A stretch of DNA of 64,000 bases. Source: Euhalothece natronophila Z-M001 (GTDB taxonomy: Bacteria > Cyanobacteriota > Cyanobacteriia > Cyanobacteriales > Rubidibacteraceae). The notes under the pieces were generated by a model. The model was not told where the DNA came from. It did not search any database and worked only from the letters and a program-made list of their open reading frames with translations. This document shows, one piece after another, positions 1 through 64,000 of the stretch (position 1 is the first letter of the stretch; every line of letters starts with the position of its first letter). The DNA is taken from positions 1,736,001-1,800,000 of the forward strand of contig NZ_CP042326.1 in the NCBI RefSeq assembly GCF_007904085.1. The letters run 5' to 3'. The position numbers and the translations under genes are program-made.

Positions 1-868
1 CTGTTGGCTCAATAATAATATAACCGCCAGAAGGCAAGTCAACTCTTGGTTTTAGAGCTTCTCGAATCGCGGCATTAACGCGGAAATATTCAAGAATTGG
101 CTGTCTTTCTCGATGATGATCAATTAACACACCATTCGGAATCCGCCCTCCATTCCAACTGGCTAATTGTTGTTTAACTCGTTTTACACCAGCGTTAGAA
201 TCAACAACAATGCGGTTGACCTGATTAGTATAAATATCTCGTAATACCCGTTGAATAAAATCATCATCCCGATTGAGTAGAGCTGGTGGAGAAGCAGTAT
301 TTGCTGCTTGTTGGATAGACTCCCACTGCTGCTTGAGAGCCTCTAAGTCCTCCATAATCGCTTCTTCCGGTTGCCCTTCCGCTTCCGTGCGAACTAATAG
401 CCCCATTCCTGCAGGTTTAACTAAAATAGCTAAGGCTCGGAGCCGACTACGCTCGCTCTCTTTATTAATTTGTCGTGAAAGATTGACACCCCGTCCATAA
501 GGCATTAAAACTAAATATCGTCCAGGTAAGCTAATATTACCCGTTAAACGTGGGCCCTTATTTCCCGTTGGCTCTTTCATCACTTGCACAAGAGCCTTTT
601 GTTGGGGGGCAACTAACTCAGTAATCGCTCCAGAACTTCGTTTTAATCGCAACGGACCTAAATCTGTAACGTGGATAAAGCCATTGCGTTCTGCATCTCC
701 AATATTGACAAAAGCAGCATCAATTCCAGGGATGACATTCTCTACCACCCCAAGAAAAATATCACCAATTTGTTGATTTCCTGTAGAAACAACAATTTCT
801 TCAATCAGATTTTCGGAAAAAATTGCAGCCGTATGATGTTGCTCGGCAATAATAATTTGTTTTGGCAT
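1..868 (-). CDS. rne: Ribonuclease E/G, N-terminal part (cut by window edge)
   Basis: The reverse strand reads from ATG at 868 without a stop to position 1, giving 289 codons beginning MPKQIIIAEQHHTAAIF. The N-terminal part matches the RNase E/G family: the S1-like segment is visible as GDIFLGVVENVIPGIDAAFVNIG and GFIHVTDLG near residues 33-75, followed by RLTGNISLPGRYLVLMPYG. The endonuclease starts mRNA decay and rRNA processing in the cytoplasm, cutting single-stranded AU-rich RNA. The catalytic DNase I-like part and C-terminus lie outside the window. A long upstream gap (869-1426) leaves room for a long 5' UTR, which is how rne is autoregulated in other bacteria; here that is inference. 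Confidence 0.9.
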   Translation of the reverse strand, partial: MPKQIIIAEQHHTAAIFSENLIEEIVVSTGNQQIGDIFLGVVENVIPGIDAAFVNIGDAERNGFIHVTDLGPLRLKRSSGAITELVAPQQKALVQVMKEPTGNKGPRLTGNISLPGRYLVLMPYGRGVNLSRQINKESERSRLRALAILVKPAGMGLLVRTEAEGQPEEAIMEDLEALKQQWESIQQAANTASPPALLNRDDDFIQRVLRDIYTNQVNRIVVDSNAGVKRVKQQLASWNGGRIPNGVLIDHHRERQPILEYFRVNAAIREALKPRVDLPSGGYIIIEPT

Positions 869-1426
869 TCAATTCCCTCAAATTTCTAGCATTATTTGTT
901 ACACGCTATGTTGATATTTTCCCCTTGATCAGATGAGTTTGGGTAAATATCGAAGTCTAACCTAATCCCAGATCACCAATAGAAAATCACCTGTAACAAA
1001 TAAGAAAAGACCAGGCTTTGATATTGGTTGATTAATGGTTACGTTATGATAAGGCTCGGAATGGTTTAGTCAAGCGATTTGACATTATACGGTATCACTT
1101 AAAGATACAGCGTAAGGAAACAATGAAATTGATTTTCTATTAACAAGTCTCGAACAAAAAACATGAATAAGTTAACGCAACGGTTAGCACAATCCTGAAA
1201 AACAAAGGACTCTGCTAGGTCTGGATTTAATCCTCAGTTTTTTAGCAGTTTCCAATTTCCCTGCTATTCTATCACGAAAGTTTCATTTGATCCCACCTTA
1301 TGTTGTTTGTCCTTCGTCTTTCGTCCTTCGTCTCTTGTCCTTTGTAACCCAATGACTAATGACTAGAGTCAAGAGGGGAGCAGAATACTCCCCCAATCTC
1401 TAGCTAGGGTGGTACTACAGTTTTTT
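869..1426. other. Intergenic gap between rne and glgC
   Basis: This 558-base gap follows the glgC stop and precedes the rne start, both genes reading leftward. No ORF longer than a few codons has a ribosome site. It must hold the rne promoter and leader plus the glgC 3' end. A composite repeat lies at 1304-1366. The TTGACA-like string near 1079 points rightward, where no gene exists. I see no tRNA or structured RNA signature. Confidence 0.6.
1304..1366 (+). repeat. Composite pyrimidine-tract plus heptamer repeat, copy 1
   Basis: TTTGTCCTTCGT/TCGTCCTTCGT units are followed by CCCAATGACTAATGACTA. The same two-part structure recurs at about ten intergenic places in this window, for example 8250, 10572, 11337, 29379 and 49075. 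It resembles the short tandem heptamer repeats known from cyanobacteria. Confidence 0.7.
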
Positions 1427-2719
1427 TTAGATGACCGTATCATCAGGAATCGTCGCATTTTTTAGCACGACGACAATGCCACTGCGAATATAGAAACCTT
1501 CTTCTTCTCGGTTAGCTTCTTCTACCCGATCTTTATTCATAATTAGGACATTTTTGCCGATACGGGCGTTTTTATCCACGATCGCGCGACGGATTTTCGT
1601 ATTTTCCCCAATGCCAATGGGAATTTGATTATCTAGTCTGCCACCAGAAGACCTTTCAATATGGGATTCATAGAAATCAGCCCCCATAATCATGCTATTT
1701 TCCACAGAACAGCCTTGTTCAATGCGAGTGCGAATCCCAATCACAGAACTGCCAACGGTGCATTCTTTCAAGATACAACCTTCCCCGATAATGGACTCGG
1801 TGACTTCACAGTGCAACAGTTTTGTCGGCGGAAGATAACGCGCACGGGTATAAATGGGAGCATCCTTATCATAAAAGCTAAAGGGTGGCTTCGGTTGTAA
1901 GGTCAAGGCAAGATTCGCTTTATAGAAGGCTTCAATTGTCCCAATATCTTCCCAATAGTCATTAAACAGATATGCTTGCACTCGATGATTAGGGGCAGCC
2001 CCGGGGATAATTTCTTTCCCAAAATCAGTTTGCTCAGGATTCTGCTGTAATAACTTGTTCAAGACTTCTTTCTTAAAAACATAAATCCCCATAGAGGCAA
2101 TATAGGGCATTTTTTGGGCTTGCTGCTCATCTAACCCCAAAGTGGTTGTATCCACTCGCATTTGTTTGAGCGCATCCCCTTTTGGCTTTTCACTGAAATC
2201 AATGATGCGACCAGAATCATCAATTTTCATCAAACCAAAGCTACTGGCTCGTTTTTCGTCAATAGGAATGACAGATAGGGTAATATCAGCATTGGTTTCG
2301 CGATGATGCTGAATGAACTTGTCATACTCCATGCGATACAAATGATCACCAGAGAGAATTAAATATTCATCCACATCCCAGTCTTGGAATAGCCACAAGT
2401 ATTTACGAACGGCATCAGCAGTACCTTGAAACCAATTTGGATTTTCGGGAGTTTGTTGGGCTGCCAACACTTCGGTAAAACCATCGCTAAAGCCAGAGAA
2501 GTTGTAGGTTCGGCTAATATGGCGATTTAAGGAAGCGGAATTAAACTGGGTCAACACATAAATTTTTTCCAAGCCTGAGTTGATACAGTTACTCACTGGA
2601 ATATCAATCAAGCGATACTTTCCAGCTAGCGGGACAGCAGGTTTTGCCCGTAGTTTGGTTAACGGATAGAGACGGGTTCCAGCGCCGCCCCCCAAAATGA
2701 TACTTAAGACTCTTTTCAT
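1427..2719 (-). CDS. glgC: Glucose-1-phosphate adenylyltransferase (ADP-glucose pyrophosphorylase)
   Basis: Converts glucose-1-phosphate and ATP to ADP-glucose and PPi, the committed step of glycogen synthesis; the enzyme is a cytoplasmic tetramer, allosteric in cyanobacteria (3-PGA activates, Pi inhibits). The start at 2719 gives [17 protein letters not shown] (430 aa, usual length); AGGAG lies 8 bases upstream, and a 12-codon longer reading lacks family support. Visible motifs: [12 protein letters not shown] at residues 10-21 (nucleotidyl-transferase signature), [25 protein letters not shown] near 122-130, and FSEKPKG near 175 (sugar-phosphate lysine). A left-handed beta-helix fills the C-terminal third ([18 protein letters not shown]). 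It lies downstream of clpB on the same strand with a 94-base gap. Confidence 0.97.
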
Positions 2720-2813
2720 AAAATTTTCTCCTGAGTGCCAGAGGCTCCCCCTCAAGTGTAGGACTATGCGGTCAAGGTGGAAAGAGTTAAGATTTTCACT
2801 TATTTTGCTAAAT

Positions 2814-5507
2814 TCATGAGGACATCACTTCTACCGTAGCTGTTCTTGCATCTTCTTCCCCTTGAAAAACGAGTTGATTCTCAACACAATCAACGACAAT
2901 TGTATCGCCAGCATTAAACTGCATTTCTAGAATTTTAGTTGCAATGGGGTTTTCTAACTCTCGCTGAATTGCCCGTTTTAAGGGACGTGCGCCATAAACT
3001 GGATCGTAGCCAATATCAACAATATAGTTTTGAGCTGCTTCGGTTAATTTAATGGTTAATTTTTGTTCGGATAAGAGACTTTCTAACCGTCGTAGTTGAA
3101 TGGTGATAATTTCGCGCAATTCTTCTCGTTTGAGAGCATGGAAGATAATTAAATCATCAATACGATTGAGAAACTCAGGGCGAAAATGCTTCCGCAGGGC
3201 TTGTAACACTTTCTTCCGCATTTCTTCATACTGAGAATCGTTTTCGGTCAGTTGTAAAATGTCCTCACTGCCGATATTGCTAGTCATAATAATGATGGTA
3301 TTGCGGAAATCAATGGTTCGTCCTTGCGAATCGGTGATACGCCCATCATCCAACACTTGCAAGAGAATATTAAAAACATCAGGGTGGGCTTTTTCCACTT
3401 CATCTAAAAGAATCACTGAGTATGGACGACGGCGGACTTGTTCTGATAATTGTCCTCCTTCTTCATAACCCACATAACCTGGAGGTGCGCCAACAAGTCG
3501 GGAAACAGAATGCTTCTCCATGTATTCCGACATATCAATGCGAATTAAGGATTCTTCGCTGTCGAATAAAAATTCCGCGATCGCGCGAGCTAGTTCAGTT
3601 TTCCCAACACCAGTGGGCCCCATAAATAAGAATGAACCAATGGGACGGGCGGGATCTTTCATTCCTGCACGGGCGCGACGAATGGCTGCCGCAACTGCCG
3701 AAACGGCTTCTTTTTGCCCAATGACGCGTTCATGTAAATAGCCTTCTAAGCCTAATAAGCGTTGTCTTTCTGACTCTAAAAGACGATTAACAGGAATACT
3801 TGTCCATTTAGCCACAATTTCAGCAATATCGGAGTCAGAAACCTGCTCTCGTAGCAGAGCCCGCCCTTGTGACTGCATTTCTAATAATTGGCTTTCTTTG
3901 GTTTCCCGTTGCCGTTGTAAGCCTTCTAGCTGTCCATATTTCAGTTGAGCGGCTTTTTCGAGATCATATTCTCGTTCGGCTTGTTCCACTTGGACTCGTA
4001 GCTGATCTTCTTCTTCTTTAAGGTTATTAATTTCTTCTAAAACCTGCTTTTCTGACTGCCATTTAGAGGCTAATTCCTTCTGACTTTCCTCTAAAGTTTT
4101 CATTTCTTGCTCAATTTTAGTTAAGCGTTCTTTGGCTACTCGATAAGCACTAGAATTAGGATTGCCATTGGCTAACTCGTCTTCCCCTTCTAAGGAGAGT
4201 TTTTCCATTTGCAACTGCATTAAACGGCGATCGATGCTTTCTAATTCCGTCGGTTTGGAAGTAATTTCCATTTTTAATTTCGCCGCCGCTTCATCAACTA
4301 AGTCAATGGCTTTGTCAGGGAGAAAGCGATCGGTAATATAGCGATCTGATAACGTTGCTGCCGCCACTAATGCCGAATCACTAATTTTTACTCCATGATG
4401 GACTTCATAACGTTCTTTTAAGCCCCGTAAAATAGAAACCGTTGCTTCTACATCAGGTTGCTTGACATACACCTGCTGAAATCGCCGTTCTAGGGCTGGG
4501 TCTTTTTCAATATGCTTACGGTACTCATCAAGGGTAGTTGCCCCAATACAGCGCAATTCTCCCCGTGCGAGCATGGGTTTTAAGAGATTTCCAGCATCCA
4601 TGGTTCCTTGACCAGAACCTGTGCCAACTACGGTTTGTAATTCATCAATAAAGAGAACAGTTTGTCCTTCAGAATGGGTCACTTCTCGCAAGACTTTTCG
4701 CAGACGATCTTCAAATTCACCGCGATATTTTGCCCCAGCGATGAGGCTTCCCATATCGAGAGCAATTAACTGTCGATTTTTGAGGGATTCTGGAACATCG
4801 CCATTAACAATGCGTTGGGCTAATCCTTCCGCGATCGCGGTTTTTCCCACTCCTGGTTCCCCAATTAAAACCGGATTATTTTTAGACCGACGAGACAGAA
4901 CTTGCACCACACGACGGATTTCCTCATCCCGACCAATAACAGGGTCTAATTTTCCACTACTGGCTTGTTCGGTTAAATCCCGTCCATATTTTTCTAAGGG
5001 AGTTTGTTCTTCTTCTTTTTCAGACTCAGTTTCTGCTTCGCCAGCAGATTTTTCTTGTTTGGGGCGATTCGCGCGAAATTCTTTAATTGCCGCCTCAATA
5101 TCCTGAGGATCGACACTATAAGGGCGTAATAACCGTCTTCCTACTCGGTCATCTTCAGCAAATCCTAATAAGAGATGTTCTACCCCGATTACTTCATCTT
5201 GCCAACTGCTACGGGCTTTTTCAGCGCGATCGAGCAAGGTATCTAGCCCTCGCCCTAAATAAAGTTCATCGACTCGCATAGATTTGCGCTGACGATTAGT
5301 AAATACTTCTAACTGTTGTTGAAGACGGGAGACATCAACTTTCTTAGACTCTAAAATTTGATTGGCAACCCCTTCTGTAGAGAATAGGGTGAGCATTACG
5401 TGCTCTACTTCTAACTCTTGATTTTTGAAGCGACGGGCAACTTCTTGTGAATCAACAATTACATCCCAGGCTTGTTGCGTAAACTTGCTCGGGTCAGTCG
5501 GCTGCAT
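2814..5507 (-). CDS. clpB: ATP-dependent disaggregase ClpB
   Basis: Hexameric AAA+ chaperone that, with DnaK, threads and resolubilises aggregated proteins. 897 aa, full length. Domains in order: Clp N-domain repeats (about 1-150, [18 protein letters not shown]), an acidic linker ([17 protein letters not shown]), AAA-1 with Walker [14 protein letters not shown], the coiled-coil middle domain (about 410-530, rich in Glu/Lys/Gln, e.g. [18 protein letters not shown]), and AAA-2 with Walker [14 protein letters not shown]. The sensor/arginine region [13 protein letters not shown] and the D2-small domain follow. The middle domain marks it as ClpB rather than ClpA/ClpC. Cyanobacteria often have two clpB genes and I cannot tell which paralog this is. 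ATG at 5507 follows GAGAGTAAAGA. Confidence 0.95.
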
Positions 5508-5642
5508 TCTTTACTCTCAATAGGTGTTAACTTAGCTCTCATAAGTGAGTATAGCAATTTATTAAAAGAGCAACGAGTGTTACCACCGATCAACTTACTA
5601 CCTGCGTTAAACTAGAGGTTAAAGCCAGCAGGAAATATTGCC

Positions 5643-5891
5643 ATGTGTATCTGTATTAACTGCCATTATGTCGATCGCTGCACGACTTATCATGCGGTAG
5701 AAACCCAACACGAACAAGCTCATTTGACCGATTCTCCCGACTTTGAACCCGTTGATCCCACCATTAACGTTAATATCCGCACTCAAGAAGATTATGTGGA
5801 AATGGAGTGGGATGTGGTCGGTTGTGAGAGCTTTCTCCAAGAAACAGGGAAATGGATGAAATTACGCCCCGGCGAACCCGTTCCCACCTAA
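5643..5891 (+). CDS. ycf34: Ycf34 family protein
   Basis: 82 aa beginning MCICINCHYVDRCTTYHAVE, the diagnostic N-terminus of the cyanobacterial/plastid Ycf34 family. Cysteines at 2, 4, 7 and 13 (CxCxxC then C) fit the iron-sulfur cluster reported for this family, which has been linked to photosynthetic electron flow. It is soluble and short, with an acidic middle part (DSPDFEPVDPTINVNIRTQEDYVEMEWDVVGCESF). The stop overlaps the end of the converging MBL-fold gene by 4 bases, so there is no room for a separate terminator. Confidence 0.9.
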   Translation: MCICINCHYVDRCTTYHAVETQHEQAHLTDSPDFEPVDPTINVNIRTQEDYVEMEWDVVGCESFLQETGKWMKLRPGEPVPT

Positions 5892-6556
5892 AGCGTCATT
5901 AATCCTTGATCGCTCACCTTAACAACGCCTTTTCCCCGTAAAAAGCCTGTATTCGCCCCCGGGCAAACATAGCTTAAGGTTTCTGGGGGAAATTTGGTTT
6001 GCAGTTTCTTTACATTTCTTAATTGTCGTCTCCAGTGAAAGGTTTTGCGACTCTGAATTGGGGTTAAATTTCCATTGGAATCAACCAATAAATGGCGACC
6101 AGAAAATAAAACACCACCATTACTCGGAACATAAAGACAGGCTGAACCCGGGGAATAACCGCAAGTCCAAATTCCTAACGCATCTCCCAATCTAATTTCT
6201 TCTTGAAACGAGGTAACACTCACTTCAGGGAGTAAATAGGCTTCTTGTTCTTGTACTACCACTTCACAGTCTAAATCAGACTGAATTGAGCGCACTTGAC
6301 TCATCCCCTCCCGATGGGTAAGAAATAACCAGTGCACGCCGCCTTGTTGTTCACAAAATTGCTGAAATGGCTGTGCTTCTTTCCAGTTTGGACAATCGAC
6401 TAAAATATTGCCCAAGTTGGCTCGAATGAAGTAGGAAGTTCCGCCGAGGGTGTCTCGGTTGGGGGGAAAGGCATAAATTCCCTCTAAAATTTTACGAGGG
6501 GGCTTAATATTGCTTACACTGGCAGAAGATGGATTTTGAGAAGAATCAGCGCACAT
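5888..6556 (-). CDS. Metallo-beta-lactamase-fold protein with degenerate metal site
   Basis: 222 aa. The overall MBL fold is readable: GGTSYFIRANLGNILVDCPNW (strand region), FLTHREGMSQV where active members have an HxHxDH-type motif, GYSPGSACLY where GHTPGS is usual, and LFSGRHLL where SGDHL is usual. At least four expected metal ligands are therefore changed (H to Y, D to R, second half of the HxHxDH box lost). It is probably a non-catalytic member or uses other residues; the substrate is unknown. ATG at 6556; convergent with ycf34. Confidence 0.75.
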   Translation of the reverse strand: MCADSSQNPSSASVSNIKPPRKILEGIYAFPPNRDTLGGTSYFIRANLGNILVDCPNWKEAQPFQQFCEQQGGVHWLFLTHREGMSQVRSIQSDLDCEVVVQEQEAYLLPEVSVTSFQEEIRLGDALGIWTCGYSPGSACLYVPSNGGVLFSGRHLLVDSNGNLTPIQSRKTFHWRRQLRNVKKLQTKFPPETLSYVCPGANTGFLRGKGVVKVSDQGLMTL

Positions 6557-6725
6557 TCGGGGATTCGTCCTTACAGATAATTGTGTCAGAATAGGGTTAG
6601 TAAAGTTAGCAACCAGTGATCAGCAACTGTAGCCAAAGAGTAACATAGTCTAGGACTGATTGCTGTCGTGATTAATCATAAAGTGTCGGTGTGTTGATGG
6701 CTATTGATAACGAATTGATATTAAT

Positions 6726-8243
6726 ATGGAATTATTCCTAGTTTTATTACTTTTAGCAGGGTTCACTTACATTCTAGTTCGCAACAGTGCTAAGGGCTTA
6801 ACAACTACGCCCGTTTGGTTGCTGTGGCTAGTGATTATGATTCCTGCTATTACTTGGAGTGTGTGGTTTTTAGTGATGGGAGAGGATGAACCGCCCCCAC
6901 CTTTACTGCTGATTATTCCCTTTATTGTTTCTCCTTTGCTTTATTTCTGGTTAATCCAAAAAGGAAGAAAAGATCAAGGGGGGGAAGCCACTAATTCTAA
7001 CTCCTCTCCTCAAGCAACAGCTTCTAATCAAAATCTACAAGCAACTTTACTAGAACAGCAACAACAACAACAGAAAAAGCCTCCAAAACTGCTAAGTAAA
7101 AACGAAGAAGAACAATTAAAGAGTTGTTTTTCTTGGGAGTTTTATTACTTACAAAATCTTGATTATGGTGGGCAAGCTGTTTTATGTCGAGGCAAGCTAA
7201 GAACCGCTCCTGATAAGGCTTATTATAAAATTAAAAAGAATATTCAAGAGAAGTTTGGAGATCGCTTTTTAGTAATTTTTCAGGAGAGTTTTCAAGGGAA
7301 AGAGCCTTTTTTTGCTTTAGTTCCTAATCCCAGAACAAAAGAGAAAGAAGAAACGAGAAATAATGATGAATTAAATAAACCTGTATTAGCACTCTCTTTA
7401 GCTGTAATTACCCTATTTACGACAACAGTAGTTGGGGCAACTTTAGCAGGAGTTTCTCAGGAAGAGGCTCAATCTGATCCGAATTTATTATTAGAAGGAT
7501 TGCCCTATGCGTTAAGCCTAATGTGGATTTTAGGATGCCACGAATTTAGCCATTATTTTACAGCAATTTACTACAATATTCGGGCAACATTACCTTATTT
7601 TATCCCCTTTCCTTTCTTTCTCGGAACGTTGGGGGCTTTTATTCAGATGAAGTCGCCAATTCCTCATCGGAAAGCATTATTTGATGTGGGAATTGCTGGC
7701 CCCATTGGGGGATTTGTGATGACAGTTCCGCTTTTACTTTGGGGACTTTCCTTATCAGAAATTGTTTCTCTAACTGATGAATCAGGGTTATTAGTGGTTG
7801 AGTCTCTTGACCCAAGATCATCGCTTTTAATGACAGTGTTGTGTAAACTAGCGTTAGGGGAAGACTTTGTGCAGGGAACAGCCATTGCTTTACATCCGAT
7901 CGCGATCGCGGGTTATATTGGAGTGATTGTCACAGCCCTTAATTTAATGCCAGTGGGACAACTTGACGGTGGGCATATTGTTCATGCTATGTATGGACAG
8001 CGCACTGCTGTGATTATTGGTCAAATTTCACGGTTTTTAATGTTAATTTTAGCCATCATTGAGCCGAGTTTCTTGATTTGGGCAATTCTTCTTTTCTTTA
8101 TGCCTATTTTTGATGAACCAGCATTAAATGATGTGTCGGAATTGGATCAAGTTCGAGATTTATTGGGCTTCCTTTCTTTAGTGTTATTAGTATCAATTTT
8201 ATTACCTCTTCCTGCAACGTTTACAGAGTTTTTAAATGTTTAA
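6726..8243 (+). CDS. Site-2-protease family membrane metalloprotease (EGY-like)
   Basis: 505 aa. The N-terminus has two or three membrane segments (residues 1-75), then a Gln-rich linker (QATLLEQQQQQQKK) and a soluble region of about 120 residues. The catalytic membrane domain follows: GCHEFSHYF carries the zinc HExxH, and NLMPVGQLDGGHIVH carries the second motif (NxxPxxxLDGG). This arrangement matches cyanobacterial homologs of plastid EGY1/EGY2 proteases, which cut substrates inside the membrane. Seven or more hydrophobic helices surround the motifs. Both catalytic motifs look intact. The physiological substrate cannot be read from the sequence. Confidence 0.9.
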   Translation: MELFLVLLLLAGFTYILVRNSAKGLTTTPVWLLWLVIMIPAITWSVWFLVMGEDEPPPPLLLIIPFIVSPLLYFWLIQKGRKDQGGEATNSNSSPQATASNQNLQATLLEQQQQQQKKPPKLLSKNEEEQLKSCFSWEFYYLQNLDYGGQAVLCRGKLRTAPDKAYYKIKKNIQEKFGDRFLVIFQESFQGKEPFFALVPNPRTKEKEETRNNDELNKPVLALSLAVITLFTTTVVGATLAGVSQEEAQSDPNLLLEGLPYALSLMWILGCHEFSHYFTAIYYNIRATLPYFIPFPFFLGTLGAFIQMKSPIPHRKALFDVGIAGPIGGFVMTVPLLLWGLSLSEIVSLTDESGLLVVESLDPRSSLLMTVLCKLALGEDFVQGTAIALHPIAIAGYIGVIVTALNLMPVGQLDGGHIVHAMYGQRTAVIIGQISRFLMLILAIIEPSFLIWAILLFFMPIFDEPALNDVSELDQVRDLLGFLSLVLLVSILLPLPATFTEFLNV

Positions 8244-8249
8244 GGTTTT

Positions 8250-8310
8250 TATCCTTTGTCCTTCGTCTTTTGTAAACCAATGACCAATGACTAATGACTA
8301 ATAACTGACT
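8250..8310 (+). repeat. Composite pyrimidine-tract plus heptamer repeat, copy 2
   Basis: TTTATCCTTTGTCCTTCGTC is followed by TTGTAAACC and then AATGACCAATGACTAATGACT heptamer-like units. Same order and orientation as the copy at 1304. It sits between the S2P gene and smpB. Confidence 0.75.
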
Positions 8311-8356
8311 GTGTGCGTTAATAGACTAAGAAATTAATAGATCAGGATAATAAATT

Positions 8357-8830
8357 ATGAGCCAAGAGAATCAACCAGGAGGCATCAAAATTGTTGCCCA
8401 AAATCGCAAAGCAAGATTTCTTTATGAAATTTTAGAAACCTATGAAGCAGGGATTCAGCTTATTGGAACGGAAGTTAAATCCATTCGCGCAGGGCGTGTT
8501 AATCTCCAAGATGGTTATGCCTTAATTCGCAAGGGAGAGGTTTGGATGATTAATGTTAATATTTCTCCCTATGAGGCAACAGGGTCTTATTTTAATCATG
8601 ATCCGAAACGGAGTCGGAAACTACTGTTGCATCGCCAAGAAATTAATAAACTCATTGGTAAAACCGAACAAAAAGGCTTAACTCTTGTTCCCCTCAAGAT
8701 GTACCTGAAGAAAGGATTAGTTAAGGTTCAAATTGGATTAGCGAAAGGGAAGAAACTCCACGACAAACGAGAAACCATTAAACGTCGTGAAGATCAAAAA
8801 GAAATGCAACGAGTGGTTAAGCGTTACTAA
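8357..8830 (+). CDS. smpB: SsrA-binding protein SmpB
   Basis: 157 aa, normal length. It binds tmRNA and carries it to stalled ribosomes for trans-translation. Visible family signatures: [62 protein letters not shown], and the basic C-terminal tail that enters the mRNA channel. AGGATAATAAATT precedes ATG 8357. The last 14 bases overlap the end of the converging pgeF-like gene. The tmRNA gene itself was not seen in the window. Confidence 0.97.
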
Positions 8831-9581
8831 TAATTCCCGACCACTGAACAGCTTTCTCCCGACTACGGCGGTAGGAGAAGAAATGTTCTGGTTGCTGATA
8901 AGTACAGTGAGGAGAAACGGCAATTTGTTCAGGGTGAAAGCCCATATTTTGGAGTTGGAGATAGTTGACTCGTCGTACATCTAAACGCACTTTTCCCCCT
9001 TGGGTGTCTGGAAAGAGGGGAGAGGGTTGCACTTGCCAAAGTTGTTCTAAAATTTCGGTGGAACTTCGATCAGGAAATAGACTTTTTCCCACGTCTATGG
9101 CGACATCTTCTGAAACTTGATAGACTTCTCCACTAATCGCGGGCCCCAAAGCCACTCTTAAGTCTGATAATTGGCTACCATGAGAGAGAAAATGCGCGAT
9201 CGCGCTAGGTAAAATAGATAAAGCTGTTCCGCGCCAGCCTGCATGAACCGCCCCAACTTTTCCCCTTCTAACATCAGCTATTAAAATCGGCGTACAGTCA
9301 GCACTTGCCACCCATAAAGCCTGTTTTTCGCCATCACTGCATAAACCGTCGCCATCCACAAGTTTTGTATTTTCTAAGGGCATTTCTGAGGGGCTAACAA
9401 TAATTTTTCCATGCACCTGTTTTGTGCGGTAGGGTTTCGCCTCAAGAGAAAGACACTGGGTTAACTCAGAAAGAGAATAATCAGTACAGTCGCGAGTAAA
9501 GAAGGCATGAGAAAAGCCAGCCAGTAAATTACACCTGAAATAAGACACACCTTGCGCGACATGATATTCCCAATTGGACAT
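8817..9581 (-). CDS. pgeF: Multicopper polyphenol oxidase / purine nucleoside phosphorylase family (YfiH/PgeF/LACC1)
   Basis: 254 aa from ATG 9581 (a TTG-started extension to 9632 is possible but less likely). Family motifs: [28 protein letters not shown] with the zinc-binding His, and a C-terminal [18 protein letters not shown]. Members have been described as laccase-like oxidases, as peptidoglycan-editing enzymes and, for relatives of human LACC1, as adenosine/purine nucleoside phosphorylases. Which activity applies is not decidable here. The three metal ligands (His, Cys, His) appear conserved. Tail-to-tail with smpB. Confidence 0.88.
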
Positions 9582-9767
9582 GGCTGGTTGAGCAAAAGTT
9601 GAGGAAAACACCACAGTAATCCGTCCTGACAAATATTGAGTTGGCTTAACTAATTATGAATGATTAATTCTGTATTCGCCCCTGTCTTTGGTACAATCAG
9701 GATGCTGTTGTTTAGATTAACACAACACTAAGCAATTATCCTTTTAGTTAGTTTGCTCATTTTAATC

Positions 9768-9956
9768 ATGGGATTTGCTCAACTCTCGATCACTGCAATT
9801 GCTGAGGAATATAATCTTCCTGTGGAAGAAGTCTTCCGTTATTGTCAGCAGATGGGAATCGCTTATAAAAACCAAGACACCTGTCTCGCCTTGGAAGATG
9901 CAAAAGCGGTAATTCAACAAATCTTATCTCAAAGTCATCAGCCTTCTGGTCACTGA
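9768..9956 (+). CDS. Small protein with IF-2 N-terminal-like fold
   Basis: 62 aa from ATG 9768 (MGFAQLSITAIAEEYNLPVE); an upstream TTG at 9753 is less likely. The sequence reads as a single small helical domain like the IF2_N repeat of initiation factor 2: IAEEYNLPVEEVFRYCQQMGI, where IF2_N has AKELGVSSKEVLELLKELGI-type residues. It lies 79 bases upstream of psbV, in the same orientation. Function unknown; binding to RNA or protein is inference. Confidence 0.7.
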   Translation: MGFAQLSITAIAEEYNLPVEEVFRYCQQMGIAYKNQDTCLALEDAKAVIQQILSQSHQPSGH

Positions 9957-10034
9957 TGAGATGAATGTTAACGGCAGCACCAAGATTAAAAAACCCAATT
10001 AAAAATCAAAAAGCGTTTTGAGGAGAACTATATT

Positions 10035-10526
10035 ATGTTAAGAAAACTGATCTTACTAACAGTCGCCACTGTCTTTTTTGCTTGGCAACTTTTAGCAAGT
10101 CCAGCTACAGCGTTGGAATTAGACGAAGAAGCCCGAACCGTCAAGTATAATGAACAAGGGGATGAAGTTGTTATCAGTATTAAAGAAGCCCAAAGAGGAA
10201 AACGGCTTTTTAATGATACTTGCGCCCAATGTCATTTAGGAGGAATTACCAAAACTAATCCTAATGTGGGACTTAGTTCTGAGGCGTTAAAAGGGGCAGA
10301 ACCACCAAGAGATAACATTGCTGGGATTATTGACTATCTAAAAAATCCCACCACTTATGATGGGGAAATGGACATTAAGGAGATCCATCCCAATACCACA
10401 CGCGCTGATATCTATCCTGAAATGAGAAATTTAACTGAGGATGATTTAGAAGCGATCGCGGCTCATATTTTAATTCAGCCTAATGTCCGCGGTAAACAGT
10501 GGGGCGGCGGTAAGGTTTATAACTAA
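10035..10526 (+). CDS. psbV: Cytochrome c550, extrinsic photosystem II subunit
   Basis: 163 aa precursor. A signal peptide covers residues 1-26, ending ASPATA before LELDEEART. Mature protein: heme-binding CAQCH at 63-67, and the second axial ligand His118 (IKEIHPNT), which is His92 in mature numbering as in known PsbV. The C-terminus WGGGKVYN is typical. It acts in the thylakoid lumen, stabilising the Mn4CaO5 cluster and lowering the Ca/Cl requirement. TGAGGAG precedes the ATG. A GC-rich hairpin follows. Confidence 0.98.
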   Translation: MLRKLILLTVATVFFAWQLLASPATALELDEEARTVKYNEQGDEVVISIKEAQRGKRLFNDTCAQCHLGGITKTNPNVGLSSEALKGAEPPRDNIAGIIDYLKNPTTYDGEMDIKEIHPNTTRADIYPEMRNLTEDDLEAIAAHILIQPNVRGKQWGGGKVYN

Positions 10527-10540
10527 TCCTTTCATAGAAA

Positions 10541-10572
10541 CCCCTCCTCCTTGATTGTGGGGAGGGATTTTG
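10541..10572 (+). terminator. Hairpin after psbV
   Basis: CCCCTCCTCC pairs, with one bulge, with GGGGAGGG about 8 bases later and is followed by ATTTTGTTT, 15 bases after the psbV stop. This is consistent with an intrinsic terminator, though the T-run is short. Confidence 0.55.
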
Positions 10573-10683
10573 TTTGTCCTTTGTTGTTTGTCCTTTGTCC
10601 TTTGTCCTTCGTCCTTCGTTGTTTGTTGTTTGTACACCAATGACTAATGACCAATGACCAATGACTAATGACTAATGACTAAT
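10572..10683 (+). repeat. Composite repeat, copy 3 (long)
   Basis: About 65 bases of TTTGTCCTTTGT/TTCGTCCTTCGT/TTGTTTGT units, then TACACC, then at least seven AATGACT/AATGACC heptamers. The tmk stop codon (10665-10667) lies inside the heptamer tract, so the last tmk codons are made of repeat sequence. Confidence 0.85.
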
Positions 10684-11303
10684 CTTTTTAATTGTGTCTG
10701 GATTTGGCTTTGTACTGCTGGTTCATTTTGATTCGCATCAATTCTCAAAATCTGCTGGGGAAATTGGTTGGCTAAATCTTCATAGCCTTGTCTAACGCGC
10801 TGATGAAAGGCAATATCGGCTTTTTCTAATCGATCGCGCTTCCCCCGTTTTTTGACCCGTTCTAAGCCTGTTTCTATAGCTACATCTAGCCAGAGGGTTA
10901 AATCGCTTTCTAAACCGTCAGAGGCGATAGCATTAAGCTGTTGGATTAATTTTAGGTCTAACCCTCGCCCATACCCTTGATAAGCAGTAGTGGAGTGAAT
11001 ATAGCGATCGCAGAGAATAATTTTTCCCTCTTCTAATGCTGGTTTTAAGACTTCCTTGACGTGCTGAGCGCGATCCGCCGCATATAACAGTAACTCGCTA
11101 CGGTAATTTAAATCCAAGGAATGGTCACTTAAAAGCAGCGATCGCAGTTTTTGTCCTAATTCTGTTCCCCCTGGTTCGCGAGTTTGTAAGACTTCTACAG
11201 GTTTTCCTAAGCCTCCTTGTGATAGCCACTGGGCGGTTTTTGCCATTTGACTACTTTTACCACCGCCTTCGATCCCTTCAAATACAATAAATTGACCTTT
11301 CAT
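10665..11303 (-). CDS. tmk: Thymidylate kinase
   Basis: Phosphorylates dTMP to dTDP. 212 aa. P-loop FEGIEGGGKSSQ (about 8-19), DRY-type motif LCDRYIHSTTAYQGYGRGLD near 95-115, and the lid region VKKRGKRDRLEKADIAFHQRVRQGY. ATG at 11303. The C-terminal residues (VISH) are encoded by the flanking heptamer repeat, so the natural end has probably drifted as the repeat grew. Confidence 0.95.
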   Translation of the reverse strand: MKGQFIVFEGIEGGGKSSQMAKTAQWLSQGGLGKPVEVLQTREPGGTELGQKLRSLLLSDHSLDLNYRSELLLYAADRAQHVKEVLKPALEEGKIILCDRYIHSTTAYQGYGRGLDLKLIQQLNAIASDGLESDLTLWLDVAIETGLERVKKRGKRDRLEKADIAFHQRVRQGYEDLANQFPQQILRIDANQNEPAVQSQIQTQLKRLVISH

Positions 11304-11336
11304 CTGTATAGCGTTTCTTACTCTATTAGGTACACA

Positions 11337-11545
11337 AGTCAGTAGTCATTGGTCATTGGTCACTGGTCATTAGTCATTGGTCATTGGTCATTGGTCATTA
11401 GTCATTAGTCATTAGTCATTGGTCATTAGTCATTAGTCATTAGTCATTAGTCATTGGTCACTGGTCATTAGTCATTGGTCATTGATCACTGCTTTACAAA
11501 CAACAAAGGACGAAGGACAAAGGACAAACAACGAAAGATAAAGGA
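11337..11545 (-). repeat. Composite repeat, copy 4, the largest heptamer array
   Basis: About twenty near-perfect tandem copies of GTCATTG/GTCATTA run from 11337 to about 11490. Then come GCTTTACAAACAAC and purine-rich AAAGGACGAAGGACAAAGG units up to 11545. This is the reverse complement of the copies at 1304, 8250 and 10572. Head boundary: the TATAGCGTTTCTTA box at 11307. Confidence 0.9.
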
Positions 11546-11642
11546 CAAAACAATTAAGAATGTACCTTATGAGAAGAAAAACTGCTATAGCAATCAGCAA
11601 TGATTCATGAGAAATTTTTGGGGCAAATTGCTTTCTCTACTA

Positions 11643-11704
11643 TCTCCCCATCTCCCTTGTCTCCCCATCTCCCTATCTCCCTATCTCCCCATCTCCCTTG
11701 TCTC
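11643..11704 (+). repeat. CTCCC-based octamer/nonamer tandem repeat
   Basis: Alternating ATCTCCCC, ATCTCCCT and TGTCTCCC units over about 62 bases. A simple-sequence repeat distinct from the heptamer family; no coding reading is supported. Confidence 0.75.
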
Positions 11705-11852
11705 TTGATATTAGTTGCAATCAATCGCTAAGTTTGCGATGATAGAATTATTAAGATATCTTGCATTTTAAAAACTAGATTTAATATAGAGTTTAATCTA
11801 TGATATCTCCTTAATCCTTTTGAGGAGTAGCACGTATTCAGCGATAAAATTT

Positions 11853-13526
11853 ATGCAAAAGGAAAACAGACCGCGTTACGACGCACAAGCGATCGCGCAG
11901 TATTATCGTCAATTTCCCTTTTTAATCCTAAGACGACTGGTAGCAATTGTCTGGATACTGGGGAGATTTTTTCTCCACTTAAAACTGGATCAGTGGCGAG
12001 GATTAGAAGAACAGAATAAATATAAACGTGCAAGAGAGTTACGAGAATTACTAACGAAACTGGGACCCACTTATATTAAAGTAGGACAAGCTCTTTCCAC
12101 TCGCCCTGATTTAGTGCGGAAAGACTTTTTAGACGAATTAACTAAATTACAAGATCAGTTACCCCCCTTTGATAACGCGATCGCGTTTAATATTATTGAA
12201 AAAGAGTTAGAACGCCCAGTTAAAGATATTTATCAAGAAATTTCCCCAGAACCTGTGGCAGCAGCAAGTTTAGGGCAAGTTTATCGCGCTGTTTTACATT
12301 CAGGGGAAGAAGTAGCAGTTAAAGTACAGCGTCCCAATTTAGAGCCAATTCTCACGTTAGATTTATATATCATGCGTTGGGGCATTAGTAAAATTAAACG
12401 TTGGCTTCCCCTAAACTTAGGACATGATTTAACCCTAATTATAGATGAATTTGGCAATAAGCTCTTTGAAGAAATTGATTATATTAATGAAGGGAAAAAC
12501 GCCGAACAATTTGCTAATAACTTTAAAAATGATGAGACGGTAAAAATTCCTAAAATTTACTGGGATTATAGTAGTTATCGAGTTCTTACTTTAGAATGGA
12601 TTAATGGCTTTAAGCTCACCGATACTCAAAAAATTGAAGCTGCGAATTTAGATCAAAATGAAATAACAGAAATTGGTGTTGTTGCTGGATTAAGACAACT
12701 GTTAGAACATGGTTTCTTTCATGCTGATCCCCACCCTGGAAATTTATTTGTAATACCCGATGGGCGCATGGCTTATATTGATTTTGGCATGATGGATCAG
12801 CTAGAAGAGGAGACAAAAGAAACCCTAGCAACTTCCATTGTTCATCTCTTAAATAAAGATTATGAAAAATTAGCAGAAAATTTCATCTTTTTAGGATTTC
12901 TCGCTCCTGATACAGAAATTGAACCCATTGTTCCCGCTTTAGAACAAGTGTTAGGAAATGCGATGGGGGAAAGCGTGAAAAACTTTAACTTTAAAACGAT
13001 TACTGATGAGTTTTCCGAGTTAATGTATGATTACCCCTTCCGCATTCCTGCTAATTTTGCTTTAATTATTCGCTCTCTCATTACCCAAGAGGGATTAGCC
13101 TTAACTCTTGATCCTAATTTCAAAATTGTAGAAGTGGCTTATCCCTATGTAGCGCAAAGATTACTGAGAGGAGAATCTCCTGAAATGCGCCGGCGGTTAA
13201 TTGAGGTGTTATTTAAAGATGGCAAATTCCAATGGCAGCGATTAGAAAATATGATCGCGATCGCGCGGACGAATAACCATAATTTTGATTTACTACCCAC
13301 AGCGCGTTTAGGGTTGCAATATCTCCTTTCCGAAGAAGGGAAATATCTACGCCAACAATTATTATTAGCGTTAACAGAGAATGAAGAATTGCAAACGGAA
13401 CAAGTTGAGCGGTTATGGAATTTGGTCAAAGAAGACCTAAAACCTGATAAATTATTCGATGTGGCTCTCAGTAGCTTGCGAGAAATTTCTTTAGAGGAAG
13501 TAGCAGCCTTAAAGCCAAATCAATAA
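11853..13526 (+). CDS. ABC1/AarF/UbiB-family atypical kinase
   Basis: 557 aa from ATG 11853. The family is linked to quinone (plastoquinone, tocopherol) metabolism and shows ATPase/kinase-like folds. Motifs in order: the family-specific KxGQ stretch (TYIKVGQALSTRPDLV), an Ala-rich loop AAASLGQVYRA in place of a Gly-rich loop, VAVKVQRP (catalytic Lys), HADPHPGNLFV (catalytic loop) and YIDFGMMDQL (DFG). All are intact. The C-terminal 100 residues look helical. A TTG 33 bases upstream is an unlikely start. Confidence 0.93.
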   Translation: MQKENRPRYDAQAIAQYYRQFPFLILRRLVAIVWILGRFFLHLKLDQWRGLEEQNKYKRARELRELLTKLGPTYIKVGQALSTRPDLVRKDFLDELTKLQDQLPPFDNAIAFNIIEKELERPVKDIYQEISPEPVAAASLGQVYRAVLHSGEEVAVKVQRPNLEPILTLDLYIMRWGISKIKRWLPLNLGHDLTLIIDEFGNKLFEEIDYINEGKNAEQFANNFKNDETVKIPKIYWDYSSYRVLTLEWINGFKLTDTQKIEAANLDQNEITEIGVVAGLRQLLEHGFFHADPHPGNLFVIPDGRMAYIDFGMMDQLEEETKETLATSIVHLLNKDYEKLAENFIFLGFLAPDTEIEPIVPALEQVLGNAMGESVKNFNFKTITDEFSELMYDYPFRIPANFALIIRSLITQEGLALTLDPNFKIVEVAYPYVAQRLLRGESPEMRRRLIEVLFKDGKFQWQRLENMIAIARTNNHNFDLLPTARLGLQYLLSEEGKYLRQQLLLALTENEELQTEQVERLWNLVKEDLKPDKLFDVALSSLREISLEEVAALKPNQ

Positions 13527-13560
13527 GGTACTATCCAGATAACAAAATTCTTTAATCATT

Positions 13561-13938
13561 ATGTACTCGAATCTTTTTGCTCAACCCCCCTATTTACTGC
13601 TTCTATTTGGACTATTAATTAGTGTTACCTGTGGCGTAGCTTTTCAAAAAGTTCTCAAGCAAACCGTTCAACAATGGTATAAAGCCGCGGATGAAGGGAG
13701 TGAGACAAATGTTGATGCTTTATCCGTTTTTATTCCCTTTTTAGGCATCTGTGGCGGTATTTTTGCCTTTCTCGCAGCGGGATTAGAAATTGTAATTAAT
13801 TCTTGGAAACTCTCAGGCGCGATCGCGCTTCCACTCACGATTGTTACAGGACGTTTAGTCTGGTCACAGTTAAAGGTATTACTAGTAAAGCTACAAGAAG
13901 GGGGCTCACAAGCTCTTGATCTTGACAATATCTTTTAA
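13561..13938 (+). CDS. Conserved hypothetical membrane protein
   Basis: 125 aa. Two or three hydrophobic stretches: LLLLFGLLISVTCGVAFQKV (13-32), VFIPFLGICGGIFAFLAAG (about 57-75) and GAIALPLTIVTGRLVW. A soluble stretch KQTVQQWYKAADEGSETN separates the first two. It lies 34 bases after the ABC1 kinase gene on the same strand, so probably the same transcript. I do not recognise the family. Confidence 0.7.
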   Translation: MYSNLFAQPPYLLLLFGLLISVTCGVAFQKVLKQTVQQWYKAADEGSETNVDALSVFIPFLGICGGIFAFLAAGLEIVINSWKLSGAIALPLTIVTGRLVWSQLKVLLVKLQEGGSQALDLDNIF

Positions 13939-13948
13939 GACAAAAAAA

Positions 13949-13966
13949 GGTGGGGTTTTCCCCACC
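13949..13966. terminator. Bidirectional hairpin terminator
   Basis: Perfect 7-bp stem GGTGGGG / CCCCACC with a TTTT loop, preceded by AAAAAAA (a T-run for the leftward gene). It lies between converging genes ending at 13938 and 13978. Confidence 0.8.
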
Positions 13967-13977
13967 CTTACCCTTAA

Positions 13978-14562
13978 TTACCCTTGAAAATAAGGTGGCT
14001 CATTCCCAGGCGCCCATTTGATATTACAACCAATACTTGGCTGTTGATCAGGGCTAACGGGTTGATCGGCTAAAACCTTTTCAATGGCAGCCCGTAAATC
14101 CTTCCCATTGACAGGTTCATCATTGCCAGGGCGACTATCATCAAGTTGTCCCCGGTAAACTAAAGCGCGATCGCTGTCGAAAAGGAAAAAATCAGGCGTA
14201 CAAGCTGCGGTATAGGCTTTAGCCACTTCTTGGGTTTCGTCATAGCAGAAGGGAAAATTAAACCCTTCCTCTTCCGCCATGGCTTTTAAGTTTTCAGGGG
14301 CATCATCAGGGTGAGTTTGCACACTATTCGCACTAATTGCGACAATCCCTAACCCTTGATCTACATAATCTTTCCCAATCCGAGCAAGTTCAGATTTTAT
14401 ATGCTTGACAAAAGGGCAATGCTGGCAAATAAACATGACCAACAAGCCTTTTTTATCAGCAAAACTTGCTAAGGAAATGGTTTTTCCTGAAACTGTATCA
14501 GGGAGTTGAAAATCGGGGGCTTTTGTCCCCAATTCCAGCATAGTTGAAGCTGTTTTAACCAT
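13978..14562 (-). CDS. Thioredoxin-fold redoxin (AhpC/TSA-like)
   Basis: 194 aa. LELGTKAPDFQLPDTVSGKTISLASF is the redoxin N-terminus, and the active-site region reads MFICQHCPFVKHIKSEL with a CxxC pair. This group is a thioredoxin-family protein common in cyanobacteria, probably reducing peroxide or disulfides. The conserved tail PSIGCNIKWAPGNEPPYF has an additional Cys. AGGAGCG precedes the ATG at 14562. Cytoplasmic; no signal peptide. Confidence 0.88.
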   Translation of the reverse strand: MVKTASTMLELGTKAPDFQLPDTVSGKTISLASFADKKGLLVMFICQHCPFVKHIKSELARIGKDYVDQGLGIVAISANSVQTHPDDAPENLKAMAEEEGFNFPFCYDETQEVAKAYTAACTPDFFLFDSDRALVYRGQLDDSRPGNDEPVNGKDLRAAIEKVLADQPVSPDQQPSIGCNIKWAPGNEPPYFQG

Positions 14563-14601
14563 ATAACGCTCCTGTCAGGATGAAATAAGCCCATTTCTAG
14601 C

Positions 14602-15297
14602 TTAACTAAGTTCTTCGGCTGTATCTTCCTCAGCAGTATCTTCTTCTACGACTTCCTCTTCCATAGTGGCTGCTTCTTCTTCCACCACTTCAGGAGTTTC
14701 CTCTTCTACGACTTCCTCTTCAGCAACTTCAGGAGTCTCTTCTTCTACAGTTTCCTCTTCCATGGTGGCTGGTTCTTCTTCCACCACTTCAGGGGTTTTC
14801 TCTTCTACGACTTCCTCTTCAGCGACTTCAGGAGTCTCTTCTTCTACAGTTTCCTCTTCCATAGTGGCTGGTTCTTCTTCCACCACTTCAGGAGTTTCTT
14901 CTTCTACGACTTCCTCTTCAGCAACTTCAGGAGTCTCTTCTTCTACAGTTTCCTCTTCCATGGTGGCTGGTTCTTCTTCCACCACTTCAGGAGTTTCTTC
15001 TTCTACGACTTCCTCTTCAGCAACTTCAGGAGTCTCTTCTTCTACAGTTTCCTCTTCCATAGTGGCTGGTTCTTCTTCCACCACTTCAGGGGTTTCCTCT
15101 TCTACGACTTCCTCTTCAGCGACTTCAGGGGTTTCCTCTTCTACTGCCTCTTCTTGAGTTAATTCAGAAGGAACTTCTTGGGTTTCACCGCCCAATTCGG
15201 TATCTTCTGCAGAAGGTGTCCCACAAGCCGTGGTAACAAATAAGAAAAGACAAGCAATAAAAATAATCAGAATTTGTCTTAATTTTGTCCAGTTCAT
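14602..15297 (-). CDS. Glu-rich tandem-repeat lipoprotein
   Basis: 231 aa. Signal peptide with lipobox: LIIFIACLFLFVTTACG, Cys at residue 25. The mature part is almost wholly Glu, Val, Thr, Pro and Ala. A 33-residue unit repeats about 4.5 times with a nested shorter motif VEEETPEV(A/V)EEE. The net charge must be strongly negative. It should be anchored on the outer leaflet of the inner membrane or exported further. No enzymatic motif. Possible roles (surface spacer, cation binding, osmoadaptation) are speculation. It stands 39 bases downstream of nothing co-directional, so it is probably transcribed alone. Confidence 0.8.
   Translation of the reverse strand: MNWTKLRQILIIFIACLFLFVTTACGTPSAEDTELGGETQEVPSELTQEEAVEEETPEVAEEEVVEEETPEVVEEEPATMEEETVEEETPEVAEEEVVEEETPEVVEEEPATMEEETVEEETPEVAEEEVVEEETPEVVEEEPATMEEETVEEETPEVAEEEVVEEKTPEVVEEEPATMEEETVEEETPEVAEEEVVEEETPEVVEEEAATMEEEVVEEDTAEEDTAEELS
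14660..15158 (-). repeat. 99-bp in-frame tandem repeat inside the Glu-rich lipoprotein
   Basis: The anchor CTTCAGG (start of CTTCAGGAGTCTCT in four of five copies) recurs at 14727, 14826, 14925, 15024 and 15123, exactly 99 bases apart. Copies differ by only a few bases (e.g. CATGG/CATAG, GCGAC/GCAAC), which indicates recent expansion or homogenisation. The antisense strand is also open through the repeat, as a mirror effect. Confidence 0.95.
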
Positions 15298-15722
15298 AGC
15301 ATTTACCCTTGAAAACTTAAAAATTGACTATACAGACATTACCTTAGCAAACAATCTAGTGATCTGTTAGTGGAAAAATTGACACTCTCGTTTTCGGGAG
15401 GTTAAATCAGTATTACTAATCTTTTTTCTTAAATTGATGAGTTTTTTCTATTAGTTGTTTAATTTTACATTTCTTAACGACTACTTTTCGAGCCCAAATA
15501 TTGACGGGTTTGCGCTGTTTCAGGTATCATAAGAAAAACAATAATCCAGAGGGAATTCTGACTTTTTATAAATCTTGCTACCTCAAACCCTGATTTTACG
15601 TAGCGTTAAGCTCGGTTTTGTCAAGTTTTTAGGTGACTCGTCGAATGGATTTTTGTTGCGAAATTAGACAAATTGTAAAGAGCTATTGACAGTTAATCTT
15701 TGATAAGGTAACAAGAAGCGAA
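15298..15722. other. Intergenic gap upstream of the Glu-rich lipoprotein
   Basis: 425 bases without a supported ORF. It must contain the lipoprotein promoter at its left end and the 3' end of the 15723-16622 gene pair at its right end. A rightward TTGACG / TATCAT pair with an 18-base spacer at about 15502-15531 looks promoter-like but has no rightward gene behind it; an antisense or small RNA is conceivable, with weak support. Confidence 0.4.
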
Positions 15723-16016
15723 TCATAAACCGAGTTCAGTTAACCGATTTTCCATTGTATCCCAAGAAATATTTTGTTCAATATATTGGGGGTTATCAGG
15801 GTTATAAGGACTAGAAGCGCGATCGATGCTGAGAATTTTTGCCTCTTCTGCTAACACAGGAACATCAGGATCATAAGCAGTGGGGTTCATCAAAGAACTA
15901 GAAAACCCCTTAAAAATCAAAATCTGATCTGCTTCCCCTTCTAGCTCTACATCCAGTAATAGCACTTCTTGGGGATATCGCAAAGTATATTGTTCTAAGC
16001 GTTTTTCTGGGGTCAT
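15723..16016 (-). CDS. Conserved hypothetical protein (cyanobacterial)
   Basis: 97 aa, acidic, soluble: KRLEQYTLRYPQEVLLLDVE, then QILIFKGFSSSLMNPTAYDPDVPVL and a C-terminal YIEQNISWDTMENRLTELGL. It reads like a small conserved family found in cyanobacteria and plastids, possibly DUF7734; I am not sure of the assignment. It begins 6 bases after the DUF3177 gene stop, so the two are almost certainly cotranscribed. Confidence 0.7.
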   Translation of the reverse strand: MTPEKRLEQYTLRYPQEVLLLDVELEGEADQILIFKGFSSSLMNPTAYDPDVPVLAEEAKILSIDRASSPYNPDNPQYIEQNISWDTMENRLTELGL

Positions 16017-16022
16017 CAGTAA

Positions 16023-16622
16023 TTATTCCTCCACCATCGCAGTTCGTCCTTCTTTAACTAAACGAACAATTAGAAAATACCCTAAAGAGGCAACATAGAC
16101 AATTAACCCAATCATCCCTAATACTCCTAAAAAGCCGGGAGCAGAGTTAGCATGAAACCACTGCTGATAAAGCTGAGGGGCTTCTAACCACACTTGACAA
16201 TAAGCCCCACCTCTCGCTTCTTCGGAAAAAGCACAAGCAAAGAAGGGAAGATTAATTAACGCCCCAATAATACAATAAACCGTCATTGCCCAACGCCAGG
16301 CTGTAAACGTAAACTTTAATGGACGCTGAGGTTGATCTGCAATATCTTCGTTCACATCCGCCCAAAACCAGAGAGAAATCGGAATCAAAACGCGGGCAAA
16401 AAAGCCTGAAAGATATCCCAAGGGCCAACCTGGAATCATTAAATAAACCGTTATCATTAACAGACTAGAAACACGCCAGTAGATGATAAGAAGGCGTTGC
16501 AGACTTTGTGCTTTTTGGATAAAAGCCCACAATAATAAAATTAAAGGTATCAGGACGGTAAAAATTACCGCCAACCGATAATCTGTCCAAACTAGGGGAC
16601 GATACCAAACTTCCGCTTCCAT
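16023..16622 (-). CDS. DUF3177 family membrane protein
   Basis: 199 aa, five or so membrane helices: VIFTVLIPLILLLWAFI, LLIIYWRVSSLLMITVYLMIPGW, FARVLIPISLWFWAD, WAMTVYCIIGALINLPF, FLGVLGMIGLIVYVASLGYFLIV. The N-terminal WYRPLVWTDYRLAV and the PGWPLGYLSGF motif fit DUF3177. Function unknown. First gene of a two-gene unit with 15723-16016. Confidence 0.8.
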   Translation of the reverse strand: MEAEVWYRPLVWTDYRLAVIFTVLIPLILLLWAFIQKAQSLQRLLIIYWRVSSLLMITVYLMIPGWPLGYLSGFFARVLIPISLWFWADVNEDIADQPQRPLKFTFTAWRWAMTVYCIIGALINLPFFACAFSEEARGGAYCQVWLEAPQLYQQWFHANSAPGFLGVLGMIGLIVYVASLGYFLIVRLVKEGRTAMVEE

Positions 16623-16668
16623 ATCTTTAATAATTTGCTTACAACATCCGTTATCTTAGCAACTGTCA

Positions 16669-17145
16669 TTATTTCACTTTTTCCTGTCCATAGAAATCAA
16701 TCCGATAATCATTGATCTCGATTCCTGTTCGTGATTCTATTTCTTGGATTAAATCTTCGGGTAGTTCCACATACACATCAACAATTTTTCCACTGTCAAC
16801 ACAGTTAACATGACTATGGGGTTCACTGACATGACCATATAAACGCCCTTCACCGCGTTCAATACATTCAATAATGCCATGACTAGATAGGGCTTCTAAG
16901 TTCTGATAAACTGAAGTGTGTCCAATATCAGTTCCTTCTTGATTGAGACGGTCATAAATTTCCCGTGCTGAGAGATGTTCTTCACAACGCCACAATAATT
17001 CCAAAATTGACCGCCGTTGACGACTCAGCCGCATTCCCTTTTCTTGACATTGAGCAAGAGCATCTTCTAAGCAAGTTTTGGTTTGAGGTGGTGTTTCTGA
17101 CGCTTGGGAGTGGGTGGCGCTGGTTTGGTTTTGGATTCTAATCAT
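16669..17145 (-). CDS. perR: Fur-family regulator, PerR-like
   Basis: 158 aa. The N-terminal winged helix reads LSRQRRSILELLWRCEEHLSAREIYDRL and GHTSVYQNLEALSSHGIIECIERGEGRLYGH; the dimerisation/metal domain begins EPHSHVNCVDSGKIVDVYVELPED. The HTSVYQNLEALS recognition helix and HSHVNC motif resemble cyanobacterial PerR/FurC-type proteins rather than iron Fur or Zur. Only one of the usual CxxC cysteines is visible (CVDS), and the structural-zinc C-terminal pair is absent. Possible role: peroxide-responsive repression. The exact subfamily is inferred from memory. Confidence 0.8.
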   Translation of the reverse strand: MIRIQNQTSATHSQASETPPQTKTCLEDALAQCQEKGMRLSRQRRSILELLWRCEEHLSAREIYDRLNQEGTDIGHTSVYQNLEALSSHGIIECIERGEGRLYGHVSEPHSHVNCVDSGKIVDVYVELPEDLIQEIESRTGIEINDYRIDFYGQEKVK

Positions 17146-17278
17146 AGTTCTAAGCGAGTGATCTACAAATAAGTGTTTGTCTCAGGATACCTATAGAGGG
17201 AAGTTTAATACTATTGTGATCCCTCCTTGCTATAAATTCAAAGTCATATCCACTTTAACTTATGGCTAAAATTAAAAA

Positions 17279-17303
17279 ATCGAGCGAGAAACTCCCGCTC
17301 GAT
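17279..17303 (-). terminator. Rho-independent terminator of psbI
   Basis: Read leftward: an ATCGAGCG / CGCTCGAT stem of 8 bp, loop GGAGTTTCT, followed by TTTTTAA. It lies about 60 bases after the psbI stop. Confidence 0.85.
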
Positions 17304-17361
17304 GGAATCTTGATTTGGTGTCGCTTGGCGACAATCTCGCATTTTATTGGAAACTTAGAAG

Positions 17362-17478
17362 TTAGTCTAAGTCCTGACGGTTTGGGTTACGAGCGGGATC
17401 ATTAGATAAGAACCCAAAAACAAATAAACTAACAAAAAAGGCAATAACTAGGTAAACACCGATTTTTAGAGTAAGCAT
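17362..17478 (-). CDS. psbI: Photosystem II reaction centre protein I
   Basis: 38 aa, too short for most gene finders. Translation from ATG 17478: [19 protein letters not shown], then [19 protein letters not shown]. This is the canonical PsbI pattern: one transmembrane helix (about residues 4-24), then the conserved [14 protein letters not shown] tail on the stromal side. The subunit binds next to D1 and CP43 in the PSII core and is important for assembly and stability. It stands alone between two terminators (17279-17303 and 17559-17576), so it is monocistronic. Confidence 0.95.
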
Positions 17479-17558
17479 AATCTCTGTTTATTATTGAACT
17501 AAATACTAACACTAACACTTCTATGATAGTGAGTTCAAGCTGATTATCGCAACAAAAA

Positions 17559-17576
17559 AGGTGGGAAAACCCACCT
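17559..17576 (-). terminator. Hairpin terminator between the 17706 gene and psbI
   Basis: AGGTGGG / CCCACCT, perfect 7-bp stem with an AAAA loop on the plus strand. Read leftward it is followed by TTTTTTG. It ends the leftward transcript of the 17706-18083 gene about 130 bases past the stop. Confidence 0.8.
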
Positions 17577-17705
17577 GTAACAGTTTTAATTAAAAAACGC
17601 CCTAAAAAATAGTTGAGCAAAAGTAAGGTTTAATGTCGTCTTAAATTCGAGAATTGGAAGCCGAAATTATTGATGGAAAATTAAATTAGAGTTCCCATCG
17701 TGAGG

Positions 17706-18083
17706 TTACTCCTGAATCAAGTTGCAAGTAATAGGGCAAGCAGCAAACTTAGCGGTTTGCTTGAGAATGCTTTTGCCATGTAACCAACGTAACCAGCTAA
17801 CATCTTGGGGATGAATTCCTTTTAAGGTTAATCCCGCAGAGGTTAAAATAATTGCTAATAAGTTAAAGCCAATAACACTACTTGCCACTAACAAAACTGC
17901 ACTCATGGGTAAAATGGATTGAAGCGCGATCGCGAGTAGACAGGCTATTGCTGTCATTACTGCAACCACAGGAAATCCTACCACTAAAAAGCAAACCGTT
18001 AAAGCAAAACACCAAATCGAAAAGCTTTTTAGAACCGCAAAGAATTGATTTTGAGTAGCATTTTGATTGTGAGTTAATTGCAT
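17706..18083 (-). CDS. Hypothetical membrane protein
   Basis: 125 aa. Two long hydrophobic stretches (SIWCFALTVCFLVVGFPVVAVMTAIACLL about 22-50 and VLLVASSVIGFNLLAIILTSAGLTL about 62-86), then a short soluble tail LKGIHPQDVSWLRWLHGKS. GGAGGAAAAT precedes the ATG, a strong ribosome site. The family is not recognised. Own terminator at 17559. Confidence 0.7.
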   Translation of the reverse strand: MQLTHNQNATQNQFFAVLKSFSIWCFALTVCFLVVGFPVVAVMTAIACLLAIALQSILPMSAVLLVASSVIGFNLLAIILTSAGLTLKGIHPQDVSWLRWLHGKSILKQTAKFAACPITCNLIQE

Positions 18084-18361
18084 TTTATTTTCCTCCAGTT
18101 TTTATAAACAGAACTGTAATTATGTTTTTATGAAATTTGAGTTTCTATGGGACTTTCCGAATGTAATAATTCAGTATATCCATAGGAATTTTAAAAATGA
18201 GTATATAGCAATATAAATTTACATTTTTTGGAAATAAAGCAGTAATTATACTCAGGTTATATGCCAAAGAATGGGAATTAAGAGCTTTTTTTCTTAATTC
18301 AGCTTAAAACAGTCATTGGTCATTAAGAATCAACAAGTAAATGTAGTCTCTGTCTCATCCC

Positions 18362-21112
18362 TTACTTGTTCAGTTGCTTTTCTAACCGATTTAAAAGGTT
18401 TTTCATACACTGAGGACGACCATAGATAATATCAGTGGTAATTTCTTCGAGAATATTAGATAAGGCTTGATCTGGTTGTAGCTGTTTGGGGGAAGCCAGA
18501 GCAACAATAGGTAATTGGTGGTTCATCTGACTTAATTGTTTTAAGCCTGAAATCATTTCTGAAGATGGTTCAATCCCTTCTAAATTTAAGAAAATTACGT
18601 CGGTGACTTGCTCTTGGATTTGGTGATAAATTTCAGTCCAAGAGGTGGATAGAAAGCTACGATAACCCGCAGTATTTAAATATTGAATAAAGGCTTTTAG
18701 CCATTCTGAGTCTTTTGAATTGGGCGTATTGAGTTTTTGACCATCCACAACGACAATATGGGGAATAGGATTACCATTAGCAGGGTTAATTCCTGCTGCA
18801 AACTGTAATACTGACCAGAGGATTTGCGAGGAATAATTACAGTTTACTTCTAAACAGGGATAGACAGATAAATTTCCCACTTGATGAGCTAATTGTGCAG
18901 TTTCTGGATCAAGGCAGACTACAGGAAGATGAAGGATGCTATCTTGTTGGCTAATTTCGGTGATAAAAGATTGGGGGATGTTATTACCAGTTAGTAATAA
19001 CACATCAGAATGCCAAATGCGTTGTAAGAGTTCGGCTTGTTCAGGATCATCCGCTTCTAGTATGCGATAGTTAATGTTTTTGGGAGTTTGTGGAGGAACG
19101 TTTAATACTTCTGTTATCGAATCTCGCTTTGGTGGAGGGTTACTGTCTGTGTAGTGAAGTCGTAAAACCGTTAAATATTGCCGATACAGCGATCGCGGTG
19201 CGGCACAAGCTAAAAGGGCTTCTTCTAGGGAATCGGTTTCCATGGGTAAGGTGAGGAAAGCATCTGCCCCATTACTCATGGCTGGTTCTTTTTCGGCGCG
19301 GGTAGCGGTGATAATAATGGGAATCTGGCAACTACTGGGATGAGATTTAAGGAGCGTCAGAACATCCCAACCTGAGAGCAAGGGTAAAACAGGATTAAGT
19401 AAAATAGTACACGGTTGAAAGGTACGCGCTTTAGCAAGGGCTTCTGTTCCCGATCGCGCGATCGCGACACGATAGCCTAGTTCTCGTAGTTGATGGGTAA
19501 CATTATTTAGATATTGGGGCACAGCTTCTACCACTAAAACTAATTTATTCACCCCTTGATCTGAACCAGCGAAGGGACTTAAGGATTTTTTCGGCGGGTT
19601 TGGGGGAAGTAACAGGGTAAATTGTGATCCTTTGCCACTCTCAGAAATAAAGGAGACATCTCCACCATGGGCGTGGGCTAAGCGTTGGGTTAACACTAAG
19701 CCTAACCCTGTTCCTGAAAATTGGCGTGTCATGGGGTCTTCTAATTGTTGAAATTTCTGGAAAATCAGATGTTGCGAGTCTTCTGGAATCCCAATTCCTG
19801 TATCCCAAACTTTAAAAGCAATCCAGCCATCCCATTGATTCACCTCTAGCCCAATTTCTCCTTTTTCAGCAGTAAATTTGCGGGCATTAGAAAGTAAATG
19901 CACTAGCATTTGTCGCAAGCGCAATTCATCGGCAACAATGGTGTCTAATTCTGGGTCTAAATCTAATTTAAAATTAGCCTGAGAAGAGGGGGTTTGCTGT
20001 TGGGCTTCCTCATAAGCGCGATCGCAGAGAGTTTTTAGCTTCACTACTTCTGGATGCAATTGTAACTGTCCTGTTTCCAAGCGAGCCAAATCCAGTAAAT
20101 CATTCACCAAATTCATTAATTGGCGACCACTTTGATAAACTTGATCCACATAGCGTTGTTGCCGTTCATTTAATTCCCCAATACTGTTTTGATTAAGTAA
20201 ATTAGATAAGCCAACAATTGCAGTAAGAGGGCTTTTCAATTCATGGGTAATACAAGCTAAAAATTCATCCTTTAGCCGATTTAACTGGACTAAGTCAGCA
20301 TTTTTCGCTGCTAACTCTTTACATAATTGTCGCTGCTCAGAAATATCTGTTGCTACTACTAAACATAAAGAACCTAACTCACTCTCAGGGAGATTAAGGG
20401 TAATAAATTTCCACACCCCTGAAGTTTTTGCCTTAAGCTGATCATCAGTGGAGCCTGAAACGGGAAACAGAGGACAACCATGGGTTTGACTGTATTCCGT
20501 TACAGGAGAGTCTGAAATAATGTTACACCATTGCTTTTCTGTACTGAGAGCAGCTTCAGCGCTGATTAAACAACAATTTTCCTGATAAGAACAGATTTTC
20601 TCGCGCCAATAAGAGTTTTGATGAATCAGTTTCCCCTGTTTAGTTTGAAGCATTAAGGGAAGTGGCAATTTCTCTAAAAAGTCTAATAAAGCGGTTACTT
20701 TACCATTTTGGTACTGCCTGGGAGTATTTGGTTGCTGTTTTTCCCGCAAAAGAACCTGTAATATAGTTTCTGTATCCAATTCTCCCTGTAATTTCCCCTC
20801 TTGATCGATCACTAAAATTTTTTCCTCGCCATTGTTTTTTTCCAAATAAGGCAGTACAGTAGTCAGGGTTGAGCTTTGCGAAATGAGGGTGACAGGAGAG
20901 AGTAAGCGATCAGAATAAGGCTGATCCAATTCATAACGCCAGGCTGTCAAAGCAGAGATAATCCCTAAGGGGTGCTGGGCTTCATTGACAATCACTAGAA
21001 AGTTACTATCGTATTCTTCACAAAACTGGCGGATGGTTTCTAGATTGTTTGGCGATTGACAATGGGGAATAAACTTTGTGAATTGTTCTAAACTCGGATC
21101 ATAATCTGACAT
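18362..21112 (-). CDS. Hybrid histidine kinase with CBS-like N-terminus and degenerate receivers
   Basis: 916 aa. Residues about 1-125 look like a paired CBS domain (VIVNEAQHPLGIISALTAWRY, ILVIDQEGKLQGEL), 140-260 like a PAS sensor, and 270-345 is HisKA with phosphoacceptor His290 in ACITHELKSPLTAIVG. HATPase follows with LSNARKF, VWDTGIGIPED, GTGLGLVL. Two or three receiver-like modules follow: LVLVVEAVPQYLNN...ILLNPVLPLLSGWD...LTLPM has Asn where the phosphoacceptor Asp should be and lacks the Lys. The last module reads HIVVVDGQ...VIFLNLE, also without the Asp. These are pseudo-receivers, like CikA's in concept. The gene lies divergently 204 bases from kaiA, so a clock-input or output role is plausible but unproven. 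Confidence 0.85.
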   Translation of the reverse strand: MSDYDPSLEQFTKFIPHCQSPNNLETIRQFCEEYDSNFLVIVNEAQHPLGIISALTAWRYELDQPYSDRLLSPVTLISQSSTLTTVLPYLEKNNGEEKILVIDQEGKLQGELDTETILQVLLREKQQPNTPRQYQNGKVTALLDFLEKLPLPLMLQTKQGKLIHQNSYWREKICSYQENCCLISAEAALSTEKQWCNIISDSPVTEYSQTHGCPLFPVSGSTDDQLKAKTSGVWKFITLNLPESELGSLCLVVATDISEQRQLCKELAAKNADLVQLNRLKDEFLACITHELKSPLTAIVGLSNLLNQNSIGELNERQQRYVDQVYQSGRQLMNLVNDLLDLARLETGQLQLHPEVVKLKTLCDRAYEEAQQQTPSSQANFKLDLDPELDTIVADELRLRQMLVHLLSNARKFTAEKGEIGLEVNQWDGWIAFKVWDTGIGIPEDSQHLIFQKFQQLEDPMTRQFSGTGLGLVLTQRLAHAHGGDVSFISESGKGSQFTLLLPPNPPKKSLSPFAGSDQGVNKLVLVVEAVPQYLNNVTHQLRELGYRVAIARSGTEALAKARTFQPCTILLNPVLPLLSGWDVLTLLKSHPSSCQIPIIITATRAEKEPAMSNGADAFLTLPMETDSLEEALLACAAPRSLYRQYLTVLRLHYTDSNPPPKRDSITEVLNVPPQTPKNINYRILEADDPEQAELLQRIWHSDVLLLTGNNIPQSFITEISQQDSILHLPVVCLDPETAQLAHQVGNLSVYPCLEVNCNYSSQILWSVLQFAAGINPANGNPIPHIVVVDGQKLNTPNSKDSEWLKAFIQYLNTAGYRSFLSTSWTEIYHQIQEQVTDVIFLNLEGIEPSSEMISGLKQLSQMNHQLPIVALASPKQLQPDQALSNILEEITTDIIYGRPQCMKNLLNRLEKQLNK

Positions 21113-21316
21113 GAGGTGTTACGCCTAATCCTTATTCTCTACAATTTCTTCAACTGTGGAAAAAATTAAACCTGATTTATCGTTTTCCTCTCCTTCTCAT
21201 CAATTAAAATGTTAAATTTTTATAAAAGGAGGGATGCTAACAACTGCCATTTTTTTGCAATGAGTGTCGAGTGTCCCACTTTTAGCGCATTCTTTAGTAA
21301 TTATTTTGATTGAACC
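21113..21316. other. Divergent promoter region, kinase / kaiABC
   Basis: 204 AT-rich bases between divergent starts; must carry both promoters. No strong -10/-35 pair stands out. A short ORF from ATG 21236 ends after nine codons and has AGGAGGG before it, but does not match a known protein. It could be a leader peptide; support is weak. Confidence 0.4.
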
Positions 21317-22144
21317 TTGTCTGCTCAAATTTATCTTTGTCTATTGACCACTAATGATGATATCGTAAACTCCCTAGAAGAAACTTTAACTAAAGATTAC
21401 TATCATCTTTGTACTTTTCACTCGTCTGATACTTTTTTAGAATACATTTTGGAGCAAAGGGAGCAAATTGACTGCCTAATTTTGGAGCAAGATCAAACTT
21501 TTTCTCCCTCAATTAGTCAATTAAAAGAAGATGGCAAATTACTACCGACTGTTATTCTAGCAAATGTAGATGAGAATGAGCGATTAGTTTATCATCCTGC
21601 TCAAGTAGAGATTTCGGTGAATGAACTCTCAGAGGTTCCCAGCGCGATCGAGCGTGCAATCACGGATTTCCTTCAGCTTACCCCCAATTCTAAACCAGAG
21701 TTTAATATCCAAGAAGTTAATGAATTTTTAACAATTAAGCAAAATCGTTTAACTAAAAAATTACAAGAGCGATTAGGATACAAAGGAGTGTATTATAAAC
21801 GTAATCCAGAAGATTTTTTTCGCAATCTAGATTCTTCAGAGAAAAAAGCTCTCTTGGAGGATATTACCGAAGAATATCGCCTAATTCTTTTAGAATATTT
21901 TAATACAGCAACTGATGTTAATAGTCGAATTGACCAATTTGTGATGAAAGCATTTTTTGCTGATCTTTCTGTGTCTAAAATTATGGAAATTCACATGGAC
22001 TTAATGGATCAGTTTTCCCAGCAACTAAAACTAGAAGGTCGCAGTGATGAAATTTTACTCGATTATCGCTTAACACTGATTGATATAATTGCACATTTGT
22101 GCGAAATGTATCGTCGTTCATTACCGACAAAAACTCTTAAATAA
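21317..22144 (+). CDS. kaiA: Circadian clock protein KaiA
   Basis: 275 aa. Stimulates KaiC autophosphorylation by holding the A-loop. N-terminal pseudo-receiver (about 1-135: QIYLCLLTTNDDIVNSLEET, REQIDCLILEQD), a linker, then the C-terminal four-helix KaiC-binding domain (about 170-275), strongly conserved: RLQERLGYKGVYYKRNPEDF-like text, MKAFFADLSVSKIMEIHMDLMDQF, LLDYRLTLIDIIAHLCEMYRRS. The start is TTG at 21317: an in-frame TGA lies at 21311-21313, and no Met occurs before the middle of the protein. First gene of the kaiABC run; 63 bases to kaiB. Confidence 0.95.
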   Translation: MSAQIYLCLLTTNDDIVNSLEETLTKDYYHLCTFHSSDTFLEYILEQREQIDCLILEQDQTFSPSISQLKEDGKLLPTVILANVDENERLVYHPAQVEISVNELSEVPSAIERAITDFLQLTPNSKPEFNIQEVNEFLTIKQNRLTKKLQERLGYKGVYYKRNPEDFFRNLDSSEKKALLEDITEEYRLILLEYFNTATDVNSRIDQFVMKAFFADLSVSKIMEIHMDLMDQFSQQLKLEGRSDEILLDYRLTLIDIIAHLCEMYRRSLPTKTLK

Positions 22145-22207
22145 ATGATAGTATTAAGTTATAATTGCTACTAGCTAAGATTATTTTTTATCATTAATTT
22201 TCAGTTT

Positions 22208-22534
22208 ATGAGTCAATCTTCTAAAAGAACCTATGTCCTAAAACTTTATGTTGCTGGCAATACTCCAGAATCAGTCCGTGCTCTCAATACTTTAAAGGCT
22301 ATTCTTGAAAAAGAGTTCCAAGGGGTGTATGCTCTCAAAGTGATTGATGTACTCAAAAATCCCCAACTCGCTGAAGAAGATAAAATTTTGGCTACTCCTA
22401 CCTTAGCTAAGGTTTTACCACCGCCTGTGCGAAAAATTATTGGCGATCTCTCGGATCGCGAAAAAGTCTTGATTGGCTTAGATTTATTATATGAAGAAAT
22501 TAGTAACAATCAAGAAGAAGAATTTCCAGAATAG
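22208..22534 (+). CDS. kaiB: Circadian clock protein KaiB
   Basis: 108 aa. Thioredoxin-like, fold-switching protein that binds phosphorylated KaiC, sequesters KaiA and displaces SasA with CikA. Conserved text: [61 protein letters not shown], and an acidic C-terminal tail (NNQEEEFPE). Standard length. 50 bases before kaiC. Confidence 0.98.
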
Positions 22535-22584
22535 TAATTATTTTTTTAGTAAACTTAGACGTAATTAATGACATCTTAATTATT

Positions 22585-24141
22585 ATGGCTAAATCAAACA
22601 ATCAGGAACAAAATCAAACCCAAAAAAGCATTCAGAAAATCCGCACCATGGTAGAAGGCTTAGATGAAATTAGTCATGGTGGTATTCCCATTGGTCGAAC
22701 TACTTTAGTAAGTGGAACATCTGGTACAGGCAAAACCTTGCTTGCGATTCAATTCTTATATAATGGAATTAAAGAGTTTGATGAACCAGGAGTTTTTGTT
22801 ACCTTTGAAGAGTCCCCAGCAGATATTATTATTAATGCCAATAGTTTTGGTTGGGATTTACAGGGGCTAATTGACGAAGGAAAATTATTTATTCTTGATG
22901 CGTCTCCTGATCCTGAAGGTCAAGAAGTGGTAGGAAACTTTGATTTATCAGCATTAATTGAGCGTATTCAATATGCAATTCGCAAATATAAGGCAAAACG
23001 AGTTTCCATTGATTCAGTAACAGCAGTTTTTCAACAATATGAAGGCGTAGGATTAATTCGTCGCGAAATTTTCCGACTGGCTGCGCGCTTAAAACAAGTG
23101 GGCGTTAGCTCAATTATGACCACAGAAAGAGAACATGAATATGGGGCTGTGGCAAGATTTGGAGTGGAAGAATTTGTGTCGGATAATGTGGTCATTGTTC
23201 GCAATGTCTTAGAAGGAGAACGCCGCCGTCGCACCATCGAAATTCTGAAATTACGGGGAACAACTCACATGAAAGGCGAGTACCCCTTTACTATTAATAA
23301 AGATGGGATTAATATCTTCCCCTTAGGGGCAATGCGTCTCACCCAACGATCATCAAATGAACGGGTTTCTTCAGGAATTGCTACTCTGGATCAAATGTGT
23401 GGCGGTGGATTCTTTAAAGACTCGATTATTCTTGCTACAGGCGCAACAGGAACAGGAAAAACATTATTAGTGAGCAAATTTTTAGAAGAAGGTTGCTTAC
23501 GTGGCGAACGAGCGATTTTATTTGCTTATGAAGAATCTCGCGCTCAATTATCCCGTAATGCTTATTCTTGGGGAATAGATTTTGAAGAGTTAGAAGAAAA
23601 GGGATTATTAAAGTTACTTTGTACCTATCCTGAATCTGCTGGTTTAGAAGATCATTTACAGGCGATTAAATCAGAAATTGAAGAATTTAAGCCTTCAAGA
23701 ATTGCTATTGATTCCCTTTCAGCATTAGCAAGAGGGGTGACAGAAAATGCCTTTCGACAGTTTGTTATTGGAGTAACAGGTTACGCCAAGCAAGAAGAAA
23801 TTACAGGATTCTTTACGAATACCACGGATCAATTTATGGGATCTCATTCAATTACTGATTCCCATATTTCTACCATTACCGATACGATTATTATGCTTCA
23901 ATATGTGGAGATTCGAGGAGAAATGTCGCGAGCTATTAATGTATTTAAAATGCGCGGTTCTGGACATGATAAAGGAATTCGAGAGTATATTATTGATGAA
24001 GATGGGCCTGAAATTAAAGCATCTTTCCGTAATTATGAACGGATTATTAGTGGCGCACCAAGTCGAATTTCTTCTGATGAAAAATCAGAATTGTCTCGAA
24101 TTGTAGAAGGGGTGCGAGGAAAATCGGAAGAAGATGCTTAA
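22585..24141 (+). CDS. kaiC: Circadian clock ATPase/kinase KaiC
   Basis: 518 aa, two RecA-like domains forming a hexamer with very slow ATPase (CI) and autokinase/phosphatase (CII). CI Walker A GTSGTGKT (44-51), catalytic Glu pair 75-76 (VTFEES). CII Walker A GATGTGKT and FAYEES. The phosphorylation pair is Ser429/Thr430 in SHISTITDT, equivalent to S431/T432 of S. elongatus. The C-terminal A-loop/tail region for KaiA binding is present (SGAPSRISSDEKSELSRIV). The last codons overlap the start of ruvA by 8 bases. Confidence 0.98.
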   Translation: MAKSNNQEQNQTQKSIQKIRTMVEGLDEISHGGIPIGRTTLVSGTSGTGKTLLAIQFLYNGIKEFDEPGVFVTFEESPADIIINANSFGWDLQGLIDEGKLFILDASPDPEGQEVVGNFDLSALIERIQYAIRKYKAKRVSIDSVTAVFQQYEGVGLIRREIFRLAARLKQVGVSSIMTTEREHEYGAVARFGVEEFVSDNVVIVRNVLEGERRRRTIEILKLRGTTHMKGEYPFTINKDGINIFPLGAMRLTQRSSNERVSSGIATLDQMCGGGFFKDSIILATGATGTGKTLLVSKFLEEGCLRGERAILFAYEESRAQLSRNAYSWGIDFEELEEKGLLKLLCTYPESAGLEDHLQAIKSEIEEFKPSRIAIDSLSALARGVTENAFRQFVIGVTGYAKQEEITGFFTNTTDQFMGSHSITDSHISTITDTIIMLQYVEIRGEMSRAINVFKMRGSGHDKGIREYIIDEDGPEIKASFRNYERIISGAPSRISSDEKSELSRIVEGVRGKSEEDA

Positions 24142-24769
24142 TTATTTACGAGGAACTGTAGTTCAGGTAGTACGGGATACGGGTAGCCGTGTCAAGTTAA
24201 TTCTAGAGGTAAATCAGGTGGGGTATGAAGTGCAAATTCCATCTCGTTTTGGGCGGAAATTAGAAGAGGAAAACTCAGAAGCGGTGCAGGTATTTACCGA
24301 TCAACAAATTCGTGAGGATCACTTAATTTTATATGGCTTTGAAAGTGGCGCAGAACGGGATTTATTTCGCAAATTAATTGCAGTGAATGGGGTAGGAAGT
24401 CAAATGGCGATCGCGCTTATTGATACCTTAGGATTACCTGAATTAGTCGAAGCGATTGTCACTGAAAATATTCAGTTATTAACAAAAACCCCAGGGGTGG
24501 GAAAGAAAACCGCCGAACGCATTGCCTTAGAATTAAAAACCAAACTTGCCCAATGGCGAACCGAATCAGGATTAGTTAAAAAAGGAGATGAAAGTCTTGC
24601 GCCAAAACCAGAAATTCGGGAAGACGTGGAGATGACGTTATTGGCGTTAGGGTATTCTAATCAGGAAATTGAACAGGCTTTATCTGTGATCAGTCAAGAT
24701 TCATTATTAGCCAAAAATCCCAATGCTGAGGAGTGGATTCGTAGCGCGATCGCGTGGTTAAGTCAATAA
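24134..24769 (+). CDS. ruvA: Holliday junction branch-migration protein RuvA
   Basis: 211 aa, full length. Tetramer that binds four-way junctions and loads RuvB. N-terminal OB fold (MLNYLRGTVVQV, EVQIPSRFGRKL), two helix-hairpin-helix motifs (FRKLIAVNGVGSQMAIAL, LLTKTPGVGKKTAERIALEL), and the C-terminal RuvB-binding domain (MTLLALGYSNQEIEQAL). ATG 24134 lies inside the last codons of kaiC (GATGCTTAA), so translation is probably coupled and ruvA belongs to the kai transcript or at least its 3' end. Confidence 0.96.
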   Translation: MLNYLRGTVVQVVRDTGSRVKLILEVNQVGYEVQIPSRFGRKLEEENSEAVQVFTDQQIREDHLILYGFESGAERDLFRKLIAVNGVGSQMAIALIDTLGLPELVEAIVTENIQLLTKTPGVGKKTAERIALELKTKLAQWRTESGLVKKGDESLAPKPEIREDVEMTLLALGYSNQEIEQALSVISQDSLLAKNPNAEEWIRSAIAWLSQ

Positions 24770-24812
24770 TATTGCATAGGATCAAACTAGTAACAGTATT
24801 TGGAAATCCCCT

Positions 24813-25484
24813 ATGGTCACACAGTTAAGCCAACAAATTTACACCCCTACCGAATACCTAGAACTTGAAGCCCAAGCAGATAACCGCCATGAATTCATTA
24901 ATGGAGAAATTGTACCAATGGCAGGGGGAACCACGAATCATAATGAATTGATAACGAATTTATGCGTGTTGCTGAAACCGAGTTTAAGAGAACAAGGAAG
25001 ACGACTTTATTCGGAAAATGTACGGTTATGGATTCCCGCCGCCAATGTATTTACTTATCCTGATGTCATGATTTTGGATGGTGAACCGGCATATTATGGA
25101 GATAATCAAACGACGGTGACGAATCCAGTGGTGATTTTTGAAGTTTTATCGGATTCTACCCGGGATTACGATCAAGGACGTAAATTTAATTTCTACCGAA
25201 CCTTAGAAACGTTGCAGGAATATGTGTTGATAGATCAAGAAACCATGGCAGTCATGATCTATCGGCGGCGTACAAATAAGGATTGGCATTTAAGTCTTTT
25301 AGAAGAAGCCACTGAGGTCGTAAAGTTAGATTCAGTGGGTGTCGAACTGACACTTCAAGACTGGACAATACTCGACATTAACTGTAAAAGTAAAGCAGTC
25401 ATAGCGTACTTTGGAAAGTACGGTGGTGTCCCACAACGCCTTAAGGATTCTCCTCAAAGCTCATCAAATTGGTTTTTCCCTTAG
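24813..25484 (+). CDS. Uma2-family (DUF820) PD-(D/E)XK nuclease
   Basis: 223 aa. Uma2 proteins are expanded in cyanobacteria; a restriction-endonuclease-like fold is seen, role unclear. Core: YTPTEYLELEAQADNRHEFINGEIVPMAGG, YPDVMILDGEP (catalytic Asp), VIFEVLSDSTRDYDQGRKF (acidic and helix motif), EYVLIDQE. The C-terminal tail after about residue 188 (NCKSKAVIAYFGKYGG...) does not look like the family and probably derives from the neighbouring mobile element. Gap of 43 bases from ruvA. Confidence 0.8.
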   Translation: MVTQLSQQIYTPTEYLELEAQADNRHEFINGEIVPMAGGTTNHNELITNLCVLLKPSLREQGRRLYSENVRLWIPAANVFTYPDVMILDGEPAYYGDNQTTVTNPVVIFEVLSDSTRDYDQGRKFNFYRTLETLQEYVLIDQETMAVMIYRRRTNKDWHLSLLEEATEVVKLDSVGVELTLQDWTILDINCKSKAVIAYFGKYGGVPQRLKDSPQSSSNWFFP

Positions 25485-25778
25485 CGGTCAGAATCGAGCT
25501 TCTGATTAGCGCACTGACACACAAGTCAATCCAAATTATTCGGCTAATTATAAAAGACCTAAACCATTAATGTCAACAAGCGAGCGAACTTTTCCAAAAA
25601 GTTAAACTATGTCAACTAATGTCAAGTAATAGTTGTATTAGGAAATAACTCTCGTTAGCGGCGATTTACCCTAAATCTGGGTATAAAGCCTCGTCCTTTT
25701 AGGACGACTTTACCAGAATTTTGACAGCGGTAAAACTATCTGCCAGACTGAAGTTAGTTAAGTTGGTCAAGTCGAGTC

Positions 25779-27074
25779 ATGTTATTTAGAGAAGCCAAAT
25801 TAAAACATGCTACACAACAACAATATCAAGCACTTGATGAGGCGATCCGTACTGGACAGTTTATCAGAAATAAGTGTTTGCGTTTATGGGTTGACAGCGA
25901 TAAGTGTGGAAAGTCTAATATGGAGTCCCTCTGTAAAGACTTAGCAAAAGAATTTTCCTTTGCTGGAAACCTAAATAGCATGGCTCGACAAGCTCACGCC
26001 GAACGTGCATGGTTAGCCGTTAAACGGTTTTACGAAAACTGTAGAAATGGTGTTAGACCAGTTGGCTACCCTAAATTCAAAAAGAACTCGCGTTCAGTGG
26101 AATATAAGACCAGTGGTTGGAAACTATCAGACGACGGCTTCTATATAACATTCAAAGACGGCTTCAAGGCTGGAACTTTCTCTCTTTATTGCAGTGGTAA
26201 AGCCAGAGAAGACATCCTGAGAAGTAAGATCAATCGGGTCAGAGTGATTCGTCGTGCTGACGGTTACTATGCTCAATTTTTGTTAGAAGCTGACCGAGTG
26301 GAAGAAGGAACTTATACAGGAGAAGTTATTGGCATTGACTTAGGTCTGAAGTATTTTGTCAAAGACCAAAATGGCAATGAAATCATCTATCCTCAGTTCC
26401 TAAGAAAGTCTGAACGAAGGCTCAAAAAACTTCAACGTCGTTTGAGTAAAAAGTATCGTCATGGTCAGAAGCAATCAGCTAATTACCACAAAGTACGAAT
26501 TCAATTAGGTAAACAACATCTTAAAGTTCAACGTCAGCGTAAAGACTGGGCTTTGAAACAAGCTCGGGCGCTAGTGGCATCTAACGATGTCGTAGTGTAT
26601 GAAGATTTAAGAGTTGCTAACTTAGTCAAAAATCATAATCTAGCTAAGTCCATTTCTGATGCAGCATGGAGTCAGTTTACAGACTTTCTCGACTACTACG
26701 GCAAACTTTGGGGGAAAGCAGTAGTAGCTGTTAACCCTGCTTTCACCAGTCAAGATTGTCAGAATTGCGGACACAGAGAGAAAAAATCATTAAGCACAAG
26801 GACTCACAAGTGTTCTAACTGTGGAACGGAACTCTGTCGTGATCAAAATGCTGCTATCAACATCCTAAAACGAGGGATGGAGATTTTAGGAAAGGAATGG
26901 TCAAACCGTACCCAAGGGCATTGGGGAACTGCCTCTTCGGAGGAAACGACTAGGGAGACAACTACCTCTACTATCTCAGAGAACTTTGATTCAGAGTCCT
27001 CTGAGATAGCAAGTAGTGTCGAGGAACTAGTAATTTCGGAACCTGTGAAGACCGAAGAATCCCCACGCCTTTAG
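25779..27074 (+). CDS. tnpB: RNA-guided endonuclease TnpB
   Basis: 431 aa. Programmable nuclease of IS200/IS605 elements and ancestor-type relative of Cas12. RuvC catalytic residues are all present: Asp187 (VIGIDLGLKYF), Glu275 (VVVYEDLRVANL), Asp355 (CRDQNAAINIL). The zinc ribbon has Cys327/330 and Cys345/348. The helical and wedge region is residues 1-170. The last 45 residues (ETTTSTISENFDSES) are low-complexity and overlap the 3' region that encodes the guide RNA scaffold in known systems. It appears active. Guide: sequence just past 27091. Confidence 0.92.
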   Translation: MLFREAKLKHATQQQYQALDEAIRTGQFIRNKCLRLWVDSDKCGKSNMESLCKDLAKEFSFAGNLNSMARQAHAERAWLAVKRFYENCRNGVRPVGYPKFKKNSRSVEYKTSGWKLSDDGFYITFKDGFKAGTFSLYCSGKAREDILRSKINRVRVIRRADGYYAQFLLEADRVEEGTYTGEVIGIDLGLKYFVKDQNGNEIIYPQFLRKSERRLKKLQRRLSKKYRHGQKQSANYHKVRIQLGKQHLKVQRQRKDWALKQARALVASNDVVVYEDLRVANLVKNHNLAKSISDAAWSQFTDFLDYYGKLWGKAVVAVNPAFTSQDCQNCGHREKKSLSTRTHKCSNCGTELCRDQNAAINILKRGMEILGKEWSNRTQGHWGTASSEETTRETTTSTISENFDSESSEIASSVEELVISEPVKTEESPRL

Positions 27075-27091
27075 GCTGGGGAGTATGTCAA
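26950..27091 (+). ncRNA. Candidate TnpB right-end RNA (omega/reRNA) scaffold
   Basis: By analogy with ISDra2, the guide RNA is transcribed from the 3' end of tnpB through the element's right end. The terminal hairpin at 27061-27081 is visible. The 16-20 bases after 27091 would be the guide. Only position and the hairpin support this; the left limit is a guess. Confidence 0.5.
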
Positions 27092-27172
27092 AAGGGAGTA
27101 GATTGGTAGTTAAGTTAGACTCAGCCAATGTTAACGTTAAAACAGAATCAATCTTAGCTTCTAGCTAGGAGA

Positions 27173-27574
27173 ATGGAAACAAGCACAAATAAAACATTAA
27201 TCCTCCTCTTAAATAATGTGAAATCGCTTCCCTTGGTCATTACACTCTTACTACTTTTTCCTTTAACCAGTTGCACCAACCAAGCTCAAATTTACCGCAT
27301 CCGAGACATTACTCGCAATCAGCAACTCCTAATCAGAAACCAAGCACTAAGTCAATCCACTTATGGATTAATGGTAATGAGTCGAGGTTATATAGACGGA
27401 GAGGCAAGAGTTACTTTATTATTAGATGGGCAAGTCCGTAAAACAAAAGTGGTTTCAGGGAATGTTCGATTTCAATGGCGAAAACATTGGAATGATAATC
27501 GAGCCATAGTTCGCTATCAGCCTAGGGGTGTAACTGAAGGGGAGTTACGATTTAATGTAACTTTTATGGATTAG
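27173..27574 (+). CDS. Hypothetical lipoprotein
   Basis: 133 aa with hydrophobic LPLVITLLLLFPLTSC, a lipobox (Cys about residue 37). The mature part is basic and beta-rich: AQIYRIRDITRNQQLLIRN, GYIDGEARVTLLLDGQVRKTKV. The family is not recognised. TAGGAGA lies 2 bases before the ATG, which is close. It is isolated between the TnpB element and the ABC-F gene. Confidence 0.6.
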   Translation: METSTNKTLILLLNNVKSLPLVITLLLLFPLTSCTNQAQIYRIRDITRNQQLLIRNQALSQSTYGLMVMSRGYIDGEARVTLLLDGQVRKTKVVSGNVRFQWRKHWNDNRAIVRYQPRGVTEGELRFNVTFMD

Positions 27575-27649
27575 CCATTAATTGTAATAATTGTTATAGT
27601 TTTTGATCAATAGGATTGTCTCACAAGCAACAACTAACGAAGAATAAAA

Positions 27650-29380
27650 ATGTCAATTTTAAGATTAGAAAAAATTAGTAAAACCTATCCTACAGGGGAA
27701 GTCCTCAAAAATGTTAGTTGGGAAGTAAAGGCAGGAGAACGTGTGGGATTAGTCGGAGTTAATGGTGCTGGAAAAACTACCCAATTAAACATTATTTTGG
27801 GAAACACAGAACCCAGTAGTGGGGAAGTTATTCGTCCATCTAATCTAAATATTACTTGCTTAAGTCAAGAATTTGATGTTGATCCCCAACTTACTGTTAG
27901 ACAAGAATTGTGGCGAGTTTTTACCAAAGCTAATGAAGTCCAAAAAAACTTAGAACAAGTCCAAAAGCAAATGGAAGAGGCTTCTCCCGAAGAATTAGAG
28001 AAACTCATTAATAAGTTGGATCGCTACCAAAAAGAATTTGAAGCGCAAGATGGGTATAAATTAGACACAAAAATTAGCCAATTATTACCAGAACTAGGGT
28101 TTTTACCTGAAGACGGTGAACGCCTAGTTTCCTGCTTTAGTGGTGGTTGGCAAATGCGTATCTGTCTAGGAAAAGTCATGTTACAAGATCCAGATGTTTT
28201 ACTCTTAGACGAACCGACAAACCACCTTGATTTAGAAACAATTGAATGGCTAGAACAGTACCTAAAAAGTCTTAACACACCCATGGTCATTGTCTCTCAT
28301 GATCGGAAATTTTTAGACCGTTTATGTACCCAAATTGTTGAAACTGAGCGCGGCGTGTCAACTACTTACCTTGGTAATTATTCCAGTTATCTAGAGCAAA
28401 AAGAATTTAATCGCCAAGCCCAAATGAGTGCCTATGAAAGGCAGCAAAAAGAAATTGCTAAGCAGGAAGAATTTATCGAGCGATTCCGCGCTAGTGCCAC
28501 TCGTAGCACCCAAGCAAAAAGCCGGGAAAAACAACTAGAAAAAGTGGAGGAAATTGAAGCTCCTCAGTCCAATGTCAAGACTTTAAAATTTAGATTTCCT
28601 ACCGCACCTCGCAGTGGTAAAGAAGTTGTAAAAATAGAGAATTTAACCCATAGCTTTGATGATAATATTTTATTTTTAGGGGCTAACTTATTAGTAGAAC
28701 GCGGCGATCGCGTTGCTTTTTTAGGTCCTAATGGATCAGGAAAATCAACCATTCTCCGATTAATTATGGGCTTAGAAACTCCTACCGAGGGCCTCGTTAA
28801 ATTAGGGGAGCATAATGTCATTCCGGGCTATTTTGAACAAAATCAAGCCGAAGCCCTAGATCTCTGTTTAACTGTAGAAGAAACTATCCAAAAAGCGGTT
28901 CCCGATTGGAAATATGAAGAAATCCGTGCCCTATTAGGGAAATTTCTCTTTAGTGGCGATACCGTTAAGAAAAATGTTTCCAAACTCAGTGGTGGCGAAA
29001 AGGCAAGATTAGCCCTTGCCAAAATGTTACTACAACCCGTTAATTTATTAATTTTAGACGAACCAACCAACCATTTAGATATTCCTGCCAAGGAAACGAT
29101 TGAAGAGGCTTTACAAAATTACGATGGTTCAGCACTCATTGTTTCCCACGACCGCTATTTTATCTCTCAAGTTGCCACCAAAATTGTTGAAATTAGCGAG
29201 GGAGAGTTAGTGGTTTATGAAGGTGACTATAACTACTATCTAGAGAAAAAAGAAGAGGAAGCCCAAGCCGCTCGTCTTGCTGCCGAAAAAGCCCAAGCAG
29301 AAGCTAAGCGACAAGCCAAAAAAGAGAAGCAGAAAGAAAAGGAAAAAGCTAGGAAAGCTAAGAAAAAGAAAGGTCATTAG
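27650..29380 (+). CDS. ABC-F family ATPase
   Basis: 576 aa, soluble, no membrane domain. Two ABC cassettes: Walker A VGVNGAGKTTQ and LGPNGSGKSTI; signatures CFSGGWQMR and LSGGEKARL; Walker B LLLDEPTNHLD and LILDEPTNHLD. A 70-residue linker with a KQEEFIERFRAS motif joins them. The C-terminus is a charged coiled coil (EKAQAEAKRQAKKEKQKEKEKARKAKKKK). ABC-F proteins act on the ribosome (translation rescue or antibiotic resistance). Closest group could be Uup-like or EttA-like; not decided. Confidence 0.9.
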   Translation: MSILRLEKISKTYPTGEVLKNVSWEVKAGERVGLVGVNGAGKTTQLNIILGNTEPSSGEVIRPSNLNITCLSQEFDVDPQLTVRQELWRVFTKANEVQKNLEQVQKQMEEASPEELEKLINKLDRYQKEFEAQDGYKLDTKISQLLPELGFLPEDGERLVSCFSGGWQMRICLGKVMLQDPDVLLLDEPTNHLDLETIEWLEQYLKSLNTPMVIVSHDRKFLDRLCTQIVETERGVSTTYLGNYSSYLEQKEFNRQAQMSAYERQQKEIAKQEEFIERFRASATRSTQAKSREKQLEKVEEIEAPQSNVKTLKFRFPTAPRSGKEVVKIENLTHSFDDNILFLGANLLVERGDRVAFLGPNGSGKSTILRLIMGLETPTEGLVKLGEHNVIPGYFEQNQAEALDLCLTVEETIQKAVPDWKYEEIRALLGKFLFSGDTVKKNVSKLSGGEKARLALAKMLLQPVNLLILDEPTNHLDIPAKETIEEALQNYDGSALIVSHDRYFISQVATKIVEISEGELVVYEGDYNYYLEKKEEEAQAARLAAEKAQAEAKRQAKKEKQKEKEKARKAKKKKGH

Positions 29381-29432
29381 TCATTAGTCATTAGTCATTA
29401 GTTATTGGTCACTGCTGGACAAACAACAAAGG
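29379..29432 (-). repeat. Composite repeat, copy 5
   Basis: Five GTCATTA-type heptamers follow directly on the ABC-F stop (its codons AAAGGTCATTAG include the first). Then GGTCACTGCTGGACAAACAACAAAGGAGG. Reverse orientation, like 11337. Confidence 0.75.
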
Positions 29433-29463
29433 AGGGGGCAAAATATCTCCCTCCCTTTTGACC

Positions 29464-30195
29464 TTAAACCGACTGATAATTGACAATACGAGCAAATCCT
29501 TCTGGATCTAAACTTGCTCCACCGACTAAAGCGCCATCAATTTCAGGTTGAGCCATAATTTCATCAATATTACTGCTTTTAACAGAACCGCCATATTGAA
29601 TGGGAATATCACCACTACTTAGCTGAGAACGAATTAAACCAATTACTCGATTCGCTTCTTTTGCTTCACAAGTGTCACCTGTTCCAATTGCCCAAATTGG
29701 TTCATAAGCAATCACTAAGCGAGATAAATCGACTCCCGCTAAATCTGCTTTTAATTGTTCACTAATAACAGTTTCAGTTTTTCCAGCATCTCGTTGTTCT
29801 TTACTTTCTCCTACACAAAGAATAGGTGTTAAACCTGCCTTTTGAGCTGCCCGAGCGCGTAAATTAACGGTTTCATCTGTTTCTCCAAAGTATTGGCGAC
29901 GTTCACTGTGCCCTACTACAGCATAGGTTACTCCGACTTCTGTTAGCATAGCGGGAGAAATTTCCCCAGTAAATGCGCCAGACTCTTCCCAATGGACATT
30001 TTGTGAGCTTAAACGAACCCGAGTTCCATGTAAGTTTTTCGACATCATCCCTAAATCAGTATAGGGGGCACAGAGAATCACTTCTCTATCTTCAGGAGTA
30101 TTTTCGAGCTTTGGGAGAAAGGATTGCAGAAACTCTAGGGATTCTGCTTGGGTTTTGTGCATTTTCCAGTTGCCAGCAATAACGACTCTTCGCAC
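29464..30195 (-). CDS. tpiA: Triosephosphate isomerase
   Basis: 243 aa. Interconverts DHAP and GAP (glycolysis, Calvin cycle). Motifs: IAGNWKMHK (Asn/Lys), [14 protein letters not shown] (catalytic His), [14 protein letters not shown] (catalytic Glu), [11 protein letters not shown] (phosphate loop). The start codon is GTG at 30195, with AGGTAAAG upstream. Alone between an ABC-F gene and the IS element. Confidence 0.97.
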
Positions 30196-30277
30196 TTTTC
30201 TTTACCTACTTTTAATCATCTTGCACAGAATAGTGTATCTCTCAATGGTAGGCAATTCAAAATGATTGTTGCTTTTC

Positions 30278-30345
30278 TATAGCGTTTCTTAGTCGGTTGA
30301 GGTATAAACTGAGTTATTAGTCATTGGTCATTAGTCATTGGTTTA
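30278..30345 (-). repeat. Composite repeat, copy 6, left half interrupted by an IS
   Basis: A TATAGCGTTTCTTA box (30278-30291), then at 30314-30343 ATTAGTCATTGGTCATTAG-type units. The array is cut at TTTA (30342-30345) by the IS. The missing second half (AGAAACAACGAAGGACAAAC) appears right after the IS at 31533-31553. Confidence 0.8.
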
Positions 30346-31462
30346 CCCAGATCTTGCACCTGGTAATTTGAACATCTAATCCCTGCTGTTTCAGTAAAGG
30401 TCGTTGACGCTCAACTTCCGCTAACAATAGAGCAATAACTAATTCCACCAAGCAAGTTTCAAGAATAATGGTTGCAGCCACTCCCCAATCGGGGAGCTCT
30501 TTGGTATCAAGAGAAAGATAACCCCAATGAGCAAGCAAAAAAGCCACTAAGGACAAGATCAACCAACGATACATTCCCTTGAGAGTCTTTTGAGCAAACC
30601 GATGAAGACCAAAACGGTATTTAGCGGTCTTAAAAAATCCCTCAATTTGCCAGCGATGTCTTCCCCACCAAACAATGGTACTGGCTTTTAAGGGTTTGGT
30701 GGAGAGAACATAACGCTTAGAGCGTTTCTTTTCTCCATCTCGTTTGAGATAGAACCAAGCTACACTAACCGGAAAATTAAGTCCTTGAAGCCTGACTTGT
30801 TGGCCAGGCTGATGTAATTGCCACAGAGGGCGATGATCTTGGAGGAGACGGTCACGACGAACACCAGTAATAGCATGAAGCTTCAGAGAGCGGATTCCTT
30901 TGAGAAATTCGACGCTACCAAAAGCTGTGTCTGCCAACACCATGACCTGAAACTGGCGTTTCAGCCATCGCGGTAGTTGCCGTACTAACTTCAATCCTAA
31001 CTGTGCTGGAGTGGAATGTCCTTTTCCTCGATAGATGCGAAAACTCCATGGAAGACGCCACCGTCCCACTACCAGATAGATGACCACTAGATGCAATCCT
31101 CTTTTGCCATCAAACACATGAACTAGGTCTTGATAGCCCTTAAACTTTCCCCGTTTTTCCAAAGTTGTTAAGTCAATGATTACTTGTAAGTGAGGACGCC
31201 GACCTCGGGGATGGTAGTGGCTTAGTTGTTGCTTAATCATCCGTCTGACTTGGCGGATGAGCGATCGCGCTGACCAGATGTAATGATTGAGAAAACGACT
31301 GAGAGCACTGGCTGATTTAAGTGCTGAGTGTTGGGGGCGGTGTGTTCCTTGAGCTTTTAGAAACAGTTCCAAGAAAGCTTGAAGACTTTGTTTTTGATAG
31401 TCGCTTTCCATCAATTCTACCAATTGATAGATGAGCTCTTGTGCATTACTCAGGTCTTTCAT
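30335..31462 (-). CDS. DDE transposase, IS4 superfamily (IS701-like)
   Basis: 375 aa. Catalytic residues fit the DDE set: Asp in VIIDLTTLEKRGKF, Asp in VMVLADTAFGS, Glu in RWQIEGFFKTAKYRFGL, the YREK-like helix. N-terminus helical (DNA binding). The stop (TGA at 30335) lies outside the IS, in host heptamer DNA. It looks intact and functional. Confidence 0.88.
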   Translation of the reverse strand: MKDLSNAQELIYQLVELMESDYQKQSLQAFLELFLKAQGTHRPQHSALKSASALSRFLNHYIWSARSLIRQVRRMIKQQLSHYHPRGRRPHLQVIIDLTTLEKRGKFKGYQDLVHVFDGKRGLHLVVIYLVVGRWRLPWSFRIYRGKGHSTPAQLGLKLVRQLPRWLKRQFQVMVLADTAFGSVEFLKGIRSLKLHAITGVRRDRLLQDHRPLWQLHQPGQQVRLQGLNFPVSVAWFYLKRDGEKKRSKRYVLSTKPLKASTIVWWGRHRWQIEGFFKTAKYRFGLHRFAQKTLKGMYRWLILSLVAFLLAHWGYLSLDTKELPDWGVAATIILETCLVELVIALLLAEVERQRPLLKQQGLDVQITRCKIWVNQ

Positions 31463-31530
31463 TAATCAAAGGTCAGATTAGGAGTATTTCCTTATTTACT
31501 CGTCTTTTGCTCTTTGGTGCAAGATCTGAG
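30346..31530 (-). mobile_element. IS4/IS701-like insertion sequence
   Basis: About 1185 bp. Terminal inverted repeats: left CCCAGATCTTGCACC, right (reversed) CTCAGATCTTGCACC, 14 of 15 matching. Target duplication TTTA at 30342-30345 and 31531-31534. One transposase gene reads leftward, and its last codons run through the left inverted repeat into flanking repeat DNA. The complete ends and intact ORF indicate a recent insertion. Confidence 0.85.
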
Positions 31531-31727
31531 TTTAGAAACAACGAAGGACAAACAATAGCTGTATCACAGTTTCTTTTTGACTGCTATAACAAATCATTAT
31601 TAATTTTTACCTTAGCTTTCAGAAGTGGTGTCAATTCTCAGCATTTTTTAAGTTTTTACTTGGTCAGAGTTAACGTTTCGCCATCATAGTAATCAATAAG
31701 AATTAAGTGATCTAACTAAGACTGGCT
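31531..31727. other. Gap after the IS element
   Basis: Begins with the second TTTA target copy and the purine tract half of the broken composite repeat (31533-31553). The rest is AT-rich and probably holds the promoter of the DEP-domain gene. No other feature seen. Confidence 0.5.
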
Positions 31728-32285
31728 ATGTTTATTATCACTACTGATCAAGTTACTTATAATCAAGGAATCCGTCGTTATCCTTCACAAATTGAATATG
31801 TTTCTATATTTGTTTACCAAAAGCAGCTTTTTGTTAAAGGAGACTCTTATTCTTATCAGGAGAGACACACAGCGATCGCGCAAGCCCAACGCAACCTAAT
31901 CTCAGGAATCATCTCTCTTATTGTCATTGATGATCACGATAATTATCTTATTTGTTATCAAGACCAAAACCTAGAATTATTACCAGAGAAAAGTCTCCCT
32001 AATCTAGAAACGATTGTCAATGCTATCCGCAATCACTCAGGATTAATTAAAAATAATCAGTATAAACTCAGAACCTATCCCCGATCAATTATTGGAACCG
32101 AATTAGTAGATTGGTTATGTGATCATTTCCATTGTTCCCGAGAACAAGCTGTGGAAATCGGACAATCATTAATTAATCATCGTTGGTTACATCACACTTG
32201 GGATGATCATAATTTCAAAGATGAACCTCTCCTCTATCGCTTTTATCAAGATGAAAGCATTACTCTCCCTTTAATTGCAAAGTGA
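31728..32285 (+). CDS. DEP-domain protein
   Basis: 185 aa. N-terminal part (1-95) unknown: YVSIFVYQKQLFVKGDSYSY, GIISLIVIDDHDNYLICYQDQ. The C-terminal 80 residues form a DEP domain (RTYPRSIIGTELVDWLCDHFHCSREQ..., LINHRWLHHTWDDHNFKDEPLLYRFY). In eukaryotes DEP recruits proteins to membranes; bacterial members are few and mostly in cyanobacteria. Function unknown. Confidence 0.8.
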   Translation: MFIITTDQVTYNQGIRRYPSQIEYVSIFVYQKQLFVKGDSYSYQERHTAIAQAQRNLISGIISLIVIDDHDNYLICYQDQNLELLPEKSLPNLETIVNAIRNHSGLIKNNQYKLRTYPRSIIGTELVDWLCDHFHCSREQAVEIGQSLINHRWLHHTWDDHNFKDEPLLYRFYQDESITLPLIAK

Positions 32286-32443
32286 CATTGATTTTTATGC
32301 TTATCCAATTTCAGGAAATACAGGAATATTAAGCGCAACTTCATAGAGAAATGGGATAACAGCATAAACGATCATACTTTTCAGGGGAACTCTTATTTAA
32401 AACTGCCGTCTTGAAAAGTAAACTGTGTTAAAGGAATAATGTT

Positions 32444-33109
32444 ATGTCAAAACAATCTTTTCTTAAAAGAGGAACAGCAACAGTCCTTTCTTTACTACTA
32501 GGCATAGGAGTTACTACCCCTTTAATTTTATCTACCTCAGTATCAGCACAATTATTACCGGGTGAACGTCGAGGGCAGCCTTCTGGTCGCATGGCAATTC
32601 CTGAGGGAACTTCTCTCCCAGTAAAATATGATGAGGCCGAAAACATTGTCGTGATGCCTGATGAAACTGCCCCCATTACCTTAGAAATTGCCGCCAACAT
32701 TAAAAATCAACAAGGAAGAATTCTCATTCCCTACGGAACTGAATTGGTGGGGGAAATCCAACCATCTCAAAATGGATCGCGCTTTGTGGCTGAGGAATTA
32801 AAAGTTCCAGGGGAGTCTCCCCAAAGCATTAATGCTAGCTCTCAAGTGGTAACAAGGCGAGAAACGATTCGTCGTGGGGCTAGTACAGGGAGTGTTCTAG
32901 AAGGAGCTGCCATTGGCGCTGCCGCTGCTACTGTCCTTTCTGGAGTGCTTGGCGATCAAGTAATTGCTACGGAAAAAGTATTGGGTGGTGCAGCCTTAGG
33001 GGCAATTGGAGGTTTAATTTTAGGAAGACAGGAAGCAGAAGTTATTTCTATTGATCCTAATACTGACTTAGACGTAACCGTTCGTGAAAACCTAGACAAA
33101 CCTATCTAA
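32444..33109 (+). CDS. Exported protein with VirB10/TrbI-like beta domain and glycine zipper
   Basis: 221 aa. Signal peptide 1-36 (LSLLLGIGVTTPLILSTSVSAQ). The mature part starts with a Pro/Gly/Arg stretch, then IPEGTSLPVKYDEAENIVVMPDETAPITLEIA and GRILIPYGTELVGEIQPS, reminiscent of the beta-barrel part of TrbI/VirB10 proteins. A Gly/Ala-rich segment (GAAIGAAAATVLSGVLG and GGAALGAIGGLILG) looks like a glycine zipper that may insert in a membrane. No conjugation neighbours, so no transfer role is implied. AAAGGAATAAT precedes the ATG. Confidence 0.65.
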   Translation: MSKQSFLKRGTATVLSLLLGIGVTTPLILSTSVSAQLLPGERRGQPSGRMAIPEGTSLPVKYDEAENIVVMPDETAPITLEIAANIKNQQGRILIPYGTELVGEIQPSQNGSRFVAEELKVPGESPQSINASSQVVTRRETIRRGASTGSVLEGAAIGAAAATVLSGVLGDQVIATEKVLGGAALGAIGGLILGRQEAEVISIDPNTDLDVTVRENLDKPI

Positions 33110-33354
33110 GGTTGGTCAAAGCTATAAGCTGACGAACGTGCAGACAAGCGTGGTAAGACCTGTAATCAGGCACACTACGTTAATTGAGTCATCACACCCA
33201 AGTGTGAACGCCAGCATTTGGCTCTGTGGGCTATGGATTAATCAAAAGGCGAAAGGTTGATAAGCCTGTGTCCTAGCCGTAAAAAGCTCTTTTAACTTTG
33301 TCGAGGCCAACTTTACTGTTCATAACAGCTTGGCTTAAGAAGCCACTAACTACC
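33110..33354 (+). ncRNA. Candidate IscB omega RNA region
   Basis: 245 bases between the upstream stop and the iscB start, non-coding and rich in short stems: CACAC-CCAA-GTGTG at 33194-33207, GCCA-GCATT-TGGC at 33211-33223, and GTGGTAAGACCTGT...AGGCACACTAC earlier. In known IscB systems the omega RNA is encoded directly upstream and its guide is the sequence left of the element end. If so, the guide here would come from the 3' end of the 32444-33109 gene or just after it. Boundaries are unproven. Confidence 0.6.
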
Positions 33355-34629
33355 ATGTCAAACTATGTGTTTGTAATTGACCAAAACCAAACACCACTAA
33401 AACCAGTCCATCCTAAAAGAGCGAGGCAATTGCTTTCTTTTGGTAAAGCTGCCGTCTTTCGACTGTTTCCTTTCACTCTCATCCTTAAACAAGAGGTGTC
33501 TGAGCCAAATGTCCACCCACTAATCCTGAAAATTGACCCAGGCTCTCAAGTAACAGGCTTCGCTTTAGTTACCGAGGGAGGAGAAGTAGTTTGGAGAATG
33601 CAACTAGAGCATCGTGGAGGGATAATCAAGAAACGTTTAGAACAAAGACGAGCCTTAAGAAGACAGCGACGTTCAAGACTTCGTTATCGAAAGCCTCGTT
33701 TCTTAAACCGTAAGCGCAAAGAAGGATGGCTACCCCCCTCGTTAATGCACAGAGTCCAAACCACTGAGACTTGGGTGAAACGCTTGCTCAAGTTCTGTCC
33801 GATTCAAGAAATCTGGATAGAGAGAGTTAAGTTTGATACCCAGTTGATGGAAAATCCTGAGATTAGTGGCCAGGAATATCAGCAAGGAACCTTGCAAGGC
33901 TATACTGTCCGAGAATACCTCCTCGAAAAGTGGTACAGAAAATGTACTTACTGTAAGAAAGAAGGTATCCCTCTCCAAGTAGAACACATCTATCCTCGGT
34001 CTAAAGGAGGAAGTAACCGAGTGAGCAACCTTGGTCTGGCTTGTGAGAAGTGTAATCAAAAGAAAGGCAATACACTCATTGAAGATTTCTTGAAAAGGAA
34101 ACCAACTCTCCTTGAGAGTGTCCTTAAACAAGCGAAGACTCCTCTTAAAGACACATCAGCAGTTAACGCCACCCGTAAAAAGATTGTCGAGGTAATCTCA
34201 AAACATTCCTCACTCAAAACAGCGACAGGGGCGCAAACCAAGATGAATCGAGTCCGTTTAGGATTACCAAAAGAACATTGTTTAGACGCTGCTTGTGTGG
34301 GAGAGGTTGAGAGGTTAACCATTTTGTCCGATCAACCACTAATGGTGACAGCGACAGGGACAGGAGGGAGACAAAAATGCCAAACTAATAAGTTTGGGTA
34401 TCCAATCAAGCATCGTCCTTTGAGACCAATTCAAGGCTTTCAAACAGGAGACATTGTTAAAGTTGATATCCCGAAAGGGAAAAATCAAGGTCAATGGAGA
34501 GGGCGTTTGTGTCCTTATTCGGATGGAAACTGTGAGATTTACCCGAAAGGTCGTAAAAGACTGGGAACTAAATTATCTTATGTCTCAGAGGTAATGCACC
34601 GTAAAGATGGCTATAAATATCGCCATTAG
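33355..34629 (+). CDS. iscB: RNA-guided nuclease IscB
   Basis: 424 aa from ATG 33355; this is the group ancestral to Cas9. Domains: N-terminal PLMP-type segment (QNQTPLKPVHPKRARQLL, residues 10-27), RuvC-I with Asp61 (LKIDPGSQVTGFAL), Arg-rich bridge helix (EQRRALRRQRRSRLRYRKPR, about 96-115), RuvC-II with Glu156 (IWIERVKFD), HNH with zinc Cys197/200/230/233 and catalytic His211 (QVEHIYPRSKGGS), RuvC-III with His308 and Asp311 (EHCLDAACVG). The C-terminal TAM-interacting part follows. All catalytic residues are present. A TTG 57 bases upstream extends the frame but lies in the RNA region. Confidence 0.93.
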   Translation: MSNYVFVIDQNQTPLKPVHPKRARQLLSFGKAAVFRLFPFTLILKQEVSEPNVHPLILKIDPGSQVTGFALVTEGGEVVWRMQLEHRGGIIKKRLEQRRALRRQRRSRLRYRKPRFLNRKRKEGWLPPSLMHRVQTTETWVKRLLKFCPIQEIWIERVKFDTQLMENPEISGQEYQQGTLQGYTVREYLLEKWYRKCTYCKKEGIPLQVEHIYPRSKGGSNRVSNLGLACEKCNQKKGNTLIEDFLKRKPTLLESVLKQAKTPLKDTSAVNATRKKIVEVISKHSSLKTATGAQTKMNRVRLGLPKEHCLDAACVGEVERLTILSDQPLMVTATGTGGRQKCQTNKFGYPIKHRPLRPIQGFQTGDIVKVDIPKGKNQGQWRGRLCPYSDGNCEIYPKGRKRLGTKLSYVSEVMHRKDGYKYRH

Positions 34630-34678
34630 CCTTAGAAATTGATTGAGATGACTAACTTTGTGGAATCATGTCTAAGAT

Positions 34679-35623
34679 TTATTTACTGTTAATACCCCCT
34701 AAATTTGTCACTATGGTTCTGGTGTTGGCTTCCATCATCTTGATATAAGTATCACCGTCAGAGCCAGGCGCGCCAATAGCATCCCCATATAATTCTTCTT
34801 CTGCTAACTCTACTCCTGCTTCTTCGGCAACCGTTTCAATGAGTCTCGGATTAATGAGAGCTTCCGCAAAAATAGTGGTAACACCTGTTTCGCGCACTGT
34901 ACTGGCAAGTCTGCCAACTGTTTGAGCGCTGGGTTGTTCTTCGGTACTAATTCCAATGAGAGTTCCAACGACTTCTAATCCATAGGCTTCTGTATAATAC
35001 TGGAAAGCGTCATGGGTGGTGACTAATTTTCGGTTTTCTGAGGGGATTGTCTCAATTTGTTCCCCTATCCAATCATGGAGTTCTTCTAATTCGGCAGTGT
35101 ATTCTTCTAAATTTTCCTGATAAACCTCTTCATTTTCTGGGGAAACAGCCGCTAATTCTTCAGCAATTGCTTCTACCATGACAATTACATTTTCTACATC
35201 CCCCCAAACGTGAGGATCAGGTACAAATTCAGTTTCTCCTTCCTCCATCGCAGACTCATCAAGGGGGGAAATGAGTTCTCCCACTGCAAATTGACGGGTA
35301 TTCTCTCCAGCGCCTTCTATGAGTCGAATTAACTCTGGTTCTAAGTCATGACCGTTGTATAGGATTAAATCAGCTTCTTCAATATTTTGACTATCTTGGG
35401 GAACTGGTTCATAAATGTGGGGATCATCGCCAGCATCCAGTAATCCAATCACTTCAATGGTATCCCCAGCGATATTGTCTGTCCAATCGGTAATCATGGT
35501 TGTGGTAGTAACCACTTTTGGGGCTTCTCCTGCTGTGGAATTGGTGTCTGGCGGTTCACAGCCCATTAAGCCAACACTTAAGAGGAGACTCATTCCAGCT
35601 AATTGATAAATTCCTTTTATCAT
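34679..35623 (-). CDS. mntC: Mn/Zn ABC transporter substrate-binding lipoprotein (MntC-like)
   Basis: 314 aa from ATG 35623. Lipobox LLSVGLMGC. Metal ligands: His in DDPHIYEP, His in PDPHVWGD, Glu in IFAEALINP, Asp in LYGDAIGAPGSDG. The Glu third ligand and the absence of a His-rich loop favour Mn (MntC type) over Zn (ZnuA). Very acidic. Divergent from mntA, 90 bases apart, so one shared control region. Confidence 0.85.
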   Translation of the reverse strand: MIKGIYQLAGMSLLLSVGLMGCEPPDTNSTAGEAPKVVTTTTMITDWTDNIAGDTIEVIGLLDAGDDPHIYEPVPQDSQNIEEADLILYNGHDLEPELIRLIEGAGENTRQFAVGELISPLDESAMEEGETEFVPDPHVWGDVENVIVMVEAIAEELAAVSPENEEVYQENLEEYTAELEELHDWIGEQIETIPSENRKLVTTHDAFQYYTEAYGLEVVGTLIGISTEEQPSAQTVGRLASTVRETGVTTIFAEALINPRLIETVAEEAGVELAEEELYGDAIGAPGSDGDTYIKMMEANTRTIVTNLGGINSK

Positions 35624-35713
35624 ATTTCTTTCATTTTTTAACGCAGTATGTGCTATTGTAAGTTCTAATGATCGTTTTGTCATATTCTTTTCATAATTGG
35701 GAGTGCATTAGTG

Positions 35714-36499
35714 ATGACTACTGCTGGCTATAGAATTGGAGAAAGTTCTCTTTTAGGGGTTGACTCGCCACAACCCGTGATTCAAGTAAAAAATCTGAAT
35801 GTGTCTTATCGGGGGGTAGAAGCCTTACAAGGGATTAATTGTGAGTTTCAAGCGGGACGATTAACAGGGATTATTGGTCCCAATGGTGCAGGAAAAAGTA
35901 CCCTTTTAAAAGCCATGTTGGGGTTATTACCAGCGAAGGGGAAAGTCAAATGGGGAAATGGTTCTTTAGCAACCAATCGATCGCGCTTGGCGTATGTTCC
36001 CCAACGCTCTAAAATTGATTGGGATTACCCTGTAACTGTCTGGGATGTGGTGATGATGGGGCGAGTGAAGGCAACAGGATGGTTGCGTCGGTTTTCCGCT
36101 TCTTCTCGCCATATTGCCTTAGAATCTTTAAAGCGGGTAGGAATGGAGAAACTTCGCGATCGCGCTATCAGTCAGTTATCAGGGGGACAACAACAAAGAG
36201 TCTTTCTCGCTCGGGCTTTAGCCCAACAAGCGGAGATTTTCTTTTTAGATGAACCCTTTGTGGGAGTCGATCAAAAGACGCAAAATATTATCTTTGGCAT
36301 TTTTCGGGAACTTACAGCATCAGGAAAAACCGTCATTGTAATTAATCATGATTTAGGGGCAACAATTACCCATTTTGATGATTTAATTCTCTTAAATAAG
36401 GAACTGATTGCTGCAGGAACACGGGAAACTGTGTTAACAAAAGAAAACTTATATGCAGCGTATGATGGACAAGTTATGTTTTTCTCAGACGCGGCTTAA
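35714..36499 (+). CDS. mntA: Mn/Zn ABC transporter ATP-binding protein
   Basis: 261 aa. Walker A IGPNGAGKSTLL, Q-loop RSKIDWDYPV, signature LSGGQQQRVFLARAL, Walker B EIFFLDEPFVGVD, switch His in INHDLG. Cluster with mntC and mntB gives specificity for divalent metal. ATG 35714 (GGGAG nine bases upstream); a GTG directly before is an alternative. Confidence 0.9.
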   Translation: MTTAGYRIGESSLLGVDSPQPVIQVKNLNVSYRGVEALQGINCEFQAGRLTGIIGPNGAGKSTLLKAMLGLLPAKGKVKWGNGSLATNRSRLAYVPQRSKIDWDYPVTVWDVVMMGRVKATGWLRRFSASSRHIALESLKRVGMEKLRDRAISQLSGGQQQRVFLARALAQQAEIFFLDEPFVGVDQKTQNIIFGIFRELTASGKTVIVINHDLGATITHFDDLILLNKELIAAGTRETVLTKENLYAAYDGQVMFFSDAA

Positions 36500-36540
36500 A
36501 TTAATATCAAACAACTATAGCATGATTATTTCATTTGTAA

Positions 36541-36573
36541 GATCCCCCCTAACCCCCCTTATAAAAAGGGGGA
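36541..36573. repeat. GGGGG/CCCCC palindromic dispersed repeat
   Basis: GATCCCCCCTAACCCCCCTT is followed by ATAA and AAGGGGG, forming a 7-bp stem. A common small palindromic repeat type in cyanobacterial genomes. It sits inside the mntA-mntB gap and might attenuate or stabilise the mRNA. Confidence 0.65.
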
Positions 36574-36646
36574 AATAAGGTCGAAGTTTACAACTAATTT
36601 AGGATTGCTATACCCAATGAGTTAAGGAGTATTTGCTCAAAAAAAA

Positions 36647-37507
36647 ATGAGTCTTGAATTATTAATTGATCCCTTGCAGTATAACTTTATGCAACGGGCT
36701 TTGTTAGTGTCAACTTTAGTAGGAATTATTTGTTCTTTAGTAGGAAGTTATTTAATGGTACAACGTCTCTCGCTATTAGGAGATGTTATTAGCCATTCTA
36801 TGCTCCCTGGACTTGCCATTGCTTTTATGCTAGGGGCAAATATTTACTTAGGAGCGTTTATTGCAGGGATTTTTAGTACCCTCATTATTGCAGGAATCAA
36901 AGCGCGATCGCGATTAAAAGAAGATGCTGCGATGGGAATCGTTTTTTCAGCGTTTTTTGCTTTAGGGATTATTTTAATTACCATTATTCAGAAAGATAAT
37001 CGCATTGATTTATTTCATTTTCTCTTTGGCAATGTTTTAGGAGTAACAGCAGGAGAAGTAAGAGACACAGCGATTATTACCCTGATCGTTGCCCTCGTCA
37101 TTATTCTGTTTTATAAAGAACTACTCTTTTATACCTTTGACTACGAAGGCGCACAAGCAGCAGGGCTACCTATTAATTTTCTCAATTTTGGCTTAATGTT
37201 ATTAATTGCTGGCGCGATCGTAGCTAGCTTAAATACGGTAGGAGTAATTTTAGTGATGGCTTTATTAATTACCCCTAGTGCCACAGCTTACTTATTAGTC
37301 AAACGATTACACTGGGTGATGATTTTAGGGGCAATGATTGGCATTATTTCTAGCATTACAGGAATGTATCTTAGCTATTATTTTAATCTTCCTTCGGGGC
37401 CAGCGATTGTCATGGTTGCCATTGGTTTCTTTAGTTTAGCTTTTTGTTTTAGCCCTCAGGAAGGAATTTTCATCCCCTCTCAAAGAAGAAATAAGCCGAA
37501 AGCATGA
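36647..37507 (+). CDS. mntB: Mn/Zn ABC transporter permease
   Basis: 286 aa. Eight or nine hydrophobic helices (LLVSTLVGIICSLVGSYLMV, SLLGDVISHSMLPGLAIAFML, IFSTLIIAGIKA and more). The motif GDVISHSMLPG is typical of ABC-3 family metal permeases. In an operon with mntA; a 147-base gap between them carries a palindrome. Confidence 0.9.
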   Translation: MSLELLIDPLQYNFMQRALLVSTLVGIICSLVGSYLMVQRLSLLGDVISHSMLPGLAIAFMLGANIYLGAFIAGIFSTLIIAGIKARSRLKEDAAMGIVFSAFFALGIILITIIQKDNRIDLFHFLFGNVLGVTAGEVRDTAIITLIVALVIILFYKELLFYTFDYEGAQAAGLPINFLNFGLMLLIAGAIVASLNTVGVILVMALLITPSATAYLLVKRLHWVMILGAMIGIISSITGMYLSYYFNLPSGPAIVMVAIGFFSLAFCFSPQEGIFIPSQRRNKPKA

Positions 37508-37553
37508 TGACATTAATGCTAGAATGATGAGTCGTTCCCTTTGCTCATCAATC

Positions 37554-37817
37554 ATGGAAACCATAAACCCTTTTACCATTATCGGTTTAGCGGCTGGTAC
37601 ATTAACCACGATCGCGTTTTTACCCCAAGTCATCAAAACCTGGCAATCTAAATCAGCCAAAGATATTTCTTTAGGAATGTTTTCAATTTTCTGTACAGGT
37701 GTTTTCTTATGGATTATTTATGGCTTTAGTGTTGGAGATTTACCCGTTTTACTGGCTAATATTGTTACCTTTATTCTTGCTTTCACCATTTTAATTTTTA
37801 AGTTTAGATATGGGTAG
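37554..37817 (+). CDS. SemiSWEET-family transporter
   Basis: 87 aa, three transmembrane helices (one triple-helix bundle). The PQ-loop motif TIAFLPQVIKTWQSKSAKDIS is clear, and residue LPQ is the gating signature. SemiSWEETs dimerise to move sugars; the substrate is not known. ATG 37554 is chosen over the upstream in-frame ATG at 37524/37527 because it gives the standard family start METINPF. 46 bases after mntB. Confidence 0.85.
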   Translation: METINPFTIIGLAAGTLTTIAFLPQVIKTWQSKSAKDISLGMFSIFCTGVFLWIIYGFSVGDLPVLLANIVTFILAFTILIFKFRYG

Positions 37818-37827
37818 ATTGTTGGAT

Positions 37828-37937
37828 TTATTCAGAATCAATACTAACTGCACCTGCCCCAGTATTAATTAGTAAAAGCAATCCTCCCATGAGTCCTAAA
37901 TTTACTATGCCTTTAGCGTAACGAATAAGGAATCTCT
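37828..37937 (-). pseudogene. DoxX-like C-terminal remnant
   Basis: The reverse strand from about 37932 to the TAA at 37828 reads RFLIRYAKGIVNLGLMGGLL then LLINTGAGAVSIDSE, which resembles the last helix and tail of DoxX family membrane proteins. It begins just past the Argonaute stop in another frame, with no start codon upstream. Probably the 3' stump of a deleted gene. Confidence 0.4.
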
Positions 37938-40141
37938 TATAACCACCATTGACAATCACCTTCGGGGTTAGTGTGATAAAGCCCTTTTAATGTTTTATAG
38001 CCAATCATATCGCTGGCATAAATCGGAACTGGAAGCCTTGGTTCTTGATAGGAACCATGATGTAATAAACATAACTTAAAAGTTGCTTCTAAAACTAACT
38101 TGAACTCAGGAACATCCCCTTCTTCTCGAATCGTAATTCTAATGGGATTGGCAATTCCCACTGATTGCTGTGGCCGCGTCGTAACAACAGTAGCGGCGCG
38201 ATTGGAATGTCGGAAAATTAAGAAACGATGGGGAATTTGTAGTTGTTTTTTGCCGTTTTGAAGTTGGTGGTAGTTAAATAAGCGACAAGTTTTAGTTTTA
38301 GTCACTTCAACAAAAATAAAATTGGTATTATTTGCTTTTCCTCTTTCATTTAAAAAATCAATTTCTTTTCCTCGGAATCGCCCATCACGAAACATTAAAA
38401 CAGTTTTATTAGCTAAGTCTTGTTGCGGAGTAAGTTTCCTCAGAATTTTTGGAGTTACTTCTTCACCTTCTAAACGATCTTGTTCTAAATAATATTTAAT
38501 AAATTCTCCTTGCTTACCATACAAGCGGACACAAGCACAAGCATTTTGAGTCCCGTTTCCTTTACTTTTTCGTAATCTAGCAACATCTAAACCTAAAAAA
38601 CAATCAGCTACTTTTAAAGGTTGTGCTAAAACAAAAGGAAGGTTTCCTAATTTAGCCAGAATTCCTAACACAAGGTTGTTAATAATATAGCGATTATTGA
38701 GGTTTTCTACCTTGATCATTTGACTGGGAATGCCCTGCTTTAATAATTGTTGCGAAATATGGTGATAGTAACTTCCCTGACTAGTATCATCGAGTTGCTG
38801 ATCTCCTTCAGGAAGAATGGTTAAGAATAAATGAGGTTTTAGCGCGATCGCTCTTTTTAGTTCACTATCAATTTTAGCAACATCATCTTCTGACATTTGA
38901 CCACTGACTTCTATGGGAATCTTTTTAATAAATTCAACTTGGAAGCCAACTTCTTCAAAGCTACTTGTCAATTCATTTAATAAATTTTTGGCTTTGTCTT
39001 TACACAGTTTCAAAGCGACTGTTTTAATTTTTTTCTCTTGGGCAAAATTTTGATGACAAGAAAATACTCCCCCTTGTGTTAAGCCCTTTTTAATTGAATC
39101 ACGGGGAAATTGCTTACCTTTTCCAAAGAGAAGTTGAACTGTGTCAAGTTGAAATTTATTAGAATGAAAGAATATATCTTGATTATCAATGGAGTTAACA
39201 TAATCTTTACTAACTTGAATTCCCCAATCTTTTAAAATTGGTTGTACAAACTTTTTTCCTTGTTCTAAAAGGTCAGTCCATTGTGCAAGTGAAATTTTTG
39301 CTAATTTGCGATATCTTTCATACTGATCTAATCCAATAAGATGGCAATTTTTAGGATTAATACTTAATTCTAAGCCGTCAATGACATAATCACCATAACT
39401 ATCTGTATTATTTTGTTTAACCGAAACAACTAAATCTTCATCATCACTATTTTGGATAATTTCACGAGTTTTCGGGATTAAATCATAACTTAAAAGCCGA
39501 TCGCGCTCAGTTTTACAAGTTCCAATAATACTATCAATAACCCCTGTGCGATTAATAAAACGGTTTTTAACGGCGAGTTTTAAAAGTTTTCCTTCGTCTT
39601 TATTATGTCGTAACCAATAGTCTTTTATCGTTTCTGTTGGTTTAATACTGGTTTTCCAATTCAGCGCGATTCCTGCTTGATTGGGAAAAAAGGTTTCAGG
39701 GATAACTTCTAATTGACGGTAAATTTGATAAAACTCTTTTTCAATTAAACTAAGTTCAAGCCTTTGTTTAGAGGTAGATAAGATAACTCGTACTAATTGA
39801 GAGATAATGGAGGTTGGAATAGAAGAAAAATCAACAGGGGTTAGGGTTAAATCTAAATTACCAAATTGAGGGCGTAACCGTTGCGCGATCGCGTTATAAT
39901 CTTCTTGCCAATTGGTTTGATCAGTGGTATTACTAGGATGAGAAAGGAGCCAAAAATTTCCTTGTTCATAAACAGCTTTGACCGTCGAATTTTTCGCCGA
40001 AAACTGATAAGCAATTTTGCGTCCTAGTTCTATAGATAAATTAGAAACAGTATGAAAACAAAAAACTTGCGACGTAGAAGATAAAGTAACTTGTAAAATA
40101 GTACTGATATAATTAGAACTATTCACTGAATAATGGGTCAT
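37937..40141 (-). CDS. ago: Prokaryotic Argonaute, long, catalytic type
   Basis: 734 aa. The PIWI tetrad appears intact: Asp519 (FLGLDVARLRKS), Glu finger within LEGEEV (558-561), Asp586 (MFRDGRFRG), Asp711 (YASDMIGYKT). N, PAZ and MID regions fill residues 1-500. Length and motif text resemble cyanobacterial Agos such as the one of Synechococcus elongatus (SeAgo), a DNA-guided DNA nuclease. It overlaps the Cas4-like gene by 23 bases (ATGACCCATTATTC lies in its last codons). Guide type inferred as DNA from relatives. ATG at 40141. Confidence 0.92.
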   Translation of the reverse strand: MTHYSVNSSNYISTILQVTLSSTSQVFCFHTVSNLSIELGRKIAYQFSAKNSTVKAVYEQGNFWLLSHPSNTTDQTNWQEDYNAIAQRLRPQFGNLDLTLTPVDFSSIPTSIISQLVRVILSTSKQRLELSLIEKEFYQIYRQLEVIPETFFPNQAGIALNWKTSIKPTETIKDYWLRHNKDEGKLLKLAVKNRFINRTGVIDSIIGTCKTERDRLLSYDLIPKTREIIQNSDDEDLVVSVKQNNTDSYGDYVIDGLELSINPKNCHLIGLDQYERYRKLAKISLAQWTDLLEQGKKFVQPILKDWGIQVSKDYVNSIDNQDIFFHSNKFQLDTVQLLFGKGKQFPRDSIKKGLTQGGVFSCHQNFAQEKKIKTVALKLCKDKAKNLLNELTSSFEEVGFQVEFIKKIPIEVSGQMSEDDVAKIDSELKRAIALKPHLFLTILPEGDQQLDDTSQGSYYHHISQQLLKQGIPSQMIKVENLNNRYIINNLVLGILAKLGNLPFVLAQPLKVADCFLGLDVARLRKSKGNGTQNACACVRLYGKQGEFIKYYLEQDRLEGEEVTPKILRKLTPQQDLANKTVLMFRDGRFRGKEIDFLNERGKANNTNFIFVEVTKTKTCRLFNYHQLQNGKKQLQIPHRFLIFRHSNRAATVVTTRPQQSVGIANPIRITIREEGDVPEFKLVLEATFKLCLLHHGSYQEPRLPVPIYASDMIGYKTLKGLYHTNPEGDCQWWL

Positions 40142-40928
40142 AATAGTTACAGATTGATGTAAAGGGACAATAGTTACAAACCTTTCCAGGTGAGGCTGGA
40201 AAAATCTGATTAAATTTGTCGGGAGAGCGACGATAAGCGTTGATTTGTTGTTGGTTTTTCTGTGCGATGTCGATTAAGTTTTTAGCGACTAAATTTAATT
40301 CCTCATCTGTAGCAGAATAAATCTCCGATTCTTGGGCTAATTCAAGATGATAAAATGAAGCAGTGACCGTTTGATTAGGGTATAATTTTTGTCCTGCCAA
40401 TAAATAAACTAAACTTTGCCTAAGATCAGGTATAAACTGACCTTTCCCTGTTTTAAAATCTAGAATATGGATTCCCCCATTTTCTTGATTGAGAATACAA
40501 TCGTAAGCAAATAATAGTTTAGCTTGCCTGTTACCATCTTTTAATATCACTTCCGAGAAATTATTTTCTTCACCTGAAGTAAGCGTTAAAACTGATTTAT
40601 TTTGCAAAAAAGGATAATGGAGATATTGTTTCAAAATCCATTGGAGACGATGTTGGACTTCTACCACTTCTTGGTCTAAGTTTAGCACTTTTTGAGCCAC
40701 ATAATTAAGCCCTTCTTGATTTAAAGATTCAGGATTATGATATAAATAGTAAACGGCTTTTTGTGCAAGTTTTCCAATTTTTTGAGGCGTTGTATCTTGT
40801 TGGCTAAGTAAATTTACTTCCGGTTCTTTCTTTCTAGCGCGAAGAAAACCGCGTTTGTGATGACAATGGTATTCCTCTTTTCCCAGTTGGGGTTGAAACT
40901 GCGACCATAAAGAATAGGACACCCACAT
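40119..40928 (-). CDS. Cas4-like PD-(D/E)XK nuclease with Fe-S cysteines
   Basis: 269 aa from ATG 40928 (a TTG at 40949 would add 7 residues). Motif order of Cas4/RecB-type exonucleases: Cys22, Asp143 (LFAYDCILN), Asp157-x-Lys159 (IHILDFKTGKG), QSLVY at 171-175 (QxxxY), then Cys251, Cys254 and Cys260 (VCNYCPFTSIC). The four cysteines should hold a 4Fe-4S cluster. No other cas genes nearby. Coupled to the Argonaute gene downstream, which suggests processing of guides or target DNA for it. Confidence 0.85.
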   Translation of the reverse strand: MWVSYSLWSQFQPQLGKEEYHCHHKRGFLRARKKEPEVNLLSQQDTTPQKIGKLAQKAVYYLYHNPESLNQEGLNYVAQKVLNLDQEVVEVQHRLQWILKQYLHYPFLQNKSVLTLTSGEENNFSEVILKDGNRQAKLLFAYDCILNQENGGIHILDFKTGKGQFIPDLRQSLVYLLAGQKLYPNQTVTASFYHLELAQESEIYSATDEELNLVAKNLIDIAQKNQQQINAYRRSPDKFNQIFPASPGKVCNYCPFTSICNYYDPLFSE

Positions 40929-40970
40929 CTTAATTAACTTAGCAAACAAAAGTACGGTTCATTATTATAC

Positions 40971-41262
40971 GTGAGCTACTCCCGTTAAATCGAAGATTCT
41001 AACGGGAGCTTCCTACCCAATCGGCTGCTTTTCTAATCGTAGGAAAAGAGAAGTCTTACACCAAGGCGATAGGCGAACAGCCCGGCTCCCGAGCTTTATA
41101 GATAATTGGATGGAAGAGAATCAAAAATTCTTTTATATCTTGGCTTGGTTTTCGCCGAAAAAAGTTCCCCATCTGAAACTTTTTCGATGATAGCACGACT
41201 GTTCTCATTCATCTCACCGACAATTCAAAGATTCTGTCGGGAGACTTCTGAGAACGGATAGT
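40971..41262 (-). mobile_element. IS200/IS605-type right-end remnant with two similar hairpins
   Basis: Read leftward: GAAGTCTCCCGACAGAATCT then TTGAATTGTCGG-TGAG (stem 41217-41240), and 230 bases on, GAAGCTCCCGTTAGAATCTT then CGATTTAACGGGAGTAGCTCAC (stem 40979-41008, 9 bp). The two share GAAG, the CCCG..AGAATCTT..CGG loop, and a TGAG/GCTCAC tail. Between them is a conserved-looking structured sequence and no ORF. This looks like a right end of an IS605-type element (with guide RNA scaffold) that has lost tnpB. Confidence 0.5.
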
Positions 41263-41284
41263 TAAATTTATTTCTGCTTTGTTA

Positions 41285-41335
41285 ACTAATGACTGATGAC
41301 CAATGACCAATAACTACAGACTAAGAAACGCTATA
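41285..41335 (+). repeat. Composite repeat, copy 7, with TATAGCGTTTCTTA box
   Basis: ACTAATGACTGATGACCAATGACCAATAACT followed on the minus strand by the box at 41322-41335. Same box-array arrangement as at 11307 and 30278, but reversed. Confidence 0.75.
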
Positions 41336-41405
41336 AATTAGGAATTGGCTTAAATGAGGTTAACTCGCTAAACTAAGAATCGGTGTTAAGTAATCATCTT
41401 CAATT

Positions 41406-41831
41406 ATGTCGCAATCAACTCAAGCCCATTTGGAACGGACAATCAATAAAAACCGCCCCTTAGAAGAAAGACAACAAGTCGTTAAACAAATGAACTACTA
41501 TATGGGGGCAAAACTGCTTGAGGTGGGAATGGATCCCCAATCTCCAGAGATTCTTTATCGTTGGTCAGTGAAACATCATGATGATGAACAAACTTGCACT
41601 CTTAGTGCTTTTTGGGGAGAATCTAAGAAAGAGCTTCTTTCTGGGGAAAATCCACTGACAGGAGAAGAGTTGATTAGCTGCGCCAGAGCCAATGCATCTA
41701 AGGATATTGTAACAGTGGCTCAACTTTGTGGTTATGCTTCGGATGTAGATGGCTTTCGAGCGGCCTTAAAAGAAGCAATGGCTACAATGGGAATGGAAGT
41801 TGAGTCCTTACAAAAGTTAATTCAAAATTGA
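41406..41831 (+). CDS. Conserved hypothetical protein
   Basis: 141 aa, soluble: QVVKQMNYYMGAKLLEVGMDPQSPEILYRWS, then ELISCARANASKDIVTVAQLCGY and a C-terminal helical part. I do not recognise a characterised family. First gene of a tight run to cobI (41406-44944). Its stop (TGA) overlaps the next start. Confidence 0.7.
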   Translation: MSQSTQAHLERTINKNRPLEERQQVVKQMNYYMGAKLLEVGMDPQSPEILYRWSVKHHDDEQTCTLSAFWGESKKELLSGENPLTGEELISCARANASKDIVTVAQLCGYASDVDGFRAALKEAMATMGMEVESLQKLIQN

Positions 41832-42085
41832 GTAAAACTGACTTAGAGCAATTGAGTTCAGAGGATATTGGACGTATTATAGAGATGGCTTGGGAAGATC
41901 GGACTCCGTTTGAAGCGATTACGAGCCAGTATGGTTTGAAAGAAAAAGAGGTGATCAAATTAATGCGAAAGCAAATGAAACCCTCTAGTTTTCGGATGTG
42001 GCGGAAACGAGTCAGCGATCGCGCTACTAAGCATTTATACAAACGAGGATTTTCCACAGGTCGCTTTAAAGCCAAACATCAATAA
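41828..42085 (+). CDS. TIGR03643 family protein
   Basis: 85 aa. SSEDIGRIIEMAWEDRTPFEAITSQYGLKE, then EVIKLMRKQMKPSSFRMWRKRVSDRATKH matches TIGR03643, a small helix-turn-helix-like protein of cyanobacteria and some marine bacteria. Start TTG at 41828 overlaps the previous stop by 4 bases (TTGA); no ATG precedes the conserved DIGRIIEMAWEDR text. Probably translationally coupled. Function unknown. Confidence 0.8.
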   Translation: MSKTDLEQLSSEDIGRIIEMAWEDRTPFEAITSQYGLKEKEVIKLMRKQMKPSSFRMWRKRVSDRATKHLYKRGFSTGRFKAKHQ

Positions 42086-42099
42086 AAAGGTTTATAACC

Positions 42100-42963
42100 A
42101 TGGATACGATTTGGGAACTAGATTTCTATTCCCGTCCAATTCGGGATGAAAATAATAAAAAACTCTGGGAGGTTTTAATTTGCGAAAGCCCTTTGGATGT
42201 GAAAACCACTCCCGACCAATTATTTCGCTATAATAAGTTCTGCTCAGCGAAAAGCGTTAATTCTATTTTCTTACAAGAAGCCATTAATGACGCGATCGCG
42301 CAGTCAGGACATTCTCCAAAAAAAATTCGTTTCTTTCGCCGTCCCATGAGTAATATGATTACTAAGGCGTGTGAGGATTTAGGAATTACCGCCCTCCCCA
42401 GTCGGCGCACTTATGCTTTGCAAAAATGGATGCGCCAACGCCAAGAAGAGGTTTATCCCCAACAAGAGGGCTATGATGAAAGTGCAGTTACCAATGTGTC
42501 TGTGCAATATCCTGCTGAAAATCCTGCGATTTTGCCTGATGCCATTCGAGGGGATAAAGGAGATAAATGGGCATTTGTCACCCTAGAAGCCCAATCCTTT
42601 CAGGAGATGAACGAGTGGGATATTAGTTTTGGGGAGGGGTTTCCACTATCCCTATTTGAATTAGATGCTGATACCAAGATTCCAGGATTAGTGATTTTTT
42701 CTCCTCGCGCCATTCCTTTTGCTGGTTGGATGTCGGGAATTGAATTATCACAGATTCAGCTACAACAGGGGAGTTTACCGCGTCTGATTTTACAAACAGG
42801 AAGCAGTGAATGTTGGATATTAGCTGATATTACTAATCCTGAAACCCTCAAAGAGGCAAAAAGTTTTCAGGAGGCAAAAGAAAAAGCTGAGGGAGTCCAC
42901 TTTTTCGCGATTCAACGTGATCCCAACTCAGACTCATTTGCAGGATTTTGGCTATTAGCATGA
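42100..42963 (+). CDS. Tab2/Atab2-family RNA-binding protein
   Basis: 287 aa. WELDFYSRPIRDENNKKLWEVLICESP and KIRFFRRPMSNMITKACEDLGI..PSRRTYAL, and the C-terminal DSFAGFWLL, are hallmark sequences of Tab2 (DUF1092). The Chlamydomonas and Arabidopsis orthologs bind psaB-type mRNAs and are needed for photosystem I assembly; the cyanobacterial role is less clear. The end overlaps the next gene (ATGA at 42960). Confidence 0.9.
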   Translation: MDTIWELDFYSRPIRDENNKKLWEVLICESPLDVKTTPDQLFRYNKFCSAKSVNSIFLQEAINDAIAQSGHSPKKIRFFRRPMSNMITKACEDLGITALPSRRTYALQKWMRQRQEEVYPQQEGYDESAVTNVSVQYPAENPAILPDAIRGDKGDKWAFVTLEAQSFQEMNEWDISFGEGFPLSLFELDADTKIPGLVIFSPRAIPFAGWMSGIELSQIQLQQGSLPRLILQTGSSECWILADITNPETLKEAKSFQEAKEKAEGVHFFAIQRDPNSDSFAGFWLLA

Positions 42964-44240
42964 TCAATCCCGAAGAACTTTTAGATAAGGCGCAACAAGC
43001 AGGGGTAGATGAGGCGGAAGTTTATCAACTGGTGTCTCATTCTCAGGCAGTTTATTTTGAGGCAAATGATCTCAAACAGTTAGAAACCAATGAATCAGAA
43101 GGGGTTGCCCTACGAATTTGGCGCGATCGCGCTCCTAGTGTGACGGTGGCTTATGGCGATATCGATCTGGAAACGTTTGTTAATCGTACCCTCGCCCTAT
43201 GTGAATTAAATCCCCCTGAAACCATTGAATTAACCCCTGATCACCGACAAGTTTATCCCACTCAGGGAAAAGCAATGTCAAGAGAAACGCTGGTAGAAAC
43301 GGGAAAAAGCGCGATCGCGCAACTCCATAAATCTTATCCGCGCCTGTTATGTAAAGCGGAATTGGAATGTGAACAGCAAACCACTCGCATTCTTAACACA
43401 AAAGGGACAGATTGTCAATATAGTGACATTAGTTTGAGTGCTTTTATCGAAGCAGAATGGGTACGGGGAGAAGACTTTTTCACCATCGCGGATGGGGTAG
43501 AAGCCTCAGAAAGTCTTGATTTACGCCCTACTCAGCAACGCATTACCGAGGGAATTAAGTTTGCCTCCCACATTGTTCCCTCCCCAAAAGGGCGTGTTCC
43601 CATTATTTTTACCGCTAAAGCCGCCCCCTTATTTTGGGATACATTAGTCTCAGCTTTAAATGGGAAACGAGTCTGGGAAGGATCCTCCCCTTGGAGTGAA
43701 CGCTTAAACCAGCAAGTGATTTCCCCTCAAATTACCCTTTTTCAAGATCCCACCCAATTACCGCAAAGATGCCCCTTTGATGATGAAGGCACACCTACTC
43801 AAAAACTGATGTTAATTCAGGAAGGGCGGTTAGAACAATTTTACAGCGATCGCGCGATCGGATGCTTATTAGAAACTGGTACAACAGGAAATGGCTTTCG
43901 TCCCAGTTTAGGACGTTATCCCACCCCAGGCTTAGTCAATTTAATTGTAGAGAATGGGAAAGGGCAACTACAAGACTTAATTTCCCAACTGGATGAGGGA
44001 TTAGTCATTGATCAACTCCTTGGAGAAGATGCGGATCTCTCAGGAGAATTTTCCGCCAATATTGAACTAGGATATCGCATTCAAAACGGGGAAATTATCG
44101 GGCGAGTAAAAGATACGATGGTCGCAGGGAATATTTATACCGCCCTTAATCATTTAATTACTCTGGGGGGTGATTCAGAAATTAATGGCGCTTATAAAAC
44201 CCCTTCTGTTGTTGTTGATGGTTTATCAGTCGTAAGTTAA
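42960..44240 (+). CDS. TldD/PmbA family metallopeptidase-like protein
   Basis: 426 aa from ATG 42960, which overlaps the tab2 stop as ATGA. Conserved: VDEAEVYQLVSHSQAVYFEANDLKQLETNESEGVALRIW (PmbA start), GTTGNGFRPSLGRYPTPGLVNLIVENG and GEFSANIELGYRIQNGEIIGRVKDTMVAGN (C-terminal core). In E. coli the TldD/TldE pair degrades peptides such as microcin B17 precursor. This looks more like the PmbA/TldE subunit. Confidence 0.88.
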   Translation: MINPEELLDKAQQAGVDEAEVYQLVSHSQAVYFEANDLKQLETNESEGVALRIWRDRAPSVTVAYGDIDLETFVNRTLALCELNPPETIELTPDHRQVYPTQGKAMSRETLVETGKSAIAQLHKSYPRLLCKAELECEQQTTRILNTKGTDCQYSDISLSAFIEAEWVRGEDFFTIADGVEASESLDLRPTQQRITEGIKFASHIVPSPKGRVPIIFTAKAAPLFWDTLVSALNGKRVWEGSSPWSERLNQQVISPQITLFQDPTQLPQRCPFDDEGTPTQKLMLIQEGRLEQFYSDRAIGCLLETGTTGNGFRPSLGRYPTPGLVNLIVENGKGQLQDLISQLDEGLVIDQLLGEDADLSGEFSANIELGYRIQNGEIIGRVKDTMVAGNIYTALNHLITLGGDSEINGAYKTPSVVVDGLSVVS

Positions 44241-44242
44241 TA

Positions 44243-44944
44243 GTGAGTAAACTTTATGGTGTCAGTGTCGGAACTGGCGATCCCGAATTAATTACCGTTA
44301 AGGGCTTAAAATGTCTCCAAAACGCCAATATTATCGCCTTTCCTGAAGGAATTAGAGGAAAACAGGGAATTGCCCAAACGATTATTACCCCTTGGCTAGA
44401 GTCTCATCAAACCCTTTTGCCATTAAAATTTCCTTATGTGCAAGATGAGACAGAATTAACCCAAGCGTGGGAAACGGCAGCGAAAACCGTCTTAACTTAT
44501 TTGCAAAACGGCGAAGATGTCACCTTTGCTTGTGAAGGAGATATTAGTTTTTATAGTACCTTTACCTACCTCGCCCAAACGGTACAAAAGTTAGATTCTA
44601 ATGTGGTTATAGAGACAATTCCAGGGGTTTGTTCTCCCATGGCAGCGGCTGCTGAGTTAGGGATTCCTTTAACCACGCGATCGCAGCGTTTAATGATTCT
44701 CCCCACACTGTATCATCTAGAGGAACTAGAAACTGCTCTCAATACAGCCGAAGTAGTGGTTTTAATGAAATTTAGTTCTCTCTACCCTCAAATTTGGGAA
44801 TTATTAGATAAAAAAGGTTTACTCGCTTCTAGTCAAATTGTGGAAAAAGCAACCATGCCAGATCAAGTCGTTTATAAAGACTTACGCAATATGGATCAAC
44901 TTAAACTATCTTACTTTTCCATTATGATCATCAACCATTACTAA
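44243..44944 (+). CDS. cobI: Precorrin-2 C20-methyltransferase
   Basis: 233 aa. SAM-dependent methyltransferase of corrin synthesis. GTG start at 44243, three bases after the preceding stop. Motifs: YGVSVGTGDPELITVKGLK (SAM loop), FACEGDISFYSTFTYL, TIPGVCSPMAAAAELGIPL, VVLMKFSSLYPQIWELL. The TetraPyrrole methylase fold is intact. The 3' end has a diverged partial copy at 47403-47504. Confidence 0.93.
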   Translation: MSKLYGVSVGTGDPELITVKGLKCLQNANIIAFPEGIRGKQGIAQTIITPWLESHQTLLPLKFPYVQDETELTQAWETAAKTVLTYLQNGEDVTFACEGDISFYSTFTYLAQTVQKLDSNVVIETIPGVCSPMAAAAELGIPLTTRSQRLMILPTLYHLEELETALNTAEVVVLMKFSSLYPQIWELLDKKGLLASSQIVEKATMPDQVVYKDLRNMDQLKLSYFSIMIINHY

Positions 44945-44977
44945 TCTTGAAGTCATCCCTTAAAAATTCCAACTTAA

Positions 44978-45024
44978 TCAAAGGAAATTAGGAGCAAGTC
45001 AGTACAACCCTTAATTTCCTTTGA
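44978..45024. terminator. Long inverted repeat between converging cobI and mgtE genes
   Basis: Perfect 13-bp arms TCAAAGGAAATTA (44978-44990) and TAATTTCCTTTGA (45012-45024) with a 21-base loop, between converging genes ending at 44944 and 45051. Likely a bidirectional terminator; AT-rich stem. Confidence 0.7.
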
Positions 45025-45050
45025 CTAAAGTACCTAGTGTTAGCTTGCGT

Positions 45051-45677
45051 TCAGAGACTAACATCTACTAACTGAGCCACAAGCCAAAAATAGATCATTA
45101 GGCCCACGAAATCTTTAATGGTCGTGATAAATGGATCCGCTCCAGGACCGTGGTCAATGCCCAGCTTGAGCATGACCCAAGGGAGAAATGCACCTAACAT
45201 TGATGCTAGAACGATTACGATAAAAAGGGATATTCCAACGGCAGGAGCAAGCCCAGGAATGTCATTAGGCGCGGCTTGCCAAACGTAGGTAATCACCCCA
45301 CCAGCAAGACCAAGGATTGCCCCCATAGCGAGAGAAATTCTTAGCTCCCGTGCAAGATAGGGGAAAAAGTCACCTGCATTAATATGTTGCCATGCCAAAC
45401 CTCGGGCAAACACAGTTGTTGATTGAGTCCCTACATTACCTCCCATATCCATCACTACTGGGATAAAAATAGCAGCTGCAGCAACTGCTTCAAGGGTGCC
45501 TTCGTAGGCTTCAATAACTCCTCCTACTGCCATACCACCCATTAAAGTGACAACCAGAAAGATGATTCGTAATTGGATAGCGTACCGAGCTTGCCCTGTG
45601 ACAAGTCGCTCACTCCACTTTTTATCACGGGCAAGTAGCTTTTCAGTGTCTTGTGCCACTTCTTGATTCTGAGTCAT
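45051..45677 (-). CDS. MgtE-type magnesium transporter, transmembrane domain only
   Basis: 208 aa. Hallmark pore sequence: FIPVVMDMGGNVGTQSTTVFARGLA. Five transmembrane segments. Full-length MgtE (about 450 aa) has an N domain, CBS pair and this membrane part; here the cytosolic domains are missing. RBS GGAGATATT before ATG 45677 shows a genuine start. The two upstream genes encode N-domain-like proteins, so this is a split system. Confidence 0.88.
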   Translation of the reverse strand: MTQNQEVAQDTEKLLARDKKWSERLVTGQARYAIQLRIIFLVVTLMGGMAVGGVIEAYEGTLEAVAAAAIFIPVVMDMGGNVGTQSTTVFARGLAWQHINAGDFFPYLARELRISLAMGAILGLAGGVITYVWQAAPNDIPGLAPAVGISLFIVIVLASMLGAFLPWVMLKLGIDHGPGADPFITTIKDFVGLMIYFWLVAQLVDVSL

Positions 45678-45728
45678 AATATCTCCTTATTTTTATTTAG
45701 AATTAACCAGATTTTGCAATAAAACCCA

Positions 45729-45816
45729 ACTAACAGAATCTTACAATGATACTAACAGAATCTTACAATGATTCCAACAGAATTTTACAATAATTCCCAG
45801 AAAATTTGACAATACA
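45729..45816 (-). promoter_or_regulatory. Four 22-bp tandem repeats upstream of mgtE TM gene
   Basis: Copies begin at 45729, 45751, 45773 and 45795. First two are identical (ACTAACAGAATCTTACAATG plus AT); third and fourth diverge slightly. 22 bp is two helical turns, so a protein would bind the same face. They lie 52-139 bases upstream of the start codon at 45677. Possibly a regulatory iteron. Confidence 0.6.
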
Positions 45817-45865
45817 ATCTATCACATTTACCAATATAATCAATAAGATTATCTGATATAAAAGA

Positions 45866-46240
45866 TCATAAATTGATTAAACAACGCCCAAATAATGAAT
45901 GAATAATGGTCTGAAATTCTAGATGCAATTTAGCCATCAACTGTTCAACCACTTCATTCGGTAAGTGAGCGAAAAGTTCCATGCGTTCTTCTGGTTTCAT
46001 TGACTCTAAAAGCTCGATCAATTCATCAGCATCCATGGCCAGCAACAACTCAGACTGCTCTGTAGGGGTAAGGTATTCAAGGGTTGCAAGGGCTACTCCT
46101 TTCCCAAGCAGTTGAAAAGCCAATATCCGTTGCTCGATATCAATTTGGCTCAATGAATCGGCAACTTTTTCAACACGAAAACGATCTGACATCTGTTGAG
46201 CAATGACATCAAAAAAAGAATGCAAAGTGTTCTGATACAT
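45866..46240 (-). CDS. Stand-alone MgtE N-domain-like protein
   Basis: 124 aa. ALATLEYLTPTEQSELLLAMDADELIELLESMKPEERMELFAHLPNEVVEQLMAKL has the superhelical repeat of the MgtE intracellular N domain (LLxxLxPxxxxxLL). The C-terminal end is short and no CBS domain follows. GAGGTGGATT precedes ATG 46240, a strong RBS. Confidence 0.75.
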   Translation of the reverse strand: MYQNTLHSFFDVIAQQMSDRFRVEKVADSLSQIDIEQRILAFQLLGKGVALATLEYLTPTEQSELLLAMDADELIELLESMKPEERMELFAHLPNEVVEQLMAKLHLEFQTIIHSLFGRCLINL

Positions 46241-46304
46241 AATCCACCTCTTGAGAAAAAAAACTTATCTGCAAGTAAATTCAAGGCACAAGTCTCTTAT
46301 CGAT

Positions 46305-46607
46305 CTAGGAATTAAAATTTTTATGATTTAGTGAATCTTGGAAATCAGTCTCTAAGGCTTCTAATAGCCAAAGTTTCTCCGAAATTTCCATTGCTTCAAA
46401 CATTTGGGTTTGCTGCTCTCGTTCAAGTAAATTAAAGACATAGCAAGCCTTCGGTTTTTCGAGTAATAACAAGACCAGAATGCGCTGAGTTAGTGAGAGT
46501 GTTGGTAATGATTGCAATAGTTTGTCAATTTCGACTTGATTGACACAGCGCGAAGCCACTTCAAGAGAAGATTGTTGCAAAATTAACTGTAGGACATTGA
46601 TGGGCAT
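46305..46607 (-). CDS. Second stand-alone MgtE N-domain-like small protein
   Basis: 100 aa. LQSLPTLSLTQRILVLLLLEKPKACYVFNLLEREQQTQMFEAMEISEKLWLLEALETD shows the same helical repeat logic as its neighbour (LLxLL...EQQTQMFEAM). First ORF of the three-gene unit. TAGGAAGTGAACC before the ATG. Could also be one half of a diverged pair with 45866-46240. Confidence 0.65.
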   Translation of the reverse strand: MPINVLQLILQQSSLEVASRCVNQVEIDKLLQSLPTLSLTQRILVLLLLEKPKACYVFNLLEREQQTQMFEAMEISEKLWLLEALETDFQDSLNHKNFNS

Positions 46608-47402
46608 GGTTCACTTCCTATCAATTCTACGGTGATGGTAAAGCAGGGTTTTGAATACCAAACCAGGCCTTTAGTTCCTGTCGTCATTCCTAATTAAATT
46701 CCGTACAGCTAGGTTAAAGGGATATTCTTTAATTAAGCCTGACTGATTGAATCGTTTTTACTTGGAATCACTATAATTGAAGACATAGGAAGCCACCTGT
46801 CATTGATTCCCCCAATGACAGAAAGCAAAACCTAGCCTAGAGCAAACTTATGCTATGCGGTAGCCCCTATAGGAGTGAAAGAAGCAAAATATTCCCCTCG
46901 CTTCCTTACAAACAGGACTTAAAGTATGAAGAATGATAACCTCAGTTTGCTAGTTTAGTCTCTTAGAATTAGTTTCTAGCTCAAATTTTGGAACTAAATT
47001 GGAATTAAAGTTGATGGAAGGAATATACGGGCTATAATATAAGTTCTCATGCTGTTCATCTCCTTATATTCACAGTCGTCCGACGCAGGGGCGACCAGAG
47101 ATGAACCTATAGCTCTAGGTAAAAGTTACAAGGGCCAAGTTCTTTCTACGATCGCCGCCTGGTCGTTAGCTGATCCAGGTTCAGGATCTTCGTCTAGCAA
47201 TGCAATGGTTTCTTGGGTAGCGGTGATAAAACTACTACTACTACCAGAGTCTTCCATCTTAGTTAGCTCTCCCTTGTGAAAAAGCAATACCACGACTAGG
47301 GGTTAACTTATGAATAACCTCAATCGCTGCCCTAATTGTAAGCTGAGAATTAACAACTGTCAATCATAAATTTTAGGCAATTTTTTAATGACTTAACAAA
47401 AG
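46608..47402. other. Long gene-poor gap upstream of the split mgtE genes
   Basis: 795 bases. The mgtE promoter should lie here. A 23-bp motif like the one at 63262 is at 46755-46777 (minus). An inverted pair TGTCATTG / CAATGACA occurs near 46799-46822. I tested for an M-box-like Mg riboswitch; only a vague AGGTGGCTTCCTAT match is seen, not enough. Small ORFs (47126-47257 minus; a 19-codon plus ORF at 47310) have little support. Probably degraded DNA around a recombination site. Confidence 0.5.
47126..47257 (-). CDS. Small ORF, doubtful
   Basis: 43 codons from ATG 47257 (MEDSGSSSFITATQETIALL) with GGGAG 12 bases upstream. Acidic, no homology recognised. It may be a real small protein or chance; I lean to chance or a fragment. 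Confidence 0.2.
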   Translation of the reverse strand: MEDSGSSSSFITATQETIALLDEDPEPGSANDQAAIVERTWPL

Positions 47403-47504
47403 GTGGAAAAAGCAACCATGCCAGAACAAGTGGTGTATAAAGATTTGCGCGATTTGAGTAATCTCGAACTTTCCTACTTTTCCATTATGATTATTATTTC
47501 TTAG
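47403..47504 (+). pseudogene. 3' remnant of a second cobI
   Basis: Reads VEKATMPEQVVYKDLRDL then SNLELSYFSIMIIIS stop, nearly the same as the end of cobI (VEKATMPDQVVYKDLRNM...LSYFSIMIINHY). Bases are about 80 percent alike, so it is not a fresh copy. No frame or start upstream. The stop overlaps the end of coaBC by 4 bases, as if this were the original 3' neighbour. Confidence 0.85.
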
Positions 47505-48706
47505 GAGATTAAAACATCTAAGAGTTGGTGAGCTAGTTCTAATTTACTACAGAGGGAAATCTCCTTTTTCTCTCCTGTTTGACTGAGGATAACACATTGA
47601 TTTTGATCGCTACCAAATCCGCCTTCTGCTTGATCAATGGGGTTAGCAACAATATAGTCGAGATTTTTCCGTTGTAACTTTTCTTGGGCAGGTTTAATAA
47701 AATCCCCCGTTTGGGCAGCAAACCCTACTAAAATTTGTTGCGGTTGCTTTTGTTCACTGAGAGTTTTTGCAATATCGGGAACCGCTTTTAAGGGTAATGA
47801 GTGTGAGATATCCTGTTTCGGGCGTTTTTGAGGAGAATAATGAGCGGGCTTGAAATCGGCTACAGCAGCAGAGAGAATCGTATAATCAGCATTAGCAAAA
47901 TGGGCGACCATTGCTTCTAACATTTCCTCAGCAGTTACTACAGAGATCAGGTTTAATTGGGGAGAGGGAGTAACTGTAATCTGAGAAGATTGCCCATAAA
48001 CTAATGTCACTGTTGCGCCACGATTTAGGGCTGCCTGCGCGATCGCGCTTCCCATTTTTCCTGTTGCTGGATTCCCTAAAAACCGCACAGGATCAAGATA
48101 TTCTCGCGTTCCCCCAGTATTAATTAAGACATTTTTACCCCAAAAATCCCGTTTGCCTTGAGTATAAAGCAGAGATTGAATAGTCTGGAAAATCTGATCG
48201 GGTTCCGCCATCCGCCCTTTCCCCACGTGATCACAAGCCAGTCGCCCGCCACTGGGTTCAAGGAGATGATAGCGTGATTCTTGCCTAATTGCTTCCCAAT
48301 TCCGCTGCACCGAAGGTTGTTCCCACATTTGGGTATTCATTGCTGGGGCAAGTAAAATCGGGCAATTCGATGCTAAAACAGTATTAGTGAGTAAATTATC
48401 AGCTAGTCCATACACTAGTTTGCCTAAGGTATTAGCTGTTAAAGGCGCAATCACTAATAAATCTGCCCATTCCCCTAACTCAATATGAAGGGGACGAGCA
48501 GTATTATGCCAAAAATCAGTATCGGTGTAAGCGTGATGACGGCTAAGGGTACTAACAGTTAAAGGCGTAATAAACTGCTGCGCCGCATTGGTTAAAATGA
48601 CCCTTACTGAGATTTCCCCTTGATATAAATGGGAAATTAGCTGACAAACCTTATAAGCCGCAATTCCACCGCCAATACTAATTAGGACATTTTTGCCATC
48701 TCTCAT
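47501..48706 (-). CDS. coaBC: Bifunctional phosphopantothenoylcysteine decarboxylase / phosphopantothenate-cysteine ligase
   Basis: 401 aa. Coenzyme A synthesis. The N-terminal CoaC flavoprotein part (1-185) has GGIAAYKVCQLI, the decarboxylase PAMNTQMWEQPSVQ motif, and HVGKGRMAEP. The C-terminal CoaB part has NTGGTREYLDPVRFLGNPATGKMG. ATG overlaps the DUF2555 stop (ATGA) at 48703-48706, so the two are coupled. Confidence 0.96.
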   Translation of the reverse strand: MRDGKNVLISIGGGIAAYKVCQLISHLYQGEISVRVILTNAAQQFITPLTVSTLSRHHAYTDTDFWHNTARPLHIELGEWADLLVIAPLTANTLGKLVYGLADNLLTNTVLASNCPILLAPAMNTQMWEQPSVQRNWEAIRQESRYHLLEPSGGRLACDHVGKGRMAEPDQIFQTIQSLLYTQGKRDFWGKNVLINTGGTREYLDPVRFLGNPATGKMGSAIAQAALNRGATVTLVYGQSSQITVTPSPQLNLISVVTAEEMLEAMVAHFANADYTILSAAVADFKPAHYSPQKRPKQDISHSLPLKAVPDIAKTLSEQKQPQQILVGFAAQTGDFIKPAQEKLQRKNLDYIVANPIDQAEGGFGSDQNQCVILSQTGEKKEISLCSKLELAHQLLDVLIS

Positions 48707-48915
48707 GCTTCATCAAAGGCTTCCACATCGAGGAGATGACGATAAGGTTCTACTAATTCCCAATTGTGAAAAGAAATGGCACGTAATAAATGCCAGTCTT
48801 GCAGGGCTTCAAACGGACTATTATAGTCATCCTGATCTAAGCGTTCTGCTAACTGTTTTACGTCCTCTGCGGTTAATGCTTCAATTTCTTCATGAGACAG
48901 ACTAATCGTATTCAT
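48703..48915 (-). CDS. DUF2555 family protein
   Basis: 70 aa: LSHEEIEALTAEDVKQLAERLDQDDYNSPFEALQDWHLLRAISFHNWELVEPYRHLLDVEAFDEA. A small acidic cyanobacterial family of unknown function, often near coaBC. ATG 48915; first gene of the pair. Confidence 0.85.
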   Translation of the reverse strand: MNTISLSHEEIEALTAEDVKQLAERLDQDDYNSPFEALQDWHLLRAISFHNWELVEPYRHLLDVEAFDEA

Positions 48916-49074
48916 AACAGCCTCCCTGAGTGACCCCTTCAGGATTATCTTAACGGATTAATCTTGTGAAGAAGCAGAGAATTTACAAGAGAAAATATTT
49001 TTTTTGTATTTTAATTGTCTGAAGGTTAAGAAGTGGTAGGATTTCTTATAGCAGTTTTCACGCTTCTTGAGGTT

Positions 49075-49157
49075 TTTGTTATTTGTCCTTCGTCATTTGT
49101 AAACCAATGACCAATGACTAATGACTAATGACCAATAACCAATGACTAATGACCAAT
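49075..49157 (+). repeat. Composite repeat, copy 8
   Basis: TTATTTGTCCTTCGTCATTTG, TAAACC, then about nine AATGACC/AATGACT/AATAACC units. It occupies most of the space just upstream of cpcE. Confidence 0.8.
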
Positions 49158-49179
49158 ATAGCCACTTTTGCTTTGCGCT

Positions 49180-49968
49180 ATGACTGCTTATAATGCTGAA
49201 ACCGCGATCGCGCATTTAAACCAAACTGAAGATTTAAGTCTGCGCTATTATGCGGCTTGGTGGTTGGGAAAATTTCGGATTACCGATTCCGCCGCCATGA
49301 CTGCCTTATTAAATGCCCTCGAAGACGAAGCAGATCGCTCTCCTGATGGGGGCTACCCCCTACGCCGTAATGCAGCTAGAGCGTTAGGAAAATTGGGCAA
49401 TCCGCAAGCTGTTCCGTCACTGATTGAGAATTTAAACTGTAGCGATTATTATGTGCGAGAAGCCAGCGCTCAAGCCTTAGAAGAAATTGGGGATTCTCGT
49501 GCCATTTCTCCCTTATTAGCGTTATTGGAAGGGGGAGTGGAAGCCGCGAAACCGATGCCAGGAAAACCCCATTTAGTGCAACCCTACGAAGCAGTGATTG
49601 AGGCGTTAGGATCATTAGGGGCAACTATTGCCATCGCGCAGATTCAACCCTTTCTAGACCATCCTGTGGAAAAAGTGCAATTTGCCGCCGCCCGTGCCTT
49701 ATATCAGTTGACAAAAGAAGAAAAATATGGTATGCGCTTAGTAGAAGGCTTAAAAGCGGAAAAACTGCCCCTGCGACGCTCAGCACTGATGGATTTAGGG
49801 GCAACAGATTATTTAGACGCTGGAAGCGCGATCGCGCAAACTCCTGCTGAAAATAGCTTAAAATTAATTGCCCTGAAAGGATTGCTAGAAAATCATCTCC
49901 AACACCAAGATCAGCCCTTATCCCCAGAAGCCGTGCAACTGTTAACTTTAATGGATTCTTTGCTCTAA
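49180..49968 (+). CDS. cpcE: Phycocyanin alpha-subunit phycocyanobilin lyase, CpcE subunit
   Basis: 262 aa from ATG 49180. HEAT-like repeats of the PBS lyase family: TEDLSLRYYAAWWLGKFRI, GGYPLRRNAARALGKLGNPQAVPSLI, SDYYVREASAQALEEIGDSRA, YEAVIEALGSLGA. With CpcF it attaches phycocyanobilin to Cys84 of CpcA. No cpcF or cpcBA genes are in the window. A TTG 12 bases earlier is an unlikely start. Confidence 0.9.
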   Translation: MTAYNAETAIAHLNQTEDLSLRYYAAWWLGKFRITDSAAMTALLNALEDEADRSPDGGYPLRRNAARALGKLGNPQAVPSLIENLNCSDYYVREASAQALEEIGDSRAISPLLALLEGGVEAAKPMPGKPHLVQPYEAVIEALGSLGATIAIAQIQPFLDHPVEKVQFAAARALYQLTKEEKYGMRLVEGLKAEKLPLRRSALMDLGATDYLDAGSAIAQTPAENSLKLIALKGLLENHLQHQDQPLSPEAVQLLTLMDSLL

Positions 49969-49973
49969 ACAAT

Positions 49974-51146
49974 ATGCAATTTGCCCAGCGTCTAGATCGC
50001 ATTCCCCCCTATCTCTTTGCCGAAATTAATCGTAAAGCCCAAAAACTCCGCGCTCAAGGAGTCGATCTCATTAACTTAGGAGTTGGCGATCCCGATTTAG
50101 CAACGCCTCAACCGATCCTAGAAACCATGCACGAAGCGATTGAAGATCCCCACACTCATAATTATCCCCCTTATCAGGGAACGATCGCGTTTCGCAAAGC
50201 AGTGACTGAGTTTATGGCGCGTCGGTATGGGATAACCGATCTTAACCCCGAAACAGACGTTATTTCCTCCATTGGTTCCAAAGAAGCCATCCACAATACT
50301 TTTTTAGCCTTTGTTAACCCCGGAGACTATACCCTAATTCCTGATCCCGGTTATCCCGTTTATAAAACCGCTACCCTATTTGCGGAGGGCACTTCTTACC
50401 CCATGCCCTTAAAACCAGAAAATGATTTTTTACCGCAGTTGAGCCAAATTCCTGTCGAAATTGCCCAGAAAGCAAAACTGCTGTGGCTGAATTATCCAAA
50501 TAACCCCACAGGCGCGTTAGCCAGTTTAGACTTTTTTCGAGAAGCTGTTGCCTTTTGCCAAGAACATGATATTTTACTCTGCCATGATAATGCTTATGCC
50601 GAAATTGCTTATGATGGCTATCAGCCTCCTAGTGTACTGCAAGTGCCAGGGGCAAAAGACTGCGCGATCGAGTTTCACAGTGCCTCGAAATCTTATAATA
50701 TGACTGGTTGGCGTGTGGGATTTGTTGTGGGTAACGCCTTTGGGATTCAAGGATTAGCTAGAGTGAAAAGTAATGTTGATTCTGGGGTTTTTCAAGCCAT
50801 CCAACGGGCTGTGATGACTGCTTTAGACACCCCTCGCGAAAACATTGAAGCAGCAACTGCCGTTTATAAACAGCGACGAGATATCTTAGTAGAGGGGTTA
50901 AAATCCCTCGGCTGGGAAATTACCCCTCCAAAAGCTACCCTTTATATGTGGGTTCCGGTTCCCCCTCGCTATACCTCTCAAGAATTTGCCAATTTACTTT
51001 TAGACAAGTGTGGGATTATTGTTCCCCCTGGAAATGGTTATGGCGCTTCAGGAGAAGGATTTTTCCGTCTTGCCCTAACCATCTCTGCTGATCGCATTCA
51101 AGAAGCTATCTCTCGGATGAAGGCTTCAGGGATTCATTACCCCTAA
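49974..51146 (+). CDS. dapL: LL-diaminopimelate aminotransferase
   Basis: 390 aa. PLP-dependent fold I; converts tetrahydrodipicolinate directly to LL-DAP for lysine and peptidoglycan, the usual route in cyanobacteria and plants. Motifs: NLGVGDPDLATPQPI, YPPYQGTIAFRKAVTEFM, YPNNPTGALAS, catalytic Lys in HSASKSYNMTGWRVGF. Starts 5 bases after cpcE stop, so probably cotranscribed. Confidence 0.92.
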   Translation: MQFAQRLDRIPPYLFAEINRKAQKLRAQGVDLINLGVGDPDLATPQPILETMHEAIEDPHTHNYPPYQGTIAFRKAVTEFMARRYGITDLNPETDVISSIGSKEAIHNTFLAFVNPGDYTLIPDPGYPVYKTATLFAEGTSYPMPLKPENDFLPQLSQIPVEIAQKAKLLWLNYPNNPTGALASLDFFREAVAFCQEHDILLCHDNAYAEIAYDGYQPPSVLQVPGAKDCAIEFHSASKSYNMTGWRVGFVVGNAFGIQGLARVKSNVDSGVFQAIQRAVMTALDTPRENIEAATAVYKQRRDILVEGLKSLGWEITPPKATLYMWVPVPPRYTSQEFANLLLDKCGIIVPPGNGYGASGEGFFRLALTISADRIQEAISRMKASGIHYP

Positions 51147-51177
51147 ATTAAGAAGTGGGATTTTGATGAGGTTTGCC

Positions 51178-51642
51178 CTAAGAAAGCCAATTTAATCCAA
51201 TTCCTCGTGCCATCATTGAAGCTAACAAGGGAATTGCGCTAAATCCTACCAGTTCAATATTGATAATCCAATTAATGAGATTGGTGCGAAAAGGAGTTAA
51301 CTTTGGCGCAATATTTTGTCGTAACTTCCCAATCCACATCAAGTATGAAATTGTGGGATACAAGGAAATACCAGCGATCGTAAAAAAGAGGATAACTTTT
51401 GCCCAAAATACTGGGTTTTCGGTATAAAACTCGGTTCCTTTGCCAAAGTATAATAAGCGTAAAACTCCAGTCGCTAGAAGGGCAGTCGCCGCTGTGCCAT
51501 AAATCCCATCAGCGATCAAAATTACCCACCCTTGGCGGATGGTTAGTTCGGATTTCATGGTTTGGCGTTCGACGATTAGCGAAGCCAGAACCAGCCCAAA
51601 ACTTAAATAATGGATATAGGCAACGATCGCGCTATCCCACAT
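51178..51642 (-). CDS. DUF2214 family membrane protein
   Basis: 154 aa, four transmembrane helices (AIVAYIHYLSFGLVLASLIV, GWVILIADGIYGTAATALLATGVL, WAKVILFFTIAGISLYPTISYLMW, LINWIINIELVGFSAIPLLASMMA). The His and Tyr positions in YIHYLSFG are as in DUF2214. Unknown function. Convergent with dapL. Confidence 0.8.
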   Translation of the reverse strand: MWDSAIVAYIHYLSFGLVLASLIVERQTMKSELTIRQGWVILIADGIYGTAATALLATGVLRLLYFGKGTEFYTENPVFWAKVILFFTIAGISLYPTISYLMWIGKLRQNIAPKLTPFRTNLINWIINIELVGFSAIPLLASMMARGIGLNWLS

Positions 51643-51750
51643 AATCTCATCAACTCCCGCTTTTACTTAAAATAACTATATAATAAACTAACAATATTCT
51701 AGGGTGATGAGTCGAAACTTTGCAAATCAGGTAGTTCTGTTCAACCCCGC

Positions 51751-51830
51751 GTTTCAATCCCTCATAGGGATTATTGGTTATTGAAACGTTGGCTGATCAA
51801 GAAAAATTCCGTCACATTACCAGTTTCAAT
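51751..51830 (+). CRISPR. Orphan CRISPR repeat, spacer and truncated repeat
   Basis: One complete 37-bp repeat (51751-51787) identical to those at 52827-53078, a 35-bp non-repeat (51788-51822), then GTTTCAAT at 51823-51830, the first 8 bases of the repeat, before the match stops. The preceding GTCGAAAC at 51711-51718, 32 bases before the repeat, may be another degenerate repeat end. This is the stranded far part of the nearby array. Confidence 0.85.
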
Positions 51831-51897
51831 AGGCTGGAGGGCTGAACCAGAATCTATCTCCTCCTGTATTCTCCGATTCACCGGGAGAGCGTCAAAG

Positions 51898-52536
51898 CTA
51901 CGGGTTTAAGATAATAGTCAAATCTAGAATAAAACCAGGTAGAACCTCTTCACCGAAGAGTTGAGGAGGGGAATCGACAGAAAAATTCAACACTTCTACA
52001 TCTTGCTGGGGTCGATAAATTTCTACCAAAGGGGTTTGCGGATCGATTAACCACCCTAAACGCGCCCCATTATCTCGATATTCTTGCATTTTAAGGCGTA
52101 ATTTTTCCAAAACATCACTCTCGGAACGCGAGGGGCTGTCTGCCGAGGTGTCCTCGGCAGCTTGTACGCCCCGCAATTCAATGACAAAATCGGGACAAAT
52201 GGGCGGAAAGCGTTTTTGTTCTTCTTTAGTTAAAGCTTGCCAACGCTCTAATTTAACCCAAGAAACATCAGGACAACGATAAGCACCACTAGGTAATTTA
52301 AATTCTGTAGAAGAGTCAAAGACCTTTCCTAACTTGGCTTGACGGTTCCATAAGTTTAAATCTGTAGTTAAATTAGAATTTCTGATTCCGCTTTCTCCGC
52401 CTGTAGGAGACATAATAACTAATTCTCCAGCTTGCGTAAGTTCTAATTGCCAGGGTTCATTAGCAATGCAGAGTTGATAAAATTGCTCATCGGTTAAACC
52501 AACTGCTGGAGGTACATTTAAAGTGAGGGATTCCAT
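51898..52536 (-). CDS. Uma2-family (DUF820) nuclease with an inserted palindrome-coded segment
   Basis: 212 aa. Uma2 core: PAVGLTDEQFYQLCIANEPWQLEL, CPDVSWVKLERW (Asp), PDFVIELR (catalytic region), RLKMQEYRDNGARLGWLIDP. Usual members read PDFVIELRSPSDxLxxL; here an extra 15-16 residues (GVQAAEDTSADSPSR) split ELR and SESDVLEKL and are encoded by a GC-rich palindrome at 52131-52173. Frame is kept. Located between two CRISPR fragments. Confidence 0.85.
   Translation of the reverse strand: MESLTLNVPPAVGLTDEQFYQLCIANEPWQLELTQAGELVIMSPTGGESGIRNSNLTTDLNLWNRQAKLGKVFDSSTEFKLPSGAYRCPDVSWVKLERWQALTKEEQKRFPPICPDFVIELRGVQAAEDTSADSPSRSESDVLEKLRLKMQEYRDNGARLGWLIDPQTPLVEIYRPQQDVEVLNFSVDSPPQLFGEEVLPGFILDLTIILNP
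52131..52173. repeat. GC-rich palindromic element inside a Uma2 ORF
   Basis: Inner perfect stem CTGCCGAGG / CCTCGGCAG (9 bp, loop TGT) at 52140-52160; outer pair GGGGC 52132-52136 with GCCCC 52168-52172. Much more GC-rich than its surroundings and in frame (length a multiple of three). Looks like a small mobile palindrome unit. Confidence 0.8.
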
Positions 52537-52590
52537 GATGATCTGTTAGTGCGTTCCGTCACAATACTACTACCAATAGCTTATTTAGCT

Positions 52591-52716
52591 ATGTTCGTTC
52601 GACAAAAGCGATCGCCTTTAACTATCTTAACCGCCCTAACTGTTCTCACTGTTTTCTCAGCGACCCAAGCCATCGTATCCGTTTTGTGTATCTTCCTAAA
52701 TATACTTCTTGGATAA
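52591..52716 (+). pseudogene. Possible truncated exported protein
   Basis: 41 codons: MFVRQKRSPLTILTALTVLT, then VFSATQAIVSVLC before TAA. It reads like a signal peptide (basic start, hydrophobic core, ATQA cleavage) with no mature protein behind it. Could be the stub of a gene broken when the CRISPR region was rearranged. Confidence 0.3.
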
Positions 52717-52826
52717 TTTTTGATTATCTCTCTCACACCTTGTTAAAAGAACGACGTTAACTCGTTTCTGCTTATTTGAGCTCAATTCTCAATAAGTATA
52801 GAGAGCAGAGGGGCGCGATCGCGCTC

Positions 52827-53078
52827 GTTTCAATCCCTCATAGGGATTATTGGTTATTGAAACGAAGCTGGAATTGAGTGCGTTTTCCAGTTTAGCTCTG
52901 TTTCAATCCCTCATAGGGATTATTGGTTATTGAAACAAACTGAAAAAAGCTATCTCAAATTGTGGAGTATGTTTCAATCCCTCATAGGGATTATTGGTTA
53001 TTGAAACCTTGTCTTGGCTGTGCCTTGGGCGCATTCTTATTGTTTCAATCCCTCATAGGGATTATTGGTTATTGAAAC
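52827..53078 (+). CRISPR. CRISPR array, four identical 37-bp repeats, three spacers
   Basis: Repeats at 52827-52863, 52900-52936, 52971-53007 and 53042-53078, identical to the base. Ends GTTTCAAT...ATTGAAAC are inverted; a second internal pair CCCT/AGGG gives nested symmetry. Spacers of 36, 34 and 34 bp. No cas genes in this window. The ATTGAAAC end fits the 8-nt crRNA tag of type III and some type I systems. Spacer targets unknown. Confidence 0.97.
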
Positions 53079-53438
53079 CGCAGGCACTTAGAACCCTTAC
53101 TATATTTGATTTTCAAGGTGCGTTTGCGCGAATGCCCTTTCATACTAACAAAACTGATCATAAAAAGCAACCCAAAATCGCCAAAATCCTTGCTGTGACT
53201 GGTGCGCGAATGGTTATTTGAAGTTAAGGACTCAAACCAAGATTAAATAAGGGTTTCAGCTAATGCGGAATGACTTCACATTACACAGCTACCCATTCGC
53301 GCAATCCTCTAGGCAAAGAAAAATGTCCGATAAACGGAAACTTCCTCTATGCGTCAAACGTGAGGTTAGTGGGAGAAGTTTACTTTGCCTAATCTGTACT
53401 TATTCGTTATATTTTAACTTTTCAGGCATCTTTGATAC
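53079..53438. other. Putative CRISPR leader side and gap
   Basis: 360 bases right of the last repeat. GTGCG-TTTGCGCGAATG (about 53128) and GTGCGCGAATGG (53204) are partial direct repeats and CCATTCGCGCAA (about 53290) is their inverse. Such motifs resemble leaders flanking cyanobacterial arrays. If so, the array is transcribed leftward and grows at this end. The right part likely has the promoter for 53439. Confidence 0.45.
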
Positions 53439-53951
53439 ATGATCATAATTGTCCCGGGGTTTCATCCCCCAGACTTAACCGCCGACTTTCTGCAAGGGAT
53501 GGGATGGCAAAATCTCAGCCCTGAAGAATTATTACTCCTTCCTGAGAAGATTCTCCCCTATGACAGCATCCAAATATTCCAATATATTTCCCAACAGGTG
53601 AGTTTAGAAACCCCAGTCTATTTAATTGCCTTTAGTGCTGGCGTAGCAGGAGCAATGGGCGCAGCAGTCATCTGGGAACAACAAGGAGGGAAAATTGAGC
53701 ATTTTTTTGCCCTTGATGGCTGGGGCGTTCCCATATTACCCTCATTTCCCACTACTCGTATCAGTCATGATGAATTTACCCATTACACCTCACAATTATT
53801 AGGAAGGGGAAAACAGCCCTTTTATTGTTCTCCTCCCGTTGAGCATTTAGCCCTTTGGCAAACCCCACACCTAGCTTACGGTTGGTGGGAAATTAAGTAC
53901 GGTTGCAAAGTCTATTCTTCTGTTGCCAAAACAATTAACGAGATGATCTGA
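53439..53951 (+). CDS. Hypothetical protein, alpha/beta-hydrolase-like
   Basis: 170 aa. IIIVPGFHPPDLTADFL at the N-terminus and LIAFSAGVAGAMGAAVIW resemble strand-turn-nucleophile elbows (xSxG), with FALDGWGVPIL later and a His at SPPVEHLAL. The first Gly of GxSxG is replaced (AFSAG). Possibly an esterase-like pseudoenzyme; family not certain. Soluble. Confidence 0.6.
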   Translation: MIIIVPGFHPPDLTADFLQGMGWQNLSPEELLLLPEKILPYDSIQIFQYISQQVSLETPVYLIAFSAGVAGAMGAAVIWEQQGGKIEHFFALDGWGVPILPSFPTTRISHDEFTHYTSQLLGRGKQPFYCSPPVEHLALWQTPHLAYGWWEIKYGCKVYSSVAKTINEMI

Positions 53952-54110
53952 AAGAAAAGTTTAGACTGAATGATAAACATTAGAAAAAGTTATTGGCAAT
54001 TCATAACTTTACAATCTTAAAATTTAAACAAATTTCCTTGAAAAAGTTGTAGCATAAGTAACAACACTAGAAGATTATAGTAGTTAAATAGTGAATTAAA
54101 AGGTGAAGCC

Positions 54111-55886
54111 GTGGGTTATCCAGATCAGTCACAAAAAATCGCATCCCCTCCCGAAACTGCCCAAACTGTCCAAAGAGCTACAGGCGCATTTGCGTTAATG
54201 GACAGTTTAAGACGACATGGCGTTACGCATATTTTTGGCTATCCCGGAGGCGCAATCCTCCCCATTTATGATGAATTACACCGTGCTGAGGCGCGAGGAG
54301 ATTTAACCCATATTCTTGTCCGTCACGAACAAGCGGCGGCTCATGCTGCTGATGGTTATGCCCGCGCAACAGGAAAAGTGGGAGTATGCTTTGCGACTTC
54401 TGGCCCCGGGGCAACTAACTTAGTAACTGGGTTAGCAACTGCTCACATGGATTCTATTCCTATGGTAGCCATTACAGGGCAAGTGGCTCGACCTGCCATT
54501 GGTACAGATGCTTTCCAAGAAACGGATATTTTTGGCATTACCCTACCCGTCGTCAAGCATTCTTATGTGGTGCGCCATGCTAGTGATATGGCAAGAATTA
54601 TCGCTGAGGCATTTCATGTTGCTAGTAGTGGACGACCGGGCCCAGTTTTAATTGATATTCCTAAAGATGTGGGCTTTGAAGAATGTGATTATGTGCCGGT
54701 ACTACCAGGACAGGTAAATTTAAGAGGTTTTCGTCCCACTCAGAAAGGAAATGCCCGCGCTTTAACCCAAGCGATTAAGCTCATTGAAGCCTCAGAACGT
54801 CCCTTACTCTATGTGGGTGGTGGGGCAATTACGTCTGGTGCTCATCAGGAATTACAAAAACTGGCAGAACATTTCCAAATTCCTGTGACTACTACTCTCA
54901 TGGGATTGGGGTCTTTTGATGAAAATCATCCCCTATCTGTGTCAATGTTGGGAATGCACGGTACTGCTTATGCTAATTATGCGGTGAGTGAATGCGATTT
55001 ATTAATTGCTGTGGGGGCGCGATTTGATGATCGGGTGACGGGTAAACTGGATGAGTTTGCCTCCAAGGCGAAAGTGATTCATATTGATATTGATCCTGCT
55101 GAAGTTGGGAAAAACCGCGCTCCAGAAGTCCCTGTAGTGGGAGATGTTCGTACTTGTCTCCAACAAATGCTCGATCGCATTGCTGAGTTGGGGATTCCCA
55201 AAAATGAGGAGCGCACTAAGGCTTGGTTAGAACGGATTAATGGTTGGCGCAAAACCTATCCGTTAGTTGTTCCTCAGTATGATGATTTTCTCTCGCCACA
55301 AGAGGTAATTGTAGAAATTGGTAAACAAGCTCCCTATGCTTACTATACAACGGATGTGGGACAGCATCAGATGTGGGCAGCCCAGTTTATTAATTTTGGC
55401 CCCCGACGTTGGATCTCTAGTTCTGGTTTAGGAACCATGGGCTATGGCGTTCCCGCTGCTATGGGCGTGAAAACGGCCGTCCCGGATCAGCAGGTGATTT
55501 GTGTTAGTGGTGATGCCAGTTTTCAAATGAATTTACAGGAGTTAGGAACGCTGGCGCAATATGGCATTAATGTCAAAACGGTGATTATTAATAATGGTTG
55601 GCAGGGAATGGTGCGACAATGGCAACAAACGTTCTTCCAAGAACGCTATTCTGCTTCTAATATGCAATCGGGAATGCCTGATTTTGTGAAGTTGTGTGAG
55701 GCGTATGGCTTGAAAGGAATTGCAGTGCGCGATCGCGCTAATCTTTCCGAGGCAATTACCGAAATGCTCAACCATGATGGGCCAGTGGTTTTAGATGCTC
55801 AAGTGAAAAAAGATGAAAATTGCTATCCTATGGTTGCCCCCGGTAAGAGTAATTCCCAAATGCTAGGGTTACAAGGGCAACCGTAA
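54111..55886 (+). CDS. ilvB: Acetolactate synthase, large subunit
   Basis: 591 aa. ThDP/FAD enzyme starting branched-chain amino acid synthesis. [39 protein letters not shown] (ThDP Glu), [34 protein letters not shown], ThDP-binding [15 protein letters not shown]...[14 protein letters not shown]. The start is GTG 54111 with AAAAGGTG upstream. The regulatory small subunit (ilvN) is not adjacent. The cyanobacterial 20-residue N-terminal extension is present. Confidence 0.95.
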
Positions 55887-55915
55887 GATTATCTCCTCAG
55901 CTGAGATAAAACTAA

Positions 55916-57226
55916 TCAACTCTGGGCAAATATAACGGTGAAAGTTGTTCCTTGTTGAGGGACACTATTAACTTGAATTTGCCCTTGATGGTTTTCCACA
56001 ATTGCTCGCGCGATCGCGAGTCCTAAGCCTGCCCCGGTACTCCCTTTGGTTTCTGTCATTTTTGGGTAGGGAGAAACCCGATAAAACCGATCAAATAGAT
56101 GGGGAATTTCTTCTTGAGGAATCCCTTTTCCTGTGTCTTGAACTTGGACTTTTAGACCATGATGATGATTACGTTTATAGGGGCTTAATTGAATAGTAAC
56201 TGTGGAAGAAGTGGTGAGTTCATCAGAGTTGGAATGCTCGATCGCGTTACTAATTAAATTCGTAAATAATCTTGCCAGTTGATCCCAGTCTCCTTGGATC
56301 ATAAACCCTTGATCTTCATTTGATTCTGGAATCTCTAAATTCAAATTAATTCCCTTTTGTTGCGCGATCGCGCTTTGTTCTTCTACTACCTCCATTAATA
56401 AAGCATCTAAAGAAACCGACTGCTGTTTAATTTCCAACATTCCACTATCTGATCTGGCGAGAAACAACAAATCATTCACTAACTTTCCCAAACGTTGAGT
56501 TAACCGTTCAATCACTTGTAGCTGCTGTTGCTGAAGATTACTATCAGGATAATTTAAAGCCATTTGGACATTAGTTTGAATCATCGCGATCGGATTTCGT
56601 AATTCATGGGAAGCATCAGCAGTAAATTGTTTTAAGCTATTGTAAGACTCCTTAACAGGCTGAATGGCAATTCCTGATAACCACCAACTAATTCCAGCAA
56701 CTAAAATTACCATAATAGTAATGCCAAGGCTTAAATCTAATAGTAACTGGCGTGTCGGTTTTGTTACCTCAAACCAAGGATGACTCACCCGCAAATACCC
56801 TAAAGTTTGCTTTTGAAATTTAATCGGTTTTGTTATTTGGCGTAGTAAATATCCCGTTTTTAAATGAACGGTTTCAGCTAAGCGATCTTTATGAAGAGGA
56901 TGATCTAAAGTTTCGGAAAAAGTTGACCATAATAACTCCCCTTGGGGATTAAACCATTCTAGTTCAATATGATCATCTTCTAAAGTATTTGTATTATTTT
57001 GAAAATTAGTTTCAATGTTCAGACGATAACCATTATCCTCAGTAGCAATGGGTTCAATAATCAGCGATCGTTCAACAACTTCCACAACGTGCTTTAAAGT
57101 ATCATCAATCCGTTCAATTAAGGTACTTCGCACATAACCATACATTCCTGCAGCAAAGAATAAGAGTAAAATAGCTGTTACCGTGGCGTACCATAAAGCT
57201 AATCGTCTGCGTGTGGTTTGAAACAT
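55916..57226 (-). CDS. Two-transmembrane sensor histidine kinase
   Basis: 436 aa. TM1 near 9-31 (LALWYATVTAILLLFFAAGMY), a periplasmic sensor of about 130 residues, TM2 near 168-190 (LLLDLSLGITIMVILVAGISWWL), DHp with ADASHELRNPIAMIQTNV, and ATPase motifs NLISNAIEH, VQDTGKGIPQEE, GAGLGLAIARAI. No response regulator gene adjoins it, so it is an orphan kinase. Convergent with ilvB. Confidence 0.9.
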   Translation of the reverse strand: MFQTTRRRLALWYATVTAILLLFFAAGMYGYVRSTLIERIDDTLKHVVEVVERSLIIEPIATEDNGYRLNIETNFQNNTNTLEDDHIELEWFNPQGELLWSTFSETLDHPLHKDRLAETVHLKTGYLLRQITKPIKFQKQTLGYLRVSHPWFEVTKPTRQLLLDLSLGITIMVILVAGISWWLSGIAIQPVKESYNSLKQFTADASHELRNPIAMIQTNVQMALNYPDSNLQQQQLQVIERLTQRLGKLVNDLLFLARSDSGMLEIKQQSVSLDALLMEVVEEQSAIAQQKGINLNLEIPESNEDQGFMIQGDWDQLARLFTNLISNAIEHSNSDELTTSSTVTIQLSPYKRNHHHGLKVQVQDTGKGIPQEEIPHLFDRFYRVSPYPKMTETKGSTGAGLGLAIARAIVENHQGQIQVNSVPQQGTTFTVIFAQS

Positions 57227-57235
57227 TACTGATTT

Positions 57236-57280
57236 GTCCTTAGTTTTTCGTCCTTTTTAAACCAATGACTAATGACATCA
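57236..57280 (+). repeat. Composite repeat, short degenerate copy 9
   Basis: TTGTCCTTAGTTTTTCGTCC, TTTTTAAACC, then AATGACTAATGAC. Lies in the divergent promoter region between the sensor kinase and purF. Confidence 0.65.
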
Positions 57281-57372
57281 CTTGTGTTTGATGTTAAGGG
57301 ATTGTTAACATAAGAAAGGTAGTCTATGCTGTATATTAGCCTCTAGCCCTGAACCAGCCTCTGGAGAAAATT

Positions 57373-58842
57373 ATGTCACAACCCACAGTCCTCCCCTCTG
57401 ACGAAGCCCCAGATAAACCCGAGGAGGCTTGCGCTGTCTTTGGTGTTTATGCCCCTGGCCAAGATGTTGCCAAGCTGAGTTACTTTGGACTCTACGCCCT
57501 ACAACATCGCGGTCAAGAATCAGCAGGAATTGCTACCTTTAACTCAAATGGGGTGCGTCTGCATAAAGATATGGGGTTAGTTGCCCGAGTTTTTGATGAG
57601 GAAACTTTATTACAATTACCTGGAAATATTGCAGTGGGGCATACTCGCTACTCCACTACAGGTTCTAGTTTAGTGGCAAATGCCCAACCCGTGGTTATCC
57701 CCACTCGACTTGGTTCTTTAGCTTTAGCACATAATGGTAATCTTGTCAATGCTCCCCAACTAAAAAAATGCCTAGAAGAAGACAATTATGAGTTCTTTTC
57801 TAGTACAGACTCAGAAATGATTGCGGTGGCGATTTCTCAGGAAGTAGATAGCGGTAAAGACTGGCTAGAGGGGGCAATTAGTGCTTTTAATCGCTGTCAA
57901 GGGGCTTATAGCTTAGTCATTGGTACACCAAAAGGGTTAATGGGAGTGCGTGATCCTCATGGTATTCGTCCTTTAGTAATTGGGGTTCTAGCGGACAATC
58001 CACAGCACTATGTTCTTGCTTCAGAAACTGCAGGCTTAGATATTATTGGGGCGGAATATGTACGAGATGTGGAACCGGGGGAAATTGTTTGGATTACTGA
58101 AGATGGGTTAGCTTCCTATCACTGGTCAGAGAAGCCAGAACCCAAGTTATGTGTGTTTGAGATGATTTATTTCTCTCGTCCCGATAGTATGGTGAATAAT
58201 GAAAGCCTCTACAGTTATCGCCTACGTTTGGGACAACAGTTAGCGAAAGAATCTTATGTCGAAGCGGATTCAGTGATTCCAGTTCCAGACTCAGGCGTTC
58301 CCGCAGCCATTGGGTTTTCTCATCAGTCGGGCATTACCTTTGAAGAAGGACTCATTAAGAATCGCTATGTGGGACGCACCTTTATTCAACCCACCCAGAG
58401 TATGCGAGAATCAGGGATTCGTATGAAATTAAATCCCCTGAAAGATGTTATTAGTGGGAAGCGCATCATTATGGTGGATGACTCCATTGTTCGGGGGACA
58501 ACTAGCCGTAAAATTGTCCAAGCCCTCCGTGATGCAGGGGCAACTGAGGTTCACATGAGAATTTCCTCTCCCCCAGTTACTCACCCCTGTTTCTATGGTA
58601 TTGATACCGATAACCAAGACCAACTAATTGCAGCAACAAAATCTGTAGAAGAGATTGCTGAAAAAATTGGTGTTGATTCTTTGGCTTATCTCAGTTGGGA
58701 AGGAATGTTAAAAGCTACAGGAGAGGATCCAGACCATTTCTGTTCTGCTTGCTTTACAGGAGATTATCCCATTGAAATTCCCGATCAAGTGAAACAGAGT
58801 AAGTTATTACTAGAAAGTCAGCATTGCCGACTTCCCCAATAA
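57373..58842 (+). CDS. purF: Amidophosphoribosyltransferase
   Basis: 489 aa. First step of purine synthesis: PRPP and Gln to phosphoribosylamine. Propeptide 1-19 precedes the catalytic Cys20 (EEACAVFGVYAPG). Glutaminase GHTRYSTTG, HNGNLVNAP; PRPP loop IIMVDDSIVRGTTSRK. Fe-S cysteines KLCVFEM, HPCFYG, FCSACFTGDYP are present, marking the B. subtilis-type iron-sulfur PurF. Confidence 0.97.
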   Translation: MSQPTVLPSDEAPDKPEEACAVFGVYAPGQDVAKLSYFGLYALQHRGQESAGIATFNSNGVRLHKDMGLVARVFDEETLLQLPGNIAVGHTRYSTTGSSLVANAQPVVIPTRLGSLALAHNGNLVNAPQLKKCLEEDNYEFFSSTDSEMIAVAISQEVDSGKDWLEGAISAFNRCQGAYSLVIGTPKGLMGVRDPHGIRPLVIGVLADNPQHYVLASETAGLDIIGAEYVRDVEPGEIVWITEDGLASYHWSEKPEPKLCVFEMIYFSRPDSMVNNESLYSYRLRLGQQLAKESYVEADSVIPVPDSGVPAAIGFSHQSGITFEEGLIKNRYVGRTFIQPTQSMRESGIRMKLNPLKDVISGKRIIMVDDSIVRGTTSRKIVQALRDAGATEVHMRISSPPVTHPCFYGIDTDNQDQLIAATKSVEEIAEKIGVDSLAYLSWEGMLKATGEDPDHFCSACFTGDYPIEIPDQVKQSKLLLESQHCRLPQ

Positions 58843-58847
58843 CTTTT

Positions 58848-59897
58848 CTAGGAATGGCGTTGGCTATTTGACCAGAGGATGATTTCCCCATCCTCTCCCC
58901 CTGCTACTAGATGACTTCCTTTGGGATGCCAATGGAGGCAGGTAAAGGCATTGAACGCGCCGTCTAAAGATTGTAATAGTTTCTGACCGCGATGCCAGAG
59001 GTTAACTTTCCCATCTTTGGCTACTGAGGCAAGGGTAACAGTTTTAGGGTGAAACGCGATCGCGCTAATTGATGACTCATGACTAACCACTTCATCACTC
59101 CAGCCCACGTTTTCATTCTTGCTACGTTGCCAAACCACAATATCACAACCACTACCAGCCGCTAAGAGAGGCGCGCCGGAACGAGTGGGAAACGCTGACC
59201 AAGCTAACTGTCGCACTTTCCCTGTAAACCCCTGCATGAGCCACGGAGTGGGATTCCCCCATTCTGTAACCACAAGGGTGCTGTCAATATCCCCACAAGC
59301 TAAGTAACGACAATCAGGCGACCATTTTACAGTAGTACTAGCTGAAGGAACTTCCACAATTTCGGGGTCATCATCCCAGTCTCGGCAATTCCACACTTGT
59401 GTGGCTTTATAGCCTCCCACAGCTAGCCATAAGCCATCATTGCGCCAATCTAAATCCATAACCGAAGAACTAGCAAAATTGAGAGTGGTTATAATCTCTT
59501 GGCTTTTTGCATCCCAAACTTGGGCATATTTCCCAAGGCTAAAAACCAACTCGTTATTGACTGGATTCCAAGTTAAATGATCAATCCATGTCGAGGGATA
59601 TTCGAGATTACTAACACATTGGGGGAAATCTGTAGATAAATTCCAAATAGTGACGGTTCCACTTTGCCCCCCACAAGCAAGAAATTGATCATCATGGGAA
59701 AATTCTAAGCAATCTACAGAAAACCCAGTGGGTGATTGTAATAATACTTGTTCTAACCTCTCACCGCGAAATAAGATAACTTCCCCAGCGGCAGAACTAA
59801 CGGCTAAATAGTCACCAGTTTTTGACCATTTAACCGCCGTAATATAGTCTGATAGATGTTTTTCCCAAGTGGGTTGGAAAGCAATGCGACTTTTCAT
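58848..59897 (-). CDS. WD40-repeat protein
   Basis: 349 aa, predicted seven-bladed propeller: repeats such as DYITAVKWSKTGDYLAVSSAAGEVILF, DCLEFSHDDQFLACGGQSGTVTIWN, AIAFHPKTVTLASVAKDGKVNLWH, CLHWHPKGSHLVAGGEDGEIILW. Three bases after the COG0523 GTPase gene and so part of the same Fur/Zur-box operon. Role probably in metal homeostasis or as a scaffold for the GTPase; inferred from context. Confidence 0.88.
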   Translation of the reverse strand: MKSRIAFQPTWEKHLSDYITAVKWSKTGDYLAVSSAAGEVILFRGERLEQVLLQSPTGFSVDCLEFSHDDQFLACGGQSGTVTIWNLSTDFPQCVSNLEYPSTWIDHLTWNPVNNELVFSLGKYAQVWDAKSQEIITTLNFASSSVMDLDWRNDGLWLAVGGYKATQVWNCRDWDDDPEIVEVPSASTTVKWSPDCRYLACGDIDSTLVVTEWGNPTPWLMQGFTGKVRQLAWSAFPTRSGAPLLAAGSGCDIVVWQRSKNENVGWSDEVVSHESSISAIAFHPKTVTLASVAKDGKVNLWHRGQKLLQSLDGAFNAFTCLHWHPKGSHLVAGGEDGEIILWSNSQRHS

Positions 59898-59900
59898 TTC

Positions 59901-60866
59901 TTAAGTTAAACAGCTTTGAAATCCAGATTTTAATTCTGCTTCATCCAGATTACGACCAATAAAAACGAGTTCATTTTTGGGAGTTTCATTGGGTAACCAA
60001 GGACGATCTGCTTTGCCATCAAATAACATATGCACACCTTGGAAAACTACGCGATTCTCTTCGCCTTTGACATTGAGAATGCCTTTCATTCGGAAAATAT
60101 CAGGACCGCGATCGCGCAATAATTCTCCTATCCAATTATTCAATTTTTCTGGGTCTAACTCTCCAGACTCATTAATTATAATCGATCCCACGGTTTCATC
60201 ATGTTCATGGGCATCTTCTCCTAAGAAATCAGGATCCACTTCTAAAGCGCGATCGAGATTAAATGCTTGTACTCCTAAAATATGATCCATTTCTACTTTT
60301 GCATCCTGAGTGGGATAAATTTTTGCCATCGCATTCATACTACGGATACGCTGTTCTAACGTTTGTAATTCCTCAGCAGTCACTAAATCGGTTTTATTCA
60401 GTAATACCACATCTGCAAAGGCAATTTGTTCTTGGGCTTCTTCTGCATCCCAATGTTGATGGATATGTTTAGCATCCACCACCGTAACAACAGCATCTAA
60501 ATTGGTTTGTTCTCGTACATCCTCATCCATAAAGAAGGTTTGAATCACGGGTGCAGGATCAGCAATTCCCGTGGTTTCTATGACGAGATGATCAAACTTA
60601 TCACGACGCTTCATTAAATTACCAATCATGCGAATGAGATCGCCACGAACTGTACAACAGATACAGCCGTTGTTCATTTCAAAAATTTCTTCGTCAGTAT
60701 CAATTACTAATTGATTATCAATTCCCACTTCCCCATATTCGTTAATGACCACAGCCACTTTTTTGCCATGTTCATGGGTTAGGATACGATTAAGAAGCGT
60801 TGTTTTCCCTGCTCCGAGATAACCCGTTAATACTGTGACTGGTACAGAGGTTTGAGTTGCCACCAT
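59901..60866 (-). CDS. COG0523 (CobW/ZNG) family metallochaperone GTPase
   Basis: 321 aa. Walker A GYLGAGKTTLLN (15-26), metal-binding NGCICC (C68, C70, C71), ETTGIADPAPV (switch), NKTDL (base recognition). The C-terminal CobW_C domain is present. A short EDAHEHDE stretch may bind metal. In zinc-limited bacteria such proteins deliver Zn to client enzymes. The Fur/Zur-type box at 60887 points to metal control. Confidence 0.92.
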   Translation of the reverse strand: MVATQTSVPVTVLTGYLGAGKTTLLNRILTHEHGKKVAVVINEYGEVGIDNQLVIDTDEEIFEMNNGCICCTVRGDLIRMIGNLMKRRDKFDHLVIETTGIADPAPVIQTFFMDEDVREQTNLDAVVTVVDAKHIHQHWDAEEAQEQIAFADVVLLNKTDLVTAEELQTLEQRIRSMNAMAKIYPTQDAKVEMDHILGVQAFNLDRALEVDPDFLGEDAHEHDETVGSIIINESGELDPEKLNNWIGELLRDRGPDIFRMKGILNVKGEENRVVFQGVHMLFDGKADRPWLPNETPKNELVFIGRNLDEAELKSGFQSCLT

Positions 60867-60886
60867 CAGTTGAATCTCACTCCTGC

Positions 60887-60901
60887 AATGATAATCATTA
60901 T
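60887..60901 (-). promoter_or_regulatory. Fur/Zur-type operator upstream of the COG0523 gene
   Basis: AATGATAATCATTAT: a 6-1-6 palindrome matching 15 of 19 bases of the Fur box consensus (GATAATGATAATCATTATC) and most of the Zur-type TGATAATNATTATCA. It ends 21 bases from the ATG; AGGAGTGAG lies between. The gene function favours Zur over Fur. Confidence 0.7.
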
Positions 60902-61029
60902 TTTCTGATTGTAACGAAAGGGTTGCTTAATTGCCCCTAGTGCCAAGTTTAACAGTTATTCTTCAGAGATTCTGCCACTATTTCTTGATTACACTGGAAT
61001 TAAGCGTTTATTTATCATCCAGGTTGGTA

Positions 61030-63240
61030 ATGCCCTCAGACCCCTTAGAGTCAAAGCTGAAACAGTTACAAGAACAACAAGCCCTAATTTTAGAACAAAT
61101 CGATCGCGCGATCGCGCTGTTTGACCAGAACCATTGCCTCATCACTTATAATCAGGCTTTTGCAAGTTTAGGTAACTTCTCTCAAGAGTGGCTTAACTCT
61201 CACCCCTCTCAGGCAGAAATTCTAAATCAAATGGCACAGGAGGGCAATTGGTCAACCCCCCAACAACAAATTTTAGAAGACATTATTAAAAAAGCAGACT
61301 CTAACCCCACCCCTTGTAATATTGAACAGCCATCAGGAGAAAACTTACATATTTTAGTGACCGCTACCAGTGATGGGGGATATTTGCTCAATATTCGTCA
61401 ACTGTCTATGAAATTAGACTCAGAAGGAATTATCAATCGGGAACTGCGACGACTAACCTTTCTTCTGGGTTTAACCGAACGCCTCCAACCTGCTACTGAT
61501 ATCAAAACCATTGGTCAATTTGCCCTGTCTTACCTGATTGAAAGCACTAATGCGGCTTTCGGAGATGTGAAAGTCATTACAGGAGATGGGGAAAATCGTC
61601 GCGCAGGACTATTAGTCAATGAAATTACCTCCCAATTTATTGCCACCTATGGAGATATGATTCCCGAAATGGAAGAGTTAATGAAAGAGGGAATTCCCTA
61701 TGGACAGGGGCTACTTTGGGAGGTGGTGGAAACCGGAAAACCACTTTTTGTAGAAGACTATGCGAACCATCCCCAAGCAGTTAACACCTTTCGTAATCCT
61801 GGAATTGGACAATTAGGCATTTTTCCGATTCCTGGACATAGTGGCGAGATTATTGGCGTTTTAACTTTAGAATCTCGGGGGGGAAATTCTTTAGAAGATC
61901 AAGTGCAAGAAGATATGGTATTGGCAGCTTGTCGAACTTTGGGAGTTGCCATTGAACGGGCAAAAGTACAACAAAACCTTCGTCAAGCCAATGAAGAGTT
62001 AGCTCAAGCCTCCCAAATGAAGTCAGAATTTCTCGCTTCTATGTCTCATGAGTTACGAACCCCTCTAAATAGTATTTTAGGGTTTGCCGATTTACTAGAA
62101 AGGCAACGTAAAGATCCGCTTAGTGAGAATCAGATTAAGCAAATTCAAGCGATTAAGCGCAGTGGTGAACATTTACTACAGCTAATTAATGATATTCTTG
62201 ATCTCTCAAAAATTGAAGCGGGGAAAACCGAGTTAGAGTTACAACCAGTTGTGATTCATAGTCTATGCAATGAAGGCTTACGGATGGTGCAACCACGGGC
62301 AGATAAAAAACGTATTGCCCTCTCCTTAGAATTAGATTATCAGATTGAAATAGCTCAATTAGATGAACGACGGGTACGACAAATTTTAATTAATCTTCTA
62401 TCTAACGCAATTAAGTTTACCCCAGAAGAAGGGAAGGTTAAACTTAGTGGCAGTTTACGCTATGGCAGTCAATTATTAGAAGAAGCACGTCCTGATCATA
62501 GTCCTGTTCATAGTAGCACTCCTTATTTATGCTTAGAGGTTTCAGATACTGGCATTGGTATTCCTAAAGAAAAACAAAGCTTATTATTTCGCCCGTTTCA
62601 ACAGCTAGATTCTTCTCTTACTCGTCGTCATGAGGGAACAGGATTAGGATTAGCTTTAACTAAACGTCTTGCGGAATTACATGGGGGAACTGTCTCTGTC
62701 GAATCTGAGGAAAATAAAGGGAGTACCTTTCGGGTTTGGCTTCCTTTAACTGAATTACGTGCTGAAAAAGAGGAAACAGAAATAATAGAAGAAGCAGATT
62801 CTCAAGAGGAAATTAATCGCCCCTTAGGTCAAGAAAAATCCCAAGAAACTGATAGCCCACGGATTTTAGTGGTGGAGGATCAACCGTTTAATCAGGCTTT
62901 AATTTGTCAAGTTTTGGAGTTAGAAGGATATTCGGTGGAAGTAATTTATGATGGAAAAACGATGCAAGAATTAATGGAAGCAGAACTGCGATCGCGCGAG
63001 TTACTTCCTCATCTCATTCTCCTCGATATTCAACTTCCTGAAGTGGATGGATTTGAAATTTTACATCAACTGCGACAAACTCCCTATTGGCAAGATTTAC
63101 CAGTGATTGCAATTACGGCTATGGCGATGCCTGGCGATCGCGATCGTTGTTTAAAAGCCGGTGCTAACGATTATCTTGCTAAACCCTTACATCTAGAAAC
63201 AGTCATCCAAAAAGTAAAAGAATTAATTATGCAATTCTAA
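61030..63240 (+). CDS. Hybrid histidine kinase (PAS-GAF-HisKA-HATPase-REC)
   Basis: 736 aa from ATG 61030 (an earlier TTG at 60931 would add 33 residues with a hydrophobic stretch). A coiled-coil/PAS-like N-terminus, GAF (about 145-325), HisKA with SEFLASMSHELRTPLNSILGF, HATPase NLLSNAIKFT, VSDTGIGIPKE, GTGLGLALTKRLAELHGG, then a full receiver: ILVVEDQPFNQALI, phosphoacceptor Asp in LILLDIQLPEVDGFE, and Lys in DYLAKPLH. Unlike the 18362 kinase its receiver is intact. Confidence 0.88.
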   Translation: MPSDPLESKLKQLQEQQALILEQIDRAIALFDQNHCLITYNQAFASLGNFSQEWLNSHPSQAEILNQMAQEGNWSTPQQQILEDIIKKADSNPTPCNIEQPSGENLHILVTATSDGGYLLNIRQLSMKLDSEGIINRELRRLTFLLGLTERLQPATDIKTIGQFALSYLIESTNAAFGDVKVITGDGENRRAGLLVNEITSQFIATYGDMIPEMEELMKEGIPYGQGLLWEVVETGKPLFVEDYANHPQAVNTFRNPGIGQLGIFPIPGHSGEIIGVLTLESRGGNSLEDQVQEDMVLAACRTLGVAIERAKVQQNLRQANEELAQASQMKSEFLASMSHELRTPLNSILGFADLLERQRKDPLSENQIKQIQAIKRSGEHLLQLINDILDLSKIEAGKTELELQPVVIHSLCNEGLRMVQPRADKKRIALSLELDYQIEIAQLDERRVRQILINLLSNAIKFTPEEGKVKLSGSLRYGSQLLEEARPDHSPVHSSTPYLCLEVSDTGIGIPKEKQSLLFRPFQQLDSSLTRRHEGTGLGLALTKRLAELHGGTVSVESEENKGSTFRVWLPLTELRAEKEETEIIEEADSQEEINRPLGQEKSQETDSPRILVVEDQPFNQALICQVLELEGYSVEVIYDGKTMQELMEAELRSRELLPHLILLDIQLPEVDGFEILHQLRQTPYWQDLPVIAITAMAMPGDRDRCLKAGANDYLAKPLHLETVIQKVKELIMQF

Positions 63241-63261
63241 AAAAAATCAAGCTCTCTACAG

Positions 63262-63342
63262 ATTATAGTGATTCCAAATAAAAAACAGCAACCTAAAAGT
63301 AGTGGGAGCATCTTGCTCCCTAGTAGCAGCCAAGATGGCTGC
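63262..63342. repeat. Repeat motif plus twin hairpins between converging genes
   Basis: ATTATAGTGATTCCAAATAA (plus AAA) at 63262-63284, 22 of 23 equal to a motif at 46755-46777 (minus). Then GGGAGCA-TCT-TGCTCCC (63304-63320) and GCAGCCA-AGA-TGGCTGC (63326-63342). The hairpins can end transcripts from both sides. The repeat looks like an IS630-type end but no transposase is near. Confidence 0.6.
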
Positions 63343-63343
63343 A

Positions 63344-64000
63344 CTACGGAACTGAATTGGAACGACTATAATTTCGGGAGTAACCCACCGCTTCTAAAAT
63401 TTTTAAGGGACCGATTTTTTTAACTAATTCTAATTCCTCTTGATCTTTCACTAATAAGCCACCAGCAAATCCTAAAGAATTAACTCCAATTGATTGAAAT
63501 TTCTCTTGCTTTCTAGGCACAATCAGCATCCATTCTCGTGTCATTAAAAAATTATAATTAGTCGTATCTTTACCATTGACTGTTTCTAGTAACATTTGAT
63601 AATATTGAAGAACTTTTTTAGCAATTTCTTCTGGAGATAAGTTCCAATCGAGATTCAACCAAGTAAAACCATGATGAAAACCAAATAATGAAATACTGCC
63701 CACTTCTCCTAGAAAATTAGCGGTTTTTAGAGCAGCAGTAATAGGAAGTTCTTCTAAGTTTGGAGCAAGAGAATTGGGAATAAATTGTAAATGTTTATGC
63801 TTAACTGAAGCACCGGCTAATTCACCAGAATTGTAAAATCCTAAGCCATTAACCTTTTGCAAACAAGCACAAAGTGCCGTCAAATCTGCTTGATTAATTA
63901 AATTTTCTTGTTCTTCAAACTCGCGAGTTACAATCAGCAAATGATTTTCTACAACATTAAATTTATTCAACAGGCAAATATGAGTATCGGAAATATCACT
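63344..64000 (-). CDS. Ap4A phosphorylase / ATP adenylyltransferase (N-terminus cut by window edge)
   Basis: The frame is open from position 64000: SDISDTHICLLNKFNVVENH, then LLIVTREFEEQENLINQADL; the true start lies outside the window. Conserved HIT-like H-x-H-x-Q at VKHKHLQFIP (catalytic His), and a C-terminal REWMLIVPRKQ. The family degrades diadenosine tetraphosphate or joins ADP and NMP. At least 218 aa are visible. Convergent with the hybrid kinase. Confidence 0.88.
   Translation of the reverse strand, partial: SDISDTHICLLNKFNVVENHLLIVTREFEEQENLINQADLTALCACLQKVNGLGFYNSGELAGASVKHKHLQFIPNSLAPNLEELPITAALKTANFLGEVGSISLFGFHHGFTWLNLDWNLSPEEIAKKVLQYYQMLLETVNGKDTTNYNFLMTREWMLIVPRKQEKFQSIGVNSLGFAGGLLVKDQEELELVKKIGPLKILEAVGYSRNYSRSNSVP

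Follow-up and report, generated by a model that had tools for sequence, protein, structure and literature searches.

A pair of overlapping genes in the window, by which we mean the whole 64,000-nucleotide stretch of the Euhalothece natronophila Z-M001 genome analysed here, encodes what we read, with a probability of roughly 0.85, as a divergent ACE1-pAgo immune module, in which a prokaryotic Argonaute (pAgo) would cut invading DNA and its partner nuclease, ACE1, would most likely make or trim the guides. This reading draws on the fold and sequence matches of both proteins, their matches to both PADLOC models, the intact active sites, the pairing of the two genes in 18 out of 18 cases, the co-variation of their products, and signs of mobility. 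The window operon is an ordinary but unusually divergent ACE1-pAgo, a known kind of system. We also lean, with less assurance, towards a wider picture in which cyanobacterial ACE1-pAgo is normally inducible through a CapH-type repressor and a CapP-type protease, the window copy has been rewired with loss of this switch, and an ACE1 paralogue, confined mainly to one cyanobacterial family, is fixed in place and independent of Ago.

Operon anatomy

The ACE1-Ago operon is confirmed as the earlier note described it, the ORF coordinates agreeing with two minus-strand genes that overlap by 23 bases (Table 1). Both reading frames are open in the window and every active-site residue that was checked is intact; the ACE1 frame has an alternative TTG start reaching 40949, which would lengthen the product to 276 aa. 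The overlap may couple translation of the two genes, and ACE1 would be made just before Ago from the same message.

Table 1. Positions of the operon, its upstream flank and the related regulator loci (window coordinates)
Feature	Position	Strand	Basis or remark
pAgo, long catalytic prokaryotic Argonaute, 734 aa	37937..40141	(-)	ORF, Piwi, PADLOC, fold
ACE1, Argonaute-associated Cas4 family nuclease, 269 aa from ATG	40119..40928	(-)	ORF, PADLOC, fold
ACE1 end / Ago start overlap, 23 bases	40119..40141	(-)	ORF coordinates
Non-coding repeat, ~298 nt	40971..41268	(+)	directly upstream of the operon and outside the conserved system
Regulator-pair loci of relatives: L064, L073, L085, L089, L103, L069, L134-L141			upstream of ACE1

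The ACE1 nuclease

By sequence the nuclease matches Pfam PDDEXK_1 (40.7 bits, cut-off 22), the PADLOC model Aga_Cas4-like_Nuc (305 bits) and MaACE1 of PDB entry 9iac (223.3 bits). AlphaFold models were built for both operon proteins from alignments of the window protein with its relatives, and the structure prediction proposed in the earlier note gave confident models, with pLDDT values of 89.5 for the nuclease and 86.0 for Ago, whose best PDB folds are ACE1 and CtAgo, respectively. For the nuclease these are MaACE1 9iac (E 1.5e-28, TM 0.91, 44% identity) and CtACE1 9iab, both entitled 'Argonaute-associated Cas4 family protein 1'. Residues C22, D143 (codon 40500-40502), D157 and K159 (D157-F-K159, 40452-40460), Q171, Y175, C251, C254 and C260 show no variation across the 56 ACE1-like proteins aligned; C22, C251, C254 and C260 are likely Fe-S ligands, the Fe-S character of ACE1 being suggested by these four conserved cysteines.

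The Cas4 pattern noticed earlier therefore stands as far as the PD-(D/E)XK residues and the four cysteines go, but the family is the Argonaute-associated Cas4-like one and not CRISPR Cas4, membership of which is rejected on a TIGR00372 score of 15.5 bits against a cut-off of 65. CRISPR Cas4 does share the PD-(D/E)XK core and the arrangement of one N-terminal and three C-terminal cysteines, and gives weak matches to the window nuclease; its structures nevertheless align poorly (TM 0.29-0.35 on the query), and the window gene is not associated with cas1, the only Cas1 match of the genome lying on another contig (C2). In the listed ORFs that flank the operon we noticed no cas genes, in line with the description of a tight pair without other cas genes.

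Elsewhere in the window, four or five CRISPR-DR5 repeats lie in two places within 51751-53078, with a Uma2 ORF (51898-52536) between them. An IscB-like protein (RRXRR + HNH, 33298-34629) is preceded by a HEARO-like RNA at 33115-33316 that scores 68 bits, under the gathering score of 83. A separate observation concerns locus L003 (L003:910-3459), where a single 849-aa protein combines a 3'-5' exonuclease with a PDDEXK_1 nuclease and an FtsK/SpoIIIE translocase.

The Argonaute

Ago scores 61.6 bits against Pfam Piwi (cut-off 28.9), 577.5 bits against the PADLOC model for class II pAgo and, by sequence, 371.7 bits against CtAgo 9iad, a structure with the 3' end of the guide DNA bound; the same entry is the best PDB fold match of the AlphaFold model (E 4.8e-67, TM 0.80 on the query). 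The full-length Ago fold and the DEDX tetrad are both present, which places the window protein among the catalytic long-A pAgos. Across 18 aligned Agos, D519 (38585-38587), E560 (38462-38464), E561 and D586 (38384-38386) are identical in all, and position 711 (38009-38011 in the window) is D in 15, H in two and missing in one, which has an in-frame stop in its frame. The tetrad proposed in the earlier note, with the glutamate placed somewhere in E558-561, is thus intact, and the glutamate can be narrowed down: since E558 varies among the aligned Agos, and E560 stays invariant also when three Agos lacking an ACE1 are added, E560 is most likely the catalytic residue.

Proposed mechanism

With both active sites intact and the pairing found in 18 of 18 cases, the idea that a Cas4-like nuclease partners a catalytic long Argonaute is supported. 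ACE1 would be a single-stranded DNA (ssDNA) nuclease, its most likely tasks being to make or trim guides and to work with, or on, Ago; Ago would bind short DNA guides, and its DEDD site would then cut complementary invading DNA, be it plasmid, phage or other incoming DNA. For the window pair we infer the guide type, the nuclease activity, the formation of a complex and the role in defence. Guide making or trimming by ACE1 is plausible; in relatives ACE1 is reportedly (Swarts group, Mol Cell, 2025) an ssDNA endonuclease that processes guides.

The opposite order of events, in which ACE1 takes no part in guide making and instead degrades the single strands left once Ago has nicked the target, is in our estimation unlikely, though it would suit the more distant fold matches of ACE1, which are the nuclease domains of the end-processing complexes AdnAB, Dna2 and AddAB. 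Ago keeps its own catalytic site and so needs no surrogate nuclease, and the published work on relatives reportedly favours guide processing.

Conservation and divergence of the ACE1-pAgo pair

In a survey of 386 cyanobacterial genomes, an ACE1-like match turned up in 57 and an Ago match in 27. After removal of four genomes with weak matches (G200, G222, G299, G321) and of G249 (a partial match in an oddly long frame), the ACE1-like set comprises 56 proteins, from 52 genomes with second copies in four of those. Every Ago with E<1e-90 (18/18) is directly preceded by ACE1 on the same strand, and the order ACE1 then Ago, overlapping or three bases apart, holds in all 18 pairs. With start codons chosen by homology, the genes overlap in 12 pairs (by 23 bases in the window, four bases in ten and one base in one) and are separated by three bases in the remaining six, all of one genus. 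The earlier note had held that absence of the pair from other genomes would count against it; since order, strand and tight spacing are kept in 18 of 18 cyanobacterial pairs, that objection falls away. The nine remaining genomes with an Ago match lack a linked ACE1; G130, among these, holds an unlinked ACE1 copy and only a fragment of an Ago.

The identities of ACE1 and Ago co-vary across pairs (Mantel r 0.93, 0 of 5000 permutations, with relatedness left in). Of the 18 pairs, that of the window diverges most, at 45% (ACE1) and 33% (Ago) identity to the nearest other pair, and its branches are very long (2.54 in the ACE1 tree and 1.89 in the Ago tree, where its placement is weak at support 49/37), so that its function could have shifted. 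The nuclease is absent from the other eight genomes of the family to which the window's genome belongs, and a relative of the pair is carried on a mobilizable plasmid of Nostoc sp. CENA543, both of which fit a mobile defence module. A pattern scan of genome contigs and viral contigs gave no confirmed close relatives, and the phage records gave no match. As for synteny with the genus, the best matches of the flanking genes lie far apart in its two single-contig genomes, and no empty site was resolved there.

ACE1-like nucleases without Argonaute

ACE1-like copies with an intact active site and no linked Ago number 38, indicating that this type of nuclease does not need Ago in general. In a tree with long branches and no outgroup, these 38 copies and the 18 Ago-linked ones form the two sides of a 100/100 branch, and four genomes hold one copy of each kind; rooting the split by the Ago tree failed because of weak support. 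For 29 of the 38 Ago-free copies (L066-L102) the surrounding genes were read, to no more than 2.1 kb on one side in a single case, and in 26 of the 29 a gene with a TASHNP motif, which from the motif we take to be phosphoglucomutase-like, lies nearby. An intact active site and a largely constant location suggest that this clade has a chromosomal role independent of Ago.

It might be argued from the 38 intact, mostly fixed chromosomal copies that ACE1 works as a repair-type nuclease and has no tie to Ago beyond their common operon. We consider this improbable, as the Ago-linked copies are all on one side of the 100/100 branch and ACE1 lies directly upstream of Ago in every one of the 18 pairs.

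A predicted CapH/CapP-type switch beside the operons of relatives

A recurring feature of the relatives is a divergent pair of genes, encoding a helix-turn-helix (HTH) protein and an M78 (ImmA/IrrE) peptidase, beside ACE1 in 14 of the 18 linked loci, the window being counted among the 18; the linked loci are not independent, since one genus contributes six near-identical copies to the 14 loci with regulators. The M78 peptidases match PADLOC capP in 14/14 (best 3.9e-23) and their HEIGH motif is invariant, and an M78 profile run against the PDB found one protein, CapP 7t5t (E 4.3e-6). The HTH proteins match capH in 14/14, yet also match related HTH and RmrA models. All four genes (HTH, M78, ACE1, Ago) are annotated in a row in the record of the Nostoc sp. 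CENA543 plasmid. The palindrome GTTGAC-N6-7-GTCAAC, with at most one mismatch, occurs in the 500 bases upstream of ACE1 in 13 of the 14 loci, compared with a mean of 0.02 in Markov shuffles; this enrichment is overstated, because the pattern was derived from the same sequences and six loci are near-copies, and the palindrome recurs in lineages beyond those six.

The regulator pair is present in 14/18 Ago-linked and 0/29 Ago-free loci (compared by a Fisher test that ignores relatedness). No M78 match was found within the flanks read at the 29 Ago-free loci, one of which (L080) shows a short HTH similarity of 34-37 residues without an M78 match, nor in the nine Ago-matching genomes that lack a linked ACE1. 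Besides the window, the regulators are missing in three other pairs, those of G038, G341 and G013, the last of which retains a single weak palindrome.

Two variations on this arrangement were observed: the stretch separating ACE1 from the HTH gene holds a small conserved ORF of about 80 codons, starting MKKQ, in the three genomes G105, G201 and G207 (loci L103, L140, L141), and in G105 (L140:9069-10136) a single protein carries both the HTH regulator and an M78 peptidase, with a second M78 gene next to it. The regulator pair is not exclusive to ACE1-pAgo, as M78 matches at E<1e-30 occur in 32 genomes. Pairs away from ACE1 were followed at 18 loci (L146-L163; G357, G324 and G207:C198, also at E<1e-30, were left out). 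There the pair stands opposite another, uncharacterised operon, with one coiled-coil family in 11 of the 18, a count that rises to 15 of the 18 once two further recurring families are included; five proteins at one such locus have no Pfam match. A looser form of the palindrome is seen at 15 of these 18 loci, as a raw count made without a shuffled comparison.

Activated by ssDNA, CapP cleaves CapH, which releases adjacent immune operons that include CBASS and Bub, as described in passages of PMC13373217, and Deinococcus PprI works similarly according to passages of PMC10904395. By analogy, the CapH/CapP-type pair and the palindromes predict that in most relatives ACE1-pAgo would be under repressor-protease control and induced by ssDNA. 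A CapH-type repressor would sit on the GTTGAC-N6-7-GTCAAC operators in the shared promoter until a CapP-type M78 protease, switched on by ssDNA from damage, invasion or phage replication, cleaved it and released ACE1-Ago; the ssDNA signal might also be the raw material for guides made by ACE1. Compared with the known CapH+CapP immune operons, the 14 loci share the divergent HTH and M78 genes, which the window locus is without, and the operon that would be under control in the relatives is an Argonaute system, the word Argonaute being absent from the main text of PMC13373217. Among open-licence papers we found no report linking pAgo with ImmA/IrrE/CapP-type control.

The promoter region of the window operon

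At the window locus, the position of the divergent promoter and CapH/CapP-type genes of the relatives is occupied by the repeat listed in Table 1. No HExxH frame was found within 3.5 kb upstream of the operon, no match to an M78 peptidase of the relatives' type anywhere in the genome, and no palindromic operator with up to two mismatches in the 700 bases upstream of ACE1; elsewhere in the genome the operator, with up to one mismatch, occurs at chance level (10 compared with 9 in the control). The window copy lacks a CapH/CapP-type switch and is probably expressed without such control. A promoter scan of the operon returned 12 sites against 11.5 expected, one of them spanning the repeat edge.

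Near-full versions of the repeat, 97-99% identical to it, occur at seven other places in the genome, and an additional copy (G000:C1:3118021-3119283, L113) is split by an insert of about 965 bases in which no ORF exceeds 71 aa. It folds better than shuffled sequences (z -3.2), and an identity as HEARO/omega-RNA was rejected, there being no Rfam match at E<=1.

That the window copy is a decaying or inactive remnant, as its long branches, the absence of regulators and operator and the mobile repeat adjoining the operon start might suggest, is hard to credit given its open frames, the intactness of all checked active-site residues and the confident AlphaFold models (pLDDT 89.5 and 86.0).

Relation to known systems

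The system is not new, as both the names and PDB structures exist: MaACE1 9iac, CtACE1 9iab and CtAgo 9iad were released on 2025-04-23. The window pair resembles them in nuclease family (44% identity, TM 0.91), in Ago type (TM 0.80), in gene order with near-overlap and in the active-site residues; it differs in its overlap (23 bases versus 4), in a two-residue insertion before D168, and in missing the CapH/CapP-type neighbours and operator of the relatives. That pAgo is associated with Cas4-related nucleases was already in the literature, as the earlier note had said, and was noted in 2009. The stand-alone long-A pAgo of Synechococcus elongatus, SeAgo, is likewise a catalytic long Argonaute of a cyanobacterium; the passages of PMC10653904 describe no ACE1 gene in an operon with SeAgo, and report three S. 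elongatus genes that each lower the maintenance of an RSF1010 plasmid, namely ago, a Cas4-like gene and one of the PD-(D/E)XK type.

Conclusions

The interest of these findings centres on the regulatory pattern in the relatives and on the Ago-free ACE1 clade. The regulatory pattern would bear on how immune Argonautes spare the host and on when their guides are loaded. If sensing of ssDNA does release ACE1-pAgo, a single trigger would govern both expression and guide supply, and a damage-inducible Argonaute defence would be directly testable, with the unregulated natural variant in the window and the Ago-free ACE1 clade providing ready comparisons.
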